Shown here one piece after another: positions 1 to 64,000 of a DNA stretch of 64,000 bases. Source of the DNA: an uncultured Alphaproteobacteria bacterium (GTDB taxonomy: Bacteria; Pseudomonadota; Alphaproteobacteria; HIMB59; GCA-002718135); contig CACJPV010000001.1 of assembly GCA_902595425.1 (NCBI GenBank), positions 248,001 to 312,000 of the forward strand, written 5' to 3'. Each line of letters opens with the position of its first letter. Within the stretch, counting starts at the first letter, position 1. A model generated the notes under the pieces. That model saw nothing but the letters and a program-made list of their open reading frames with translations, had not been told where the DNA came from and did not search any database. The translations under genes were made by a program, and so were the position numbers.

Positions 1-203
1 ACAAAAACGGCAACTAATCTATGGACATGCAGATAATCAATCTGATAGTCAATAATAGGATCAATCAAAATACGAATTAACAATGCAATAACCAAAGGAA
101 CTAAAAATGGTTGAGCAAAATTTAAAATAAAAGCCACTGCAATGCTAGCAATAATAAAAAGAGAGCCAGTAACTATTCTGTTAGTTTCTAAAGAATTTTT
201 CAT
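1..203 (-). CDS. AI-2E family transporter (PerM/TqsA type), N-terminal part
   Basis: The first 67 residues of a membrane protein that runs off the left edge of the window. It starts with MKNSLETNR, has a hydrophobic helix (about residues 12-30), then the stretch FLVPLVIALLIRILIDPI, which matches the N-terminal end of the AI-2E transporter family (eight-helix permeases of autoinducer-2 export or related solutes). The ATG overlaps the TGA of the upstream mscS-like gene as ATGA, so the two are probably translated together. Family assignment rests on a short N-terminal segment, and the substrate cannot be inferred. Confidence 0.68.
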   Translation of the reverse strand, partial: MKNSLETNRIVTGSLFIIASIAVAFILNFAQPFLVPLVIALLIRILIDPIIDYQIDYLHVHRLVAVF

Positions 204-1333
204 TTAGCAGATTTTGGATTAAAAATTTCTGGTTTTTCAATTGGATAAGACTCAACATATAAAGATTGGCTTGGGAAAGCAAAACCAGCATTATTAGACT
301 CTACAATTTCTTTAATTGCAACTGCTAACTCTTCTTTAATTCTTAGATATTCTGACCAATCATTTGTAACAGTAAATGCCTGTACGAGCATATCTATAGA
401 ACTGTCTGAAAAGCTATCTATTCTTATGAAAAAACTGCTATTTTCATTCTTAGCAAAATCTTCATTCTCTTCGATTGATTTAGTTATTGAGTCTCTAATA
501 TTTTTTAATTGATCAATACTAGTTTTATATTCAAGGCCAATTAACCATCTTATTCTTCTGTGATGTCTTCTTGAATAGTTAGTAACTGATTGCTCAGAAA
601 ATTTATAATTAGGTATCATAACTGGAGTGGAGTCAAACCTACGAACTAATGTTGATCTAAAACCTATTTGCTCAACAACACCCTCAACCTCATTGGATAC
701 TAAAATTACATCTCCAATTGTAAACCTCTTTTCCATTAAAATCATGATTCCACTTATTAAATTTTTAAACAAATCTTGAGCACCTAGTGCAACTGCAACT
801 CCAAATAATCCTAATCCAGCTATAACTGGTCCAACTTTTATACCCCATAATTCTAAAACTGCAACAATACCAAGTACTATGATAATTATTTCTAATCCTT
901 TTAAAGTCCAATTAACAAGAGGCTTAGAAATTTTGTCTTCAAAATTTTTTATTATATAAGAAAATGGAATAACTAGCTGATGCAATAGCCAAAATATAAA
1001 TATCGTAATTAAAGTTCTATTTAAAAGGTCTACAAAACTTTGAACTTCAAGAGATATTTCAATATAAGAAGTTGCGATAAAAAAACCAAGGACTATTGGT
1101 AAAAATTTTAGAGGACCTTCAATAACTTCGACAACGGTATTATCAATGTTATTTGAAGTTCTATTAACAATTTTAGTTAGCTTTCTAATTACAAATCGTG
1201 CAAACAATCTCCTTAAAATATAAAAAAAAAGGAAGATAATGATTCCTATAATAATATCAGAAGCGTTTATACCAAATACACCTTTATTCCATACTTCTAA
1301 AAAAAGTTCTCTAAAACTATTGATAGCTTCCAT
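200..1333 (-). CDS. MscS-family small-conductance mechanosensitive channel
   Basis: Inner-membrane channel that opens under membrane tension and releases solutes on osmotic downshock. The 377-residue protein has membrane helices near residues 25-45, 75-93, 107-127 and 143-163. These are followed by the Gly/Ala-rich pore helix (about 168-195, GLGLFGVAVALGAQD) and the MscS beta domain (FTIGDVILV at 204-212, then VEGVVEQIGFRST). The C-terminal alpha/beta domain ends near residue 350. Its length is between that of E. coli MscS (286) and the large MscK/MscM types. It is divergently oriented to the peroxidase gene at 1354 with only 20 bases between, and overlaps the downstream AI-2E-type gene by 4 bases. 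Confidence 0.9.
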   Translation of the reverse strand: MEAINSFRELFLEVWNKGVFGINASDIIIGIIIFLFFYILRRLFARFVIRKLTKIVNRTSNNIDNTVVEVIEGPLKFLPIVLGFFIATSYIEISLEVQSFVDLLNRTLITIFIFWLLHQLVIPFSYIIKNFEDKISKPLVNWTLKGLEIIIIVLGIVAVLELWGIKVGPVIAGLGLFGVAVALGAQDLFKNLISGIMILMEKRFTIGDVILVSNEVEGVVEQIGFRSTLVRRFDSTPVMIPNYKFSEQSVTNYSRRHHRRIRWLIGLEYKTSIDQLKNIRDSITKSIEENEDFAKNENSSFFIRIDSFSDSSIDMLVQAFTVTNDWSEYLRIKEELAVAIKEIVESNNAGFAFPSQSLYVESYPIEKPEIFNPKSAK

Positions 1334-1353
1334 TTTAAATTTATTTATTAATT

Positions 1354-1902
1354 ATGAATAATATTAACATGAAAATCATTAGATTAATTACTTTTTTACT
1401 GATGTTTTTTCACTTTAGTACGGGATACGCAAAAAATATGAATATTTATAATTTTTCTTTTGAGGATATCGACGGTAATTTAGTCAACTTGGATAAATTC
1501 AAAGGTAAACCAATATTTATGGTAAATACTGCATCCAGATGTGGATTTACTCCTCAATATGAAAATCTTCAGAATCTTTTCATAAACTATAAAGATACTG
1601 ATCTAACTATTTTAGCAATTACAAGTAATTCTTTTAATCAAGAATATTCAAATAATGACGATATAAAACAAATTTGCTTAGTTAATTATGATATAGGTTT
1701 TGTAACTTCTTCACCAATGAATGTTAAAGGTGATGATTCTCATGAGATATTTAAATGGCTTAAAAATGAATATGGAAAAACACCTAAATGGAATTTTTAT
1801 AAATATCTATTTGATAGAGAAGGTGAATTAACTTTTTCATGGTCCTCCATGACAAAACCAGATCATACAAAAATTATAAAAGAAATTAACGAAGTTTTAT
1901 AA
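1354..1902 (+). CDS. Exported glutathione peroxidase-family protein
   Basis: Thioredoxin-fold peroxidase that would reduce hydroperoxides, probably in the periplasm. Residues 6-26 form a signal peptide (ITFLLMFFHFSTGYA), so the start could also be the second ATG at 1369. The peroxidatic Cys63 lies in the family motif NTASRCGFTPQYENLQ, and the Trp-Asn pair is present at 146-147 (KWNFYKYL). The catalytic Gln, normally in an NQF motif, is replaced by Ser (SNSF, residues 91-94). Many bacterial homologues have NDF at this place, so altered chemistry is common in this subgroup. A strong terminator follows directly. Confidence 0.85.
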   Translation: MNNINMKIIRLITFLLMFFHFSTGYAKNMNIYNFSFEDIDGNLVNLDKFKGKPIFMVNTASRCGFTPQYENLQNLFINYKDTDLTILAITSNSFNQEYSNNDDIKQICLVNYDIGFVTSSPMNVKGDDSHEIFKWLKNEYGKTPKWNFYKYLFDREGELTFSWSSMTKPDHTKIIKEINEVL

Positions 1903-1904
1903 TT

Positions 1905-1935
1905 AAAAAGCCCCCTGATGATGGGGGGCTTTTTT
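1905..1935. terminator. Bidirectional rho-independent terminator
   Basis: A stem AGCCCCC / GGGGGCT with an 8-base loop (TGATGATG) is flanked by A-run and T-run, so it is usable on both strands. It separates the convergent 3' ends of the peroxidase gene (+) and groEL (-). Confidence 0.92.
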
Positions 1936-1955
1936 TAAAATATCATTCTTTAAGA

Positions 1956-3632
<1,677 letters not shown>

Positions 3633-3636
3633 TTAA

Positions 3637-3948
3637 TTATTTATTTTTTTTCTTCTTTGAAGAAGTTATTATTCCCATGATGTCAGATTCCTTCATAATA
3701 AGATAATCTTCTCCGTTCATTTTAACTTCTGTGCCTGACCATTTTCCAAAAAGAATTTTATCTCCTTTTTTAACGTCTAATGGTACCAGTTTTCCTACTT
3801 CATCTCGTGCGCCAGAACCAACTTCAAGCACCTCCCCTTCCATAGGTTTTTCTTGAGCAGTGTCAGGAATTATAATTCCCCCTGCAGTTTTTTGATCAGA
3901 TTCAACTCTTCTGACGAGTACTCTGTCATGTAATGGTTTAAAATTCAT
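3637..3948 (-). CDS. groES: Co-chaperonin GroES (Hsp10)
   Basis: Heptameric lid for the GroEL chamber. The 103-residue protein has the typical start [13 protein letters not shown], the mobile loop region [14 protein letters not shown], the [12 protein letters not shown] segment and a Lys-rich C-terminal tail (KKKKNK). It is the first gene of groESL; a perfect CIRCE operator lies about 42 bases upstream of its ATG. Confidence 0.98.
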
Positions 3949-3989
3949 ATTTTCCTCAATTTAATTCATTGAAAATTAATACTTTTTTA

Positions 3990-4016
3990 TTAGCACTCTT
4001 GCTAATAGAGTGCTAA
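3990..4016 (-). promoter_or_regulatory. CIRCE operator (HrcA binding site) of groESL
   Basis: A perfect inverted repeat TTAGCACTC-N9-GAGTGCTAA, identical to the CIRCE consensus, lies between the groES start (3948) and the divergent sppA-like gene (4089). By established knowledge it is bound by the repressor HrcA, which releases on heat shock. hrcA itself is not in the window. The site may also lie close enough to affect the divergent promoter. Confidence 0.95.
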
Positions 4017-4088
4017 TCATGTAAGCATTAATTTGATCTAATCAAGAGTTTGGTTTAATTTTTTTAATTTTTTATATAAATCAATAAA

Positions 4089-5105
4089 ATGGCTATTTTC
4101 TTCAATACATTTGTTAAAATATTTTCAGTTTTTATTTCTTTTGCAATTATAATATTTGTTATTGGTATTCTGCTTAACTTTTTTGATAAAAATAATAAAT
4201 TTGTTTTAATTTCTGGCAATAATAGTTCTAAAAATACAATTGCAATAATTGAATTAAGTGGTGTTATAATTCATCAAAATTATGGATTAAATAGTTTTAT
4301 AAATTCATTTGTAATTTCACCTACAGCAGTAAAAGAAAATTTAGAGGCTCTCGAGGAACAATCGCCAAAGATATTAATTGTTTCGATAAACTCTCCAGGA
4401 GGTACAGTAAGTGCTTCAAAAGATTTATATGACATTTTTAAAAAATACAAAAAAAATAACAAAACTGAGATAATAGTTCATACAAACGAAATGCTTGCTT
4501 CTGGTGCTTACTGGGTTGCTTCCTCAGCTGACACGATATATGCCAATTATGGATCCATAATAGGTAGTATTGGTGTTAAGGGGCCAGATTGGTTTTTTTA
4601 TGATCAACCAAAATCAATGTCTACTGGTATATTTGGCAATTCAATAGAAACTAAAAATGGGATAAAAATTTTTTCAAATAAAGCAGGCAAATCTAAAGAT
4701 ATTTTTAATCCTTTCAGAGAACCCTCCAATATTGAACTGATACATTTACAAGAAATGGTAGATGGAATTTATGATGATTTTATAAGGGTAATTTCAAAAG
4801 AAAGAAGTATCGAAACTAAAACCCTAATTGATAATATTGGAGCTTTAATTTATAATTCTAAACAGGCTGTTAATTTACATCTTATTGATAATGAGATGTC
4901 TTTAGATGAACTAATAATTAACATCACTACAACTAGATCATTTGAAGATTATAGAGTTATTAAATCTTCCATTCAAAAAAATACATTTTTAAAACAATTC
5001 CTTGATGGAAGTTTAGTTAATCAAAATCAAAATATGAAACTTGAATGTCTTAATCTTCGTTCGAGTATAGCAGTAGTATTAAACTACGAATCTACAGGTT
5101 GCTAA
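4089..5105 (+). CDS. sppA: Signal peptide peptidase SppA-like serine protease (S49)
   Basis: Membrane-anchored peptidase that degrades cleaved signal peptides. The 338-residue protein has one N-terminal membrane helix (about 8-30). The S49 core follows: SINSPGG (99-105), the nucleophile Ser138 in MLASGAYWVA, the segment GSIIGSIGVKG (155-165), and the general-base Lys203 in GKSKD, matching the Ser/Lys dyad of Bacillus SppA by alignment. This is the short form of about 330 residues, not the 600-residue E. coli form. Its last 14 bases overlap the 3' end of the convergent glycosyltransferase gene. Confidence 0.9.
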   Translation: MAIFFNTFVKIFSVFISFAIIIFVIGILLNFFDKNNKFVLISGNNSSKNTIAIIELSGVIIHQNYGLNSFINSFVISPTAVKENLEALEEQSPKILIVSINSPGGTVSASKDLYDIFKKYKKNNKTEIIVHTNEMLASGAYWVASSADTIYANYGSIIGSIGVKGPDWFFYDQPKSMSTGIFGNSIETKNGIKIFSNKAGKSKDIFNPFREPSNIELIHLQEMVDGIYDDFIRVISKERSIETKTLIDNIGALIYNSKQAVNLHLIDNEMSLDELIINITTTRSFEDYRVIKSSIQKNTFLKQFLDGSLVNQNQNMKLECLNLRSSIAVVLNYESTGC

Positions 5106-6141
5106 TTAATTTTTCTATTTCACTAACTTTTAAAATTAAGTTTTTATAATAACTGCTCATTGTTAAAATATCTGAATTAATATATTTTTTTACTACAGGG
5201 GGATAATCATTTTGATCTACTGTGTCTGCATTTATAGTTATATGCTCTAAACCGACTATATCAGAAATATTTTTATATCGATTTACAAGAATTTTTTCTG
5301 ATTCGTTTTGGATAGTAGGAGAAATTTCAATTATTTTAGTTCCTTGTTTACAAAAAGCAATATTCGATAAATTAGAACCATGAGAAGAGATTATTATTTT
5401 TGCATTAGAAAAGATTTTCATTTGTGTAAGAATTTCAAAATGTTCAGGATTTATTATTTCAAAATCTTTTTTTCGTAATCTTTCAATTAAGTCAGCTTCA
5501 TTTATAATTTTTCTATAATTAGCATTTCCTCTTCTAATATAAATTTTAGGTCTAAAATTTGGACTTTCTACATTAGGAAGGGTTAACTCAATAAAAAATT
5601 TTAAAATCTTAACAGATTCTTGAATTTTGAAAAATTGAGGCATTAAGCAATTTTCAAATTTGTAAAAACCATCATCAATAAAATTGAAAGACACTTCAAC
5701 ACCTCTAACTTTGCAAAAAAATAAAATTAAATTTCTAAAATTATTTGATAAATTTCTATGAATAAGGACTTTTAGTTTTTTTTCATTAATAAAAAAAATT
5801 CTTGGAAAAAAATAAAATAAATTGGTGTAATAATTATCGGAAGGGCTACTACCCAAAACAAAACTGTCTTTAAAAACTTTAAAATTATTTTTTTTTTCAA
5901 TTAAATTTTCATAAAATGCTTTTGTATAAAAATGATCTAGAGAATTTTGATCATTTCTTTTAAATAAAGTGTGAAAAGTTTCAAAATCTTTACTAATCGG
6001 AAAATAATTGAATGAATCAAGATAAAAATTGCTATTTAATATCTTACAATTTTGACTGATATCTTGCAAAGTTGCTGAATTAAACTGCATATTTAGTGAG
6101 TTTTGATTTACAATATCAGTATTATTTTTATTTATAAGCAT
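5092..6141 (-). CDS. GT61 (DUF563)-type glycosyltransferase
   Basis: Likely transfers a sugar in cell-surface polysaccharide or glycan synthesis. The GT61 signature is visible in the C-terminal half: YIRRGNANYR (201-210), then SSHGSNLSNIAFCKQGTKIIEI (252-273), where His-Gly-(Ser/Ala) is the family hallmark. The N-terminal half is not informative. The start is uncertain: the chosen ATG lies only 13 bases from a truncated tRNA copy (6155-6201), and a second ATG at 6090 is also possible. Strongly AT-rich like its neighbours. It sits just outside the tRNA-bounded island, convergent to sppA. Confidence 0.82.
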   Translation of the reverse strand: MLINKNNTDIVNQNSLNMQFNSATLQDISQNCKILNSNFYLDSFNYFPISKDFETFHTLFKRNDQNSLDHFYTKAFYENLIEKKNNFKVFKDSFVLGSSPSDNYYTNLFYFFPRIFFINEKKLKVLIHRNLSNNFRNLILFFCKVRGVEVSFNFIDDGFYKFENCLMPQFFKIQESVKILKFFIELTLPNVESPNFRPKIYIRRGNANYRKIINEADLIERLRKKDFEIINPEHFEILTQMKIFSNAKIIISSHGSNLSNIAFCKQGTKIIEISPTIQNESEKILVNRYKNISDIVGLEHITINADTVDQNDYPPVVKKYINSDILTMSSYYKNLILKVSEIEKLISNL

Positions 6142-6154
6142 TATAACCTTTTTC

Positions 6155-6201
6155 TGGTGCGCCCGAGAAGAGTCGAACTCCTAACCTCCAGATCCGTAGT
6201 C
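6155..6201 (-). repeat. Truncated tRNA-Arg 3' copy (att-like repeat, distal)
   Basis: 47 bases that match the 3' part of the intact tRNA-Arg at 10435-10481 with a single mismatch (T for C at 6158), including the CCA end, T arm and most of the anticodon arm. The match ends abruptly after GTAGTC, so the 5' half of the tRNA is missing. Same orientation as the intact gene, as expected for an attachment-site copy left by insertion of an island into the tRNA 3' end. Confidence 0.9.
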
Positions 6202-6352
6202 CGTGTCCCGTGCACTAGATTAAAGTTAATATAGGTAATTACGGGAAAAATCATTTGTTAAATGAAAAAAAAGTGAATTTGTAGTGATACAGATTTGCAA
6301 CTCAAATTTTAATTAAAAATATTTTTTGTGATATAACAAAAATTTAATAAAT

Positions 6353-7045
6353 ATGAAAAATATAGCTTTTGTTAGCATAGGTAAAGAAAGTCATTATTGT
6401 GCAAATTTACTTATTAAATCAATAAAAAAATTTAATAAAATTGATAAAATTATTCAAATATCCAATCAAGAAGATGATAAACTACAAAATGTAGATTTCA
6501 AAGTAGGCTATAAATTTAAGAACTCTACATTTATGATTAATAGGTTGGAGTCTCAAATTAAAACTATTGAAAAATTTGGACCAACTATTTTTTTAGACTC
6601 CGATATGTTAGTAAATTGTAATTTAATTGAACTAGAGAATAAATTATCAAAATATGATTTAATATTTACTAAAAGGCGAAAAAATTTTTATATAAATGAT
6701 AAATTTAATAATATTTATTATCCTGAATTTACAAACAAAACAGCTTATGAGGTAATGCCATTTAATGGCGGCTTTCTTGCTGTAAACAATTTACTGGCTA
6801 TAAAAGAACTATTAGACATATATAAAAGTTTACCTGAGAGATTTAAATATTGGTATGGAGATCAAGTTGCTCAAAATAAGATTTTTAATTTACAAAAATA
6901 TAAAATATTAGTTTTAGATAACAAATATAATTTTAATGTTAAAAATATTAATCAATTTGATAAAAATATTTGTATTTTTCATTTTAAAGGAAGATTTAAA
7001 GTTTTAATTAAACCTTTTTTTGAAAAATATTTAAAAGAAAATTAA
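6353..7045 (+). CDS. GT8-like glycosyltransferase
   Basis: A 230-residue nucleotide-sugar transferase, probably for surface glycans. It shows the order of motifs seen in the GT8 (GT-A fold) family: an N-terminal strand (NIAFVSIG), the metal-binding DSD at 82-84 within IFLDSDML, PFNGGFLAV (136-144), GDQVAQNK (169-176) and a late HFKG (210-213) comparable to the HxxG of GT8 enzymes. It is shorter than usual for GT8 at the C-terminus. First gene of a three-gene run inside the tRNA-bounded island and very AT-rich (about 18% G+C in one 60-base line counted). Donor and acceptor unknown. Confidence 0.72.
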   Translation: MKNIAFVSIGKESHYCANLLIKSIKKFNKIDKIIQISNQEDDKLQNVDFKVGYKFKNSTFMINRLESQIKTIEKFGPTIFLDSDMLVNCNLIELENKLSKYDLIFTKRRKNFYINDKFNNIYYPEFTNKTAYEVMPFNGGFLAVNNLLAIKELLDIYKSLPERFKYWYGDQVAQNKIFNLQKYKILVLDNKYNFNVKNINQFDKNICIFHFKGRFKVLIKPFFEKYLKEN

Positions 7046-7063
7046 AAACAATTAAATTTATTT

Positions 7064-7888
7064 ATGAAACTAATATTAAATCTATCCAAAAAAAAAACTG
7101 GAACTACTTTTTTTCATGATATGTTTAAAAAAAATGAAAAAGTATTAAGTGAAGTATATACTCCTATAATCAAAGAGTATTATATTTTTCCACGACCTAC
7201 AAAAAAATACATTGAATTAGGTAATAATCTAAAAATTAGTGATAGCTATTCTTTTGAAGATAAAAAATTTGTAGAGAAAATAATTCATGATAAATTCAGA
7301 ATTAGTATTATTTCAAAAATTAATAATAGTAGCAAAAAAGATTTAATTAAAATAAATAATGAAAGAATAAAATACCTTTTTAGTGAAATAAATAGCAAAT
7401 ATTTCATTATATCTGATCCAAATTTTTTAGATGATTTCAGATATTGGTCTGATCAAGACACTAAAAATATTATTAAAAATTTTAATCCATTTTATATTTC
7501 AATAATAAGAGATCCAGTTCAAAGTGCTCTTTCCCTAATAAACATGTCTAGCAAAAAATTTAATGATGAAGAGATTAAAAATACATTTAAAAGACAATAT
7601 AGTGTTATTGAGGATTTACTTATATTTAAAAAATTTTTTGGAAACCCAAATATTTTACTAATAAATTTCGAAGAATTTATATCAAATACAGATAAGGTTT
7701 TTGAAAAGATTTTTACTTATTGCAAAATTGATTTGCATAAACTAACCAATCAAAACAATCCTAATCCAGGAACATATCAAGCAAGTGACTACGAAATTGC
7801 AACAAAAGAAAAGCTAGAAAACATTTATAATAAATGCGATGATTCTTTTTTTACATTTATGAAAAGAGAAAAAACTCATATAATTTAA
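7064..7888 (+). CDS. Sulfotransferase-like protein
   Basis: A 274-residue protein with the two PAPS-binding elements of sulfotransferases: an N-terminal P-loop-like segment KKTGTTFFHDMF (about 10-21) after a beta strand, and a later SIIRDPVQSALSL (146-158) matching the 3'-phosphate-binding R-x-P-x(4-5)-S motif. It would transfer sulfate from PAPS to a carbohydrate, plausibly a product of the glycosyltransferase 18 bases upstream (inference). The N-terminal residue pattern lacks the more usual PKSGTT, so a distant family member is likely. Confidence 0.7.
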   Translation: MKLILNLSKKKTGTTFFHDMFKKNEKVLSEVYTPIIKEYYIFPRPTKKYIELGNNLKISDSYSFEDKKFVEKIIHDKFRISIISKINNSSKKDLIKINNERIKYLFSEINSKYFIISDPNFLDDFRYWSDQDTKNIIKNFNPFYISIIRDPVQSALSLINMSSKKFNDEEIKNTFKRQYSVIEDLLIFKKFFGNPNILLINFEEFISNTDKVFEKIFTYCKIDLHKLTNQNNPNPGTYQASDYEIATKEKLENIYNKCDDSFFTFMKREKTHII

Positions 7889-7937
7889 CTTAATTTTATT
7901 TATTTTATGTTTATTAATATTCAATATAAATAAATAA

Positions 7938-9272
7938 ATGGAAGACTTTTCTAAAAAACTAAATCACTATTTTAAAAAATATTTTGTAAATTTTGAAAAA
8001 AAATTTGAAAATATTGATCCAAAAAACTTTCTTTCTCATAAGCGTATTGATGTAGTGATCAAGATTATTTATTGTGAATATTTTCTGAATATTACACCAA
8101 CTAAATTTAATCGATTATTTTATTATTTACATCTTAAAAAATGGAATAATTTTAAAGCAAACGATTCTTTTAAAAAAAATTTTTTTGATTATGAAAATGA
8201 GTTTAAAAAAACTATCTTATCAATTAAAAAGAATGGTTTTGATAAAGAAAAAAGTGTAATTCCAATAGACTCTAAAAATAATATAATAGATGGAAGTCAC
8301 AGACTTGGGGCATCTATAGTATTAGATAAAAAAATCGATGTATATAAATTTGCAGTCAATAGCCCTTCTATTACAATTAATAAATTCATTAATGGATTTA
8401 ATTTAAAGAATGCCAACTTAATTGATTATTTAATATCAAATTATATAAAATATAATCAAAATCTAAGAATTTTTATATTATTTCCAGTAAGAGATAAAAA
8501 ATTTGACGAAAAATCTCTATCATTAATAGAAAAATATGGAGAAATCATAATTCGCAAATCATTTAGAATTGGTAGCCTTATAAACGGCTTTAATATTTGT
8601 AGAACATTATATAGCGGAACCGAATGGATAGGAAATGTAGAAAACAAATATAAAGGCGCAATGTGGAAAGCAAAAAACTGTTTCAACAATACTAGCGGAA
8701 TTATAGATGTAATTTTATTTAGTCCAAATAAAGAAGAATACGGAACAACCAAACAATTAAAAAAAATAAAAGAAGAAATAAGAAGATTTTATAATATACA
8801 TTTCCACAGCATTCATTCTTCAGATAATCAACTTGAAACTATAAATTATTCCAAAATATTTTTTCATCCAAATACTCAATTTTTTTCACAAAAAAGAAAA
8901 GGTCATTTTTTTGATAATTTCGAGAAAGCTCTAGAAAATTTAAATTTAATGAATGTAGCTTACTCACAATTTGTTTTTTCTGGAAGCACAGTAATGGCAG
9001 CACTAGGATTAAGGAACCCTAAAGATCTTGATGCATTTCATTCTAAGGATTATATTTTACCAAGTATGATTTCTTCTCATAATTCACAAATAAAATTTCT
9101 TAACATTAAAATTAATGAGATTGTTTTCAATCCAAAGAATTATTTTTTCTATATGGGCTATAAGTTTTTAAACCCAAATTTACTTTTAAAATTAAAGCAA
9201 AATAGAAATAAAAATAAGTTAAACCAAAAAGACTTAGAAGACATTAATATTCTAAAAGAATTTTTAAATTAA
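7938..9272 (+). CDS. Unrecognised protein: ParB/Srx-like motif plus nucleotidyltransferase-like C-terminus
   Basis: No family recognised with confidence for this 444-residue protein. Residues 106-140 (SVIPIDSKNNIIDGSHRLGAS, then a strand) resemble the ParB/sulfiredoxin fold, where a D-G-x-H-R segment binds a nucleotide. Residues 347-367 (FSGSTVMAALGLRNPKDLDAF) and 414-435 (ending NQKDLED) resemble a nucleotidyltransferase fold: Gly-Ser, then an acidic D-x-D and a closing K-D-x-x-D. Between them is a mixed alpha/beta region (about 175-320) of unknown type. No signal peptide or membrane helix. Third gene of the island run, 49 bases after the sulfotransferase-like gene. A role in activating or modifying a surface-glycan precursor is a guess from context only. 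Confidence 0.55.
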   Translation: MEDFSKKLNHYFKKYFVNFEKKFENIDPKNFLSHKRIDVVIKIIYCEYFLNITPTKFNRLFYYLHLKKWNNFKANDSFKKNFFDYENEFKKTILSIKKNGFDKEKSVIPIDSKNNIIDGSHRLGASIVLDKKIDVYKFAVNSPSITINKFINGFNLKNANLIDYLISNYIKYNQNLRIFILFPVRDKKFDEKSLSLIEKYGEIIIRKSFRIGSLINGFNICRTLYSGTEWIGNVENKYKGAMWKAKNCFNNTSGIIDVILFSPNKEEYGTTKQLKKIKEEIRRFYNIHFHSIHSSDNQLETINYSKIFFHPNTQFFSQKRKGHFFDNFEKALENLNLMNVAYSQFVFSGSTVMAALGLRNPKDLDAFHSKDYILPSMISSHNSQIKFLNIKINEIVFNPKNYFFYMGYKFLNPNLLLKLKQNRNKNKLNQKDLEDINILKEFLN

Positions 9273-9349
9273 TTTTTTAAAAAAATACACACAAGTGGTA
9301 CAAATGGAAATTTTTAATTTGTATCAGTGTTTAAAAATCCTACTTTTCT

Positions 9350-9402
9350 TGGCGCGCCCGAGAAGAGTCGAACTCCTAACCTCCAGATCCGTAGTCTGGC
9401 GC
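9350..9402 (-). repeat. Truncated tRNA-Arg 3' copy (att-like repeat, internal)
   Basis: 53 bases identical to positions 10435-10487 of the intact tRNA-Arg gene, from the CCA end to the start of the anticodon stem, then divergence. It lies in a 302-base gene-free stretch (9273-9574) that otherwise shows only AT-rich sequence and a short motif (9483-9497) repeated at 10376-10390. It marks the boundary between the two island segments. Confidence 0.93.
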
Positions 9403-9574
9403 AAGATCCCTTGTAAAAATAAAACTGAGGAATTGCAAGAAATTTAAAATAAAGAATTATATTTTTTAAATGGGAAGGGAATCAAACGGCACACTTTATT
9501 TTACCTTTAACTTTGAAACTAATTTAGTGGTAATTGCTTGAAGTGAAAATTAAGTTAGTCTATATGCCCGGTAA

Positions 9575-10321
9575 ATGACAACCGAAAAAACCAATTCAAA
9601 TTCTAAAACAGTTTTAGTGGTTGGAGCCACAGGAAATACTGGTTTCCCTCTTGTAAAACAGCTTCTTGTCCGCGGCTATAACCTTCGAATTATTGTTCGT
9701 TCACTCGATAAATTTCCACAAGAACTTCTTGAAAATCCAAAGCTCAAAATCATAAAAGCAAGTTTGCTTGATCTGAGTGACGAACAAATGTTGGAAGCCG
9801 TAAAAGGTTGTGCTGCTGTTGCTTCCTGCTTAGGTCACACAATGAGTTTTAAAGGAATATTTGGCAAACCCAGAACGCTTGTTCTGGAAGCAGTCAAACG
9901 TCTATGTGTAGCTATTAAGGCTGCTCATTCTCTAGATAAAACAAAATTTTTATTAATGAACACCGTAGGTAATCGCAATCCTGGTGAGAGAGTAACCACG
10001 AGCGAAAAAGTTATTTTATCTCTGTTACGCAACCTCATACCACCACATTATGATAATGAAGCCTCCGCTGCTTTTTTGAGAGATAACATTGGTTCAGAAA
10101 ATGAATTTATTGAATGGGTAGTGGTCCGACCAGACGGACTCATTAATGCTGAAATTTCGAAATATGAAGTAGTAGCGACACCTCCTCAAACTATTTTTAA
10201 TGGACTTACTACTACGCGAGCAAACGTCGCTCATTTTATGTGTGAGTGCATTGAACAACCTAATCTTTGGATTCAGTGGAAAGGCAAAATGCCTGTGGTT
10301 TTTAATAAAAAAATAAAATAA
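9575..10321 (+). CDS. NAD(P)-binding NmrA/atypical-SDR-like protein
   Basis: A 248-residue Rossmann-fold protein: GATGNTGFPLVKQLL (17-31) is the glycine-rich dinucleotide motif of atypical short-chain dehydrogenases (NmrA/HSCARG group). It is followed by IVRS, a VVRPDGL strand near 167, and no classical YxxxK pair in the usual place. Such proteins act as NAD(P)H-dependent reductases or redox sensors; the substrate is unknown. The only gene of the inner island segment. Its G+C is about 42% in two 60-base lines counted, far above neighbouring genes, so recent transfer is likely. No clear Shine-Dalgarno is seen before the ATG. Confidence 0.8.
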   Translation: MTTEKTNSNSKTVLVVGATGNTGFPLVKQLLVRGYNLRIIVRSLDKFPQELLENPKLKIIKASLLDLSDEQMLEAVKGCAAVASCLGHTMSFKGIFGKPRTLVLEAVKRLCVAIKAAHSLDKTKFLLMNTVGNRNPGERVTTSEKVILSLLRNLIPPHYDNEASAAFLRDNIGSENEFIEWVVVRPDGLINAEISKYEVVATPPQTIFNGLTTTRANVAHFMCECIEQPNLWIQWKGKMPVVFNKKIK

Positions 10322-10434
10322 TTCTTCTAAGAGGAATGTTGAATCCAAAATAGTATTTCTAAATACGAAAGTGCACAAACGGGACACTTTTTTTAATTTA
10401 TACTTTTTTGAAATTAAGTTTTTGACAGATTATA

Positions 10435-10511
10435 TGGCGCGCCCGAGAAGAGTCGAACTCCTAACCTCCAGATCCGTAGTCTGGCGCTCTATCCAATTGA
10501 GCTACGGGCGC
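10435..10511 (-). tRNA. tRNA-Arg (anticodon ACG)
   Basis: A complete 77-base cloverleaf on the minus strand including encoded CCA. The acceptor stem is GCGCCCG/CGGGCGC with discriminator G, the D arm is GCTCAATTGGATAGAGC, the anticodon stem CCAGA/TCTGG holds the loop CTACGGA (anticodon ACG), and the T arm contains GTTCGACTC. It reads CGN arginine codons after A-to-I editing. It is the intact copy of the repeat found at 6155 and 9350 and the apparent integration site of the adjacent island. The 113 bases between it and the gene ending at 10321 hold a copy of a short motif (10371-10387). Confidence 0.97.
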
Positions 10512-10580
10512 TATTTTATTCACTAATATATATTATTATAATTAATAACAACAAAAGGTTAATGATATATAAGGTTTTAG

Positions 10581-11129
10581 ATGAAAATATTAATAATAAT
10601 TTTAAGTGTATTAATACCTTTCAATGTTAATGCAAAAAAGGGACCTGTAACGAATTTAGAGCTACCAAGATTTGTTTCATTAAAATCTAATGATGTTAAT
10701 TTAAGAGTAGGCCCAAGTATAAATTATCCTATAGAACTAAAATACATTCAAAAAAATTTACCCTTGGAAATAATTGATGAGTTTGATGTTTGGAGAAAAA
10801 CCAAAGATCATGAGGGAAATATAGGCTGGTTGCACAAAAGTTTAATTAAAGGTGATAGATTTGTCCTTGTTCAAATTGAATCCGATGCCGATATCAAAAT
10901 TTATAATAGACCAAAAGGAAAAGAAATAGGATTAATAAAAAAAAACAACATACTTAAACTCAATAAATGTATTATTCACTGGTGCAAAATTAAAAATGAC
11001 AATATTAAAGGATGGGTATCTAAACAAAATATATGGGGAGTGTATTCATTGGAATTATTAAATATAAAATTTTATCAACCTATCGTAAACCAGTATTGGA
11101 AAATTCTTGATTACAAATGGTTTAAATAA
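10581..11129 (+). CDS. Exported bacterial SH3-domain protein
   Basis: A 182-residue protein with a signal peptide (MKILIIILSVLIPFNVNA) and two SH3b-like repeats. The first, about residues 31-85 (DVNLRVGPSINYPIELKY ... GWLHKSLI), has the VNLRxGP signature; a second, weaker one covers about 90-152 ending in GWVSKQNIWGVY. SH3b modules usually bind peptidoglycan or other wall material, so a periplasmic envelope role is likely. It begins just after the tRNA-Arg gene in the opposite direction, and its 3' end overlaps the FkbM-type gene by 23 bases. Confidence 0.85.
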   Translation: MKILIIILSVLIPFNVNAKKGPVTNLELPRFVSLKSNDVNLRVGPSINYPIELKYIQKNLPLEIIDEFDVWRKTKDHEGNIGWLHKSLIKGDRFVLVQIESDADIKIYNRPKGKEIGLIKKNNILKLNKCIIHWCKIKNDNIKGWVSKQNIWGVYSLELLNIKFYQPIVNQYWKILDYKWFK

Positions 11130-11796
11130 ATTGAAATATTATTCAAAAAGAAACAGCGTGAATGAAAAACAAATAAAAAATAAAAATTATGAATATTTAG
11201 ATAATCTACAATCTATTAATTCAGACTCTGTAGTATTAGATTTTGGTGCAAATATTGGAGATGTAACAGAAATGATATATAAAAAATATGAGTGTTACAT
11301 TTTTGCATATGAACCAAATATTGTTTGCTTCAATTATATGAAAAAAAGGTTTGCAAATTTTGAAAAAATTAAAGTTTTTAATTGTGCAGTTTCAAATTTT
11401 TCAGGAAAAGGACATCTATATTTTCATAAAAATGCAAAAAGTAATAATGATATTAATTACATTGAAGGTGCCAGTTTAAGAATTGATAAAGACAATATGG
11501 ACATTAATAAAAATATAGAAGTTGAAATAGTTGATATAAAACAAATACTAAATTATTATAAAAAAATTGACTTAATAAAAATTGATATAGAAGGTTCAGA
11601 ATATAAAATATTACCAGAGATAATAAACAATAAAAAGAAAATCAAAAATGTTATCTGTGAACTACATGGTAACCCAGATGGAAAAAAAATTCACAATGAA
11701 CCTAAAAACAAAAAATTTGTAAATGAATATTATAAATTGATAGAAACTTTAAAAGAAAACAAATTATATGATAATTGGTTTTATGAATGGCATTAA
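11107..11796 (+). CDS. FkbM-family SAM-dependent methyltransferase
   Basis: A 229-residue class I methyltransferase. The SAM-binding motif is VLDFGANIGDVTEMIYKKY (about 43-61), followed by FAYEPN (motif II acidic residue), and LIKIDIEGSEYKIL (about 154-167), the hallmark of the FkbM family. Such enzymes O-methylate sugars or natural products and are frequent in polysaccharide gene regions. The start used is TTG at 11107 inside the upstream gene; a later TTG near 11131 is also possible. Very AT-rich, like the other surface-glycan genes of the region. Confidence 0.85.
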   Translation: MITNGLNKLKYYSKRNSVNEKQIKNKNYEYLDNLQSINSDSVVLDFGANIGDVTEMIYKKYECYIFAYEPNIVCFNYMKKRFANFEKIKVFNCAVSNFSGKGHLYFHKNAKSNNDINYIEGASLRIDKDNMDINKNIEVEIVDIKQILNYYKKIDLIKIDIEGSEYKILPEIINNKKKIKNVICELHGNPDGKKIHNEPKNKKFVNEYYKLIETLKENKLYDNWFYEWH

Positions 11797-11838
11797 TTTA
11801 TTGAATATTTTTAGATTGCAACAAACTTAAAATGAAAT

Positions 11839-11913
11839 TGGCTGGGGCGGCAGGATTCGAACCTGCGAATGTCGACTCCAAAAACCGATGCCTTACCACT
11901 TGGCGACGCCCCA
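11839..11913 (-). tRNA. tRNA-Gln (anticodon TTG)
   Basis: A complete 75-base cloverleaf on the minus strand with acceptor TGGGGCG/CGCCCCA, discriminator G and encoded CCA. The D arm is GCCAAGTGGTAAGGC, the anticodon loop TTTTGGA has anticodon TTG on a stem with two G-U pairs, and the T arm contains GGTTCGAATCC. It is the only tRNA for Gln in the window. Confidence 0.97.
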
Positions 11914-11960
11914 AGAAAGTGACCCTATACAATATTTACATGAAATAAGTCAAATTTCTT

Positions 11961-12791
11961 CTAATTGTGAATAAAATTATTTTCTACAACTTTTGCCCAA
12001 ATCATTGGATATCTCATATTAAAAATTGATAAAGACTCTTCAGCTATTTTTTTAGATTCAAATGCAGCAAATATGCTAGAACCACTCCCTGTCAATCTTG
12101 CAAAAATAGTATCTGGAAGACTTTTCATGAACTTTAAAAGACTATTAATTTCATTTGATTGTTTCTCTAAAATAGATTCAAAATCATTTCCGTTATCATT
12201 TTCATTGATCTCGTCAGTATCCAAGCTTGGATCAAAATCTAATTTAACTGAGTTAATTTGATTGTACATTTCTTTAGTTGAACAATTATGAATAGGCTTA
12301 ATAAGAAGAAAGAAGTATTTAGGAAAAGATTTTCTGATTGTAATATTTCCTATTTCTCTTATTAGTGAATCATAGTTATTAATAAAAAAAGGAACATCAG
12401 CTCCAATTGTAGCAAAATTTTTCTTCTTTAAATCTAAATAATTTAACTTTTGTAATATTCTTATTACTGCAGCAGCATTTGATGAAGCAGAACCTAATCC
12501 TGACATGATTGGTATGTTCTTTTTTATGGTGAATGCATAATTTGGTTTTTTAATATCAAGCTTAGAAAAAATCTTTTCAACTATACAATCTTTAAATCTA
12601 TTTTTCTCAGAAGAAAACTCACCTGTGTATTTTACACTAAATTTAACATCTTTTTCTGCAGTTATTTCATCAAATAAATTTATCAAAGTAACACCACTTC
12701 TTATATTGTGATATCCATCATCTCTTTTACTTACAATTTTTAAAAATAAATTAATCTTTGCTGGAGAAAGTTCTTTAAAACTAGCTTGCAT
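11961..12791 (-). CDS. ispE: 4-diphosphocytidyl-2-C-methyl-D-erythritol kinase IspE
   Basis: GHMP kinase of the MEP isoprenoid pathway; it phosphorylates the 2-hydroxyl of CDP-ME. The 276-residue protein has the N-terminal PAKINLFL motif (10-17), the ATP-binding GHMP segment PIMSGLGSASSNAAA (about 93-107), the substrate motif IGADVPFF, and the C-terminal LTGSGSSIFA. It overlaps the upstream TPR gene by 11 bases, an arrangement common in alphaproteobacteria. ispH of the same pathway lies at 29270. Confidence 0.96.
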   Translation of the reverse strand: MQASFKELSPAKINLFLKIVSKRDDGYHNIRSGVTLINLFDEITAEKDVKFSVKYTGEFSSEKNRFKDCIVEKIFSKLDIKKPNYAFTIKKNIPIMSGLGSASSNAAAVIRILQKLNYLDLKKKNFATIGADVPFFINNYDSLIREIGNITIRKSFPKYFFLLIKPIHNCSTKEMYNQINSVKLDFDPSLDTDEINENDNGNDFESILEKQSNEINSLLKFMKSLPDTIFARLTGSGSSIFAAFESKKIAEESLSIFNMRYPMIWAKVVENNFIHN

Positions 12792-14100
12792 TATATTCTT
12801 TTAATTTTTTTTCAATTTTTTCAATAATGTCATCTTCAGGTGTTGCCAAATCTTTTGCCTGTTTCCAAAAAAATGCTGCTTCTCTTTTTCTATTCATAGC
12901 GTAATAAATATCTCCCAGATGATCTAAAGATATAACTTCACCAGGAACCATATCAATTACTTCTTCCATTAGTTCTGCTGCTTTTTTGTAATCTTTTTTC
13001 TTAAAATAAACCCAAGCTAAACTATCTAAAATATAATAGCTATCGGGGTTTGCATTATATGCATCTGTTAACATTAGAAATGACTCATCAATTTTCATAT
13101 CCCTTTCGATCCAACCATAAGCTAGATAGTTTAATACATCTGGTGAATTTCTTTTCAATTTTAATGATTCAATAAAATCTTTTTCTGCTTTATTCCAATA
13201 ATCAGATCGTTCATAACAAATGCCCCTCAAATAAAACATATACCAAGCATCTTCAAAATTATTTTCTATTAATTCAGTATATAAATTAATTGCAGCATTG
13301 TATTTTTTTTTAATTCTGTAAAAATCAGCTAAAATTTTTTTTAGTTCATAATCTGAATTATTTTTTTTAACTATTTTTTTAATTTTATTTTCTGCATCAG
13401 TAAAAACACTTTCTCTTGAATAATTAAAAGCAATATTTCTCTGCGCATCAAAAAAATATTGACTATTTTCTGGAATCTTTAAATAAGTTTTTTCAGCAAA
13501 TACAAAATCATCAATTAATTGCAATAATTGTCCTTTTATAAAAACAGCCTCAAAATTCTGACTATTGATAAGAATTGAAAGTGATGTATAAAAAAGTAAA
13601 AAATTATAGTTTTGTGAATAATTTACATCTCTATTAGCATAGGAGGATCTCACAATATCAAGGAAAGAGTTACTTACACTAGATTTAATTTTTACTTTAT
13701 CATTTTGATAAAAAAGAAATTCCAATAACTCATTTTTATTATTTAAACGATCTAAACGGAAAGAATTTAGATCATTCAATTTATCATGATTATAGGCAAT
13801 ACTCATTTGAACTAATTTTGCTTCTTGATTATCAGGATCAACAGTTAAAATTTTTTCTGCAATTTTTTCTGCAACTCTAAAATCTTCTGTGACAACAGCT
13901 GAGATCAGTTCATCTAGATAATCGCTTTTGTAATCTTCATTTTGGTTTGTTCTGTACTCATACAAAACTTGACTAAAATCATAATTATTAAAAGCAGTTT
14001 GTGAAATTAAGAATGATGCGCTACTTGATGCTAAAATTGCTTTAGAAAAAAGAAAAAAATAAAGATAAATAAAAATTTTATAGTTTTTTATCATTTGCAA
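12781..14100 (-). CDS. Exported tetratricopeptide-repeat protein
   Basis: A 439-residue protein with an N-terminal signal peptide (IFIYLYFFLFSKAILA) and TPR units concentrated in the second half, e.g. around residues 265-300 (YNAAINLYTELIENNFEDAWYM), 300-335, 350-380 (YYILDSLAWVYFKKKDYKKA) and 384-420 (LDHLGDIYYAMNRKREA). TPRs form protein-binding superhelices. A TPR gene directly before ispE is a recurrent alphaproteobacterial arrangement; its partner is not known. An alternative ATG lies two codons downstream. Confidence 0.86.
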   Translation of the reverse strand: MQMIKNYKIFIYLYFFLFSKAILASSSASFLISQTAFNNYDFSQVLYEYRTNQNEDYKSDYLDELISAVVTEDFRVAEKIAEKILTVDPDNQEAKLVQMSIAYNHDKLNDLNSFRLDRLNNKNELLEFLFYQNDKVKIKSSVSNSFLDIVRSSYANRDVNYSQNYNFLLFYTSLSILINSQNFEAVFIKGQLLQLIDDFVFAEKTYLKIPENSQYFFDAQRNIAFNYSRESVFTDAENKIKKIVKKNNSDYELKKILADFYRIKKKYNAAINLYTELIENNFEDAWYMFYLRGICYERSDYWNKAEKDFIESLKLKRNSPDVLNYLAYGWIERDMKIDESFLMLTDAYNANPDSYYILDSLAWVYFKKKDYKKAAELMEEVIDMVPGEVISLDHLGDIYYAMNRKREAAFFWKQAKDLATPEDDIIEKIEKKLKEYNAS

Positions 14101-14144
14101 ATAATTTAATATATCCTATCAAAAATAATTAATTTAATTTTTTA

Positions 14145-14858
14145 ATGTTTCAATCGAATAAAGAATATAACAATTTTTTAATACAGTCTGGTGTTCATAC
14201 ATTTTTACAAGAAACACCAAACAATTTATTAGAAAATCAAGAAAATCAATCAAAATCTCAAGAAAAAATAGATGTAAAAAAAATTGATGAAATTACAGTA
14301 ATTGATGACTTAATACCTATAATCACCAATCATGAAAGTGCGTTGAAAAATAACGCAAAAAAAATGGTCCTTTACAATGGAAATTTAAATTCCAATTTAA
14401 TGATAATCGGGGAAGCGCCAGGACAAGAAGAGGATGAGCAAGGAATTCCTTTTGTGGGTAGAGCTGGTCAACTACTTAATAAAATGCTTTTAGCGATAAA
14501 TGTAGACAGAAAAGATGTTTATGTGACAAATGTAGTACCGTGGAGACCTCCTCAAAATAGAACACCAACCGATCAAGAAATTTTAGAGTTTTTACCTTTT
14601 CTTCAAAAACAAATTGAAATCATTAATCCAAAATTTTTATATTTATTAGGGACGACTGCAGCAAAAGCAATACTGTCTACACCTCTTAGTTTAGGAAAGT
14701 TAAGAGGAAAATGGTACGAATATAATACTCCTAACTTAGGATCACCTATTAATGTTTTAGTTTCTTATCATCCCGCATTTTTGCTTCGATCACCTAATTA
14801 TAAAAAAGAAGCGTGGAGCGATCTAAAAATGTTACAAAAAAAATTAAATGAATATTAA
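14145..14858 (+). CDS. Family 4-type uracil-DNA glycosylase lacking cluster cysteines
   Basis: Base-excision repair enzyme that removes uracil from DNA. Motif A GEAPGQEE (89-96), PFVGRAGQLLNKML (102-115), VVPWRPPQNRTPT (130-142) and motif B HPAFLLR (209-215) are all present and well spaced, with an extended N-terminus of about 80 residues. Family 4 enzymes normally bind a 4Fe-4S cluster through four cysteines, yet this 237-residue protein contains no cysteine at all. The family assignment is firm and activity is likely because both catalytic motifs are intact. Its stop codon overlaps the next gene by 11 bases. Confidence 0.88.
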   Translation: MFQSNKEYNNFLIQSGVHTFLQETPNNLLENQENQSKSQEKIDVKKIDEITVIDDLIPIITNHESALKNNAKKMVLYNGNLNSNLMIIGEAPGQEEDEQGIPFVGRAGQLLNKMLLAINVDRKDVYVTNVVPWRPPQNRTPTDQEILEFLPFLQKQIEIINPKFLYLLGTTAAKAILSTPLSLGKLRGKWYEYNTPNLGSPINVLVSYHPAFLLRSPNYKKEAWSDLKMLQKKLNEY

Positions 14859-16593
14859 TTTGTTTCCTAAGATCTTATTGGGAATTTACTTATTAATGTT
14901 TTGTAAATTAAGTTACGCATTTGATGACAAAATTGCTTCAAAATATAATGATATTTTTACAAAAAATATCTTATCTCAAGAAGATATTACAAATTATCGC
15001 TCCGCTTACAACTTCCAAGAGGCATGTAAATGGAAAAGTGCAAATAAACATATTTTAAAAATCAAAGATAAAACGTTAATGGGACATATCTTTGCACAAC
15101 GATACTTACACCCAACGTGTTACCGCTCAAAATATTTGGAATTATATTATTGGTTAAAAAAATATAATGATCATCCCCAAGCAAAAAGAATTTATAGACT
15201 TGCTATAAAAAGGATGCCGAAAGGATACAAGAGTCCTAATAAACCAATTAAACCAAATGGTATCGTAGGAGATAAAATAGTTACGAAGAAATCAACTACT
15301 TACAAAAGTTCAAAAAAACTGTCAAAAAATCAACGTCTTGAGAAGCAAAAACTAATAAATGCTGTCAAATCAAGGGTTAATAGAGGATGGCCAACTGGAG
15401 CGGTAAAAATTTTACAGCAAAGAGATGTGAACATTCTTCTTGATCAAGTCGAGCTTGATCAACAAAAAGAATTAATAGCAAAAGGATATTTTTTAGCTAA
15501 CAAAAATGATTTAGCAATAAAGTATGCAAGGGAGGCGTTGGTTAATTCTTCGATGCAAGTACCCTATGCAGCATGGACAGCAGGATTAGCTTCTTGGCGT
15601 TTAGAGGAATATCAACAAGCAGCAGATTTTTTCTCTTTATTTTCTATCAGTTTGAAAGATGATGCGTGGCATCAAACCTCCGGGAGTTTTTGGGCAGCAA
15701 GATCGTACGCTAAACTTGGTGAGTATGATAATATTAATTTTTGGCTAAAGCGTGCATCACAAAATCCAAATAGCTTTTACGGCATGCTTGCTCTAGAGAT
15801 TTTGGGTGTCGAAGAAAAAATAGAATGGAAAACCAAAAAAACACTCAATACCTCTAATAGTAAACTTCTTAATCTTCCGTCAGGCAGAAGATTACAATCC
15901 TTAATTCAAGTAGGTTTAAATGATGAGTTAGAAAAAGAAATAGTTCACATTAACTCTGTTTTGAACAAAGAGATAGCAGAAGAGTCTGTAAACATAGCTC
16001 AACATTTTAATTTAGCTTACACTCAATTAAAAATTGTAAATAAACTAGAGCAATTTGGATTAATGATGGATACAAATTTATATTATCCAACTCCAATTTG
16101 GCAGCCTAGGGGCGGCTTCAGTATTGATAAAGAATTAATTTACGCCTTTATCCATCAAGAATCGATGTTTAATGCTTCTGCAAAAAGTAACCAAGGGGCC
16201 ATGGGATTAATGCAGGTTCTCCCTTCCACAGCTAAATTTATTACATCAAGTAAAGATGTGAAGAGAAATAATGCTAATATTTTAAAAGTGCCAGAAATTA
16301 ACCTTGAAGTAGGCCAGGAATATATTGAATATCTTTTAGGTCTAGAAATTGTATCTAATAACTTAATATATTTAGCAGCTGCATATAATGGAGGACCTGG
16401 TAATTTAAAAAAATGGAAGGAAGAAACAAATTTTTTAGAAGACTCCCTATTCTTTATGGAAAGCATTCCCTCTAGAGAAACGCGTTGGTTTATTGAGAAA
16501 ATATTAACAAAATACTGGATTTATCAAAATAAAAATAATCAAGAAATGACATCTCTAAAAATGCTAGCTAATGGTCAAGATCCCCTTTATTAA
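14848..16593 (+). CDS. Soluble lytic murein transglycosylase (Slt70-like)
   Basis: Periplasmic enzyme that cleaves peptidoglycan between MurNAc and GlcNAc. The 581-residue protein has a signal peptide (LLGIYLLMFCKLSYA), a long helical superhelix region to about residue 420, and a C-terminal goose-lysozyme-type domain. The latter has catalytic Glu438 in FIHQESMFN, then SNQGAMGLMQVLPSTA and LAAAYNGGPGN. Length and domain order fit the Slt70 family in alphaproteobacteria. Closely linked to the UDG gene before and the MoaB-like gene 6 bases after. Confidence 0.93.
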   Translation: MNINLFPKILLGIYLLMFCKLSYAFDDKIASKYNDIFTKNILSQEDITNYRSAYNFQEACKWKSANKHILKIKDKTLMGHIFAQRYLHPTCYRSKYLELYYWLKKYNDHPQAKRIYRLAIKRMPKGYKSPNKPIKPNGIVGDKIVTKKSTTYKSSKKLSKNQRLEKQKLINAVKSRVNRGWPTGAVKILQQRDVNILLDQVELDQQKELIAKGYFLANKNDLAIKYAREALVNSSMQVPYAAWTAGLASWRLEEYQQAADFFSLFSISLKDDAWHQTSGSFWAARSYAKLGEYDNINFWLKRASQNPNSFYGMLALEILGVEEKIEWKTKKTLNTSNSKLLNLPSGRRLQSLIQVGLNDELEKEIVHINSVLNKEIAEESVNIAQHFNLAYTQLKIVNKLEQFGLMMDTNLYYPTPIWQPRGGFSIDKELIYAFIHQESMFNASAKSNQGAMGLMQVLPSTAKFITSSKDVKRNNANILKVPEINLEVGQEYIEYLLGLEIVSNNLIYLAAAYNGGPGNLKKWKEETNFLEDSLFFMESIPSRETRWFIEKILTKYWIYQNKNNQEMTSLKMLANGQDPLY

Positions 16594-16599
16594 TTACCT

Positions 16600-17127
16600 A
16601 TGGCTATTGATACCTCATTAGAATTTGTCCCGATTAATATTGCTGTATTAACTATATCCGATACGAGAACAGAAGAAACTGATACTTCGGGTGCCCTTCT
16701 TAAAGAGCGGATCAATAAAGCGGGTCATCATTGTATCGACAAAAAAATTATCCCTGATGATATAAAAATTATTAAAGAGACAATTCAAACACTATCCAAC
16801 AAAGCAGAAATTGATTGTATTATTACAACAGGTGGCACCGGATTAACGGGAAGAGACACAACACCTGAAGCAGTAAATGATCTTGCTAGTAAAATGATTG
16901 AGGGTTTTGGTGAGTTATTTCGACAAGTCAGTTTTTCTAAAATTGGAACTTCTGCAATTCAATCGCGTGCGATGGCAGCATTAATCAATACGACTTATGT
17001 TTTTTGCTTACCTGGATCAAAAGGTGCATGCAAAGATGGTTGGGATGAAATTCTTCAATACCAACTTGATATACGACATCGCCCCTGTAACTTTGTTGAG
17101 ATAATGCCAAGGCTTAGCGAAAAATAG
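16600..17127 (+). CDS. moaB: MoaB/Mog-type molybdopterin adenylyltransferase
   Basis: Molybdenum-cofactor biosynthesis protein that adenylates molybdopterin (family knowledge). The 175-residue protein has the MoCF-binding segments ISDTRTEETDTSG (18-30), ITTGGTGLTGRDTTPEAV (about 74-91), ALINTTYVFCLPGSKGA, and a C-terminal HRPCNFVEIMPR. No other molybdenum-cofactor gene is in the window. It overlaps the GTG start of rnhB by a single base. Confidence 0.9.
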   Translation: MAIDTSLEFVPINIAVLTISDTRTEETDTSGALLKERINKAGHHCIDKKIIPDDIKIIKETIQTLSNKAEIDCIITTGGTGLTGRDTTPEAVNDLASKMIEGFGELFRQVSFSKIGTSAIQSRAMAALINTTYVFCLPGSKGACKDGWDEILQYQLDIRHRPCNFVEIMPRLSEK

Positions 17128-17750
17128 TGCCAGACTTTTCTATTGAGACTAATTTAGGACATCCTGTAATTGGTCTTGATGAAGTAGGGCGAGGCCCTTT
17201 AGCGGGACCGGTTGTTAGTTGTGGCTGCTATTTCAAGAATTATAAAATTCAAAATGAATTTAATGATTATGTTGGAGACTCAAAAAAATTATCCGAAAAA
17301 AAAAGAGAGATATCCTTTAAGTTTCTTCAAAGCTTAAAAAAAGACAATGCTATTGAATACCATCTTGGTATTGCCAATGTTGAAGAGATTGATCGATTAA
17401 ATATTCTAGAAGCAACAAAGTTATCCATGAAAAGAGTAGTTGATAAATTCAATATGGAGAACGCCTATCTTTTAATTGATGGGAACTTTTTACTCAACTA
17501 TAAATCTTACAGAGAACAATCAATTATCAAAGGTGATGATAAATCATTATCGATAGCCGCAGCTTCAATTATTGCAAAAGTACACCGAGACCGACTAATG
17601 AAAAAATTATCTCTCAAATTTAAAGATTTTGGTTGGGAAAAAAATGCAGGATACGGAACAAAGATGCATATTGAGAATATTTATCGATTAGGTCCAACGA
17701 TCCATCATAGAAAAACTTTTGAACCAATTAGATCACTTATCCATAGCTAA
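17127..17750 (+). CDS. rnhB: Ribonuclease HII
   Basis: Removes RNA from RNA-DNA hybrids and starts repair of misincorporated ribonucleotides. The 207-residue protein has the catalytic acidic residues in GLDEVGRGPLAGPVV (about 16-30) and LLIDGN (about 114-119), plus AAASIIAKVHRDRLM and the GYGTKMHIENIYRLGPTIHHRKTF C-terminal signature. It starts at GTG (GTGCCAGAC), sharing one base with the moaB stop. RNase HI is also encoded in the window at 31165. Confidence 0.96.
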   Translation: MPDFSIETNLGHPVIGLDEVGRGPLAGPVVSCGCYFKNYKIQNEFNDYVGDSKKLSEKKREISFKFLQSLKKDNAIEYHLGIANVEEIDRLNILEATKLSMKRVVDKFNMENAYLLIDGNFLLNYKSYREQSIIKGDDKSLSIAAASIIAKVHRDRLMKKLSLKFKDFGWEKNAGYGTKMHIENIYRLGPTIHHRKTFEPIRSLIHS

Positions 17751-17751
17751 A

Positions 17752-17805
17752 GATTCGCCCTGTTGATAACTCCGTTGACGAGATTCCGTATCTCCTTAAA
17801 GATTC
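17752..17805 (+). promoter_or_regulatory. Cluster of three GANTC sites in the ccrM leader/promoter
   Basis: Three GATTC sites lie at 17752-17756, 17782-17786 and 17801-17805, all between the rnhB stop and the ccrM ATG at 17813. GANTC is the recognition site of CcrM-type methyltransferases, so the gene's own control region carries three potential methylation sites. A possible -35 box TTGACG (17775-17780) lies 17 bases before a poor -10 (AAAGAT) that overlaps the third site. Methylation-dependent autoregulation is known for Caulobacter ccrM; applying it here is inference. Confidence 0.6.
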
Positions 17806-17812
17806 TTTTTAG

Positions 17813-18886
17813 ATGTTTAAGAAAAATTCGATTACACAAGGGGACAGTCTGGAACTATTGAAAAAAATTCCTGACAAATCTATTGATTTAATTTTTGCAG
17901 ATCCGCCTTATAATCTGCAATTAAGAGAAACTCTTTACCGACCAGATCAAACAACCGTCGAAGCAGTCACTAATGATTGGGATAAATTTGATACCTATCA
18001 AGCTTATGATGATTTTAGTCTCAAGTGGTTACAAGAATGTAAGAGAGTTCTAAAAGATAGGGGTGCTCTTTGGGTAATTGGGAGTTATCATAATATTTTG
18101 CGCCTTGGGACTTCTATACAAAATCTTGGTTTTTGGATCCTTAATGACATTATTTGGCACAAAACAAATCCTATGCCTAATTTTCGAGGAACGCGTTTTA
18201 CAAATGCTCACGAAACATTACTTTGGTGCACTTCTTCAAGAAAAGCAAAATACACTTTTAATTACCAAAATTTAAAAGAGTTAAATGAGGGAAAACAAAT
18301 GCGAAGTGATTGGTACATTCCAATCTGTTCTGGAAAAGAGAGATTAAGAGAAGAAAATAATCAACGATCACATCCAACACAAAAACCAGAAGCACTTCTG
18401 TATCGTATTATGGTGTCATCAACAAACAAAGGTGATACAGTTCTTGATCCTTTTTTAGGCTCTGGAACAACTGCTGTTATAGCAAAAAAATTACAACGTA
18501 ACTTTATTGGTTTCGAAAAAGACAAAGATTATATCAAACTTGCTAAAAAAAGATTGAAAGATACAAATCCTCTTTCAGATGAAACAGTAATAATGACTAA
18601 AAGCAGAAAAGATTTACCTAAAGTGCCTTTTGGAGAATTAGTTGAGCAAGGAATCATTCCTCCTGGTGCAGTACTTACAGATAAGAAAGAGCGCTACAAA
18701 GCAACAGTAAGTATTGATGGAACTCTTAAAATAAAAGGTTTTTCAGGATCTATTCATCAGCTAGGAGCAAAAGTACAAGGTCTCCCGAGTTGTAACGGAT
18801 GGGATTTTTGGCATTTAAAAAATAAAAAATCTTCCATACTTCTTGATGAAATACGCGATAATTATCGTACTAAAAAAATAAACTAA
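17813..18886 (+). CDS. ccrM: CcrM-like adenine DNA methyltransferase (GANTC)
   Basis: Cell-cycle-regulated N6-adenine methyltransferase of alphaproteobacteria (family knowledge). The 357-residue protein is a beta-class enzyme: catalytic motif DPPYNLQ (30-36) precedes the SAM motif DPFLGSGTTAVIAKKL (212-227). The C-terminal extension (about 265-350: VPFGELVEQGIIPPG and GSIHQLGAKVQGLPSCNGWDFW) is the domain typical of CcrM and required for DNA binding. No restriction enzyme gene is adjacent, consistent with a solitary regulatory methyltransferase. Three GATTC sites lie immediately upstream. Confidence 0.95.
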   Translation: MFKKNSITQGDSLELLKKIPDKSIDLIFADPPYNLQLRETLYRPDQTTVEAVTNDWDKFDTYQAYDDFSLKWLQECKRVLKDRGALWVIGSYHNILRLGTSIQNLGFWILNDIIWHKTNPMPNFRGTRFTNAHETLLWCTSSRKAKYTFNYQNLKELNEGKQMRSDWYIPICSGKERLREENNQRSHPTQKPEALLYRIMVSSTNKGDTVLDPFLGSGTTAVIAKKLQRNFIGFEKDKDYIKLAKKRLKDTNPLSDETVIMTKSRKDLPKVPFGELVEQGIIPPGAVLTDKKERYKATVSIDGTLKIKGFSGSIHQLGAKVQGLPSCNGWDFWHLKNKKSSILLDEIRDNYRTKKIN

Positions 18887-18898
18887 TTAAAAAAATAT

Positions 18899-19591
18899 CT
18901 ATTCAGTTAATGAAATAGTAACTACAGGTTCTTCAGGCCACATATAACATTTATTTGTATCTGCTATCCCCGCTCCTAAGGCAGTACTAACATCGAAGCT
19001 AACCTTAATTTTCGGAGCTACTAGTCCAACTGTGTAAGAACTTCCTAATTTATAAATTAGCTGCACTTCAGTTGCAGAAGGTGATCCAACACTCATTGAA
19101 ACTGCGTAAGTTGGACTTCCATAACTAATAGTTATTGTCTCATCCGTAGCATAATCATCCGCATCCGCTAAATACAAAGTTTGGTCTGTTCCATCTGTAG
19201 CAGTTCCATCAGTATCTAATGTTCCAACATGCAATGCTGTTGCAGATCCAGCATCAGCTGAGTCTGTGCTGCACCAATTATTACCAGAAACATTAACCTC
19301 TCCTTCAATTGTAAAGGCTCTATTTAGAGTAACTCTCATATGTGTAAATGTTGTTCCTATGGGTAAACCATCCGTTGAACCAAAAGCTGCTGCTTCAGCT
19401 CCTGCAGCTAAACTGGCTATATTTACTGCCTGTGAACCACTTGCTACAGTAGTTGGAGATGAACAAGCAGAAGAAGTGCATAATTCTACTTTTTTCATTG
19501 TTACTTCATACTTATCTGCAGCACCCGAGACAGCAATAGCTTTAAAGGGAAAAAATATTAAAAATGAAAAAAATACAAAAAATTTAAACAT
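18899..19591 (-). CDS. Secreted low-complexity protein of unknown function
   Basis: Not recognised. The 230-residue product has a signal peptide (MFKFFVFFSFLIFFPFKAIA). The mature part is rich in Ala, Ser, Thr, Gly and Asp with short beta-prone segments (VTMKKVELC, FTHMRVTLNRAF, VQLIYKL, PKIKVSFDV, PVVTISLTE). Cysteines occur at residues 37 and 42 (CTSSAC), near the middle (NNWCSTDSAD) and near the end (NKCYMW), suggesting disulfides. It is only 3 bases downstream of the intimin-like barrel gene and clearly in its operon, so it may be a surface or periplasmic partner of the barrel (inference). Its G+C appears higher than that of neighbours. Confidence 0.7.
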   Translation of the reverse strand: MFKFFVFFSFLIFFPFKAIAVSGAADKYEVTMKKVELCTSSACSSPTTVASGSQAVNIASLAAGAEAAAFGSTDGLPIGTTFTHMRVTLNRAFTIEGEVNVSGNNWCSTDSADAGSATALHVGTLDTDGTATDGTDQTLYLADADDYATDETITISYGSPTYAVSMSVGSPSATEVQLIYKLGSSYTVGLVAPKIKVSFDVSTALGAGIADTNKCYMWPEEPVVTISLTE

Positions 19592-19594
19592 AAA

Positions 19595-20479
19595 TTAATT
19601 ACTCCTTGCCATTACAACACCAGTTCCTTCTGATTCAATAATTTGTTTATTTGATCTTCTAACAATACTGAGAAGGTCAAGATTTAAATCACCCTGTACA
19701 AAAGGTTTTTCACTTAAGAAGTCAGTTGATGCAGCGGGAGCTGTTTCTCTTGCTGGAAACACAAACATTATTTTAGCAAAATTACTTGTTCCAGAAATAT
19801 TATTATCATCATAACCAACTTCAGCCACGAAATTAGGCGTCAATTGCATTTCTAAACTTATCTTATCTCCTTTAGAATTTTTTGAATTCTTTTCAGCTTC
19901 CCATTCATAATGATTTGCAACAAGATTTGCCCAAGGAAGATATGGTATTTGACCTACAGCTGTTACTTCTACGCCATCTAAAGTTCTTTCTGTATAATCA
20001 CCAACTGTTTGTCCTCCACTAATTGCAGCATAATAATTTGCTAAAACATCAAAAGAAGATGATTTAAGTTCTAAACCAATACTTGCTCTAGTGTTACCTT
20101 CTTCATCATAATCTAAAAAAACATTTGCTCCTGTTATTGAGTTTTTATTTTCAGATAGTTTACGATAACCAATTCCTATATTTGTAGAGAATCTTCCTTT
20201 ACCACGTATTTTTTGCTCATTTAGTTGAAGTTGGATAAATGTAGCATCCACACTATGATGCATTGATATGGGTCTAACAGTTACAATAGAAAATTCTGGC
20301 TTATAGTCCTCACCCATATCTATTTGTACTTTAGTCTCTCCTTCCCCATCTAAAAAGTTTTCAACTGCTGAAGATATACTGTTTGTAAAATTACTTACTA
20401 TATTTTTTTTTATAATTTTTTCATCTCCAGCATGAGCTGAAAAAGATATAAAAAAAACAAATAGAATTCTTAAAATCAT
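19595..20479 (-). CDS. Inverse-autotransporter (intimin/invasin-type) beta-barrel protein
   Basis: A 294-residue exported protein (signal peptide MILRILFVFFISFSAHA) with the pattern of the intimin/invasin outer-membrane barrel: alternating amphipathic strands including FIQLQLNEQ, NIGIGYRKLSENKNSITGANVFLDYD, ASIGLELKSSSFDVLANYYAA, the segment DGVEVTAVGQIPYLPWANLVANHYEWE, and LTPNFVAEVGYDDNN. In known inverse autotransporters the barrel is followed in the same chain by Ig-like passenger domains. Here the protein ends about 50 residues after the last strand, and a separate secreted protein is encoded 3 bases downstream. Family call is by pattern recognition of the barrel motifs. Confidence 0.75.
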   Translation of the reverse strand: MILRILFVFFISFSAHAGDEKIIKKNIVSNFTNSISSAVENFLDGEGETKVQIDMGEDYKPEFSIVTVRPISMHHSVDATFIQLQLNEQKIRGKGRFSTNIGIGYRKLSENKNSITGANVFLDYDEEGNTRASIGLELKSSSFDVLANYYAAISGGQTVGDYTERTLDGVEVTAVGQIPYLPWANLVANHYEWEAEKNSKNSKGDKISLEMQLTPNFVAEVGYDDNNISGTSNFAKIMFVFPARETAPAASTDFLSEKPFVQGDLNLDLLSIVRRSNKQIIESEGTGVVMARSN

Positions 20480-20517
20480 TAATAAAATTATAATTATAAT
20501 TCAGTCAAATTATATAT

Positions 20518-21435
20518 TTATTTTGATAATATTTCATTAATTGAAACACTCCAGCTAGAATCCTTATGTTTTTCCCAATATATTTTGTGAAATTTTCGAG
20601 TATTTATGCCCACTTTTCCATCTGCAATTAATTCCCCATTGACTTTTGTAATAGGCATAATACCTCCAGCAGTTGAGGTCGCAAATAATTCTTTAGCACT
20701 TTTTAATTGTTCAATTGAAATTGGTGTTTTAGAAATTGGAATATTTAATTCCTTTGCTAAATCAAATACTGTTTGTCTTGTGATACCTTCTAAGACTCCA
20801 TAATCAGGAGTAAAAACGCCCTCGTCATCGACGCAAAATAAATTAAAGCCAGGTCCTTCGGTAATATTATTATTTTCATCAACTAATATTGCCGTATCAT
20901 TTCCTTTTTCATAGGCATTCAACATACCTGTTACCAAGTCCATCCAATGATAATTTTTAATGGTGGGATCAACCGAGCTTGGAGGAATCCTTTTAATATC
21001 TGTTAACAAAACATCTAATCCCTTTTCAAAATCTTCATGTTTTAATATCCAACCAAAAGGAACAGCAAAAGCCATGACGCGGGGTGATGCTTGTCTTGGA
21101 TCTCTAACAAAATTAGGCGACACTCCTCTTGTCTGAATCATTTCAACATAAGCACTCTCTAGACCAGCTTTTTTTACACAACCAGCTAAAATTTTTTTTA
21201 ATTTATCCCTATTCATTTGACATGGCATACGAAGTTTTTGTGTTGATTGATAAAAACGATCAATGTGTAAATCTAATCTGAAGAAACGACCTTGCCAAAC
21301 ATGCACAACATCATAAGTCGCATCTGAGCGCAGAAAACCCCAATCCAATATAGGAATTTTTGCCTCTGCAAGCTTAACAAACTTACCATCTATCCAAGCA
21401 TAACCTTCTGGGAATATTTCATTCATATTATTCAT
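20518..21435 (-). CDS. Class IV PLP-dependent aminotransferase (branched-chain / D-amino-acid type)
   Basis: A fold-type IV transaminase of 305 residues. Visible family features are AWIDGKFVKLAEAKIPILDWGFLRSDATYDVV near the N-terminus, the PLP lysine in DPTIKNYHWMDL (about 161-172), GNDTAILVDENNNITEGPGFNLF, and ATSTAGGIMPITKVNG near the C-terminus. Members transaminate branched-chain amino acids, D-amino acids or (R)-amines; the motifs seen do not settle which. It is monocistronic or downstream of a possible short membrane ORF (21442-21558). Confidence 0.88.
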   Translation of the reverse strand: MNNMNEIFPEGYAWIDGKFVKLAEAKIPILDWGFLRSDATYDVVHVWQGRFFRLDLHIDRFYQSTQKLRMPCQMNRDKLKKILAGCVKKAGLESAYVEMIQTRGVSPNFVRDPRQASPRVMAFAVPFGWILKHEDFEKGLDVLLTDIKRIPPSSVDPTIKNYHWMDLVTGMLNAYEKGNDTAILVDENNNITEGPGFNLFCVDDEGVFTPDYGVLEGITRQTVFDLAKELNIPISKTPISIEQLKSAKELFATSTAGGIMPITKVNGELIADGKVGINTRKFHKIYWEKHKDSSWSVSINEILSK

Positions 21436-21441
21436 TTATCA

Positions 21442-21558
21442 TTAGAAGGTTTTAAAATTAAATTTACTTTCTAAAATATCAAAGTAAAAGTTAATTATTA
21501 AAAAAGAAATTAATATAACTAAAGCAAAGCAAATTAAAAATATCAGAAAATTTTTCAT
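21442..21558 (-). CDS. Possible 38-residue single-pass membrane peptide
   Basis: An ATG-started reading frame in the gap between mutY and the aminotransferase gene encodes a peptide with one hydrophobic helix (FLIFLICFALVILISFLII) and a short polar tail. It ends 6 bases before the aminotransferase start and begins 14 bases after the mutY stop, so its position is gene-like. No convincing Shine-Dalgarno is present, and the AT-rich sequence makes chance hydrophobic frames common, hence low confidence. Confidence 0.25.
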   Translation of the reverse strand: MKNFLIFLICFALVILISFLIINFYFDILESKFNFKTF

Positions 21559-21571
21559 AGAAAGTGTTAAT

Positions 21572-22603
21572 TTAAATCATGATTTCAAGAATTTTTTTCA
21601 TTACTGTAGGTAATTGAGAATTTGAATATTTATTAATGTTTAACCATTTGTTTGTGGGATAGTCAATTTTTCTTATTTTTTTATAGAAAATTTCTGAATA
21701 CAACACAAAATGACTAAATGAGTAGCTTAAATCACCTTTTCGAATAAGTTTTTTTTCAATTTTTTTTGCTATGTTATCTCTTCTCAACAATGATTTTTTT
21801 TCCACCCATTCGTCATTAGGCAATTCTAACATTGAAGCCAACATACCTTTTGATGGACGTTTTCTAACAAGAATTTCATTGTATTCGTTGATAAGAATAT
21901 ACGCTCTTGAAAATTTCTTTGGTTTAAATTTTGTTTTTTTAATTTTAACTGGAATAGTATTTTGGATGTTGTTTTGATAACTTAAACAATATTTATTGAT
22001 CTTACATTTTAAACAGTTTGGATGTCTTGGAGTGCATATTATCGATCCATAATCCATAAATGCTTGAATTAATTTTGAGGAGTGCTTTTTTGAGATAAAG
22101 TTATTTGATTTCTCATTAAGTAGTTTTTTTATTTTTATTAATGGTTGGTTTAAAGCATATACCCGTGCCAAAATACGTTCAATATTAGTATCCAAAGGCA
22201 TTACAGATGTATTATAAGCTATTCCTAAAATTGCTTTTGCTGTGTAATCACCAATTCCAGGTAGTTGTATTAAATGTTCATATATATCAGGTATCTTGTT
22301 GTCATAATCTTTATGGATAATCTTAGCGGCTTTTAATAGATTACGAGCGCGGGAGTAATATCCAAGTCCTGACCAAAATTTTAATATTTTTGTTTCAGTA
22401 GTTTTTGCTAACTGAGCATTTGAAGGCCATTTCTTGATAAATTCTTTGAAACGTTTTTTTACTGTGGATACAGTCGTTTGTTGTAACATATATTCACTAA
22501 CAAATACATAATATGGATTAGATGAATTATCAGATCTCCAAGGCAAATCCCTCTTGGAGATTGCATACCATCTAAGTAATTCTGCAATTATCTTTTTTTC
22601 CAT
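21572..22603 (-). CDS. mutY: A/G-specific adenine glycosylase MutY
   Basis: Removes adenine mispaired with 8-oxoguanine. From the chosen ATG at 22603 the protein has about 343 residues and starts MEKKIIAELLRWY; an upstream frame extension is possible but would run into the divergent gene. It shows VSEYMLQQTTVSTVKKRF, the helix-hairpin-helix LPGIGDYTAKAI with the catalytic Asp following in VMPLDTN, the 4Fe-4S ligands C-x6-C-x2-C-x5-C (CTPRHPNCLKCKINKYC), and a C-terminal NUDIX-like 8-oxoG recognition domain. It is divergent from the DciA-like gene with a 47-base shared promoter gap. Confidence 0.94.
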   Translation of the reverse strand: MEKKIIAELLRWYAISKRDLPWRSDNSSNPYYVFVSEYMLQQTTVSTVKKRFKEFIKKWPSNAQLAKTTETKILKFWSGLGYYSRARNLLKAAKIIHKDYDNKIPDIYEHLIQLPGIGDYTAKAILGIAYNTSVMPLDTNIERILARVYALNQPLIKIKKLLNEKSNNFISKKHSSKLIQAFMDYGSIICTPRHPNCLKCKINKYCLSYQNNIQNTIPVKIKKTKFKPKKFSRAYILINEYNEILVRKRPSKGMLASMLELPNDEWVEKKSLLRRDNIAKKIEKKLIRKGDLSYSFSHFVLYSEIFYKKIRKIDYPTNKWLNINKYSNSQLPTVMKKILEIMI

Positions 22604-22650
22604 ATGTATCTTATTGCTTTCACAGTTTGGTGGTATACATTTATATAACA

Positions 22651-23172
22651 ATGAAATTTAACAAAAAAGAGTCAAATAGGACATTTGTTCCAAAAAAAAT
22701 TGGTGAAACATTAACAAATGTTAATAGAAAATATTCAAGTAAATTTGGAAAAAATGAATTTCTAATACTTTCTAAATGGCCGATTATTGTTGGCAAATTT
22801 TTTGCTGATCATTCAGAGCCTGATAAAATTTCAAGAGTAACGGAAGGGTTCAATGAGCTTGAGGAACCCATTTTTAAAAATTTCCTTCATGTTCGGGTTT
22901 CAGCGGCTGCCGCTGTAGAATTTCAACACTATAAAGATATGATCATTGAAAAAATAAATAGTTTTTTCGGTTATAAAGCGATAGGAGGCTTAAGACTTCA
23001 GCAAAATTTTAAATCAAAAACGAAAATTAGCAACATTGAAAAAAGTGAAGTTAAGATTACTGAAAAAGAGAGGGAAATAATTAAAAATGAAATTGAAGCT
23101 ATCAACGATGAGGAGCTTCAAAATTCTATTGTTAATTTAGGAGCATCCATTAATAGAGAGGATAATAAATGA
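22651..23172 (+). CDS. dciA: DUF721 / DciA-like protein
   Basis: About 173 residues from the ATG at 22651 (an in-frame TTG at 22627 would add eight residues but overlaps the divergent mutY region). The DUF721 domain is recognised from ILSKWPIIVGKFFADHSEPDKI, HVRVSAAAAVEFQHYKDMIIEKINSFFGYKAIGGLRL. DUF721 proteins include DciA, the ancestral loader of the replicative helicase DnaB (established for other bacteria). The mutY-dciA-dsbA-like-smc order is a common alphaproteobacterial arrangement. The stop overlaps the next start as ATGA. Confidence 0.87.
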   Translation: MKFNKKESNRTFVPKKIGETLTNVNRKYSSKFGKNEFLILSKWPIIVGKFFADHSEPDKISRVTEGFNELEEPIFKNFLHVRVSAAAAVEFQHYKDMIIEKINSFFGYKAIGGLRLQQNFKSKTKISNIEKSEVKITEKEREIIKNEIEAINDEELQNSIVNLGASINREDNK

Positions 23173-23786
23173 AGAAATTTACGTTTATAATTATTTGGTT
23201 TTTTTTAAACTTATGTGCCTCAAAGATACTTTTGGCAAATGAACTATCAGCTTTGGATGTTACAAAAGAGGATTTCGTTATTGGTGATGAAAATGCCCCT
23301 ATCACTATTATAGAGTATGCATCCATGTCTTGTTCTCACTGTGCTAATTTTCACACTAATACCCTCCCAGAATTAAAAGAGGAATATATTGATACTGGTA
23401 AAGTACGTATGGTTTTCCGTGATTATCCCTTTAATTATCCTGCTTTATTAGGAAGTATGATGATGCGTTGTATTCCCGGTGATGTTCGTTACGATTATAT
23501 GAATGTATTATATCAATTACAAACTTCATGGGTAGATAGAGATCCAAAAGTCAGCAAAAAAGAACTTTATAAAATAATGCAAAGCGGTGGAATGACTAAA
23601 GAAGAATTTGATAGCTGTTACAGTAATCTTGATAATGAAAACTTAATTCTTGAGGGAGTTATGGCTGCTCAAAAGGAATTCAATATTAAATCTACTCCAT
23701 CATTTGTAATTAATGGAGATCTTGTCGAGGGTAATAAAAATATAAAAGAATTTAGACAAATCATTGATAAAATATTATCAGAATAG
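23169..23786 (+). CDS. DsbA-like periplasmic thiol-disulfide oxidoreductase
   Basis: A 205-residue exported thioredoxin-fold protein: signal peptide (FIIIWFFLNLCASKILLA), entry strand ITIIEYASMSC, the CxxC active site CSHC at about 55-58, the helical insert with RMVFRDYPFN, and STPSFVINGDLVEG with the cis-Pro. Of the DsbA/BDBD-like group, it presumably introduces or shuffles disulfides in exported proteins. Directly upstream of smc, 3 bases apart, as in many alphaproteobacteria. A DsbD/ScsB-like reductase is at 43644. Confidence 0.92.
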   Translation: MKKFTFIIIWFFLNLCASKILLANELSALDVTKEDFVIGDENAPITIIEYASMSCSHCANFHTNTLPELKEEYIDTGKVRMVFRDYPFNYPALLGSMMMRCIPGDVRYDYMNVLYQLQTSWVDRDPKVSKKELYKIMQSGGMTKEEFDSCYSNLDNENLILEGVMAAQKEFNIKSTPSFVINGDLVEGNKNIKEFRQIIDKILSE

Positions 23787-23789
23787 TTA

Positions 23790-26426
23790 ATGATAAAATT
23801 TAAAAAACTTAAAGTCAAAGGCTTTAAGTCTTTCGTTGAGCCGACCGAGGTAATTATTGAGCAAGGTCTTACAGGTATCGTTGGTCCAAATGGCTGCGGT
23901 AAATCTAATCTTGTTGAAGCTTTTCGTTTTGTTATGGGTGAACTCTCACCAAAACAAATGCGAGGTAGTGAGTTAGATGATGTAATATTCAATGGAACCT
24001 CTGACCGTCCTGCTTGGGATATTGCTGAAGTAACAATAGATTTAGATAACACTGATCGCCAAGCTCCTAGTTTATTTAATCAAAGTGATGAAATTGAGGT
24101 AACTAGACGTATTTGGCGGGGTGAAGGTTCTGAATACCGCGTTAATGGAAAAGAGGTACGATTAAAAGATGTGCAACTACTATTTGCTGATGCGGCAACT
24201 GGGGCAAGATCTACCTCAATGGTAAGTCAAGGAAGAGTTGGTGCTATTATAGCAGCTAAACCAGAGCAACGTAGAAATCTACTTGAGGAAGCTGCAGGCA
24301 TAACCGGCTTACACTCACGAAGACATGAAGCTGAATTAAGATTAAACGCAACAGAAACAAACTTAGAGAGAGTTAAAGATTTATTAAAGGCTCAAGAAGA
24401 GCAATTAGAAGTATTAAAAAAACAATCTAAACAAGCTGAACGTTACAAAAACATTCAAAAAGATATCACTAAAGCTAGAGCCGCAGTATTTTATAAAAGG
24501 TGGGAAGTTGAAAAAACAAAATTAGAAGAGGTTGCCTCTAAATTAAAAGATCAAAACAATCTTGTCTCTGATCAAACCCAAGAAGTGGCAAAAGCTAACG
24601 TTGAATATGAAAAAGTTCAAGATTCATTACCAAACATGCGACTTAAAGAAAGCCAAATAGCTGCTGAACTTCAAAAAGATACTATTAATCTTGATAATCA
24701 AGAAAAAGAAATTGATCGTGCTAATAGTGCGGTAGAGGAAACACAAATTAGAATTCAACAAATAAAAAATGATATGGATCGTGAACAATTCTTATTTGAT
24801 GATGCTCAAGAAAATATGGAAAGAGTCAGAGAGGAAAAATCTATTCTTGAAAAACAACAAGGTGATTTATTTTTAGATAGTAACGATACAGATAATATTG
24901 AAACAGGTTCTCAGAGTAACAATAATCCGATCATTGATTACTTAGATTTTGAAGATGGTTACGAAAAAGCTGTTGCTGCGGTTTTCTCTGATGAACTTAT
25001 TGCATCCATAAATGAAGAACAATCAAGTCATTGGCGAGTATTAACTTATAATCAAAACTCTGTTTTTTTAGATGGAATAACAAAATTGTCTAATCTTATA
25101 AAAGCACCAGAAAACTTGAAAAAAAAGCTCGATTTTGTGGGGTTAATTAAAGAAAAATCTTCAGTATTAAGTTTGCAAGAAAATCTTTTACCAGGTCAAA
25201 TTTTAGTAAGCCTAGAGGGTGAAATTTGGCGATGGGATGGATATGTATCCAAAGGAAAGCAAAACTCATCTACTAAAGCAGTTTTAGAACAACTTAAAAA
25301 TAGAAGATTAAAACAATTAACTAAAGAAGAAAAACAATGGATGGATATTTCATCTAAAGCACAGCAACGTCTTGATGAGTTAAAAGATAGAGAAGTCAAA
25401 CTTCATCAAGATTTAGAAGATTTACGTTCAATGCCAAATACTATTTCGACTGAAAAAACAAGGTTGCAATCGCTAATAAATGATAACAAACAAGAATATG
25501 ACAAAATTGCAAGCGAACTTCAAAAACAAGAACAGGCTGCTAATGAGAAAAATAAAAAATTAAAATTAGAAGAAGTAAAGCTAAGAGAATTACGTGAAGA
25601 AAAAATTCGTCTAGAAGGTTCCATAGAGACTATTAAAGAAACAATAAAACAATTAAGTTCTCAAGTAAAAGAACGTATCGGAATAGAATTAAGTGATCTT
25701 TTTGATCTTGCGGAAATAAATCCAAACAAAATATTAGGTGAGGTAGATAATTTAGAAAGACGCTTAGAGCGATTAATTGCAGAACAAGAAAGGTTGGGTG
25801 GTGTAAACTTATTAGCTGAGCAAGAATCCCAAGAATTGGAAGAAAAAGTATCCTCAATTAAAAAGGATCAAAGTGATTTGCTAGCTGCCATTGCAAAACT
25901 TCGTGAGGCAATTGACTCACTTAACACTGAAGGGCGTCAGCGATTGCTTGCAGCTTACGGTGTAGTAAATGAAAATTTTCAAAAATTATTTGTACAATTA
26001 TTTGGTGGAGGTAAAGCTTACTTAAAATTCACAGATGAATCAGATCCTTTACAAGCAGGTTTAGAAATCTATGCTAGCCCACCTGGAAAAAAATTACAAA
26101 ATTTGACATTGTTATCAGGTGGTGAACAAGCTTTAACAGCCTTATCACTTCTATTTGCAGTTTTCTTATCAAATCCTGCTCCAATTTGTGTCCTTGATGA
26201 GGTAGATGCCCCTCTTGATGATACAAACGTAGACCGCTTTTGCAGTTTGGTGGAAGAGATTGCCAAAACTTCAAGCACAAAGTTCTTAGTAATAACGCAT
26301 CACCGCATGACCATGGCAAGGGTGAACAGATTATTTGGTGTAACGATGCCTGAACAAGGTGTGTCTCAACTAGTCTCTGTAGACCTAGAAAAAGCTATAG
26401 AAATCCGAGAGCAAGAAGGTGAATAA
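23790..26426 (+). CDS. smc: Chromosome partition protein SMC (short form)
   Basis: ATPase that organises and segregates the chromosome with ScpAB. At 878 residues it is roughly 25% shorter than the usual bacterial SMC of about 1150-1190. Head halves are intact: Walker A GPNGCGKSN (32-40) and, at the C-terminus, signature LSGGEQAL (775-782) and Walker B VLDEVDAPLDD (about 801-811). The hinge is near 380-490. The shortening is in the coiled-coil arms (about 165-375 and 495-695), not in the functional domains, so this is not a pseudogene. Short SMCs are also my recollection for SAR11 genomes. Its stop overlaps the atpI start. Confidence 0.96.
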   Translation: MIKFKKLKVKGFKSFVEPTEVIIEQGLTGIVGPNGCGKSNLVEAFRFVMGELSPKQMRGSELDDVIFNGTSDRPAWDIAEVTIDLDNTDRQAPSLFNQSDEIEVTRRIWRGEGSEYRVNGKEVRLKDVQLLFADAATGARSTSMVSQGRVGAIIAAKPEQRRNLLEEAAGITGLHSRRHEAELRLNATETNLERVKDLLKAQEEQLEVLKKQSKQAERYKNIQKDITKARAAVFYKRWEVEKTKLEEVASKLKDQNNLVSDQTQEVAKANVEYEKVQDSLPNMRLKESQIAAELQKDTINLDNQEKEIDRANSAVEETQIRIQQIKNDMDREQFLFDDAQENMERVREEKSILEKQQGDLFLDSNDTDNIETGSQSNNNPIIDYLDFEDGYEKAVAAVFSDELIASINEEQSSHWRVLTYNQNSVFLDGITKLSNLIKAPENLKKKLDFVGLIKEKSSVLSLQENLLPGQILVSLEGEIWRWDGYVSKGKQNSSTKAVLEQLKNRRLKQLTKEEKQWMDISSKAQQRLDELKDREVKLHQDLEDLRSMPNTISTEKTRLQSLINDNKQEYDKIASELQKQEQAANEKNKKLKLEEVKLRELREEKIRLEGSIETIKETIKQLSSQVKERIGIELSDLFDLAEINPNKILGEVDNLERRLERLIAEQERLGGVNLLAEQESQELEEKVSSIKKDQSDLLAAIAKLREAIDSLNTEGRQRLLAAYGVVNENFQKLFVQLFGGGKAYLKFTDESDPLQAGLEIYASPPGKKLQNLTLLSGGEQALTALSLLFAVFLSNPAPICVLDEVDAPLDDTNVDRFCSLVEEIAKTSSTKFLVITHHRMTMARVNRLFGVTMPEQGVSQLVSVDLEKAIEIREQEGE

Positions 26427-26707
26427 TGGTTGATTATGATAAACTGCAGAAGTTAAAAGAAAGAATCGACTCAGCAGAAACAACAAATTCACCTCATTCA
26501 AAGCAAAAAAAGCAGAGCGGTGCTGGATTTGGATTTAAGATTAGCACTGAAATCATTGCGGCATTGGTAGTTGGTGTTGGTATAGGTCTTATTGTGGATA
26601 AATACTTGGGCACAAAACCCTTTGGCTTAATTATTTTCTTTATTTTTGGTGCTATAGCTGGATTTTTAAATGTTTATCGTGTAATGCGTCGCATTGAAAA
26701 ACAATAA
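26426..26707 (+). CDS. atpI: ATP synthase accessory protein AtpI
   Basis: A 93-residue membrane protein at the head of the F0 operon, with two hydrophobic helices (IIAALVVGVGIGLIVDKYLG and LIIFFIFGAIAGFLNVYRV), the AtpI/AtpZ layout. It helps assemble the c-ring or supplies Mg2+ (family knowledge, role modest). It overlaps the smc stop by one base and precedes atpB by 26 bases. Confidence 0.88.
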   Translation: MVDYDKLQKLKERIDSAETTNSPHSKQKKQSGAGFGFKISTEIIAALVVGVGIGLIVDKYLGTKPFGLIIFFIFGAIAGFLNVYRVMRRIEKQ

Positions 26708-26733
26708 ATAAAAAGTATTGGTTTCTATAATTT

Positions 26734-27468
26734 ATGGCAGCAAAAGATAGTCCACTAAAGCAATTCGAGATAGTTCCTTTCTCCAATACTGAAGTAGGAA
26801 GTTATGATATTTCATTTACAAACTCCTCACTCTCTATGGTTATAACTGTTGCTGTTATTACTCTTTTCCTAACTTTAACGGTTAACCCTCGCTCAATTAT
26901 TCCTTCAAGAATGCAGTTAATTTCTGAGCTAATGTATAATTTTATTGCTCAACTTTTAAGTGATACAGTAGGTGACAATGGAAAAAAATATTTTCCCTTT
27001 GTGTTTTCTCTCTTCATGTTTGTTTTAATTGGCAACATGGTGGGAATGGTTCCCTATCAATTTACTTTTACAAGTCACATCATAGTAACTTTTGCTCTTG
27101 CTGCAGTTGTCTTTATTGGAGTAACAATCTTAGGTTTTGTTAATCATGGAATTAAATTTTTTACCTTTTTTTATATCCCAGGTGTACCTTTCTATATGCA
27201 CCCTTTACTTATTCCGATTGAGGTAATTTCATATTTATCTCGTCCCATTAGTTTGTCTGTAAGGCTTTTTGCTAACATGTTAGCAGGCCATACTTTACTC
27301 AAGGTCTTTGCTGGTTTTGTTGTTGCAATGCCATTTTTCAGTGGCGCGCTTCCGCTTGCGTTTATTGTTGCATTAACTGGTTTAGAAATATTAATCGCAT
27401 TTTTGCAGGCGTATGTATTTGCAATATTGACATGCTTATACATCAACGATGCATACCACTTACATTAA
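26734..27468 (+). CDS. atpB: ATP synthase F0 subunit a
   Basis: Membrane stator subunit that forms the proton half-channels. The 244-residue protein has about six helices, including the essential Arg in ISLSVRLFANMLAGHTLLKV and the C-terminal helix LEILIAFLQAYVFAILTCLYINDAYH. F0 genes are separated from the F1 operon, as is usual in alphaproteobacteria; no F1 gene is in the window. Confidence 0.97.
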   Translation: MAAKDSPLKQFEIVPFSNTEVGSYDISFTNSSLSMVITVAVITLFLTLTVNPRSIIPSRMQLISELMYNFIAQLLSDTVGDNGKKYFPFVFSLFMFVLIGNMVGMVPYQFTFTSHIIVTFALAAVVFIGVTILGFVNHGIKFFTFFYIPGVPFYMHPLLIPIEVISYLSRPISLSVRLFANMLAGHTLLKVFAGFVVAMPFFSGALPLAFIVALTGLEILIAFLQAYVFAILTCLYINDAYHLH

Positions 27469-27483
27469 AATCTAGGAGGATTT

Positions 27484-27708
27484 ATGGAAATTGAAGCAGC
27501 TAAAGTTATCGGAGCCGGTCTTGCCGTTATTGGTGTTATCGGATCTGGAATTGGAATTGGAAACATTTTCTCTTCATTTATTGAAGCAGTTGGAAGAAAC
27601 CCTGCAGCTCGTGGTGAGGTATTCACTATGACTATGTTAGGTTTCGCACTTGTTGAAGCAATTGCACTATTCGCACTTGTTATTGCTCTAGTTATACTAT
27701 TTGGTTAA
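27484..27708 (+). CDS. atpE: ATP synthase F0 subunit c
   Basis: Forms the rotating c-ring. The 74-residue hairpin has a Gly-rich helix (GAGLAVIGVIGSGIGIGNIF), the polar loop GRNPAARGE and the second helix with the proton-carrying Glu in GFALVEAIALFALV. The typical sodium-binding signature (Gln in helix 1 with Glu-Ser/Thr in helix 2) is absent, so proton coupling is expected. It has the strongest Shine-Dalgarno of the operon (TAGGAGG), fitting its high copy number. Confidence 0.97.
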   Translation: MEIEAAKVIGAGLAVIGVIGSGIGIGNIFSSFIEAVGRNPAARGEVFTMTMLGFALVEAIALFALVIALVILFG

Positions 27709-27721
27709 TTAAAGTAGAAAG

Positions 27722-28213
27722 ATGCCTCAATTAAATCCTGAATTTTTTGTTTCACAGCTTTTTTGGCTAGTGGTAACGTTTTCATTTCTATTTGTTTTTT
27801 TATGGCGCGTTTCATTGCCACGAATTGGTAATGTGCTTGAAAAAAGAGAAAGAAAAATAAGTGAAGACCTAACTTCAGCCAAAGAGCTACAAGTAGAAGC
27901 GTCAAAAATTCAAGAAACAATTGAGAGTCAACTAAAACAAGCAAGAGCTGACGCTTCGGAGTTGATTAAATCATCATCAATCTCACTACAAGATAAGGCA
28001 CAAGCTGAATTAAATAAGCTTGATAAAGAACTTGAAGCAAAAATTGATGATTCAGCTAAAGCAATAGAGAAGAGTAAAAGCGAATCAGTATCTCAGATAC
28101 AAGAACAAATTTATGAAATAACAAAACTTACTATATCTAAAGTTGGTACATTCAATGTGTCTGATGATGAAATTAAAAAAGCTGTTTCTAGCACAGAAAG
28201 ATCAATAAATTAA
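27722..28213 (+). CDS. atpG: ATP synthase F0 subunit b' (b-prime)
   Basis: First of two b-type peripheral stalk subunits. The 163-residue protein has an N-terminal helix (FWLVVTFSFLFVFLWRVSLPRI) followed by a long charged coiled coil, with the LNPEFFVSQLFWL start typical of b'. The b'/b pair is the standard in alphaproteobacteria and cyanobacteria. It overlaps the next gene by one base. Confidence 0.92.
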   Translation: MPQLNPEFFVSQLFWLVVTFSFLFVFLWRVSLPRIGNVLEKRERKISEDLTSAKELQVEASKIQETIESQLKQARADASELIKSSSISLQDKAQAELNKLDKELEAKIDDSAKAIEKSKSESVSQIQEQIYEITKLTISKVGTFNVSDDEIKKAVSSTERSIN

Positions 28214-28698
28214 TGTTTTCTGATCCACAATTTTGGGTAGCAGTTGCTTTTGTTGCATTTATTGCAGCAGTCTTCAATCCTGTTCGTAAAATACTGACTA
28301 CCAGCTTGGATGCGCAAATTAAAGATATCAAAAATAAAATTGAAGAAGCTGAAAATCTTAAAAATGAAACTCAGGTTACGTTAAGTGAGATTAAACAACG
28401 TCAAAATGATGTTAAATCAGAAATTCAAGCTATTCACAAAGAAGCTGAAAATAAGGTAAAGCAAATTGAACAATTATCTGAAGATAAACTAAAAGATCAA
28501 ATATCAAAAAGACAAGTTTTAGCGGAAGCAAAAATAGATCAGCTAACAAGAGATGCTAATAATCATATACAATCTCACATTACATCGACTGCCATTGAAG
28601 CTACCATTAATATTCTTCAACAAAAACTTAACAATGAAAAGCAACAAAAATTAATTAATTCTTCAATCCAAGAGCTTGGTTCAGCTCTAAAAAATTAA
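28213..28698 (+). CDS. atpF: ATP synthase F0 subunit b
   Basis: Second peripheral stalk subunit of 161 residues: a short N-terminal membrane helix (FWVAVAFVAFIAAVFNPVRKI) then an extended charged coiled coil to the C-terminus. Last gene of the atpI-B-E-b'-b operon. Its final 4 bases overlap the convergent lipoprotein gene, so there is no room for a dedicated terminator between them. Confidence 0.93.
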   Translation: MFSDPQFWVAVAFVAFIAAVFNPVRKILTTSLDAQIKDIKNKIEEAENLKNETQVTLSEIKQRQNDVKSEIQAIHKEAENKVKQIEQLSEDKLKDQISKRQVLAEAKIDQLTRDANNHIQSHITSTAIEATINILQQKLNNEKQQKLINSSIQELGSALKN

Positions 28699-29210
28699 TT
28701 TAACAATAACCTTTTTTCATCATCAAGCATAAAACCTATAACTATTTGGTTTGTATCTAGTTTTTTTGTAATTATATAAAGTTTATCTGTAATATCAGTC
28801 TCTTTAAAATTTTTTGTTTCAAAATTTTTTTCAATTGAGTTGGTAACCATAAAGTATTGAGTTTCCAAAACTTGATCATTTTGGTCTAATAACACAGCAT
28901 ACAGAGGAATAGAGACATCTAAATTTTTTAATTCATCCATGGGTTTTGCTATGATAAGGATATTAATAGGCATCACTGCAACTTCATTCTGCTGAGAACA
29001 TTTCTCAATAAAGGCAAAATTGTTTAATTCTGCCTTAAATGTTATGTCATCAATAGAAGTACCGCCCTCACTGGTTTCAATAAAAACTTTATCCTCAGAT
29101 GAAAAAAAGACTCTTGGACAATTGAAATTGCTTGAGACTTGTTTATTTTTACCAATACTATTGCACCCAAAAAGACCAAAAAAAAGAATTAAAATCAGTA
29201 ATTTTTTCAT
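28695..29210 (-). CDS. Putative lipoprotein of unknown function
   Basis: About 171 residues from the ATG at 29210, chosen because it gives a signal peptide with a lipobox (LILILFFGLFGC, Cys at about residue 16). The mature part is beta-prone with ISIDDITFKAELNNF-like segments, two further cysteines (NCPRVFF and KCSQQ) and no recognised motif. Probably an envelope lipoprotein. It is convergent with atpF (4-base overlap) and divergent from ispH, sharing a 59-base upstream gap. Confidence 0.75.
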   Translation of the reverse strand: MKKLLILILFFGLFGCNSIGKNKQVSSNFNCPRVFFSSEDKVFIETSEGGTSIDDITFKAELNNFAFIEKCSQQNEVAVMPINILIIAKPMDELKNLDVSIPLYAVLLDQNDQVLETQYFMVTNSIEKNFETKNFKETDITDKLYIITKKLDTNQIVIGFMLDDEKRLLLN

Positions 29211-29269
29211 GAATATTGTGTTTGTTAATATATTAGGATGTTTATAAAGTAAGTTCAAATTAAATGTAA

Positions 29270-30217
29270 ATGAATAAAAAACTTGATGTATATTTAGCAG
29301 GACCTAGAGGGTTTTGTGCTGGGGTGGAAAGAGCTATTCTAATGGTTAAAGAAGCAATCAAAAAATATGGAGCTCCTGTATATGTGCGACATGAAATTGT
29401 TCACAACAAATATGTTGTCGATAATCTTAAGGAAGAAGGAGCTATATTTGTTGAAGAGTTAAGCGAAATTGATCAGTTGGATAGGCCTGTCATATTTTCT
29501 GCACACGGCGTTCCTAAATCGGTACCAGAAGAAGCGGCAAATATGAATTTGCTATATTATGACGCTACTTGTCCGTTAGTAAGTAAGATTCATCGAGAAG
29601 TTGAAAATTTTGAAAGAAAAAATTTTCCAGTTATTTTGATTGGTCATCGTAATCATCCTGAAGTTATAGGAACAATGGGTCAAACTTCAAAAGATATTTA
29701 TCTTGTAGAAAACAAAGAAGATGTAAAGGAGTTGCCCATTGAAAAAAACCAGCAAATTGCTTACGTTACTCAAACAACTTTATCCGTGGACGATACAAAA
29801 GATATTATTGATGAGATAAAATTATATTTCAAAAATGTTGTAGAGCCAAAGAAAAAAGATATTTGCTACGCAACTACCAATAGACAGGAAGCTGTAAAGA
29901 ATATTGCTGCGTTTTCTGATTTCTTTTTTGTAATAGGTTCAAAAAATTCATCTAATTCTCTACGCTTAGTCGAAGTTGCAAAAAATTATGGCTCATCAAA
30001 AGCTATGCTCATTGATGAAATTGATACTTTTGATCCAATGATTTTAAATAATGCTTCTAAAATTGGTATAACAGCAAGCGCATCTTCACCAGAGATTCTT
30101 GTTAGCAAAATGCTACAAAAGATAGGAGAAAAATTTGATCTAAATATTATTGAGTCAGAATATGAGAAAGAAAATACTCATTTTAAAATTCCTCAAAAAT
30201 TAAAAGAAGCAATCTAA
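29270..30217 (+). CDS. ispH: 4-hydroxy-3-methylbut-2-enyl diphosphate reductase IspH
   Basis: Last enzyme of the MEP pathway; it makes IPP and DMAPP using a 4Fe-4S cluster. The 315-residue protein carries the three cluster cysteines in AGPRGFCAGVERAI (Cys16), YDATCPLV and DICYATTNRQEAV, plus HEIVHNKYVV and the C-terminal ITASASSPEILV. The next gene begins on the base after its stop codon. It pairs functionally with ispE at 11961. Confidence 0.98.
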   Translation: MNKKLDVYLAGPRGFCAGVERAILMVKEAIKKYGAPVYVRHEIVHNKYVVDNLKEEGAIFVEELSEIDQLDRPVIFSAHGVPKSVPEEAANMNLLYYDATCPLVSKIHREVENFERKNFPVILIGHRNHPEVIGTMGQTSKDIYLVENKEDVKELPIEKNQQIAYVTQTTLSVDDTKDIIDEIKLYFKNVVEPKKKDICYATTNRQEAVKNIAAFSDFFFVIGSKNSSNSLRLVEVAKNYGSSKAMLIDEIDTFDPMILNNASKIGITASASSPEILVSKMLQKIGEKFDLNIIESEYEKENTHFKIPQKLKEAI

Positions 30218-31168
30218 ATGGCTGTATTCACTAAACTAGAAAAACAAGATATAGAAAATTTTTTAAAAGAATACTCTATTGGCACTTTAGTATCATACGA
30301 AGGTATTGTGGAAGGTGTTGAAAATACAAATTATAGAATTACCACTAATAATCATGATTATATTTTAACTATTTTTGAAAAAAGGGTTAATCCAGAAGAA
30401 CTTCCTTTTTTTATGAATCTGCAAAGAGATTTGGTTACGCACGGCTTTGACTGCCCTCTTCCCATTGAAAATAATAATGGCACTGCAATTAACAATTTAA
30501 AAGATAAATCAGCAGTAATTATTTCTTTTCTTGAGGGAAAACAACTTCAATCGATCCTGCCCCTGCATTGCAAAGAGGTTGGTTCAATGATTGCACGATT
30601 TACAAATATTACTAAATCTTCAAAATTGATGAGAAAAAATAGTATGGGTATTAATATGTGGGAAAAAATTTTTATTAAATGTAAACAAAAAGGAAATAAA
30701 AATTACGATCAATATTTAGAAACTATTGATAAAGAATTAATTTTTCTTAAAAAAAACTGGCCTAAAGATTTACCTGAGGCAATTATCCACGCAGACTTGT
30801 TTCAAGATAATATTTTTTTTAAAGAAGATAAAATTTCAGGAGTCATTGATTTTTATTTTTCTTGCAAAGATTTTATAGCCTATGAAATAGCACTAACAAT
30901 TAATGCTTGGTGCTTTAATGATGAAATTGGTTTCCAACATAATAATTATTTATCTTTTATGGAAGGATTTCATAAACATGCTTCCTTAAATAAAAATGAA
31001 ATTAGCGCTTTAAACATTCTTTTAAGAGGAGCATCATTACGCATACTGGTTACGCGTTTACATGACAAAATATTTCATCCAAAGAGAGCATTAGTCATAC
31101 CAAAAGATCCTAAAGAGTATTTAAATATACTAAGTTGGCATCAACAAAACAATATAACAGAACAATGA
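30218..31168 (+). CDS. thrB: Homoserine kinase ThrB (APH-fold type)
   Basis: Phosphorylates homoserine for threonine synthesis. The 316-residue protein is the proteobacterial phosphotransferase-fold ThrB, not the GHMP type. It starts MAVFTKLEKQDIENFL and has EGVENTNYRI (nucleotide loop), IIHADLFQDNIFF (catalytic Asp) and GVIDFYFS (metal Asp). The threonine synthase gene thrC is also in the window at 54217. It starts directly after ispH and overlaps rnhA as ATGA. Confidence 0.95.
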   Translation: MAVFTKLEKQDIENFLKEYSIGTLVSYEGIVEGVENTNYRITTNNHDYILTIFEKRVNPEELPFFMNLQRDLVTHGFDCPLPIENNNGTAINNLKDKSAVIISFLEGKQLQSILPLHCKEVGSMIARFTNITKSSKLMRKNSMGINMWEKIFIKCKQKGNKNYDQYLETIDKELIFLKKNWPKDLPEAIIHADLFQDNIFFKEDKISGVIDFYFSCKDFIAYEIALTINAWCFNDEIGFQHNNYLSFMEGFHKHASLNKNEISALNILLRGASLRILVTRLHDKIFHPKRALVIPKDPKEYLNILSWHQQNNITEQ

Positions 31169-31593
31169 TTAAAATTTATACTGATGGTGCATGCTCTGGT
31201 AATCCAGGTATCGGTGGTTGGGGTGTAGTTATTTTAGAAAAAAATAAAGATTATGTTTTTTTAAATGGTGGTAATGATAACACGACAAACAATAGAATGG
31301 AGCTACAAGCTGCTATTGAAGGACTAAAATTTTTTAGAGATAAACAAGATATTACGCTAGTTACGGATAGTAAATATGTGAAAGATGGCATTCAATCATG
31401 GATACAAAATTGGAAAAAAAATGGCTGGAAAACTTCTGCAAAAAAACCAGTAAAAAATAAAGAATTATGGATTGAACTTGATGATTTAATTGCAAGGCAT
31501 AATATAAGTTGGGAATGGGTGAAAGGTCATGCTGGAAATACACACAATGAAAAAGCAGATTATTTGGCAAGACGTTATATTGAAGAAATTTAA
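31165..31593 (+). CDS. rnhA: Ribonuclease HI
   Basis: Degrades the RNA strand of RNA-DNA hybrids. About 142 residues from the ATG at 31165, which overlaps the thrB stop as ATGA and gives the usual start MIKIYTDGACSGNPG. Catalytic acidic residues are seen in YTDGACSGNPG, NRMELQAAIEGL, LVTDSKYV and the C-terminal NEKADYLAR. The ispH-thrB-rnhA order is an alphaproteobacterial hallmark. Confidence 0.97.
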   Translation: MIKIYTDGACSGNPGIGGWGVVILEKNKDYVFLNGGNDNTTNNRMELQAAIEGLKFFRDKQDITLVTDSKYVKDGIQSWIQNWKKNGWKTSAKKPVKNKELWIELDDLIARHNISWEWVKGHAGNTHNEKADYLARRYIEEI

Positions 31594-32146
31594 ATTTTTA
31601 TTAATTTTCTTTTTAATCACTTTACCACATACAAGCTTTGCATCAGAGAGATGGGTTTTAGATAAATCATTATCCACTGTTGAATTTGAATTACCAGTAC
31701 TTTTTGCTAAAAATGTTAAAGGCACATTTAACACTATTGAAGGTTTTGTTGAATTGGATGTAAACCAAAAAGAAAATAATAAAGCTATTTTTTATGTAGA
31801 AGTAAATGATCTTGATATGAATTATATTAAATACAAAGATTTACTTCTAAGTAATGTTTTTTTTGACACTCAGCAATTTCCCATAGCAGTCGTCGATACA
31901 AAAAAATTTTCATATGCAAGTGAAAAAGAATTAGCCTTGGATATAGAGCTAACAATAAAAGGTAAAAGTGAAATTGTTCCTCTATTAATAAATGTTAAGC
32001 GACTAGCAGAAGAATTAGTTCAAATTCAAAGTGAATTAATATTTTCTAGAACTGCTTTTGAAATAGGTATTGGGAATTGGAAGAATACTTCAATTTTAAA
32101 AGATAAGGTTAAATTAAGTACAAATTTATTTCTATTTAGAGAATAA
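31580..32146 (+). CDS. YceI-family periplasmic lipocalin-like protein
   Basis: About 188 residues if started at TTG 31580, which places a proper signal peptide (KKFKFLLIFFLITLPHTSFA) at the N-terminus and overlaps rnhA by 14 bases; longer starts inside rnhA are less likely. The YceI pattern follows: WVLDKSLSTVEFELPVLF, KGTFNTIEGFVELD, FFDTQQFPIAVVDTKKF, LTIKGKSEIVPL and SRTAFEIGIGNW. YceI proteins bind polyisoprenoid lipids in the periplasm. The 72 bases after it hold nothing recognisable. Confidence 0.88.
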   Translation: MKKFKFLLIFFLITLPHTSFASERWVLDKSLSTVEFELPVLFAKNVKGTFNTIEGFVELDVNQKENNKAIFYVEVNDLDMNYIKYKDLLLSNVFFDTQQFPIAVVDTKKFSYASEKELALDIELTIKGKSEIVPLLINVKRLAEELVQIQSELIFSRTAFEIGIGNWKNTSILKDKVKLSTNLFLFRE

Positions 32147-32218
32147 AAATATAATTAATTTGATCTATAATTAAATCAACACACGTAGGTCAATATAATA
32201 AGAGTATTTATACATTAA

Positions 32219-32983
32219 TTATCTAGAGGTATACCCGCCATCAATTACTAAAACTTCACCTGTTATATAACTAGAAGCAGGACTGCACAAAAAAAGTGCA
32301 GCTGTACCAATCTCTTCTGTTTCACCCATTCGATTAAGAGGTGTCATTTCATTCCATATTGGATACCAATGCTCATGTTCTTTAGGTAATTTTGTCATTT
32401 CTGTTCTAAAGTATCCAGGTGCTAAAGCATTTACACGTATGTTTTGATCAGCATAGTCACTTGCTAAACTTTTTGTTAACATGTGAACAGCTGCTTTAGA
32501 TGCATTATAAGCAACTTGTGGTTGTGGGATATTTGATACTAATCCTGATATAGAACCAATATTCAAAATTACTCCACCTCCTTGTTTTTTCATTGGGGTT
32601 AATACAGAGCGACACATTCTAAAGACAGAATCTACATTTATATTCATTATCTTATCTAAAAGTTCATCATTATACTCTTCCATATCACCATGTTGCGCAA
32701 CACCTGCATTGTTAACCAGAATATCTACTCTTCCATATTTTTCTATTACAAAATTAATTATTTTTTGAGGCACTGATTTATCATGCATATCTCCCTCATA
32801 AAAAGAAACATCTAAATTAGCTTTTTGAAGACTTTCTAGTCCACCAAATTTATCTGTCCTACTGGTAACGACAAGCTTTGCTCCTGCTGCTCCAAGTGCA
32901 TGCGCAATTGCTAAGCCTATTCCTCTAGTCCCACCTGTCACAATGGCTATTTTATTAGTAACTTTAAAACGTTCTAAAATCAT
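32219..32983 (-). CDS. Short-chain dehydrogenase (polyol/sugar SDR)
   Basis: Classical SDR of 254 residues: cofactor motif TGGTRGIGLAIA (about 16-27), NNAG (about 91-94), catalytic Ser in GSISG, and YNASK (about 158-162), ending in VIDGGY. It is downstream of the polyol dehydrogenase and xylulokinase genes on the same strand, and the overall sequence resembles sorbose-reductase/D-arabinitol 2-dehydrogenase-like SDRs, so a sugar alcohol substrate is plausible (inference). A 113-base gap to the gene upstream may hold its own promoter. Confidence 0.88.
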   Translation of the reverse strand: MILERFKVTNKIAIVTGGTRGIGLAIAHALGAAGAKLVVTSRTDKFGGLESLQKANLDVSFYEGDMHDKSVPQKIINFVIEKYGRVDILVNNAGVAQHGDMEEYNDELLDKIMNINVDSVFRMCRSVLTPMKKQGGGVILNIGSISGLVSNIPQPQVAYNASKAAVHMLTKSLASDYADQNIRVNALAPGYFRTEMTKLPKEHEHWYPIWNEMTPLNRMGETEEIGTAALFLCSPASSYITGEVLVIDGGYTSR

Positions 32984-33096
32984 TTTATCTCTGTTAAATA
33001 TTTTAAAATTATTATCTGCTTAAAAAAATTAAATTACAATGAAAGAATAAATAAAATTTATGACAATGTGAATATATTCTCTAAAAATTTTTTAGA

Positions 33097-34143
33097 TTAT
33101 GAATTTTCCTGATCAATTCTAATTTGCAGCTTTATATCACTTGGTCTATGTTCTGCAGCTCTCTCAAAAGCTTCTACACTTTCCTCAAAATTAAAAGTAT
33201 GAGTAATCATAGGTTTAACATTAATTTTTCCACTTGCTAATAATCTAATTGAAGGTTCATACTGATGAGAATATCTATGAACAGTTTGAAACTCTAAACC
33301 TTTAGAAAATAAAACTGCCCAATCCATAGGAACAGGTTCTGCATTATTTCCAACAAGAACTACAAGAGCTCCAGGTGAACAACATGTAAAGATTGATTCA
33401 TATGCCTTGACGGCACCACTACATTCAAAAAAACGATCTACCCCCCAACCATTTGTATCCTTCATGATTCTTTCTGATAGTTTTTCTTTAGTGAGATCAA
33501 TGGGTATAAGATCTGGATAATGCTCACATGTCTCTAATTTTTCACTTACTATATCTGCTATGTATACTGTTGAACAACCACCAGCCAGTGCTGCAAGAGC
33601 TGTCACTAAACCAATTGGTCCACAGCCCAAAACTAAACCAATCTGACCAGGTTTAATACTTGCTTTTGTTACTGCCTGCATTCCAACCGCAATTGGTTCT
33701 ACCATGGCGCCTTCAGAGTAGGATATATTTTCAGGAATTTTAAATACCATATCTCCAGGAAAAATAACTTCGGGAGTAAGACATCCATGAATAGGTGGAG
33801 TCGCCCAAAATTTAACAGCTTGATCATAATTGTAAATTCCAAGTTTATATTCTTTAGTTTTTTTACTTACTATTTGAGGTTCTACACATACTCTATCACC
33901 AATTTTTAAAATTTTTTCATTCTTACCAACATCGGTAATGGTTCCAGAACCCTCATGACCCAAAACCATGGGTTGATTAACTTTCCATTGACCAATTTTT
34001 CCATGTTCATAATAATGAATATCAGATCCACAAATACCAACTGTATGCATTTTTATTTTTACATCATCTGGTCCAATTTCATTTGGAAGATCGATATCTC
34101 TCAAACTTAACTCTAACTTCTTTTCTAAAACTAATGCTCTCAT
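33097..34143 (-). CDS. Zn-dependent polyol dehydrogenase (sorbitol/xylitol dehydrogenase-like MDR)
   Basis: A 348-residue medium-chain dehydrogenase. Catalytic zinc ligands: GICGSDIHYYEHG (Cys about 37) and LGHEGSGTI (His-Glu about 63-64). Rossmann motif VLGCGPIGLV. WATPPIHGC matches the FATPP segment specific to the sorbitol dehydrogenase group. The structural-zinc cysteine cluster usual in bacterial homologues is absent (EPQIVSKKTKEYKLGIYN has no Cys), as in mammalian sorbitol dehydrogenase. Between the SDR and mannitol-dehydrogenase-type genes in a polyol operon, 8 bases from the latter. Confidence 0.9.
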   Translation of the reverse strand: MRALVLEKKLELSLRDIDLPNEIGPDDVKIKMHTVGICGSDIHYYEHGKIGQWKVNQPMVLGHEGSGTITDVGKNEKILKIGDRVCVEPQIVSKKTKEYKLGIYNYDQAVKFWATPPIHGCLTPEVIFPGDMVFKIPENISYSEGAMVEPIAVGMQAVTKASIKPGQIGLVLGCGPIGLVTALAALAGGCSTVYIADIVSEKLETCEHYPDLIPIDLTKEKLSERIMKDTNGWGVDRFFECSGAVKAYESIFTCCSPGALVVLVGNNAEPVPMDWAVLFSKGLEFQTVHRYSHQYEPSIRLLASGKINVKPMITHTFNFEESVEAFERAAEHRPSDIKLQIRIDQENS

Positions 34144-34151
34144 TGCTCCTA

Positions 34152-35651
34152 TTAACTTTTTGTCAAAGAATACTCTCTAATTGTTTTTTCAACTCCTATT
34201 TCTTCAAGACTTCTAAACCATTTAACAAACAAATCTTTGAAGGATTGGTTATCATGTAAATTACCATATACTTCTTTTATTTCGAACCATTTTAGTGGGT
34301 TTGTCTTTAATTGAATAGCGTAAGTATTTAATTTATCCCAAATAGGATCATTGTTTTCAATTTTTGATTTATCTTCTCTAACTCCCTGGCACATTTTTGC
34401 CCATAATGCTTCAACCAAGGCTAATCCTTTGTTTGAAATATTTTTTGCAATACTATCATTAATTGAAGGAACAATAAAAATACTATGACGTGAAGAACCA
34501 TCAAATGCAACTCTTCTTACAGTATCTTTTATTTCAGGATTAGAAAAACGATTAAGTATTAATTGATAATAATCACTGGGAGACAAATCAGGCAATGGAT
34601 CAATATGGGGAATTATCTCTTCTTTAGTAACTTTTTCAAACATACTTAAAATACCTTTATGCTCAAGAGCTTTATCAATTGTATTAATTCCCAAAAGTTC
34701 TCCTGCATTTGCAATAATTTGATGACCAGCATTTAATATTCTTATTTTTTGATCCTCATATTTATGCACTTGCGAGGAAAATTGTACTCCTACTTCTTCC
34801 AATTGTGGTCTTCCAACACAAAAATTATCTTCAACAACCCATTGGCGAAAATTTTCATGAACTACTGGCGCTTCATCAATGATCCCTATTTTTTTTACAA
34901 GTGATAACTCTCTTTCTCCAGTTCTTGGCACAATGCAATCAACCATTGAATTTGGAAATGTACATTTTTCCTCTATCCAAGTTGATAATTCTTTATCTAT
35001 ATTTTGGGCAATTCCTAAAATAGCTTGTTTTAGTTTTTCACCATTTTTTATTAAATTATCACAACTTAAGAGTGTTATGGGTCCATAACTATTTTCTTTT
35101 CTAATTCTTAAAGCTTTAACTATAGCTCCAAATACTGTTTGAGGTTCTTTTGGATTTTTAATATCTTTAAGAATTTCTTCATGATCAATATCCAATAAGC
35201 CTGATCTGCTATCGATAAAATAACCACCCTCTGTAACGGTAAGAGAAACAATTCGAATTCTGGAGTCTGCAATTGCATTTATTAATGGTTGATTATTTTT
35301 TTCTACAGGAACGTAATCAACCATCGAGCCAATAATTTCACTATTTTTATTTCCAGATGGATCTAATTCTATAAGAGTTGTTAAGTAATCTTGTTTATTT
35401 AATTTTCCTCTCATCTGATAATCATAATTCAAGACACCTGAACCTATTATGCCCCAATTCATACTTTTATTTTCCTGCATTAAACGATGCAAATACCAAG
35501 AAAGATGAGCACGATGAAAATTTCCAACACCAATATGAACGATACCAGGTGATATTTTTGATCGATCATATTTTGGTTTTAAGATATTAAACTTACTTAG
35601 ATTATCATTTTTTAAATCTATAGGAAAAAAATTTTTTGATTTATTTAGCAT
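34152..35651 (-). CDS. Mannitol dehydrogenase-family polyol dehydrogenase
   Basis: A 499-residue long-chain polyol dehydrogenase (mannitol 2-dehydrogenase / fructuronate reductase family). It has GVGNFHRAHLSWYLHRL near residue 41, LTVTEGGY, DNLIKNGEKLK, VVEDNFCVGRP and the catalytic Lys-x4-Asn-x3-His region KIRILNAGHQIIAN. It oxidises a polyol (mannitol to fructose, or D-arabinitol to D-xylulose) with NAD. Linkage to xylulokinase, sharing one base, makes D-arabinitol a reasonable candidate (inference). Confidence 0.92.
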   Translation of the reverse strand: MLNKSKNFFPIDLKNDNLSKFNILKPKYDRSKISPGIVHIGVGNFHRAHLSWYLHRLMQENKSMNWGIIGSGVLNYDYQMRGKLNKQDYLTTLIELDPSGNKNSEIIGSMVDYVPVEKNNQPLINAIADSRIRIVSLTVTEGGYFIDSRSGLLDIDHEEILKDIKNPKEPQTVFGAIVKALRIRKENSYGPITLLSCDNLIKNGEKLKQAILGIAQNIDKELSTWIEEKCTFPNSMVDCIVPRTGERELSLVKKIGIIDEAPVVHENFRQWVVEDNFCVGRPQLEEVGVQFSSQVHKYEDQKIRILNAGHQIIANAGELLGINTIDKALEHKGILSMFEKVTKEEIIPHIDPLPDLSPSDYYQLILNRFSNPEIKDTVRRVAFDGSSRHSIFIVPSINDSIAKNISNKGLALVEALWAKMCQGVREDKSKIENNDPIWDKLNTYAIQLKTNPLKWFEIKEVYGNLHDNQSFKDLFVKWFRSLEEIGVEKTIREYSLTKS

Positions 35652-37129
35652 TATATTGTTAAAATATTTTTTTTATTTGAAGTGTATAAATCTCGCCAGA
35701 TTTTATATCTTTTAACTAGGAAACCTATACTACTAGACTCTGGTTCATATTCTTTGCTAACTTTAATTTCTTTAATTATTTCTTTTTTATCACCTATATT
35801 TTCATCTACATGCATTGCTAATCTTGCTACACCTAAGGCAGCTCCAAATTCACTCTGCTCACAAACACTAAGTTTTCTATTTAATAAAGTTGCAAGAAGC
35901 TTAATCCAAAAAAAGCTTCTAGATCCGCCTCCTACCATAAATATATTTTGAAAATCACTGTTTACTTTTACAATCGAATTTACCCCATCCAATATTCCAA
36001 AACTCACACCCTCAATCACTGCGTATTGCAAATGTGTTGCATCTGTAGTTGTTTTAATTGAATGAAAAGAGCCCCTAATATGCGGATCATTATGAGGTGT
36101 TCTTTCTCCTGATAGGTAGGGCAAAAAAAATGGAGCATTCACAATAGAGTCTTTATCAATATAAAAACTTTCAACATTCTTTAGGCTTTGTTCAATTGAT
36201 GTATTTGTCACTGAACAAACCCAATCAAGACAATTACTTGCACTTAACATCACTGACATCAAATGCCACTTATTAGGCAAGCAATGACAAAAAGAGTGAA
36301 CAGCATCACCCGTATTACTAAGAAAATCTTTAGTTGGAGTAAAAAAAACCCCAGATGTCCCAAGAGAAATAAAAGACTGCTTGGTTTCTGTGATGCCCAT
36401 TCCAGCTGCTGCAGCTGCATTATCTCCAGCACCACCAACAATTTTAACATTATATTTAAACTCAAATTTATTTTTAAGTGTATTTTTTAATATTCCTGTT
36501 TCTTGATTACCTTCAACTAAATTTGGCATGTGTTTTTGTTCTAAAAATGAGCATGATAAAAGTTGATCGGACCATTCTCTTTTCTTTATATCTAACCAAA
36601 GTGTTCCTGAGGCATCTGACATTTCAGAATAATATTCTCCTGTTAAATAAAAACGTAAATAATCTTTTGGCAAAAGAACTTTAAAAATTTTATTAAAATT
36701 TTCTTGTTCATTTTTTTTAAGCCAATTAATTTTAGGGGCCGTAAAACCAGGCATTGTTATATTGCCCGAGAGTGAGCGTACATCAAAACTTTGATTTTCA
36801 AACTCCAGGCATTCTTTATGTGAACGTGTATCATTCCATAAGATACAGGGTCTAATCACGCTGCCCTTTTTATCAATCAACGTTGCCCCATGCATGTGCC
36901 CTGATATACCAATGGAAATGGTTTCAGAAAATTCTTTTGGTTTTTTTAATTTTAATCCCTCAAAGCACTCAACAGTAGCATCAATCCATTCACTTGGGTT
37001 TTGCTCGCTATACCCATCTTTTGGATTTTGCACCGTAAGTGATGCGTTAGATGTGGCTAAGATTCTTTGTTCATAATCTATAAGAATCATTTTAACAGAA
37101 GAAGTGCCTAAATCGATTCCTATAAACAT
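35651..37129 (-). CDS. xylB: Xylulokinase (FGGY family)
   Basis: Phosphorylates D-xylulose to enter the pentose phosphate pathway. The 492-residue FGGY kinase starts with IGIDLGTSSVKMILID (3-18). It has SGHMHGATLID and WNDTRSH (substrate binding, typical of XylB), GGAGDNAAAAAGMG (about 239-252), PYLSGERTPHNDP and MVGGGSRSFFWIKLLA. It is the first gene of the polyol operon (xylB, mannitol-DH type, Zn-DH, SDR). No sugar-specific ABC transporter is adjacent. Confidence 0.93.
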   Translation of the reverse strand: MFIGIDLGTSSVKMILIDYEQRILATSNASLTVQNPKDGYSEQNPSEWIDATVECFEGLKLKKPKEFSETISIGISGHMHGATLIDKKGSVIRPCILWNDTRSHKECLEFENQSFDVRSLSGNITMPGFTAPKINWLKKNEQENFNKIFKVLLPKDYLRFYLTGEYYSEMSDASGTLWLDIKKREWSDQLLSCSFLEQKHMPNLVEGNQETGILKNTLKNKFEFKYNVKIVGGAGDNAAAAAGMGITETKQSFISLGTSGVFFTPTKDFLSNTGDAVHSFCHCLPNKWHLMSVMLSASNCLDWVCSVTNTSIEQSLKNVESFYIDKDSIVNAPFFLPYLSGERTPHNDPHIRGSFHSIKTTTDATHLQYAVIEGVSFGILDGVNSIVKVNSDFQNIFMVGGGSRSFFWIKLLATLLNRKLSVCEQSEFGAALGVARLAMHVDENIGDKKEIIKEIKVSKEYEPESSSIGFLVKRYKIWRDLYTSNKKNILTI

Positions 37130-37168
37130 TAAATATTTTTTAAATTAAACTTTTTAAAAGTCTAACAA

Positions 37169-38032
37169 TTAGTTTTGATCTTTAGAGTATAACGTATAAA
37201 TTCCTGAAATAGTGATAATTAGAGCCCCAACTAAAGTTGGGATATCTGGCAAGTCATTATAAAAAAAATACCCTATAATTATAGCCCAAAAGATTAATGT
37301 ATAATGAAAGGGCTGAATTATTCCTGCTCTAGCCATACTTAAGGCTATAATTTGAAAATATAAACCAAGTGAGAAAAAAAATCCTATAGCTATAAAAAAA
37401 ACTATTGAGAGTTCCATCAGTGGTTGCCAAAAATTATATCCTAAAATTCCCATGAGTAATATTCCAACTATAGATGTATAGAATAATGACGTTTCATTGG
37501 AATCTATTTCAGATGCTTTTCTTGTCACAATTTGATAAGAACTTAGAAAAAAAGCTCCTGCAAGAGGGATAAGAGATTTTGGATCAAATATCGACAACCC
37601 TGGTCGCATTATGACTAAAACACCAATAAAACCTACAAAAATAGCAACCCATGTCTTTAGTGAAACATGTTCTCTTAATATAATTGCTGATAGAGCAACC
37701 ACCAGTACAGGTGTTAAAGAAGCAATGCTATGAGTATCCGCTAAAGAAAGATAACGAAACGATAAAACAAAACATCCTGACTCTACAATAGATAAAATAC
37801 TTCGTAATATTTGAATTTTGATATTTCCTGAATTGTAAAAAGAATAATTTTTTTTTCTTCGAGACTCAATGATAGATAAAATTAATACGAAACAATATTT
37901 AATAAAAAGTAACTGAAAAACTGAATGATAAATAATTGCAGTTTTTTGTACTGCATCTAATAAGGAAAATGAAAAGTATGCCATCAAAGCAAAAAGCATT
38001 CCCAAACTCTCAATTGATTTAAATTTTTTCAA
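37169..38032 (-). CDS. EamA/DMT-superfamily transporter
   Basis: A 287-residue inner-membrane protein with about ten hydrophobic helices arranged as two EamA repeats. The first repeat ends in SLADTHSIASLTPVLVVALSAIILREHVSLKTWVAIFVGFIGVLVIMRPG (about 96-145), the characteristic EamA motif; the second ends near residue 280. Such permeases export or exchange small metabolites; the substrate is unknown. It is followed by the serine hydrolase gene with a 5-base separation and may be co-transcribed with xylB. Confidence 0.9.
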   Translation of the reverse strand: MKKFKSIESLGMLFALMAYFSFSLLDAVQKTAIIYHSVFQLLFIKYCFVLILSIIESRRKKNYSFYNSGNIKIQILRSILSIVESGCFVLSFRYLSLADTHSIASLTPVLVVALSAIILREHVSLKTWVAIFVGFIGVLVIMRPGLSIFDPKSLIPLAGAFFLSSYQIVTRKASEIDSNETSLFYTSIVGILLMGILGYNFWQPLMELSIVFFIAIGFFFSLGLYFQIIALSMARAGIIQPFHYTLIFWAIIIGYFFYNDLPDIPTLVGALIITISGIYTLYSKDQN

Positions 38033-38037
38033 AGTAT

Positions 38038-39237
38038 TTAAAAGTTAGTATAAATATATTTATAGAAATCACGATGAAGGTCTGGATTCCCAAATAATAC
38101 TTGTGTCATGATTGTTGCAGATAATTTTTTACTATTATCTACTAAAAAATATGTAGAAGCTGCACCTGCCCATCCAAATTCACCAACAGATCCTAAATTG
38201 TGTTGTTTGGAAGGATTAAGAAGAGTTCTACATCCAAGACCCCAACCGTACGCTTCAAGTCCATTAACATAATTTTCATCTTTCACTATTCCGATTGTAG
38301 CAATTTCGATTGGAAAATATTTTTCTTCTAAAAAATTGGTCGAAATAAGGTTTAGGGTATCTGCATTAAGTATTTGATGTCCATTTTCAGACTTTCCAGA
38401 ATGTAACATTCTAGCAAAAATTGCATAATCATTAAGTGTTGAGAAAAGTCCATGACCACCTCTTGCATAAGAAGAAATATTTAAAGGGTAACCATAATTT
38501 CCAATTTTTTGTGGATCAGAGATAAGTTCACTTAATTTATTTTTTACAGGATCATATTCATATGATGCCATAACTTTATGTTGATTTTCGGAAGAAACAG
38601 TAAAAGCTGTGTCATTCATAGTAAGAGGATCGAATATTTCTCTTTGCAAAATACTTTGTAAAGAGTCCCCTCTTACAATTTCAATTATTCTTGCGAGCAC
38701 ATCCATTGATACAGAATATCGCCAACTTGTTTGAGGTTGAAATAATAAGGGTGCTTTTGCTAAAATTTTAATTTCTTCCTCCAAAGTTGTAGTATCAGAA
38801 TTAAATAAACGTAGTTGGTCATATTGCTTACCAACTGGATCAGCTAAAAAATTATAAGAAAATCCTGCTGTATGAAGCAAGAGATCTTTAATTGTTGGGT
38901 ATTGATTAATTTTCTCAACATCCTCTACGGCACCATCCTCTCGAACTATAACTTGTAAATCATTAAATTCAGGTAAATATTCTGTAATTGGATCATCTAA
39001 ATTTATTTTATTTTCTTCAACTAATTTCAGTGCTGCAATCGCTACTACAGGTTTAGTCATAGACCAAATTCTGTAAATTGAATTATCAAAAACCTCTTGT
39101 TTTGTATCAATATTATTTAACCCATACTTACCAGCATAGACAATGCCATCAATATTTATTTGCCATTGCACTCCAGGGAAAAATCCTTGGTCTATATATT
39201 TAGATAGTAAATTATTTAATTCGTTAATTTCTTTCAT
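38038..39237 (-). CDS. Serine hydrolase of the class C beta-lactamase / EstB type
   Basis: A 399-residue penicillin-binding-fold hydrolase without signal peptide. Nucleophile motif S-x-x-K is SMTK (59-62); YSVSMDVLA (about 178) gives the Tyr of the YxN-like motif; FGWAGAAST near residue 355 stands at the third motif (HxG/WxG). Members include esterases, D-peptidases and transesterases; beta-lactamase activity should not be assumed. It is placed after the DMT transporter and back to back with the FAD oxidase gene. Confidence 0.88.
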   Translation of the reverse strand: MKEINELNNLLSKYIDQGFFPGVQWQINIDGIVYAGKYGLNNIDTKQEVFDNSIYRIWSMTKPVVAIAALKLVEENKINLDDPITEYLPEFNDLQVIVREDGAVEDVEKINQYPTIKDLLLHTAGFSYNFLADPVGKQYDQLRLFNSDTTTLEEEIKILAKAPLLFQPQTSWRYSVSMDVLARIIEIVRGDSLQSILQREIFDPLTMNDTAFTVSSENQHKVMASYEYDPVKNKLSELISDPQKIGNYGYPLNISSYARGGHGLFSTLNDYAIFARMLHSGKSENGHQILNADTLNLISTNFLEEKYFPIEIATIGIVKDENYVNGLEAYGWGLGCRTLLNPSKQHNLGSVGEFGWAGAASTYFLVDNSKKLSATIMTQVLFGNPDLHRDFYKYIYTNF

Positions 39238-39276
39238 ATCATTCTAAAGGGATATTTGATAAATTATTGCTATTAT

Positions 39277-40647
39277 ATGAAAAATGAGAGTTTGCAAAAT
39301 GAACTTAAGGTTTTACTAGGTGACAGATACTCCACATCATTATCAGTCAGAAATAATTTTGGGGGAGGTGAAGATGTTTTTGATCCTATTTTACCCCAGG
39401 CAGTTGTTTTTCCAGAAAATAATGAGGAAATTTCAGCCATATTGAAATTATGCAGTAAGTCACACACTCCTGTAATTCCATATGGTACGGGTACTTCATT
39501 AGAAGGTAATGTTCTAGGTATTAAAAACGGGATTACCATATCTCTAGAGAAAATGAACAAAGTGCTTCATATAAATGAGAATGATTTTGATTGTAGGGTT
39601 CAAGCATATGTAACAAGAAAACAATTAAATGAAGAGCTCAAAAGCAAAGGTGTTTTTTTTCCAATTGACCCAGGAGCTGATGCATCATTGGGAGGGATGG
39701 TGGCAACATCTGCGTCAGGAACGATGGCTGTTCGCTACGGAACAATGCGAAGTGTTGTATCCGGTCTAACTGTTATCCTTGCTAACGGAGATATTATTAA
39801 AACTGGTACTCGGTCAAAGAAAACTGCAGCCGGCTATAATCTGACTAATTTATTTATAGGTTCAGAGGGCACTCTAGGAATTATTTCAGAAATTCAATTA
39901 AGGCTAAATCCCATTCCAGAAAGTATCATGAGTGCAATTTGTCAGTTTGAAAATTTAGATTCTGCAGTTTTATCTGCTCAACAAATAATTCAATACGGTG
40001 TTCCAATTGCTCGAATAGAGATGCTCAATAAGGATCAAATGGAAATTAGTATTAAGTATTCTGATCTAAAAAATTTAGAGAATAAACCTACGTTATTCTT
40101 TGAATTTCATGGTAATGAAAATAATAATAAGGAGTCAATTGAAATAGTTGAGGAGATTTCACTAGAAAATGGTGGGAGCAAGTTTAAGTGGGCAAAAACA
40201 ACAGAAGAGAGAAATAAGTTATGGCAAGCACGACATGATGTATACTACTCCGTAAAAGCAGAACAAAATAATATTAGAGTTTACACAACTGACATTTGTG
40301 TACCAATTTCAAATCTTGTGGAAGCCATTAAATTTGCAGAAAGAGAAATTAAAAATTTTGGGCTACGAGCACCTATGGTTGGACATGTGGGCGATGGTAA
40401 CTTTCATGTTGCAATTCAATATGATCCATCAGACAAAGACAGTTACAAAGTTATAAGAGAATTTAGCGATAAACTTATTCATAAAGCATTAGATTTAGAG
40501 GGAACGGTAACAGGAGAACACGGAATTGGTTTACACAAAAAAGATTATTTAGTTAAACAACATCAAGATAATCTTCCTTATATGAAATTAATTAAGAAAA
40601 GTTTTGATCCTAATAATATAATGAATCCAGGTAAAATATTTGATTAA
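39277..40647 (+). CDS. GlcD/D-lactate dehydrogenase-type FAD-linked oxidase
   Basis: About 456 residues from the ATG at 39277 (a TTG at 39256 would add seven residues). FAD-binding PCMH domain: PYGTGTSLEGNVLG, IDPGADASLGGMVATSASGTMAVRYGTM, and GYNLTNLFIGSEGTLGIISEI. FAD-oxidase C-terminal domain: GHVGDGNFHVAIQYD and GEHGIGLHKKDYL. It oxidises a 2-hydroxy acid such as D-lactate or glycolate, passing electrons to cytochrome c or quinone (family knowledge). Convergent with the SDR gene, 3 bases apart. Confidence 0.9.
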   Translation: MKNESLQNELKVLLGDRYSTSLSVRNNFGGGEDVFDPILPQAVVFPENNEEISAILKLCSKSHTPVIPYGTGTSLEGNVLGIKNGITISLEKMNKVLHINENDFDCRVQAYVTRKQLNEELKSKGVFFPIDPGADASLGGMVATSASGTMAVRYGTMRSVVSGLTVILANGDIIKTGTRSKKTAAGYNLTNLFIGSEGTLGIISEIQLRLNPIPESIMSAICQFENLDSAVLSAQQIIQYGVPIARIEMLNKDQMEISIKYSDLKNLENKPTLFFEFHGNENNNKESIEIVEEISLENGGSKFKWAKTTEERNKLWQARHDVYYSVKAEQNNIRVYTTDICVPISNLVEAIKFAEREIKNFGLRAPMVGHVGDGNFHVAIQYDPSDKDSYKVIREFSDKLIHKALDLEGTVTGEHGIGLHKKDYLVKQHQDNLPYMKLIKKSFDPNNIMNPGKIFD

Positions 40648-40650
40648 ATT

Positions 40651-41391
40651 TTAATAAGTAGCTCTACCACCACTAAGATCAAAGACTGCACCTGTTGTAT
40701 ACGAATTTTCTTCTGATACCAACCATGCAACCATCGATGCTAATTCATCTACCTTTAAAAACCTTCCACGAGGAATTTTAGATAGCATGTAGTCAATATG
40801 CTCTTGGCTAATTTGATCAAAAATTTTTGTTTTTGCTGCTGCAGGAGTCACACAATTAACTGCAATATTTTTATCAGACAACTCTTTTCCAAGAGACTTA
40901 GTAAGGGCAATGACACCAGCTTTTGCAGCACTATAAGGCATTGCATTTGGATTACCTTCTTTACCTGCTATGGAAGCGATATTTACAATTCTTCCATAAT
41001 TTGCTTTCAACATATGTGGCACAATTGCTTTAGAGCAATAAAAAACTCCGTTTAAATCAATATCCATAACTTTTTGCCATTCTTCTAAAGGGTATTCCCA
41101 CGTTTTAAAACTTGGTCCAGCTATGCCAGCATTGTTAACCAATATATCAATTGAACTAAATTTATTAATTGTATCAATAGTAGCATTTTCAACACTTGGA
41201 TAAGACGTTACATCAACTTCCATTGTTTCTACATTTTTTGGAAGAGATAATTTTGTCATTAAATTTTTATCTTTATCCCAAATTATTACTTTTGCACCAG
41301 AAGCAGAAAATCTCTCTACCATGGAATAACCAAAACCTTGGGCGCCGCCTGTTACTATTGCGATCTTATTATTTAAATCAATATTATTCAT
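40651..41391 (-). CDS. Short-chain dehydrogenase
   Basis: Classical SDR of 246 residues: TGGAQGFGYSMVERF (15-29), NNAG (about 88-91), NIASIAG, YSAAKAG (about 153-159), ending in DLSGGRATY. It lies 6 bases downstream of the IlvD/Edd-type dehydratase and is surely in the same operon, so it probably acts on the same sugar or sugar-acid route (for example, dehydrogenation of a sugar or of a 2-keto-3-deoxy acid); this is inference. Confidence 0.9.
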   Translation of the reverse strand: MNNIDLNNKIAIVTGGAQGFGYSMVERFSASGAKVIIWDKDKNLMTKLSLPKNVETMEVDVTSYPSVENATIDTINKFSSIDILVNNAGIAGPSFKTWEYPLEEWQKVMDIDLNGVFYCSKAIVPHMLKANYGRIVNIASIAGKEGNPNAMPYSAAKAGVIALTKSLGKELSDKNIAVNCVTPAAAKTKIFDQISQEHIDYMLSKIPRGRFLKVDELASMVAWLVSEENSYTTGAVFDLSGGRATY

Positions 41392-41397
41392 AAACTA

Positions 41398-43131
41398 TTA
41401 ATGACTGTGTCTTTTTACTTCAGATCCCCTTTTGCCTACTAAGAAATCTAAATCTGCACCTTTATCTGCCTGCATAACATGATCGACATACATTTTTTGA
41501 TAACCACCTTTAATATCCGGCAAAATAGGTTTATAATTTTCTAATCTGTCATCTATTATATCTTGAGATACGTCCAGATTTAACTTGCCGTTAACAACAT
41601 CAACTTCAATCAAGTCACCATTTAGAACAGCAGCTAAAGGACCTTTTACAGCTGCTTCAGGAGAGGTATGAAGAATAACTGTACCATATGCTGTCCCACT
41701 CATTCTTGCATCTGAAATTCTAATCATATCTCGAATACCTTTCTTAAGAAGTTTCTGAGGTAATCTCATATTACCTACTTCGGCCATACCAGGATAACCC
41801 TTAGGTCCACAATTTTTCAACACTAGAATACATGTCTCATCTACATCTAAATTTGGATCATCTATTTTTTCTTGAAACTCCTCGACACTTTCAAAAACAA
41901 CTGCTTTGCCTTTATGTTTCATTAATTCAGGGCTCGCAGCTGATGGCTTTAAAATAGCTCCATCAGGGGCTATATTTCCTCTTAAAATTTTAATGCCACC
42001 GTCTTTTACAAGAGGGGACTCAAAATCTTTTATAACATCATTATTCCAACATTCAGCACTGGTATTATTTTGTTCAATTGTTTTGCCGTTTACAGTTAAA
42101 GCATCTTTATTCATTAATTTTTTTTCTAAAAGTTGTTTAATGACTGCAGGAACCCCTCCTGCATAATAAAAATCTTCCATTAAATATTTACCTGAAGGTT
42201 GTAAGTTGACGAGTGTAGGTATATCTTTTCCACACCTCTCCCAATCATCTAGAGTTAAATCAATTTCTAGTCTTCCTGCAACAGCTGCAAGATGAATGAC
42301 AGCATTTGTTGAACCGCCAATGGCACCATTTACTTTAATAGCATTTTCAAAAGATTCTTTAGTTACAACTTTTGACATTATAAAATTTTCTTTCACCATC
42401 TCTACAATCCTTTTTCCAGTCATATGGGCTAAAGAATAACGTCTTGCATCAACTGCTGGTATTGCGGCGTTATGTGGTAAGGACATTCCAAGCGCCTCTA
42501 CCATACTTCCCATTGTAGATGCTGTTCCCATTGTCATGCAATTTCCTTTTGATCGACTCATTGAAATTTCGGCAGCTACAAAATCTTCTTCCGTAATTTT
42601 ACCTGCACTCAAGTCAGCATCCAATTGCCATACACCTGTTCCTGAGCCAATGATCTCTCCTTTATGGTATCCATTCAGCATCGGACCTCCTGAAATACCA
42701 ATAGTTGGAATGTCAACACTTGCAGCACCCATTAACAAAGAGGGGGTGGTTTTATCACAACCCATTAACAAGACCACTCCATCCATAGGATTACCTCTAA
42801 TCGCTTCTTCAACATCCATACTAGCAAGATTTCTAAAAAGCATTGCTGTTGGTCTTAAATTAGACTCACTCGCTGAAAATACAGGGAATTCCAAGGGAAA
42901 ACCTCCTGCTTCATAAACACCTTTTTTTACTGACTCAGCAATTTCTCGAAAGTGTCCGTTGCATGGAGTTAATTCCGACCAAGTATTACAGATTCCTATA
43001 ACCGGTCTTCCATCAAAAAGATGAGAAGGATGTCCTTGATTGCGCATCCATCCTCGATGCACAAAAGTATCTCTTTTATGAGTTTTTGAATTATACCATT
43101 CTGCCGATCGATATCTTTTTTTCTCTGCCAT
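41398..43131 (-). CDS. IlvD/Edd-family sugar-acid dehydratase (arabonate/xylonate type)
   Basis: A 577-residue Fe-S dehydratase. Cluster and active-site segments: CNTWSELTPCNGHF (Cys about 48 and 57), LLMGCDKTTPSLLMGAAS (about 122-139), SKGNCMTMGTASTM (about 193-206) and the C-terminal DARMSGTAYGTVILHTSPEA. The N-terminal sequence RSAEWYNSKTHKRDTFVHRGWMRNQG and the pairing with an SDR point to the L-arabonate/D-xylonate dehydratase branch rather than IlvD of branched-chain amino acid synthesis (by recognition, not search). Confidence 0.88.
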   Translation of the reverse strand: MAEKKRYRSAEWYNSKTHKRDTFVHRGWMRNQGHPSHLFDGRPVIGICNTWSELTPCNGHFREIAESVKKGVYEAGGFPLEFPVFSASESNLRPTAMLFRNLASMDVEEAIRGNPMDGVVLLMGCDKTTPSLLMGAASVDIPTIGISGGPMLNGYHKGEIIGSGTGVWQLDADLSAGKITEEDFVAAEISMSRSKGNCMTMGTASTMGSMVEALGMSLPHNAAIPAVDARRYSLAHMTGKRIVEMVKENFIMSKVVTKESFENAIKVNGAIGGSTNAVIHLAAVAGRLEIDLTLDDWERCGKDIPTLVNLQPSGKYLMEDFYYAGGVPAVIKQLLEKKLMNKDALTVNGKTIEQNNTSAECWNNDVIKDFESPLVKDGGIKILRGNIAPDGAILKPSAASPELMKHKGKAVVFESVEEFQEKIDDPNLDVDETCILVLKNCGPKGYPGMAEVGNMRLPQKLLKKGIRDMIRISDARMSGTAYGTVILHTSPEAAVKGPLAAVLNGDLIEVDVVNGKLNLDVSQDIIDDRLENYKPILPDIKGGYQKMYVDHVMQADKGADLDFLVGKRGSEVKRHSH

Positions 43132-43180
43132 GCTTCTATTAATTATATTACAGCAATAAATTACTTAAAGAAATGAAAAC

Positions 43181-43651
43181 TTAGACCACTGTTAATAAAT
43201 GTTCAGCTGATGAGACTTTATATTCACCAGGTTCTTCAACAAACGTATTTTGAATTATAGTATCATCAACAACCATTGCGAATCTTGTTGTTCGCTTGCC
43301 CATAAAACTTTTTGATTTATCAACTAATAAATTTAAATTATGGCTTATGTCTCCGTTTCCATCTGCAATGCCAATTATTTTAGCACCATCAGTATAGCTT
43401 AATAACCAAGCGTTCATTACAAAACTATCATTGACTGAAAGACAATAGATATCATTAAAGCCTTTCTTCATGAATTGTTGATGCAATTTGATATAACTAG
43501 GCATATGCTTTTCTGAGCAAGTTGGTGTGAACGCTCCTGGCACTCCAAAAATAATGACTTTCTTATTTTTAAGCTCTAAAGAAAGATTAACTTTTGACGT
43601 AATTCCTTTTTGAATAACTGGAACTTCTATAGATGGAATAATTTTAATCAT
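43181..43651 (-). CDS. Peroxiredoxin of the Prx5/redoxin type
   Basis: A 156-residue cytosolic peroxidase with the peroxidatic Cys in VPGAFTPTCSEKHMPSYI (about 36-53, Cys at 44) and VNDSFVMNAW, KRTTRFAMVVDD, typical of the AhpE/Prx5-like group. It removes hydrogen and organic peroxides with thiol donors. It overlaps the upstream DsbD-like gene by 8 bases, a pairing that links thiol reduction to peroxide removal. Confidence 0.93.
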   Translation of the reverse strand: MIKIIPSIEVPVIQKGITSKVNLSLELKNKKVIIFGVPGAFTPTCSEKHMPSYIKLHQQFMKKGFNDIYCLSVNDSFVMNAWLLSYTDGAKIIGIADGNGDISHNLNLLVDKSKSFMGKRTTRFAMVVDDTIIQNTFVEEPGEYKVSSAEHLLTVV

Positions 43652-45692
43652 ACTTTATTTTGTTAATTGCATTAACTATTTCTTTTTCAGAAAGCAACTC
43701 TGATAATAAAATTCCATTAGGAAATTTCTTAGAAAAAAATGCATTGAAAGGAATCCCAAAACGATCATACTTCTCTAAAAACAAATTTACTTTTACATTT
43801 GGCTTTGTCCAATCTGCTCGTATCAAGGTAACATCATTGTCTTTAAATTGTTTAATTATGTTGTCTGAATTAAGAACATTAATTTTGTTAAATTGACAAG
43901 TTGCACACCAATCAGCTGTAATATCTAAAAAAATAATTTTATCTTGTGTGACTAGTTGATCGATATCAACTGTAAAGAAACTAGCCCAATCTTTCTCTTC
44001 TCCACTTAATGAATGTTGTTGAAATATTTGTAAGGGAGCTGAAAAGAAAATAAATATTAAAACAGCAATTGTTATTATGTTTTTAAATAAAGGAATTTTC
44101 CTTCTATAAGTGATAACTAGTAGTACAAAAAGAGATAGAAATAAAAAATAAAAATTAAAAAAACTTAATAAAATATTTGATAACCACACAACGGTAGCGA
44201 GAAGCAATAGTCCTAGAAAATATTTAACAAAAATCATCCATATACCTGGCTGTGGTAAAAAGTTCACAAGCTTAGGAAATAGAGCAATTAATAAATATGG
44301 TGTGGCCATTCCAATACCCATAAATAAAAAGATACTTATTCCTGTAGTATAATTTTGTGTAAATGCAGCCGTAATGGCAGTACCAACAAAAGGGGCGGAG
44401 CAAGGAGTAGCCATTAAGGTTGCAAAAAAACCATTAAAAAAATCTTTTAAATATGATTTATTACTTAATCCTATAAAAGTTATATTAGTAAAATTCTGTG
44501 GCAAATTAATTTCAAATTGCCCAAACATATTCATCATAAAAAAGAAAATAATAAAAGTAATAAATATTAAAAAATAAGGTTGTTGAAATTGCATTCCCCA
44601 TGCAATTGAAAAATTAAAATACTGTAATATTAGAAAAGACACTCCCAAAAGGAGGAAGGAACTGATAATGCCCAGTGCAACAGTTAAAAAACTTACTCTG
44701 GCTGTTCCTTGATCAGCAGTAAAAACAGACATTAATTTAATGGAGAGAATAGGAAAAACACAAGGCATAACATTTAAAATCAATCCTGCTAGTAATGATA
44801 TTAATACATAAAAAAAATATGTATCCATTTTAGAATTACTAATATTCTTTGTAATTTGTACTGATAAAAGATGCTCGAAGTTATGATTTGCATCTTTAAG
44901 AACCACTTCCAAAGGAAAACTATCTTCAGAAATCAATTTCTTATTATAATCAAATTCTGCGATAATTAATTTATTATTTGCTGAATAGGAAATTGTATTT
45001 TGCACAATGGGAAGACCAAAAGGTGTGTGTAAAAAAATTTCTGGATTAAAAAAACTTTTCTCTGATTCTATTTGAAGCTGAATTGTTGATAAATTATCAC
45101 CTTCAAGAACATTTGCATTTATATTTTTTAAATAAGTTCTACTAAAATCCTTTTCTGGTAACTTTGATAGTGCTTTTTCGATATCAAAATATTTATCAGT
45201 AATTTTTTTTTCCCCTGCTGGAATATCTAAAAATATTCGTGCATCTCCAGGTATACATACCTCTTTACAAATTAAGTAATTTACATGTAAATCTATATTT
45301 ACATCTTGAAATTCATTTTCAATTTCAATTTCAAGTGGAAAAATTACATTATCTTGATAACCAAGAGATGCTACTCCCAAAATCTGAAACTCAATAGGAG
45401 TTGGCCACAAAATTTTAATATTGCTAATATTTGGTGAATTTTCCCATGAAATATTTTGTGCAAACCCCCCATCACCTGGTGATTTCCAGTATGTTTTCCA
45501 GCCAGGTTCCATTTGATATTCAAGACCTATAGTAATATTTTTTGATGAGTTTTGTGAATATGGTGAAATTAGTCTCAATTTTGATGTTTCCCCAACTGCC
45601 CATTCGCTAGATAAAGCAAAGACAGTATTGAAATAGAAAGTGCAAAAAATAATACTTATTAGAAATTTCAATATTTTACCTGTTTTATTCAT
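43644..45692 (-). CDS. DsbD/ScsB-like thiol-disulfide reductase
   Basis: A 682-residue membrane protein that carries reducing power from the cytoplasm across the inner membrane. Order: signal peptide; N-terminal periplasmic domain (GWKTYWKSPGDGG, and a CxxxC pair in LICKEVCIPGD); an eight-helix CcdA-type core with two membrane cysteines (NVMPCVFPILSIK and ATPCSAPFVG); and a C-terminal thioredoxin domain with CATC in ITADWCATCQFN. The N-terminal domain resembles ScsB more than E. coli DsbD. Divergent from yqgE with 69 bases between. Confidence 0.92.
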   Translation of the reverse strand: MNKTGKILKFLISIIFCTFYFNTVFALSSEWAVGETSKLRLISPYSQNSSKNITIGLEYQMEPGWKTYWKSPGDGGFAQNISWENSPNISNIKILWPTPIEFQILGVASLGYQDNVIFPLEIEIENEFQDVNIDLHVNYLICKEVCIPGDARIFLDIPAGEKKITDKYFDIEKALSKLPEKDFSRTYLKNINANVLEGDNLSTIQLQIESEKSFFNPEIFLHTPFGLPIVQNTISYSANNKLIIAEFDYNKKLISEDSFPLEVVLKDANHNFEHLLSVQITKNISNSKMDTYFFYVLISLLAGLILNVMPCVFPILSIKLMSVFTADQGTARVSFLTVALGIISSFLLLGVSFLILQYFNFSIAWGMQFQQPYFLIFITFIIFFFMMNMFGQFEINLPQNFTNITFIGLSNKSYLKDFFNGFFATLMATPCSAPFVGTAITAAFTQNYTTGISIFLFMGIGMATPYLLIALFPKLVNFLPQPGIWMIFVKYFLGLLLLATVVWLSNILLSFFNFYFLFLSLFVLLVITYRRKIPLFKNIITIAVLIFIFFSAPLQIFQQHSLSGEEKDWASFFTVDIDQLVTQDKIIFLDITADWCATCQFNKINVLNSDNIIKQFKDNDVTLIRADWTKPNVKVNLFLEKYDRFGIPFNAFFSKKFPNGILLSELLSEKEIVNAINKIKYD

Positions 45693-45761
45693 ATAAATTA
45701 CTATTGTAATATATAGTAATAGGCTATTGAAATACTATAAATTATACGAATATATATAATT

Positions 45762-46313
45762 ATGAATTTAACAGGAAAGCTATTAGTATCAATGCCATCT
45801 CTTGAAGATGAGAGATTCTATAAAACAGTAATATATATATGTGCTCACTCTTCTGAAGGGACTATGGGTATCATTATCAATAAAAAAATTGACTATGATT
45901 TGTATCCTGACTTATTAGAACAACTGGGAATTGATAAACCACTTGGTAATAAAAAATTGTACATACGTTATGGTGGACCTGTTGAAACTGGTCGAGGCTT
46001 TGTTTTGCACTCAGATGAGGTAATACAGAAAGAAACACTCACTATCGAAAAAGGTGTTGCGTTGACAAGCACTTCAGAATTTTTTGAAGATCTTTCAAAA
46101 GGTAAAGGTCCTGTGAATAGTATTTTAGCGCTTGGTTACGCAGGTTGGGGCCCAGGACAAATAGAAAAAGAATTACTTGCAAATAGTTGGATGACTCTTG
46201 ATGTTGACTCTACTTTTTTATTTGATGATGAGGTCTCAAATAAATGGAATAAAGCATATAGCTTATTAGGTATAGACCCAAATAAGCTATCGCAATTTTC
46301 AGGAAGAGCTTAA
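45762..46313 (+). CDS. YqgE/AlgH family protein
   Basis: A 183-residue cytosolic protein of DUF179: LTGKLLVSMPSLEDERFYKTVIYICAHSSEGTMGIIINK at the N-terminus, RYGGPVETGRGFVLHS and ALGYAGWGPGQIEKELLANSWMT are the family blocks. Function remains unclear; one member was linked to alginate regulation. It ends one base before the convergent small gene at 46314. Confidence 0.95.
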   Translation: MNLTGKLLVSMPSLEDERFYKTVIYICAHSSEGTMGIIINKKIDYDLYPDLLEQLGIDKPLGNKKLYIRYGGPVETGRGFVLHSDEVIQKETLTIEKGVALTSTSEFFEDLSKGKGPVNSILALGYAGWGPGQIEKELLANSWMTLDVDSTFLFDDEVSNKWNKAYSLLGIDPNKLSQFSGRA

Positions 46314-46505
46314 TTAAAGAATAATTTCAAAAATTCGCTCTGCTTCTTTTTCAGTAATTTTTTTAATTTTAAATTTTTCAGTTTTTACTAATTTATCACC
46401 TTTATTTGTTACGAATGACTTCATTTTCAAAACTTCCTTTTCAGGCATTTTTCTCTCGTATTTTAATGTGTATTTTTTATTAGTAATACTAAATATTGTT
46501 TTCAT
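46314..46505 (-). CDS. Small conserved-looking hypothetical protein (63 aa)
   Basis: A 63-residue Lys/Glu-rich protein without signal peptide or membrane helix; strands at the N-terminus (MKTIFSITNKKYTLKYE) and a C-terminal helix (ITEKEAERIFEIIL). A good Shine-Dalgarno (GGAGG) lies 5 bases before the ATG, supporting a real gene. It follows the winged-helix-like gene by 24 bases, same strand, and may be co-transcribed. Function unknown. Confidence 0.6.
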   Translation of the reverse strand: MKTIFSITNKKYTLKYERKMPEKEVLKMKSFVTNKGDKLVKTEKFKIKKITEKEAERIFEIIL

Positions 46506-46529
46506 AACTCCTCCAGCATAATAATTTAT

Positions 46530-46889
46530 TTAACGATTAAAAATTTTTTTCTGTTTATTCAACCATTCTATTACCAAATTTGAAAACTCAAATGATAAAT
46601 AATAATTTTTTATTCTTTTATCTTTTTTACTTTCAATCTTGTTAAAAAATTTTTTATCCAAACCTTCATTAAGTAAATTTTGAATACTAGACCTGGAGCC
46701 TAGTGTTTTTGGTATAATGTTGCACAATTTTTCATAAGATATTCCATCAATATTATTATTAGAAAAAATTTCCATAATAACTGCATTATGTAAAATAGAT
46801 TTATTAAAGAATCTGCCAAAATGATCTGTACTTTCTAAACTAGAGTACAAAGCATTTTTTTTGAGTTTTACAATTTCTTCTGCATTCAT
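46530..46889 (-). CDS. Possible winged-helix (MarR-like) regulator
   Basis: A 119-residue mostly helical protein. Residues about 31-60 (SILHNAVIMEIFSNNNIDGISYEKLCNII), then PKTLGSRSSIQNLLNEGLDKKFFNKIESKKDKRIKNYYLS, have the helix-helix-recognition helix-beta wing pattern of small MarR-type transcription factors: a selection of initiation residues followed by LxxLxxxGLIxRxxxxxDxR-like sequence. It sits directly after the amtB terminator, on the same strand. Target unknown; the MarR link is by pattern only. Confidence 0.5.
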   Translation of the reverse strand: MNAEEIVKLKKNALYSSLESTDHFGRFFNKSILHNAVIMEIFSNNNIDGISYEKLCNIIPKTLGSRSSIQNLLNEGLDKKFFNKIESKKDKRIKNYYLSFEFSNLVIEWLNKQKKIFNR

Positions 46890-46903
46890 ATTTATCCCCA
46901 GTA

Positions 46904-46928
46904 AAGTAGAGGATAAAATCCTCTACTT
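46904..46928 (-). terminator. Terminator hairpin after amtB
   Basis: A perfect 11-base-pair inverted repeat AAGTAGAGGAT-AAA...-ATCCTCTACTT lies 46 bases after the amtB stop and 15 bases before the start of the next gene. The loop is very short, and only a weak T-run follows on the minus strand, so termination efficiency is uncertain. Confidence 0.6.
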
Positions 46929-46974
46929 ATTGATTTAGATTTTTATCACTAAATTCAAGATCAGATTATTTAAT

Positions 46975-48261
46975 CTAATCCCTTATTGAATATGCTATAA
47001 CTCCAACCTCTGCTTTATCAGTGCCAAGTTTTTCAGCTTCCTCACTTATTCTTAATCCCATTGAAATTTTTAATAGGTAAATTACAATATATGAAGTGAT
47101 AAAAACAAATAGGCACACTGATATTACACCAAGAAATTGAATACCATATGATGCGTCAAGATTTGTAAAAGGAACAACTAAAGTTCCCCATATACCTGCA
47201 AACATGTGAACAGGTATTGCTCCGACAACATCATCTAGTTTTAAAGAGTTTAGTAATTGTGTACCATAATACATAATTATGCCCCCTATAGCTCCAATAC
47301 CAATAGATAATAATGGCGATGGCATTAAAGGCTCAGCAGTAATAGAAACTAAACCAGCTAGTGCACCGTTTAACATCATAACAATATCAGTTTTTCCGCC
47401 TATTAACCTAGTAATAATAGCTCCTGCCATACATCCTCCACATGCAGCAAGTTGGGTATTCATGAAGATTTTAGACATAGCTGTTGCATCTTCATAAGAC
47501 CCAAGCGCTAGTTGCGATCCTCCGTTAAATCCATACCAACCCATCCATAAAATAAAAGTTCCAAGTGTAACTAAAGGAATTGAAGACGGAGCAAAAGGAG
47601 CCATATTTGCAGGCTCACCTGAATCTGTAAACCTGCCAAGTCTTGGTCCAAGTAATATTACACCTGCTAGTGCAGCTGATCCACCACAAGCATGAACTAA
47701 AGTTGATCCAGCGAAGTCTGAAAAACCAAGTGAATCGAGCCAACCTCCGCCCCACTCCCATCCCATTTGAATTGGGTAAATAAATCCTCCAAGAATTGCT
47801 GCAAATGTAAAAAATGGCCAAATTTTAATTCTTTCAGCTACTGCGCCCGAAACTATTGAAACTGTTGCGCATACAAATAAAGCTTGGAAAAACCAGTCAG
47901 AAGCATCTGAATAGCCAGTATCAAGAGAAGTGTTATCAGTCCAAATTGAAAATGAGCCAATAAATCCCCCCTCTGGGATACCATAACCCATGTTGTACCC
48001 AAATAAGTAAAATACAATTGAAACAATAGCAAATTTACCAATGTTTTTTGCAGCTATTGTTGAAACACTTCTTGTAGTAACTAATCCTGACTCTAAAAAT
48101 AAAAAACCTGCTGCCATCCACATTACTAGAAATCCGCAAACTAAAAACGAAAATGTATTAAGTATGTAGGCAACTTCAGAATCAACCCCAGCCCTTGCAT
48201 AAGAGCTTAAAAATAAAAAAAACGATAAAATACTTAAAAAATAAAGAGTTTTTTTAAACAT
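46975..48261 (-). CDS. amtB: Ammonium transporter (Amt family)
   Basis: Inner-membrane ammonium channel. From the ATG at 48261 the protein has 428 residues; this start is preferred over an upstream in-frame ATG at 48291 because it has a strong Shine-Dalgarno (GGAGG, 48266-48270) and gives a clean signal peptide (FKKTLYFLSILSFFLFLSSYARA). Amt motifs: LVCGFLVMWMAAGFLFLESGLV, FQALFVCATVSIVSGAVAERIK, DFAGSTLVHACGGSAALAGVILLGPR (pore His) and VPVHMFAGIWGTLVVPF (second pore His). No glnK gene is adjacent. Its leader carries two glutamine riboswitches and a ribosome-site-masking helix. Confidence 0.96.
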   Translation of the reverse strand: MFKKTLYFLSILSFFLFLSSYARAGVDSEVAYILNTFSFLVCGFLVMWMAAGFLFLESGLVTTRSVSTIAAKNIGKFAIVSIVFYLFGYNMGYGIPEGGFIGSFSIWTDNTSLDTGYSDASDWFFQALFVCATVSIVSGAVAERIKIWPFFTFAAILGGFIYPIQMGWEWGGGWLDSLGFSDFAGSTLVHACGGSAALAGVILLGPRLGRFTDSGEPANMAPFAPSSIPLVTLGTFILWMGWYGFNGGSQLALGSYEDATAMSKIFMNTQLAACGGCMAGAIITRLIGGKTDIVMMLNGALAGLVSITAEPLMPSPLLSIGIGAIGGIIMYYGTQLLNSLKLDDVVGAIPVHMFAGIWGTLVVPFTNLDASYGIQFLGVISVCLFVFITSYIVIYLLKISMGLRISEEAEKLGTDKAEVGVIAYSIRD

Positions 48262-48342
48262 TAATCCTCCATTATAAATTTCACAAGACACAACTCACCC
48301 TGAGTCATGTGCTACTATTCATGCTTAGCTATGGAAATTAAT
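48260..48342 (-). promoter_or_regulatory. Candidate expression platform: helix masking the amtB Shine-Dalgarno and start
   Basis: In the amtB leader RNA, 5'-AUUAAUUUCCAU (48342-48331) can pair with 5'-AUGGAGGAUUAAU (48272-48260). This gives 12 base pairs (10 Watson-Crick, 2 G-U) with one bulged A at 48265. The second strand contains the Shine-Dalgarno GGAGG and the first two bases of the start codon. The loop between holds a further hairpin (CACA..ACUC-AGGGU-GAGUUGUG, 48289-48311). The first strand begins 8 bases after the second aptamer, so ligand binding could switch translation. The pairing is seen in the sequence; the switching is inference. Confidence 0.6.
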
Positions 48343-48349
48343 ATATAAG

Positions 48350-48404
48350 ATCCGCGTTCCTTCGGTTTAACCTACTTCCGATCTGCTTGCGCAGATTGAA
48401 CGAT
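48350..48404 (-). ncRNA. Glutamine riboswitch (glnA motif), second aptamer
   Basis: Minus-strand RNA with the conserved elements of the glnA RNA: P1 strand CGUUC (48402-48398), an AUCUGC-GCAA-GCAGAU hairpin, the invariant CGGAAGUAG (48380-48372), a small GGU-UAA-ACC hairpin, and GAAGGAACGC closing P1 (GAACG at 48359-48355). All parts are in the order and spacing known for glutamine aptamers. It lies 12 bases after the first aptamer and about 90 bases before the amtB ATG. Confidence 0.9.
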
Positions 48405-48416
48405 TTAATAACTTTG

Positions 48417-48470
48417 CATGCGTTCCTTCGACTTTCGTCTACTTCCGTCATGTAAAACATGATGAACGTA
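48417..48470 (-). ncRNA. Glutamine riboswitch (glnA motif), first aptamer
   Basis: First of two tandem copies in the amtB leader: P1 strand CGUUC (48468-48464), a UCAUG-UUUUA-CAUGA hairpin, the invariant CGGAAGUAG, a GAC-GAAA-GUC hairpin with GNRA loop, then GAAGGAACGC. The hairpin sequences differ from those of the second copy while the core is the same, the covariation pattern expected for two functional aptamers rather than a recent duplication. Glutamine riboswitches are known from cyanobacteria and marine metagenomes and control nitrogen-assimilation genes. Confidence 0.9.
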
Positions 48471-48514
48471 ATTATTTATTTAATAATATTATTTTAAATT
48501 GTAAGTTATAAATA

Positions 48515-48542
48515 AGAAAAATAATTATGCATAAAATGCATA
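48515..48542 (-). terminator. Terminator hairpin after the Gfo/Idh gene
   Basis: On the minus strand TATGCAT-TTT-ATGCATA forms a 7-base-pair stem (48542-48526) followed by ATTATTTTTC, 17 bases after the stop of the oxidoreductase gene. It would separate the sugar-metabolism operon from the amtB leader, whose promoter must then lie within the AT-rich 48471-48515 stretch; no clear -35/-10 pair is seen there. Confidence 0.6.
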
Positions 48543-48558
48543 CCTAGCTATGCTCTAA

Positions 48559-49707
48559 CTATATAGCGTTTAAATCTGTCCAAGAACTGTTGTTTTTACT
48601 TGAATTTACCGATGCATTAATAAATTTCATTATCTGCAAACCTGTCTCACCATTTGGCAGCAATTCAAGTAATTTATTTTTATTTTTATGATCCAAAAGA
48701 ATATCTGCTGCATCAGAATAAATTTGGGCAAATCCTTCAAGATAACCCTCTGGATGCCCAGGAGGAATTCTTATGGAACCAAATGAATCCTCATGTTGGA
48801 TGACACCGCCACGTGTAATTATCTTATCAGCGCTGCCCACTATTGATAACCGTGCATAATTTGGATTTTCTTGAGCCCAATGTAAAGCTCCTTTTTCTCC
48901 ATATATAGAAATTGTGAGATTATTCTCTTGGCCAGTAGCAATTTGTGAAATGGAAAGATTGCCTTTTACATTCTCACTCATGCGTATCATGATTGATGCA
49001 TCATCATCAAGCTGCCTGCCAGGAACAAAAGTAGTTAAGTCAGCAGCAACGGCTTCACATTTTAATCCCGTAACGAACTCTAATAAATGCATTGTGTGAC
49101 TTCCAATATCCCCAACTGAACCTGCTGCCCCACTTCTTTTAGGATCAGTTCTCCATTCAGCTTGTTTGTTACTTCCTGTATCTTCCTCTTTTGAACCTAA
49201 CCACCCTTGTAAATATGATCCTTTTACAATTCTTAATTTACCTAACTCTCCATTTTTTACTAAAGCTCTCATTTCTCTAATAACAGGATATCCAGAGTAA
49301 TTATGTGTTAAAAAGAAATGTGCCTTTGAAGAATCAATGACTTTCATTAATTCATGAGCTTCATCCATTGTTGATGTCATTGGCTTATCACAAATTACAT
49401 GAATATTTTTATTTAAAAATTCTATTGCTGGAATTGCATGCATATGATTTGGGGTAACAATAGACACTACTTCTATTCCATCTTCTCTTTTTGACTCTTC
49501 TTCAGCCATTGTTTTAAAGTCCGGATAACTTCTGCTTAAATCAAGGCCAATTTCTTTTGCAGACTCTTTAGCTTTTTCAGGTGTTGAAGATAAACAACCA
49601 GCAACAAATTCATATTTATCATCAATTCGTGCTGCCAAACGGTGTACCGCCCCTATGAAAGCTCCTTGTCCTCCTCCTACCATTCCTAAACGAAGTTTTC
49701 TTTTCAT
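48559..49707 (-). CDS. Gfo/Idh/MocA-family oxidoreductase
   Basis: NAD(P)-dependent sugar dehydrogenase of 382 residues. Rossmann motif GMVGGGQGAFIGAVHRLA (8-25), VTPNHMHAIPAIEFL, the catalytic-region Lys in ICDKPMTSTMDEA, and GSVGDIGSHTMHLLEFVTG with the catalytic His. Family members act on inositols, glucose or similar cyclic sugars. It follows the sugar-isomerase-type gene with 2 bases between, a pairing typical of inositol-like or keto-sugar catabolism; the substrate is not readable. Confidence 0.92.
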   Translation of the reverse strand: MKRKLRLGMVGGGQGAFIGAVHRLAARIDDKYEFVAGCLSSTPEKAKESAKEIGLDLSRSYPDFKTMAEEESKREDGIEVVSIVTPNHMHAIPAIEFLNKNIHVICDKPMTSTMDEAHELMKVIDSSKAHFFLTHNYSGYPVIREMRALVKNGELGKLRIVKGSYLQGWLGSKEEDTGSNKQAEWRTDPKRSGAAGSVGDIGSHTMHLLEFVTGLKCEAVAADLTTFVPGRQLDDDASIMIRMSENVKGNLSISQIATGQENNLTISIYGEKGALHWAQENPNYARLSIVGSADKIITRGGVIQHEDSFGSIRIPPGHPEGYLEGFAQIYSDAADILLDHKNKNKLLELLPNGETGLQIMKFINASVNSSKNNSSWTDLNAI

Positions 49708-49709
49708 AA

Positions 49710-50762
49710 TTATATTCCTAATAATTTTTTATTCGTTTCTTTATCGGTGCCAGAATCTGCAAAATCATCAAAAGCTTTTGAAGTGACATCAATAATATGC
49801 TTAGCAATAAAAGATGCACCTTCTGCAGCTCCTTGCTCAGGACTTTTTATACAACATTCCCATTCCAGAACTGCCCATCCATCAAAACCATAAGCTGATA
49901 ATTTTGAAAAAATAGACTTAAAATCAACTTGGCCATCACCCAAAGATCGAAAACGACCCGCTCTATTAATCCATGATTGAAAACCACCATACACGCCTTG
50001 TTTTCCAGTTGGATTAAGTTCTGCATCTTTGACATGAAACATTTTAATCCTGTTGTGATAAATATCAATGTGATCGAGATAATTTAAATGTTGAAGAACA
50101 TAATGGCTGGGATCATATAACATGTTACATCGCTGATGATTATTGACCCGCTCTAAAAGCATTTCAAAAGTAATACCGTCATGAAGATCTTCACCGGGGT
50201 GAATTTCAAAACATAAATCAACTCCTGCCTCATCACAGTTATCTAAAATAGGCTTCCATCTTCTAGCCAATTCATCAAAAGCCTCTTCTACTAAACCAGA
50301 AGGTCTTTGTGGCCAAGGATACAAAAATGGCCAAGCTAAAGCTCCCGAGAAAGTAGCTAGAGCAGTTAATTCTAAATTTTTGGAGGCTTGCGCAGCTTTC
50401 TTTACTTGATCTACAGCCCACTCTTGTCTTCGCGTGGGATTATTCTTTACTGATTCTGGGGCAAATCCATCAAACTGTGTATCATAGGTTGGATGAACCG
50501 CAACCAGCTGTCCTTGAAGGTGAGTAGATAACTCTGAAATAACAATATTATTTGTATCAAGTACACCTCTTAAATCATCGCAGTAATCTTTACTATCAGC
50601 GGCCTTATCAAGATCAATCAGGCGTTTATCCCAACTAGGGATTTGTACTCCTTTATATCCAAGATTAGATGCCCATGATGATATATCTTTTAAATTATTA
50701 AATGGCTCTTCATCACCTGCAAATTGAGCAAGAAATATTGCTGGCCCCTTGATTTTTTTCAT
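49710..50762 (-). CDS. Sugar phosphate isomerase/epimerase (AP-endonuclease-2 TIM-barrel family)
   Basis: A 350-residue TIM-barrel metalloenzyme of the IolE/xylose-isomerase-like group. Metal ligands are visible as Glu in LCFEIHPGEDLHDG, Asp in NMLYDPSHYVL, His in KMFHVKDAEL and Glu in WAVLEWECC. A good Shine-Dalgarno (AGGAGG) precedes the ATG. Forms a unit with the Gfo/Idh dehydrogenase; probably isomerises or dehydrates a keto-sugar or inositol derivative (inference). Confidence 0.9.
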   Translation of the reverse strand: MKKIKGPAIFLAQFAGDEEPFNNLKDISSWASNLGYKGVQIPSWDKRLIDLDKAADSKDYCDDLRGVLDTNNIVISELSTHLQGQLVAVHPTYDTQFDGFAPESVKNNPTRRQEWAVDQVKKAAQASKNLELTALATFSGALAWPFLYPWPQRPSGLVEEAFDELARRWKPILDNCDEAGVDLCFEIHPGEDLHDGITFEMLLERVNNHQRCNMLYDPSHYVLQHLNYLDHIDIYHNRIKMFHVKDAELNPTGKQGVYGGFQSWINRAGRFRSLGDGQVDFKSIFSKLSAYGFDGWAVLEWECCIKSPEQGAAEGASFIAKHIIDVTSKAFDDFADSGTDKETNKKLLGI

Positions 50763-50789
50763 CCCTATTCCTCCTAATTAGTTTAACCT

Positions 50790-51515
50790 TTATAAAATTT
50801 TTTTAAAATTATTATATAAGTTTTCTGCATTAAAATTCATATTACTCATATTCGCCTGAGCAACTTGATCAAACTTTTCTAACGCCCCTTTACCAAGACT
50901 ATCTTCAAGAGCAGTTTCGTATTCTGGAACACATCCCCACTGCGACACTGTATTGTCTTTAATTTCAATGTGAAACTGTATTCCATAGGCATGTTCCTTG
51001 TATTTAAAAATTTGATACTTTGTTGTTGGCGATGATCCTAAAAGAGTAACATTATGATTTGACTCTAGATCTTGAACCTCATAGCTATGCCACTGTAATG
51101 CTTTAATAGATGAGTTAAACTTACCAAACAAATGATCATTAAAATAATAGCTACTCATTTGAATATCTAAAATACCAATTTCTGGTGGATTAGACTTCAC
51201 AACTTTACCCCCTACTACTTCTCCTAGTAACTGACACCCAAGACAAAAACCTAAATAAGGTTTTTCTAGCTCAACAACAAATTCTTTAATCTTCTTTTTT
51301 TCATCTATTAACCATGGATACTCTTTTTCCATCCACGTATCCATAGGACCTCCCATACAAAACATCCCATCAAATTGTTTGATATCTTTTGGAATTGTCT
51401 CTCCTTCATCTAACTCAATGGTAGTAAGATTAAATTTATCTCTTTCCATTAAATCTAAAATGTATCCTGGAGTTTCAATATTAATATGTTGAAGAATTAA
51501 AATATTTTTGCTCAT
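50790..51515 (-). CDS. Class I glutamine amidotransferase-like protein
   Basis: A 241-residue stand-alone GATase1 domain: nucleophile Cys in YLGFCLGCQLLGEVVGG (about 86-102), His-x-Glu in YGIQFHIEI (about 178-186), and MGGPMDTWMEKEYPWL at the oxyanion-strand side. It resembles GMP-synthase-like amidotransferases of gamma-glutamyl metabolism (PuuD-distant). No synthetase domain gene is adjacent, so substrate is unknown. It overlaps the upstream ogt-like gene by 4 bases. Confidence 0.87.
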   Translation of the reverse strand: MSKNILILQHINIETPGYILDLMERDKFNLTTIELDEGETIPKDIKQFDGMFCMGGPMDTWMEKEYPWLIDEKKKIKEFVVELEKPYLGFCLGCQLLGEVVGGKVVKSNPPEIGILDIQMSSYYFNDHLFGKFNSSIKALQWHSYEVQDLESNHNVTLLGSSPTTKYQIFKYKEHAYGIQFHIEIKDNTVSQWGCVPEYETALEDSLGKGALEKFDQVAQANMSNMNFNAENLYNNFKKIL

Positions 51516-51955
51516 TTTCTCTCTAAATTTATTAATTTCTTTTTTAGTTTTATACCACCCAAACCTGAGAAACCACCTAAACCCCCATCCGACCTAACTA
51601 CACGGTGACAGGGTATAATTATCAAATGATTATTTTGACCACATACATTTCCAACATACCTGGGTGAAGTTTTTAAAGTTTTTGCAATATCACCGTATGT
51701 TTTAGTGTGTCCATACTTAATTAAGCTTAACTGATGCCATATTTTTTTTTGTAATGGTGTGCCTACAATTTTTAATTTAGTTGAAAATTTTTTTCTTTTT
51801 CCTTTAGTAAATTCTAATATTTGTTTTTTTATTTTTGTTAAGAGATTGCTTTTACCTTTGCTTTTTTTCTTACCGAATTCAACTGACAAAATTTGATTAT
51901 TCTCTTCACTAAGAGTGATCCATCCAAAAGTTGTTTGAAAACTTAGTATATTCAT
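51512..51955 (-). CDS. ogt: Methylated-DNA-protein cysteine methyltransferase
   Basis: Repairs O6-methylguanine by transferring the methyl group to its own cysteine. About 147 residues from the ATG at 51955 (an earlier ATG at 51970 is possible). The active site IIPCHRVVRSDGGLGGFSGLGGIKLKKKLI carries the acceptor Cys, and YGDIAKTLKTSPRYVGNVCGQN is the DNA-binding helix-turn-helix. No Ada regulatory domain. Confidence 0.94.
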   Translation of the reverse strand: MNILSFQTTFGWITLSEENNQILSVEFGKKKSKGKSNLLTKIKKQILEFTKGKRKKFSTKLKIVGTPLQKKIWHQLSLIKYGHTKTYGDIAKTLKTSPRYVGNVCGQNNHLIIIPCHRVVRSDGGLGGFSGLGGIKLKKKLINLERK

Positions 51956-52059
51956 TGAAAAAACATACAAAATTGAGTGTTTGTTTTCAATCTTATTTGT
52001 TAAAAATTTTCATATTACAAGTTGAAAAGTATCGAACATTCTATTAGTTTATTTTTAAT

Positions 52060-52266
52060 ATGGATGAAGATAATCTAAATATTGAAATTAGAAAATTTTT
52101 AAAAAAAGTAGGTATTACTTCACAGCGTGAAATTGAGAATTATATTCGTAAAAAATTTACTGAAGGTAATATAAAAGAAGGAGATTCTATTGAAGTATCA
52201 ATGAACTTATCATCAGGTGATGGTGAATTATCTCATTCTATAAATGAATCTTTAAAAATTAAATAA
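52060..52266 (+). CDS. DUF6494 family small protein
   Basis: A 68-residue cytosolic protein with the DUF6494 pattern NIEIRKFLKKVGITSQREIENYIRKKF near the N-terminus, then an acidic C-terminal strand region. The family is small, mostly alphaproteobacterial, and of unknown function. Divergent from ogt with a 104-base gap; convergent with the flavin reductase gene, where AGACT/AGTCT (52281-52299) could form a weak hairpin. Confidence 0.85.
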   Translation: MDEDNLNIEIRKFLKKVGITSQREIENYIRKKFTEGNIKEGDSIEVSMNLSSGDGELSHSINESLKIK

Positions 52267-52292
52267 GATCAATTTATAAAAGACTGTAAATT

Positions 52293-52898
52293 TTAGTCTG
52301 GTCTTTTCATTTTGAATTTTGAACTCACAGTAGTATATTCTGAGTAACCCATTCTTGCTACATACCTCATTGCAACACTATCAACACGTCCTTTTTTGAT
52401 AAAATTATCATTTATATATATACCGATAACTTCTCCTATAATCATTGTTGTATATCTTTTTGAATTTGATTTTAATTTTAATGTTTTTAATAATTTACAT
52501 TCTAAATTAACTGGACTGGCAGCAACTGAAGGAGGTTTTACCAATTTTGATTTTCTTTTTCTTAAATCAGCTATCATAAATTCATCTTGGTTTTTGGGTG
52601 CATTTAAAGATGAAAGATTCATTTCTTTACGGGTAATTGAAGTGGCAAAGTTTACTACAAATTCTTTTGTTTCTAATATATTTATTAGGCTATCCTTAAA
52701 TTGTAATGGCTGCTCAGCTGCGGCTGAAGCAAACATTACTTGAGGAGGGGCATCAGCAATCGCATTAAAATAGGAATAGGGAGCTAGATTTGCATTACCT
52801 TTTTTATCAACTGATGAAATCCATCCGATTGGTCTTGGAAAAACTAATGACTTAAAAGGATCTATCGTAAAGGGATTTTCTTTTGGTTTGTAAAACAT
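52293..52898 (-). CDS. Flavin reductase-family (FMN-binding split-barrel) protein
   Basis: A 201-residue split-barrel flavoprotein: FVFPRPIGWISSVDKKGNANLAPYSYFNAIADAPPQVMFA-type block at residues about 18-58, KEFVVNF, and a C-terminal RMGYSEYTTV. Members reduce FMN or bind it for an unknown partner; in this subgroup with the PRPIGWIS motif the partner is usually not known. Single gene unit. Confidence 0.9.
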   Translation of the reverse strand: MFYKPKENPFTIDPFKSLVFPRPIGWISSVDKKGNANLAPYSYFNAIADAPPQVMFASAAAEQPLQFKDSLINILETKEFVVNFATSITRKEMNLSSLNAPKNQDEFMIADLRKRKSKLVKPPSVAASPVNLECKLLKTLKLKSNSKRYTTMIIGEVIGIYINDNFIKKGRVDSVAMRYVARMGYSEYTTVSSKFKMKRPD

Positions 52899-52961
52899 TT
52901 ATTGTCTTCATAATTGTATGTAACAATTTGTTCAAAACCAAGAAAATAATAATATGATTTT

Positions 52962-54215
52962 CTAATTTATGCGTGCCTGAATTTGTTCTACTTTTTCTAA
53001 ATTTTTTATTGGTCCGATACTAGAGATTGTTATTGGTCCGTTGACAATTTGTTTTGCTATTTTTTCAACAGATTGTTTTGATACAGCATTAATTTTTTCA
53101 AGGGTTTCAGCAGGTTCTATCACGCGATCAAAAACTAATAACTGACGTGCAGCACTTTCACAACGCCTAAAGGCACTTTCTCTGCCCATCATTAAACTTG
53201 CTTTAAGCTGAGCTTTACCTCTTTTTATTTCTTTTTCTGAAATTGAACTTGGACTTTTATTTAATTCATTACATAAAACAGGAATTAATTCATTGATTTG
53301 ATTATCTCCAGTACCACAATAAATTCCAAACATCCCTGTATCTGTATAGGCAGAGCTAAAAGAAGATATTCCGTAAACAAGACCTCTTTTTTCTCTAATT
53401 TCTTGAAATAATCTTGAAGACATACCACCTCCCAATAATGATGAGAATACTAAGAGCGAATAATAATCGTCATGATGATAATCAATCCCTTCAAAACCTA
53501 AGAGTAAATGAATTTGTTCTAATTTTTTTTCTTCACGGTATTCACCGGAAACATAATTTGCTTTCTCTCGGTTCTTTGAATTTCCTAATGGAAGTTTTGT
53601 GCAAGATTTTTTAATCATTTCAACAAATTCATCGTGATTGATTTTTCCAGCAGCACTAATAACCATTTTTTTTGGATTATAATTATTAGTCATAAAGCTT
53701 CTTACTTCATCTCGAGAAATATTTTTTATAATATCAGTTTTTCCTAAAATAGATCGTCCCATGGGTTGTTGTGGAAATGCTTTTTCTTGCCAATAATCAA
53801 ATATCATATCATCAGGAGTATCTAAATACATTCCTATTTCCTGAATAATAACACCGCGCTCACGATTAAGCTCATCTTCTGCAAAAGTAGAATTTTGTAA
53901 AATATCCGTAAGAATATCAACGCCATAATGCAGATCATCGGCAAGTAATTTTACATAATAAGCTGTTATTTCTTTTGAGGTATATGCATTGATATCACCG
54001 CCAACATTTTCAATGGTTTCAGCTATTTGAAGAGCACTCTTAGTTGTTGTGCCTTTAAATGCCATGTGTTCCAAAAGGTGCGCAACTCCGTTGATTGATT
54101 CAACTTCATCTCTTCCTCCAACAGCATTCCAGATACCCATAGAAACTGTCTCTAGACCAGGCATATTTTGAGTAACAACTCTTAGGCCGTTTTCAAGTTC
54201 AGTAATTTTTTGCAT
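52962..54215 (-). CDS. M16-family zinc peptidase (processing-peptidase-like)
   Basis: A 417-residue metallopeptidase with the inverted zinc motif H-x-x-E-H in VAHLLEHMAFKGTTTKS (about 44-60, HLLEH at 46-50) and a downstream Glu in the helix after ITAYYVKLLADDL. GGGMSSRLFQEIREKRGLVYGISS is the glycine-rich block of the M16B group, close to mitochondrial processing peptidase beta. It begins 1 base after thrC ends, the usual alphaproteobacterial thrC-M16 pair. Confidence 0.94.
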   Translation of the reverse strand: MQKITELENGLRVVTQNMPGLETVSMGIWNAVGGRDEVESINGVAHLLEHMAFKGTTTKSALQIAETIENVGGDINAYTSKEITAYYVKLLADDLHYGVDILTDILQNSTFAEDELNRERGVIIQEIGMYLDTPDDMIFDYWQEKAFPQQPMGRSILGKTDIIKNISRDEVRSFMTNNYNPKKMVISAAGKINHDEFVEMIKKSCTKLPLGNSKNREKANYVSGEYREEKKLEQIHLLLGFEGIDYHHDDYYSLLVFSSLLGGGMSSRLFQEIREKRGLVYGISSFSSAYTDTGMFGIYCGTGDNQINELIPVLCNELNKSPSSISEKEIKRGKAQLKASLMMGRESAFRRCESAARQLLVFDRVIEPAETLEKINAVSKQSVEKIAKQIVNGPITISSIGPIKNLEKVEQIQARIN

Positions 54216-54216
54216 T

Positions 54217-55584
54217 TTATAAAGTTGATAAAATTAGTGATTTTAGATTTTCTTTATTATTTTGTAATATAGTCATCTTTTCTTCTTTATCAAAGATTTT
54301 AGACAATTCTTTTGGCAAAACTGCTGGCTTACCTATTGCTTTTTCAATAGCATTGCCAAATTTAGCTGGATGGGCACAAGCTAAACTAACCCACGTTTCA
54401 TTTTTATCATTATTTAACAACACACTTAAACCAGTCGCGGTATGTGGATCAGCCATGTAATCAAATTTATCATTTATTAATTTTATTGTACTTAGAGTCT
54501 TTTCATCATTTACCGCGGTAGTTAAGTAAATAGATTGAAGATCATCCAGAATATCTTTTTCAATGGTATATGATCCATTGTCAGAGAATTCTTGAAACAT
54601 ATCTTTAATTTTTTCACTGTTTCTGTTCGCACTTTCAAATAGTTGTCTTTCAAAATTACTAGAAATTTGTATGTCCATACTTGGACTATATGTTTGTGTA
54701 ACAATATTTTTATTCATTAGGCCTTTGTTAATTGAAGAGTGTAAAATATCATTTTGATTTGTAGTGATATGTAACTTTTGAATTGGTAAACCCATTTTTT
54801 TTGCTACGTTTGCAGAAAAAACATTTCCAAAATTTCCAGAGGGGACAATAAAGTTTATTTCTTCATCATTAATTTGTAGATAAGACCAAAAATAATACAC
54901 GACTTGTGCAATAAGTCTTGCCCAATTAATCGAATTTATAGCAGTCAAAGAAGTGTGTTGCTGCAATTCTTCATCAACAAATAATTCTTTAACAATTTTT
55001 TGGCAATCATCGAAAGTGCCCTCGACTGCAATGTTAAAAATATTTTCATCCAAAACTGAAGTCATTTGTCGTCGCTGCACTTCTGAAACTCTATTATGAG
55101 GATGCAGGATAAACACATTAATATCTTTTTTTCCACGAAAGGCATGAATAGCTGCAGAACCAGTGTCACCGGATGTGGCTCCAAGAACCGTTAATTTTTT
55201 TGATGCATTAGGCAAAGCATATGAAAATAAACTACCTAAAAATTGTAAAGCATAATCTTTAAAAGCAAATGTTGGACCATAAAATAACTCTAAAATATAT
55301 TTATTTTTTTCAATAGATGTAACTGGTGCAATTTTTTCGTGAGCAAAGTTGTTGTACGATTCATTGATAATTTTTTTTAAATCAATTTCAGTAATATCTG
55401 CTTCGACGTAGGGATGAATTATTTGCACTGCGACTTCTTCATAGGATTTATTTTTCAATGCACCTAAATCAACATGTGGCCATTCATGAGGAAGAAATAG
55501 ACCTCCATCTTTTGATAAACCTTGAAATAAAATTTCAAAAAAGGACAATTGAAGACTACTATTTCTTGTACTTAAATACTTCAT
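54217..55584 (-). CDS. thrC: Threonine synthase
   Basis: PLP enzyme converting O-phosphohomoserine to threonine. The 455-residue protein is of the proteobacterial ThrC type: N-terminal MKYLSTR, DGGLFLPHEWP, the PLP Lys in GPTFAFKDYALQFLG (about 101-115), GATSGDTGSAAIHAFRG, VPSGNFGNVFSANVAKKMGLP (phosphate loop) and LACAHPAKFGNAIEKA. Together with thrB at 30218 it completes threonine synthesis from homoserine. Confidence 0.97.
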   Translation of the reverse strand: MKYLSTRNSSLQLSFFEILFQGLSKDGGLFLPHEWPHVDLGALKNKSYEEVAVQIIHPYVEADITEIDLKKIINESYNNFAHEKIAPVTSIEKNKYILELFYGPTFAFKDYALQFLGSLFSYALPNASKKLTVLGATSGDTGSAAIHAFRGKKDINVFILHPHNRVSEVQRRQMTSVLDENIFNIAVEGTFDDCQKIVKELFVDEELQQHTSLTAINSINWARLIAQVVYYFWSYLQINDEEINFIVPSGNFGNVFSANVAKKMGLPIQKLHITTNQNDILHSSINKGLMNKNIVTQTYSPSMDIQISSNFERQLFESANRNSEKIKDMFQEFSDNGSYTIEKDILDDLQSIYLTTAVNDEKTLSTIKLINDKFDYMADPHTATGLSVLLNNDKNETWVSLACAHPAKFGNAIEKAIGKPAVLPKELSKIFDKEEKMTILQNNKENLKSLILSTL

Positions 55585-57063
55585 TTAAAGATAACGGTTT
55601 TTTATATAGTCCATAAAATACTTAGCATTTAATTCTGAATTTGTAACCTGTTGAAGTATCTCATTTGATGAATATAAACTTGCCTTTGTATGTATATTTA
55701 ATTTTAACCATTTGGTTAATTCATTAAAATTACCTTTTTCAATTTGTTGATCTAAATTATTGATATCTTTTCTAACTTGTGATGCTAACTGAGCAGCAGC
55801 CAATGCCCCTAGAGAATAAGTAGGAAAATAACCAAATAAACCCGCATACCAGTGTACATCTTGAAGACAACCATTAGAGTCTTTATCTACTTCTTTGGCA
55901 AATAATCTTTTGTATTCCTGGTTCCATAATTCAGGAATATCTCTCAAATTTATATTATCATTAAATATTTTCTGCTCAAGATTAAAACGTAAAATAACAT
56001 GTAAAGGATATGTAACTTCATCTGACTCAACACGAATATAAGATTTATTCACTCTTGTACCAATTTTATAAATATTATCAGTATTCCAACAAGCTTCAAT
56101 AAAGTTAAAATTATTTTTTAGTACTCCTGATAAAAATTTTTTAAATGCTTTTGATCTTGTAATTTGCATTTCAATAAGCAAAGATTGACTTTCATGCATT
56201 GCCATACCACGTGATTGTCCAGCAGGTTGATATTTCCATTTAGAGGGTAGATTTAATTCATACATTGCGTGACCTGTTTCATGCATTATGCCTTCTAATG
56301 ATGAAAACGGATCTTTTTCATTATATCGCGTTGTGATACGTATATCTTGGTATGCACCCCCACAAAAAGGATGCTGGCTAGTATCCAATCTTCCTCGAGT
56401 AAAATCAAAACCTATTTTTTGCATTAAAAACAATCCAATTTCTTTTTGTTGTTCTTGGCTCATTAAATTATTAATGGGAAGCATCTCTTCATTTTTTTGT
56501 TTTTCTATAATTTGATCAATTAAAGGAGTTAAAAACTTTTCTAGATTATCAAAAATAATTTTAATATCTTTTTCATTTGCTTGAGGTTCAAACTTATTAA
56601 TTAAAGCATCATAAGATGAACAATTAAGTTTTTCTGAGAGGATCAGAGATTCTTCTTTTGTTAACATTACTAGTTCCTCTAAAAATGGTAAAACTGTTTT
56701 AAAATCTGATTTTTTTCGTGCTTCTTCCCAAACACCTTCACATTTAGCTGAAGCAATTGATAATTTTTCTACTAAATGAGAAGGAAGAGAAGAAGACATA
56801 ATATATTCTCTCTCCATTTCACGGAGATTTGCCTTGTTATCATTGTCTAATTGTTCATCTTTTGCTTTATTAATCAAATCACCAACCTGTTTTGAAGATA
56901 TTAATTCATGGCGAACTTTAGAGAGGTATGCTAATTGATCTGCTCTATTTTCACGAGAGTTTTTAGGCATCATGGTCGACATATCCCAGTGTAAAATTCC
57001 CGCAATATCAGAACTTAGCGCAGCATCATGAAATATTTGCTTTAATCTATCGTAGTAGCTCAT
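55585..57063 (-). CDS. M32-family carboxypeptidase (Taq type)
   Basis: A 492-residue metallocarboxypeptidase. The zinc motif H-E-x-x-H is HETGHAMYE (about 257-265), with DIRITTRYNEKDPFSSLEGIMH before and ESQSLLIEMQITRS after (third zinc ligand Glu). ESDEVTYPLHVILRFNLEQ and AGLFGYFPTYSLGALAAAQL are M32 family blocks. Cytosolic, broad-specificity C-terminal peptide trimming. It overlaps the surf1 stop by 4 bases, and thrC begins directly after its stop. Confidence 0.95.
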   Translation of the reverse strand: MSYYDRLKQIFHDAALSSDIAGILHWDMSTMMPKNSRENRADQLAYLSKVRHELISSKQVGDLINKAKDEQLDNDNKANLREMEREYIMSSSLPSHLVEKLSIASAKCEGVWEEARKKSDFKTVLPFLEELVMLTKEESLILSEKLNCSSYDALINKFEPQANEKDIKIIFDNLEKFLTPLIDQIIEKQKNEEMLPINNLMSQEQQKEIGLFLMQKIGFDFTRGRLDTSQHPFCGGAYQDIRITTRYNEKDPFSSLEGIMHETGHAMYELNLPSKWKYQPAGQSRGMAMHESQSLLIEMQITRSKAFKKFLSGVLKNNFNFIEACWNTDNIYKIGTRVNKSYIRVESDEVTYPLHVILRFNLEQKIFNDNINLRDIPELWNQEYKRLFAKEVDKDSNGCLQDVHWYAGLFGYFPTYSLGALAAAQLASQVRKDINNLDQQIEKGNFNELTKWLKLNIHTKASLYSSNEILQQVTNSELNAKYFMDYIKNRYL

Positions 57064-57734
57064 TTATTTTTTTTCAGATAAACTAAAAATAAAACAAAGA
57101 AAGCAAAACTCATCAAAAACCATGTAATCGCATATTGTAGATGATTATTTCTAAAAGAAGGTCTTAGTTCTGAAGGAATAAGAAAAGGCTCCTTAAGGGT
57201 AGACATATTTTTTATAAAATATTCTTTATTTATTTTAATTTTTAAAAATTTTTCAATTTCACTCAAATTATAAGTATACCACTCATTTGAAATAAAATTA
57301 TTTTTAGGTGTAAATAAATTTGCTTTTCGAGGATATCGAATATAGCCAGTTATGTCTTGAGTAAATATTAAGTTGTTTGTTGAAAAATACTCGTGTTTTT
57401 CTTTTGCATACCATCCCTCATCAAAAAGAATATTTTCATCTTCTGAAGTATTGATTATGCTAGCTAATCTGAAGCCACTTTTTCCATTTAATGTTTTTGC
57501 AGGAAAAAAAATTTTATATTTTCTATTTATTTCCCCTTTAAGTTTAACTTTTAAGAATTCAGTTTTATCTGCAATATTTAAATTTACTGCTGGTCTTAAT
57601 GATGCTTCTTCAAATGTTTTTATTAGGTTTTCTTTCCATTCCAATCGAATAAGTTGCCAGATTCCAAGGCCAATGGTTAAGATAATACAAAATAATGTGA
57701 AAATTAAGAACTTATAAGAAGACGATTTAAAAAT
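57060..57734 (-). CDS. SURF1-family cytochrome oxidase assembly protein (probable ATT start)
   Basis: Helps insert heme a into CoxA. The conserved first membrane helix and its motif (IFTLFCIILTIGLGIWQLIRLEWK) lie in frame between the coxC stop (57737-57735) and a TTG at 57644, but this segment contains no ATG, GTG or TTG. I therefore extend the gene to the ATT at 57734, directly after the coxC stop, giving 224 residues with helices near 9-26 and at the C-terminus (ITWFLMSFAFFVLFLVYL). SURF1 blocks GFRLASI, ILFDEGWY and EWYTYNL are present. A start at TTG 57644 would lose helix 1. Confidence 0.82.
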   Translation of the reverse strand: MFKSSSYKFLIFTLFCIILTIGLGIWQLIRLEWKENLIKTFEEASLRPAVNLNIADKTEFLKVKLKGEINRKYKIFFPAKTLNGKSGFRLASIINTSEDENILFDEGWYAKEKHEYFSTNNLIFTQDITGYIRYPRKANLFTPKNNFISNEWYTYNLSEIEKFLKIKINKEYFIKNMSTLKEPFLIPSELRPSFRNNHLQYAITWFLMSFAFFVLFLVYLKKNK

Positions 57735-58580
57735 TTATGCACCCCAAATATAAACACAAACATATAAAAAAAGCCAAACTACATCAACGAAATGCCAATA
57801 CCATGCTGCTGCTTCTAATCCAAAATGTCTTTCAGGTGTCATGTGATTTTTATAAACTCTAAATAAGCAAACTGCTAAAAATGCTGTTCCTACCATGACA
57901 TGAAAACCATGGAAACCTGTTGCCATGTAAAAAACAGAAGGATAAATTCCATCAGTAAACTTGAAGTAATGATGGAATGCTTCATAGTATTCAAAAGCCT
58001 GAAGTAATGTAAAAGCAACTCCTAATCCAACTGTAAGCCATAGAGCTTGAATTGCTTGATCTCGATGTCCTTCCCTAACAGCATGATGAGCCCAAGTACA
58101 TGTAGTTCCAGACATTAATAATATGAGTGTATTCAAGAAAGGAATATCTAATGGATCAAATGTTTTGATGCCTTCAGGAGGCCAAACTCCAACAGCTCCA
58201 TTTGAATCAAAAGTCTCAGCAAATTCTTCAATTGGAAGTTTAGGTGTAAGACTAGCATCAAAAAAAGCCCAGAAAAATGCAACAAAGAACATAACTTCAG
58301 AAGCAATAAATAATGCCATTCCGTATCGCAAACCAAGCTCAACGACAGGAGTGTGCACTTGTTGAAATGTTGACTCTTTTACAACATCTCTCCACCACAA
58401 AAACATTACTGTTAATAAACCAATAGTGCCAAGTATTAATAACCACTTTGTATCGTAGTGCATGTAGAAGACCAGTCCTGCAGCCATTGCTAATCCAGCT
58501 ATAGATGAAAGAAAAGGGAGTGGGCTTGGATCAACTAAATGATAGGGATGTTTTTGTCCTAAAGAAGAATTTTCACTCAT
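57735..58580 (-). CDS. coxC: Cytochrome c oxidase subunit III
   Basis: A 281-residue seven-helix membrane subunit of the aa3-type oxidase: KHPYHLVDPSPLPFL near the N-terminus, GMALFIASEVMFFVAFFWAFFDA (conserved Glu), LLMSGTTCTWAHHAV, FHGFHVMVGTAFL and a final WYWHFVDVVWLFLYVCVYIWG. Its TAA is immediately followed by the surf1 reading frame. Confidence 0.98.
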   Translation of the reverse strand: MSENSSLGQKHPYHLVDPSPLPFLSSIAGLAMAAGLVFYMHYDTKWLLILGTIGLLTVMFLWWRDVVKESTFQQVHTPVVELGLRYGMALFIASEVMFFVAFFWAFFDASLTPKLPIEEFAETFDSNGAVGVWPPEGIKTFDPLDIPFLNTLILLMSGTTCTWAHHAVREGHRDQAIQALWLTVGLGVAFTLLQAFEYYEAFHHYFKFTDGIYPSVFYMATGFHGFHVMVGTAFLAVCLFRVYKNHMTPERHFGLEAAAWYWHFVDVVWLFLYVCVYIWGA

Positions 58581-58588
58581 AAAATTAA

Positions 58589-59107
58589 TTACTCTATATA
58601 TTTAAAAAATGTATATGACAACGTTATCGTATCAATATCTGCCATTCCAGGGTCCTCAGTAATTGCTGGATCAATGTAAAAAACTACAGGCATTTTTACA
58701 GATTGATTTGGCTCAAGTGTTTGTTTTTCAAAACAAAAACATTGTGTCTTAATAAAGTAAGGACCAACCTTTTCAGGAAGGACATTAAATGTCGCAGTGC
58801 CTGAAGTAGTTTCACTAGAAAGATTTGTGGCTTGATATTCAACTAATTTGTTTTCACCTATTTTAAACTCAACGCCTTGAGGTGCTTCAAATGACCAATT
58901 TATACTATCATTTACATCAGCATTAAAATGAAGCTTAATTTCTTGATCAAGGGTAATTGTTGAAATGTTCTCAGAAAAACTCGTTGTTCCTCCATATCCA
59001 GTTACTCGGCAAAATAAATTGTATAATGGTACTGAAAAGGCAACAAGTACAATCATTAAAAAAACTATTGTAAATAGAATAGTTACAGTACGCTGTTGTG
59101 ATGTCAC
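58589..59107 (-). CDS. ctaG: Cytochrome oxidase assembly protein CtaG/Cox11
   Basis: Delivers copper to the CuB site of subunit I. The 172-residue protein has one N-terminal membrane helix (TILFTIVFLMIVLVAFSVPLYNLFCRVTGYGG) and the periplasmic copper domain with CFCFEKQTLEP, the C-x-C copper motif, plus VFYIDPAITEDP. It starts at GTG 59107, right after the stop of the small membrane protein gene. Confidence 0.95.
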   Translation of the reverse strand: MTSQQRTVTILFTIVFLMIVLVAFSVPLYNLFCRVTGYGGTTSFSENISTITLDQEIKLHFNADVNDSINWSFEAPQGVEFKIGENKLVEYQATNLSSETTSGTATFNVLPEKVGPYFIKTQCFCFEKQTLEPNQSVKMPVVFYIDPAITEDPGMADIDTITLSYTFFKYIE

Positions 59108-59215
59108 TTACACTCCAAGTATGTTGGCCTTATACATCGTCCATAAGTAAAAAAAAGCAACTATAGCTAGTAAAATTAACAAAGTAATGAAATTTTTCTT
59201 CTTTGGTTTCTTCAT
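59108..59215 (-). CDS. Small cytochrome-oxidase operon membrane protein (35 aa, CoxF-like position)
   Basis: A 35-residue peptide with a basic N-terminus (MKKPKKKNF), one hydrophobic helix (ITLLILLAIVAFFYLW) and a short tail. The ATG overlaps the ctaB stop as ATGA, and its TAA is followed directly by the GTG of ctaG, so translational coupling on both sides supports it. Short single-helix proteins are found between ctaB and ctaG in other alphaproteobacteria, where they are thought to assist oxidase assembly; the sequence is too short for a firm family call. Confidence 0.75.
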   Translation of the reverse strand: MKKPKKKNFITLLILLAIVAFFYLWTMYKANILGV

Positions 59216-60135
59216 AATAAAATTAAATTATCAATTAAAAGGGCGCTAAATAAACTAAATAAATAAAATATTGTTAATGCAAAAAATCTTAAACCTTCTG
59301 CATTTGGTTGATCTTTTACCTCAACTGATTTTTTTAATTTAAATGCACTTCTGATTAAAATAAAATTCAGGACACTCGCTATAAACAAATAGAGATAGCC
59401 AATAAGATTGCTATAGAAAGGGGCATAACTTAATATTATTAAAACTATTGTATAATAAACAATTTGATTTTTTGTATCAGCAATACTTTTGACATTTGGT
59501 AACATAGGAACTTTTACTTTTTCATAATCATTAAATCTATAAACTGATAATGCCCAAAAGTGAGGTGGGGTCCAAAAAAATATAATCAAAAACATCACAA
59601 TAGGTAAATAACTTATTTCAGGAATAACTGCTGCCCAACCAATAATAGGAGGGATTGCTCCGGCAGCACCACCTATTACTATATTTAATGATGTACTACG
59701 CTTTAACCAAAAAGTATAAATGATTACATAAAATAAAATTGTGAACAAAAGCAAACCTGTTGCAAGAGTGTTGCTTGCGTAATACATTACAATTAGAGAT
59801 AATATGCATGTTAAAATTCCAAAAAATAAAGCTTCATTTTTGGATATAATTCCAAGAGGTATAGGTCTTGTTTTTGTTCTCTCCATACTCTTATCTATAT
59901 CTTCATCAAACCACATATTGATTGCAGCTGATGAACCTGCACCTAAAGTCACAGCTAGCAAAACATAAAAGTAATTTATAGGCATTATGGTTTCAGGAGC
60001 TAACATCATACCAACAAAAGCAGTAAAAATAACAAGGATCATTACCCTTGGTTTCATTAAATAAAAATATCCTTGTAATTTTTTTACAAAAATATTTTCA
60101 CTATAAGTTACTGTAGAAGGGGTGTTATTCACCAA
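59212..60135 (-). CDS. ctaB: Protoheme IX farnesyltransferase (heme O synthase)
   Basis: Farnesylates heme b to heme o for the oxidase. The 307-residue UbiA-superfamily membrane protein has nine hydrophobic helices and the prenyl-diphosphate motifs NMWFDEDIDKSMERTKTRPIP (about 87-107) and YRFNDYEKVKVPMLP (about 210-224), with KPRVMILVIFTAFVGM at the N-terminus. It starts 2 bases after coxA. Confidence 0.96.
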   Translation of the reverse strand: MVNNTPSTVTYSENIFVKKLQGYFYLMKPRVMILVIFTAFVGMMLAPETIMPINYFYVLLAVTLGAGSSAAINMWFDEDIDKSMERTKTRPIPLGIISKNEALFFGILTCILSLIVMYYASNTLATGLLLFTILFYVIIYTFWLKRSTSLNIVIGGAAGAIPPIIGWAAVIPEISYLPIVMFLIIFFWTPPHFWALSVYRFNDYEKVKVPMLPNVKSIADTKNQIVYYTIVLIILSYAPFYSNLIGYLYLFIASVLNFILIRSAFKLKKSVEVKDQPNAEGLRFFALTIFYLFSLFSALLIDNLILL

Positions 60136-60137
60136 AT

Positions 60138-61748
<1,611 letters not shown>

Positions 61749-62549
61749 CTATTTCGATGATGCAATTGTTCTATTATTTAATGTAGCAAATTCATTTTTG
61801 GCTTCATTAAGCCAAGCATAAAACTCATTTTCAGTGACCGCCTCAATCACTATAGGCATATATCCATGACCATTACCACAAATCTCTGAACATTGACCTC
61901 TATAAATTCCTGGTCTATCTATTCTCATCCAAGTTTCATTAAGTCTTCCTGGTACTGCATCTTTTTTAACTCCAAGTGCGGGCATTGCAAAACTATGCAA
62001 CACATCTCCTGCTGTTACAAGAACATGAATATTTTTATTAACAGGTAAAACTAGTTTATTATCAACTGTTAACAATCTAGGCTCTCCTTCTTTTAAATCT
62101 TCATCAGGAACCAAGTAACTCTCAAAAGACAAATCATCATGTTCAGGGTACTGATATTCCCAGTACCATTGATGCCCTATAACTTTAATGGTCATATCAA
62201 CTTCAGGAATAACATCTTGCTCATATACTAATTTGAAAGATGGTACCGCCATTACAATAAGAATCAAAACAGGGATTGCTGTCCATAGTGTTTCCAAAAG
62301 TGCGTTATGACTTCTTTTTGATGGGTTAGGATTAGCACTTTTTCTAAATCGAATAGCAACATATATTATTAAAATTAAAACAAAAATTGTTATTGCTGTC
62401 ATCATAATCAATACAAAATTATGAAGATCAAATATATTTTGCATAACACCGCTAGCTGGCTCTTGAAAACCAAGTTGCCAGTCAGTTATGCCATTAGCAA
62501 ATGCTGGTAGACTTATAAGCGCTGCAATTGATGTTATGATAAGTTTCAT
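61749..62549 (-). CDS. coxB: Cytochrome c oxidase subunit II
   Basis: Receives electrons from cytochrome c at the CuA centre. The 266-residue protein has a signal peptide (MKLIITSIAALISLPAFA), two membrane helices (about 43-65 and 89-107) and the periplasmic cupredoxin domain with IGHQWYWEYQYPEH and the CuA ligands in ALGVKKDAVPGRLNETW and GQCSEICGNGHGYMPI. First gene of the cox operon; the 61 bases before it up to rsmE contain no clear promoter boxes. Confidence 0.98.
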   Translation of the reverse strand: MKLIITSIAALISLPAFANGITDWQLGFQEPASGVMQNIFDLHNFVLIMMTAITIFVLILIIYVAIRFRKSANPNPSKRSHNALLETLWTAIPVLILIVMAVPSFKLVYEQDVIPEVDMTIKVIGHQWYWEYQYPEHDDLSFESYLVPDEDLKEGEPRLLTVDNKLVLPVNKNIHVLVTAGDVLHSFAMPALGVKKDAVPGRLNETWMRIDRPGIYRGQCSEICGNGHGYMPIVIEAVTENEFYAWLNEAKNEFATLNNRTIASSK

Positions 62550-62610
62550 TTTTGAATGTATATATACTATTTTTTTAAATAAACAGCAGTTTAAGGTGAC
62601 AATATTGTCT

Positions 62611-63363
62611 TTATTTTAGGACAGGTTGTCGCTTATCTACTAAGGATTGTATACAAAAAAGTGAAGAAATAGCAGCGGTATCAGATCTTAAAATTCTTTT
62701 ACCAAGAGTAACGCGCAAAACATTTTTTTCTTTTATAAGTTGATTCTTTTCTTGGTCACTAAAACCACCTTCAGGACCTATGATAACGGCCCATTTTGAA
62801 TAATTAGAAACTTTACTCTTAACCTCTTCATAAATCGAGGGGAGACTTGAATCTGACTCATCACAAAAAACAAGAGCACGGTCACTTGGAAAGTTATTCA
62901 ATAAGGATTTAAGATTAATAATTTTTTCTATTTTTGGTACATCCAGTCTCTCACATTGCTGAGAAGCTTCAATGGCATTTAATTCAAGATTCTTATAATT
63001 TAATTTTTCAAAATTAGAATATTCAGTTATACAGGGAACAAACTTTGATACGCCTAATTCTACAGCTTTTTGTATGGTTATATTTATTCGAAATAGTTTA
63101 ATCGGTGCAAATATTAACCAAATATCTGGTTGAGGCTCAAACCCTCTTATTTTTTTAAGAACTTTAATAGCTATTTTTTCTTTTGAGACTGAAATGATAT
63201 TTGCATGCCACTCACCAGTAATGCCATCAAAAATACTTATTATATCATCTAATTTGACTCTTAATACATTTTTAAGAAAATGAAGCTGCTTTCCTTTGAT
63301 GTAAATCATCAAATTTTTAGAAATTTGCTTTTCGATAAACAATCGGGTTTTAGACTTTTTCAT
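62611..63363 (-). CDS. rsmE: 16S rRNA m3U1498 methyltransferase RsmE
   Basis: A SPOUT methyltransferase of 250 residues that methylates U1498 of 16S rRNA. An N-terminal PUA-like domain (QLHFLKNVLRVKLDDIISIFDGITGEW) precedes the knotted C-terminal domain with WAVIIGPEGGFSDQEKNQLI and RVTLGKRILRSDTAAI, the two RsmE signatures. Divergent from ubiA with a 43-base gap. Confidence 0.96.
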   Translation of the reverse strand: MKKSKTRLFIEKQISKNLMIYIKGKQLHFLKNVLRVKLDDIISIFDGITGEWHANIISVSKEKIAIKVLKKIRGFEPQPDIWLIFAPIKLFRINITIQKAVELGVSKFVPCITEYSNFEKLNYKNLELNAIEASQQCERLDVPKIEKIINLKSLLNNFPSDRALVFCDESDSSLPSIYEEVKSKVSNYSKWAVIIGPEGGFSDQEKNQLIKEKNVLRVTLGKRILRSDTAAISSLFCIQSLVDKRQPVLK

Positions 63364-63406
63364 AACAATAGTTTATTAGTAATTTTACTATAATCTTTAT
63401 ATCAAG

Positions 63407-64000
63407 ATGGATAAAATATTTCCTGAAAAAATAAATAATTATTTAGAATTAATTAGATTAAATAAACCTATTGGGTTTATGCTATTATTATGGCCATGCT
63501 GGTTTTCTCTTGCTTACATTAACTTGCCACAACACACTTTAATTACTTATTATATCTTATTCTTATTTGGAGCATTTATCATGAGAAGTGCAGGATGTAT
63601 AATTAATGATTTGGTAGACCAAAATATTGACTCAAAAGTTGAGCGAACAGCTTTGAGACCTATTTCAGCAAAAAAAATTTCAAATTTACATGCAATTATT
63701 TTTTTAATTATACTGCTAACAATTGGACTTTTAATTTTATTACAATTTAAATTTGAGACTATTTTAGCTGGGTTAGTTTGCACACCTCTAATTGTGATTT
63801 ACCCATTTATGAAAAGAATAACTTTTTGGCCTCAATTATTTCTTGGTATAGTTTTTAATTGGGGCATTATTATTTGTTCTGTAGAATTTTTTGGAACAAT
63901 AACTAAAGAATTTTTTATATTTTATTTAGCATGTGTATTTTGGACCATAGGATATGATACAATTTATGCATTTCAAGATTTAAAGGATGATATAAAAAAC
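63407..64000 (+). CDS. ubiA: 4-hydroxybenzoate polyprenyltransferase UbiA, N-terminal part
   Basis: Prenylates 4-hydroxybenzoate in ubiquinone synthesis. 198 residues are visible before the right edge, from ATG 63407 (MDKIFPEKINNYLELIRLNKPIG). The prenyl-diphosphate-binding motif N-D-x-x-D-x3-D is in CIINDLVDQNIDSKVERTALRPIS (about 64-87), and the second Asp-rich region begins at DTIYAFQDLKDD. At least five membrane helices are visible. The rsmE-ubiA divergent pair is common in alphaproteobacteria. Confidence 0.93.
   Translation, partial: MDKIFPEKINNYLELIRLNKPIGFMLLLWPCWFSLAYINLPQHTLITYYILFLFGAFIMRSAGCIINDLVDQNIDSKVERTALRPISAKKISNLHAIIFLIILLTIGLLILLQFKFETILAGLVCTPLIVIYPFMKRITFWPQLFLGIVFNWGIIICSVEFFGTITKEFFIFYLACVFWTIGYDTIYAFQDLKDDIKN

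Follow-up and report, generated by a model that had tools for sequence, protein, structure and literature searches.

The stretch of DNA analysed here, hereafter the window, comprises 64,000 nucleotides from the genome of an uncultured alphaproteobacterium, a streamlined marine bacterium whose assembly amounts to 1.49 Mb in 39 contigs and is 84% complete. The genomes of close relatives bear the label uncultured Alphaproteobacteria, and their AmtB proteins reach 97% identity. On the minus strand, the window encodes an ammonium transporter of 428 amino acids, AmtB (46975-48261, ATG at 48261; PF00909, 329.6 bits), which is 82% identical over its full length to the AmtB of a Pelagibacteraceae genome. 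A search of the whole window with Rfam cmscan returned exactly two matches to the glutamine-I (glnA) riboswitch model RF01739 (model length 53, gathering cut-off 35 bits), both on the minus strand and upstream of amtB. Aptamer 1 occupies positions 48470-48417 (63.1 bits, E 1.3e-11) and aptamer 2 positions 48404-48351 (58.4 bits, E 2.7e-10). Each match extends over model positions 1-53 of 53 and lies far above the cut-off, which bears out the claim of a first-pass annotation, made from the letters alone, that the amtB leader holds two complete aptamers of this type. Both possess a P1 helix of CGUUC and GAACG (48468-48464 with 48425-48421 in aptamer 1, 48402-48398 with 48359-48355 in aptamer 2), the core CGGAAGUAG and the GAAGGAACGC element. 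The core had been described as invariant; this is correct for the two aptamers of the window but not genus-wide, as the last G of CGGAAGUAG is sometimes an A in other genus leaders. The 12 bases said to part the copies are likewise the distance between the Rfam matches, and the P1 helices themselves are separated by a linker of 18 nt (48420-48403). In a set of 20 diverged leaders, two-sided changes that preserve pairing occur at many base pairs of P2 and P3 in both aptamers, in agreement with the earlier statement that the helices differ in sequence yet keep pairing, and P1 of aptamer 1 is invariant. Between the aptamer 2 match and the amtB ATG lie 89 nt. Downstream, on the 3' side of amtB, an ORF of 119 amino acids (46530-46889, minus strand) has no Pfam match; a relative of it, resembling winged-helix regulators, sits between the two amtB genes of a related genome.

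RNAs of the glnA class bind glutamine. By the covariance model, the two RNAs of the window are members of the glutamine-I family, with which they share the core, the helices, the position in a 5' leader and a full-length match, and glutamine binding is predicted for both. Such RNAs were described in 2010 before genes for PII, glutamine synthetase and ammonium transporters, sometimes in tandem (PMC2864571), and 157 glutamine doublets and four triplets were later counted (PMC9481103, 2022). Neither the tandem arrangement nor the association with an ammonium transporter is therefore new, and the element itself belongs to a known kind. The locus differs from RF01739 occurrences in general in being part of a multi-gene set within one alphaproteobacterial genus. 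Targeted searches found no literature linking glutamine riboswitches to the loss of GlnD or to this clade, and no riboswitch is mentioned in a paper on the AEGEAN-169/HIMB59 lineage (PMC10308909).

The set becomes apparent when related genomes are compared. RF01739 was matched in 60 of 61 genus genomes, where the copy number ranged from one to eight and was mostly even. The sister family, which belongs to the same order and has a one-contig genome of 1,410,127 bases among its members, gave no match in 40 genomes. In a sample of the class, six of 385 genomes carried it, two from this genus and four from another family, in which a single aptamer stands before the gene for a circularly permuted ATP-grasp protein. 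Nearly all leaders extracted from the genus contain two aptamers with a linker of 17-18 nt. Their targets are amtB, a second amtB about 2 kb further on, glnA and an ATP-grasp gene (PF14403), glnA following immediately on the PII gene, with the two aptamers in between. Three leaders appeared as exceptions: one is cut near a contig edge, another has a visible second aptamer that the search pattern missed, and the third (L003) is truly single and precedes a second type of Amt. This second Amt, probably of the methylammonium type, is encoded next to a glutamine-synthetase-like gene (L164:2504-3808, minus strand) and has no riboswitch match in the source genome; it has a single one in genome G034 and, judged by position, in genome G011. 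Genome G034 also contains a 708-aa ORF (L167:1566-3689, minus strand) in which an Amt domain runs in frame into a phosphatase domain of PP2C/RsbU-type appearance. The circularly permuted ATP-grasp gene is preceded by paired riboswitches in the genus and by a single one in the other, unrelated family, and in the genus an upstream ORF of 17-20 amino acids ends at, or adjoining, its start codon.

The first-pass annotation had proposed that RNA sensing may stand in for protein-based nitrogen control in an organism whose amtB has no adjacent glnK. The latter point holds at this locus and across the genus: PII never exceeds one copy per genome and adjoins glnA in the genomes inspected, and no second PII (GlnK) was encountered. 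The source assembly itself contains no PII gene. When the source genome is compared with the glnA region of a relative, the match breaks off within parE, where a contig ends, and beyond that point glnA, its riboswitches, PII, tig, clpP, clpX and lon are all missing; the absence of PII is thus explained by the contig break, and the idea of a PII-free organism was rejected. Of 61 genus genomes, 47 have PII, close to the 46 expected from their completeness, and the gene sits directly upstream of the riboswitch-bearing glnA; a loss of PII-type control is thus not supported. A narrower form of the proposal gains support. The GlnD/GlnE domain PF08335 is found in none of 62 genus genomes, one of them 96% complete, as against all 10 sister-family genomes and three of four genomes of the other riboswitch-bearing family, and TIGR01693 has no match in 17 genus genomes. 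Were the gene universal and its losses independent, the chance of failing to see it in all 62 genomes would be about 1e-40. No genome passes the curated NtrC cut-off of 558.6; the best genus match, at about 190 bits, is probably NtrX, and a further family used for comparison reaches about 520 bits, also just below the cut-off. The T-loop of the genus PII reads RGSTGGID..xYDDEFL where the sister family has KGHTELYRGAEYVVDFL, so that the YRGAEY motif is lost, with a tyrosine still at the position aligned with Tyr51. This change is consistent with relaxed selection on uridylylation.

The sister family supplies the relevant comparison. It controls the same targets, amtB and glnA, through GlnD and PII, with glnK-amtB and glnB-glnA-glnE loci that show no riboswitch at the gathering threshold and only a short glnB-glnA spacer. 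As tig, clpP and clpX lie beside the glnB-glnA loci in both groups, these loci look orthologous. The two families have matching neighbourhoods and the same target genes, and the contrast between them is GlnD and GlnE without a riboswitch on one side, and the riboswitch without GlnD and GlnE on the other. Since GlnD/GlnE are absent from the genus and present in its riboswitch-free relatives, the RNA may have replaced GlnD rather than PII, and we propose that glutamine sensing probably passed from GlnD to the riboswitches, PII being retained. Cases in which RNA supplants a protein as the sensor of one and the same metabolite are difficult to observe, and the contrast between these families makes such a replacement directly testable; what merits attention here is that riboswitch and GlnD occur reciprocally. 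The host group being marine bacteria, its ammonium uptake also bears on nitrogen use in the ocean.

Loss of GlnD does not in itself require a riboswitch. SAR11 reportedly lacks both PII and GlnD, and no glutamine riboswitch was found in the SAR11 amtB leaders examined, among them that of the Pelagibacteraceae amtB whose product is 82% identical to AmtB of the window. The riboswitches of the genus might accordingly be an extra layer over a working protein control, in which an unrelated protein replaces GlnD or PII acts unmodified. The retention of PII and the presence of the NtrX-like regulator (about 190 bits against the NtrC model) would suit such an arrangement, but it has to accommodate the complete lack of the GlnD/GlnE domain, the limit of one PII per genome and the disappearance of YRGAEY from the T-loop, and we regard it as rather unlikely.

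How the aptamers may act on amtB is suggested by the sequences that surround them. The linker between them, CATGCAAAGTTATTAAAT (48403-48420, minus strand), is near-invariant in the genus: among 127 distinct leaders of the four gene families, CAUGC is conserved in 127 and AGUUAU in 126. Downstream of aptamer 2 lies a switch strand, TAATTTCCATAGCTAAGCATG (48320-48340, minus strand), near-invariant in the leaders of both amtB genes and of the ATP-grasp gene and replaced by the variant TTTCATAACTAGAGCATG in glnA leaders. Within these near-invariant segments, linker CAUGCAAAGUUAU and downstream strand AUAGCUAAGCAUG are complementary at 11 of 13 positions (permutation p about 7e-5), although a generic search of shuffled downstream flanks attains equal complementarity in 6-8% of cases. 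The predicted helix, P0, would pair CATGC (48420-48416) and AGTTAT (48413-48408) of the linker with GCATG (48324-48320) and ATAGCT (48332-48327) of the switch strand, all on the minus strand. In glnA leaders both of its sides are altered, with one extra inner-loop base per side and UAACU for UAGCU, and pairing is kept. RNAalifold predicts the lower P0 helix in 20 of 20 leaders. So placed, P0 would surround aptamer 2 and adjoin P1 of aptamer 1 without a spacer. The arrangement resembles tandem (pseudo-cooperative) riboswitches, likewise two aptamers of one class in series, and departs from them in serving one start codon, in showing no terminator and in this predicted enclosure of aptamer 2 by a helix formed from the linker.

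The switch strand has other potential partners. Its TTTCCAT segment (within 48320-48340, minus strand) is a possible anti-RBS strand, UUUCCAU being complementary to the amtB ribosome site AUGGAGG, where the Shine-Dalgarno GGAGG (48266-48270, minus strand) lies inside ATGGAGGATTAATG. The glnA variant AUUUCAUA is in turn complementary to UAUGAAAU at the glnA start codon. In an RNAalifold alternative, GGAA on the 3' side of aptamer 2 pairs with UU(C/U)C of the switch strand, a G-C pair becoming G-U in glnA leaders. One strand with mutually exclusive pairings fits a translational switch. Because the MAFFT alignment sets amtB and glnA linkers out of register, its counts were restricted to the helices of the aptamers, the lower part of P0 and the pairing of GGAA; P0 is near-invariant and offers too little sequence change to be tested by covariation, and the RBS helix is likewise too conserved for covariation to decide. 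No terminator-like site was found, so that a transcription terminator was dropped as the expression platform and control is probably translational.

The sign of this control was approached by partition-function folding, with contradictory results, one form of the model leaning toward activation and the other giving nothing clear. In the latter form, the cost of opening the ribosome site shifts between states by medians of -0.9 to +0.3 kcal/mol, with mixed sign. In an earlier form, enforcing both aptamers drives P0 up to near 1 and the RBS-blocking helix down to near 0 in three gene families and to 0.18 in glnA leaders; the glnA start codon becomes more accessible (from 0.09 to 0.62), and Shine-Dalgarno accessibility in the first amtB goes from 0.32 to 0.34. 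On physiological grounds, we lean toward glutamine repressing rather than activating these genes. At low glutamine, the switch strand (UUUCCAUAGCU..GCAUG) would be sequestered by the linker together with GGAA in the 3' part of aptamer 2, so that the ribosome site stays open. Binding of glutamine would allow P1 of aptamer 2 to form and release the UUUCCAU strand, which would then cover the ribosome site and stop ammonium uptake. From the pairing of two aptamers, a steeper response to glutamine may reasonably be inferred.

In the opposite scheme, glutamine-bound aptamers would stabilise P0 and thereby pull the switch strand off the ribosome site. The geometry of P0, enclosing aptamer 2 and directly abutting P1 of aptamer 1, lends itself to this, as do the enforced-aptamer values for P0 and the RBS-blocking helix and the opening of the glnA start codon. 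Activation of amtB and glnA by glutamine would nevertheless contradict physiological need, the Shine-Dalgarno accessibility of the first amtB is almost flat and the differences in opening cost are small and mixed; such an ON switch seems to us the less likely option. An activating glutamine riboswitch does exist in cyanobacteria, at gifB, the gene for a glutamine synthetase inhibitor. It is of the same aptamer class as the RNAs described here and has a different target.

That one aptamer alone senses glutamine in the cell, the other being a structural scaffold or a relic, would suit the use of a single expression region and the existence of single-aptamer loci such as the one before the methylammonium-type Amt, but it is improbable given that both aptamers score well above the cut-off with intact cores and both show compensatory stem changes across the 20 leaders.

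Returning to repression by glutamine as the preferred sign, we consider it likely, from comparative sequence data, that the amtB leader carries two serial glutamine-I aptamers setting AmtB translation by intracellular glutamine, and that these riboswitches took over the role of GlnD while PII was kept. Both aptamers share a single ribosome site and start codon, and folding resolves no two separate platforms. A more specific version, in which nested tandem riboswitches replaced GlnD in a genus that lost GlnD, GlnE and GlnK, with the linker helix coupling both aptamers to the one ribosome site, is offered tentatively, as a proposal that could well go too far.

Glutamine riboswitches are also contained in marine phages (PMC9004378). 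When viral contigs were searched with a looser tandem pattern, most matches were due to chance, and about 14 contigs had real tandem glutamine aptamers before small ORFs. Their linkers are GCATTATCAT-like, and the genus-type linker was found in none of the viral contigs. In 12 viral contigs noted individually, the tandem aptamers precede small ORFs and are joined by a short linker unlike that of the genus.
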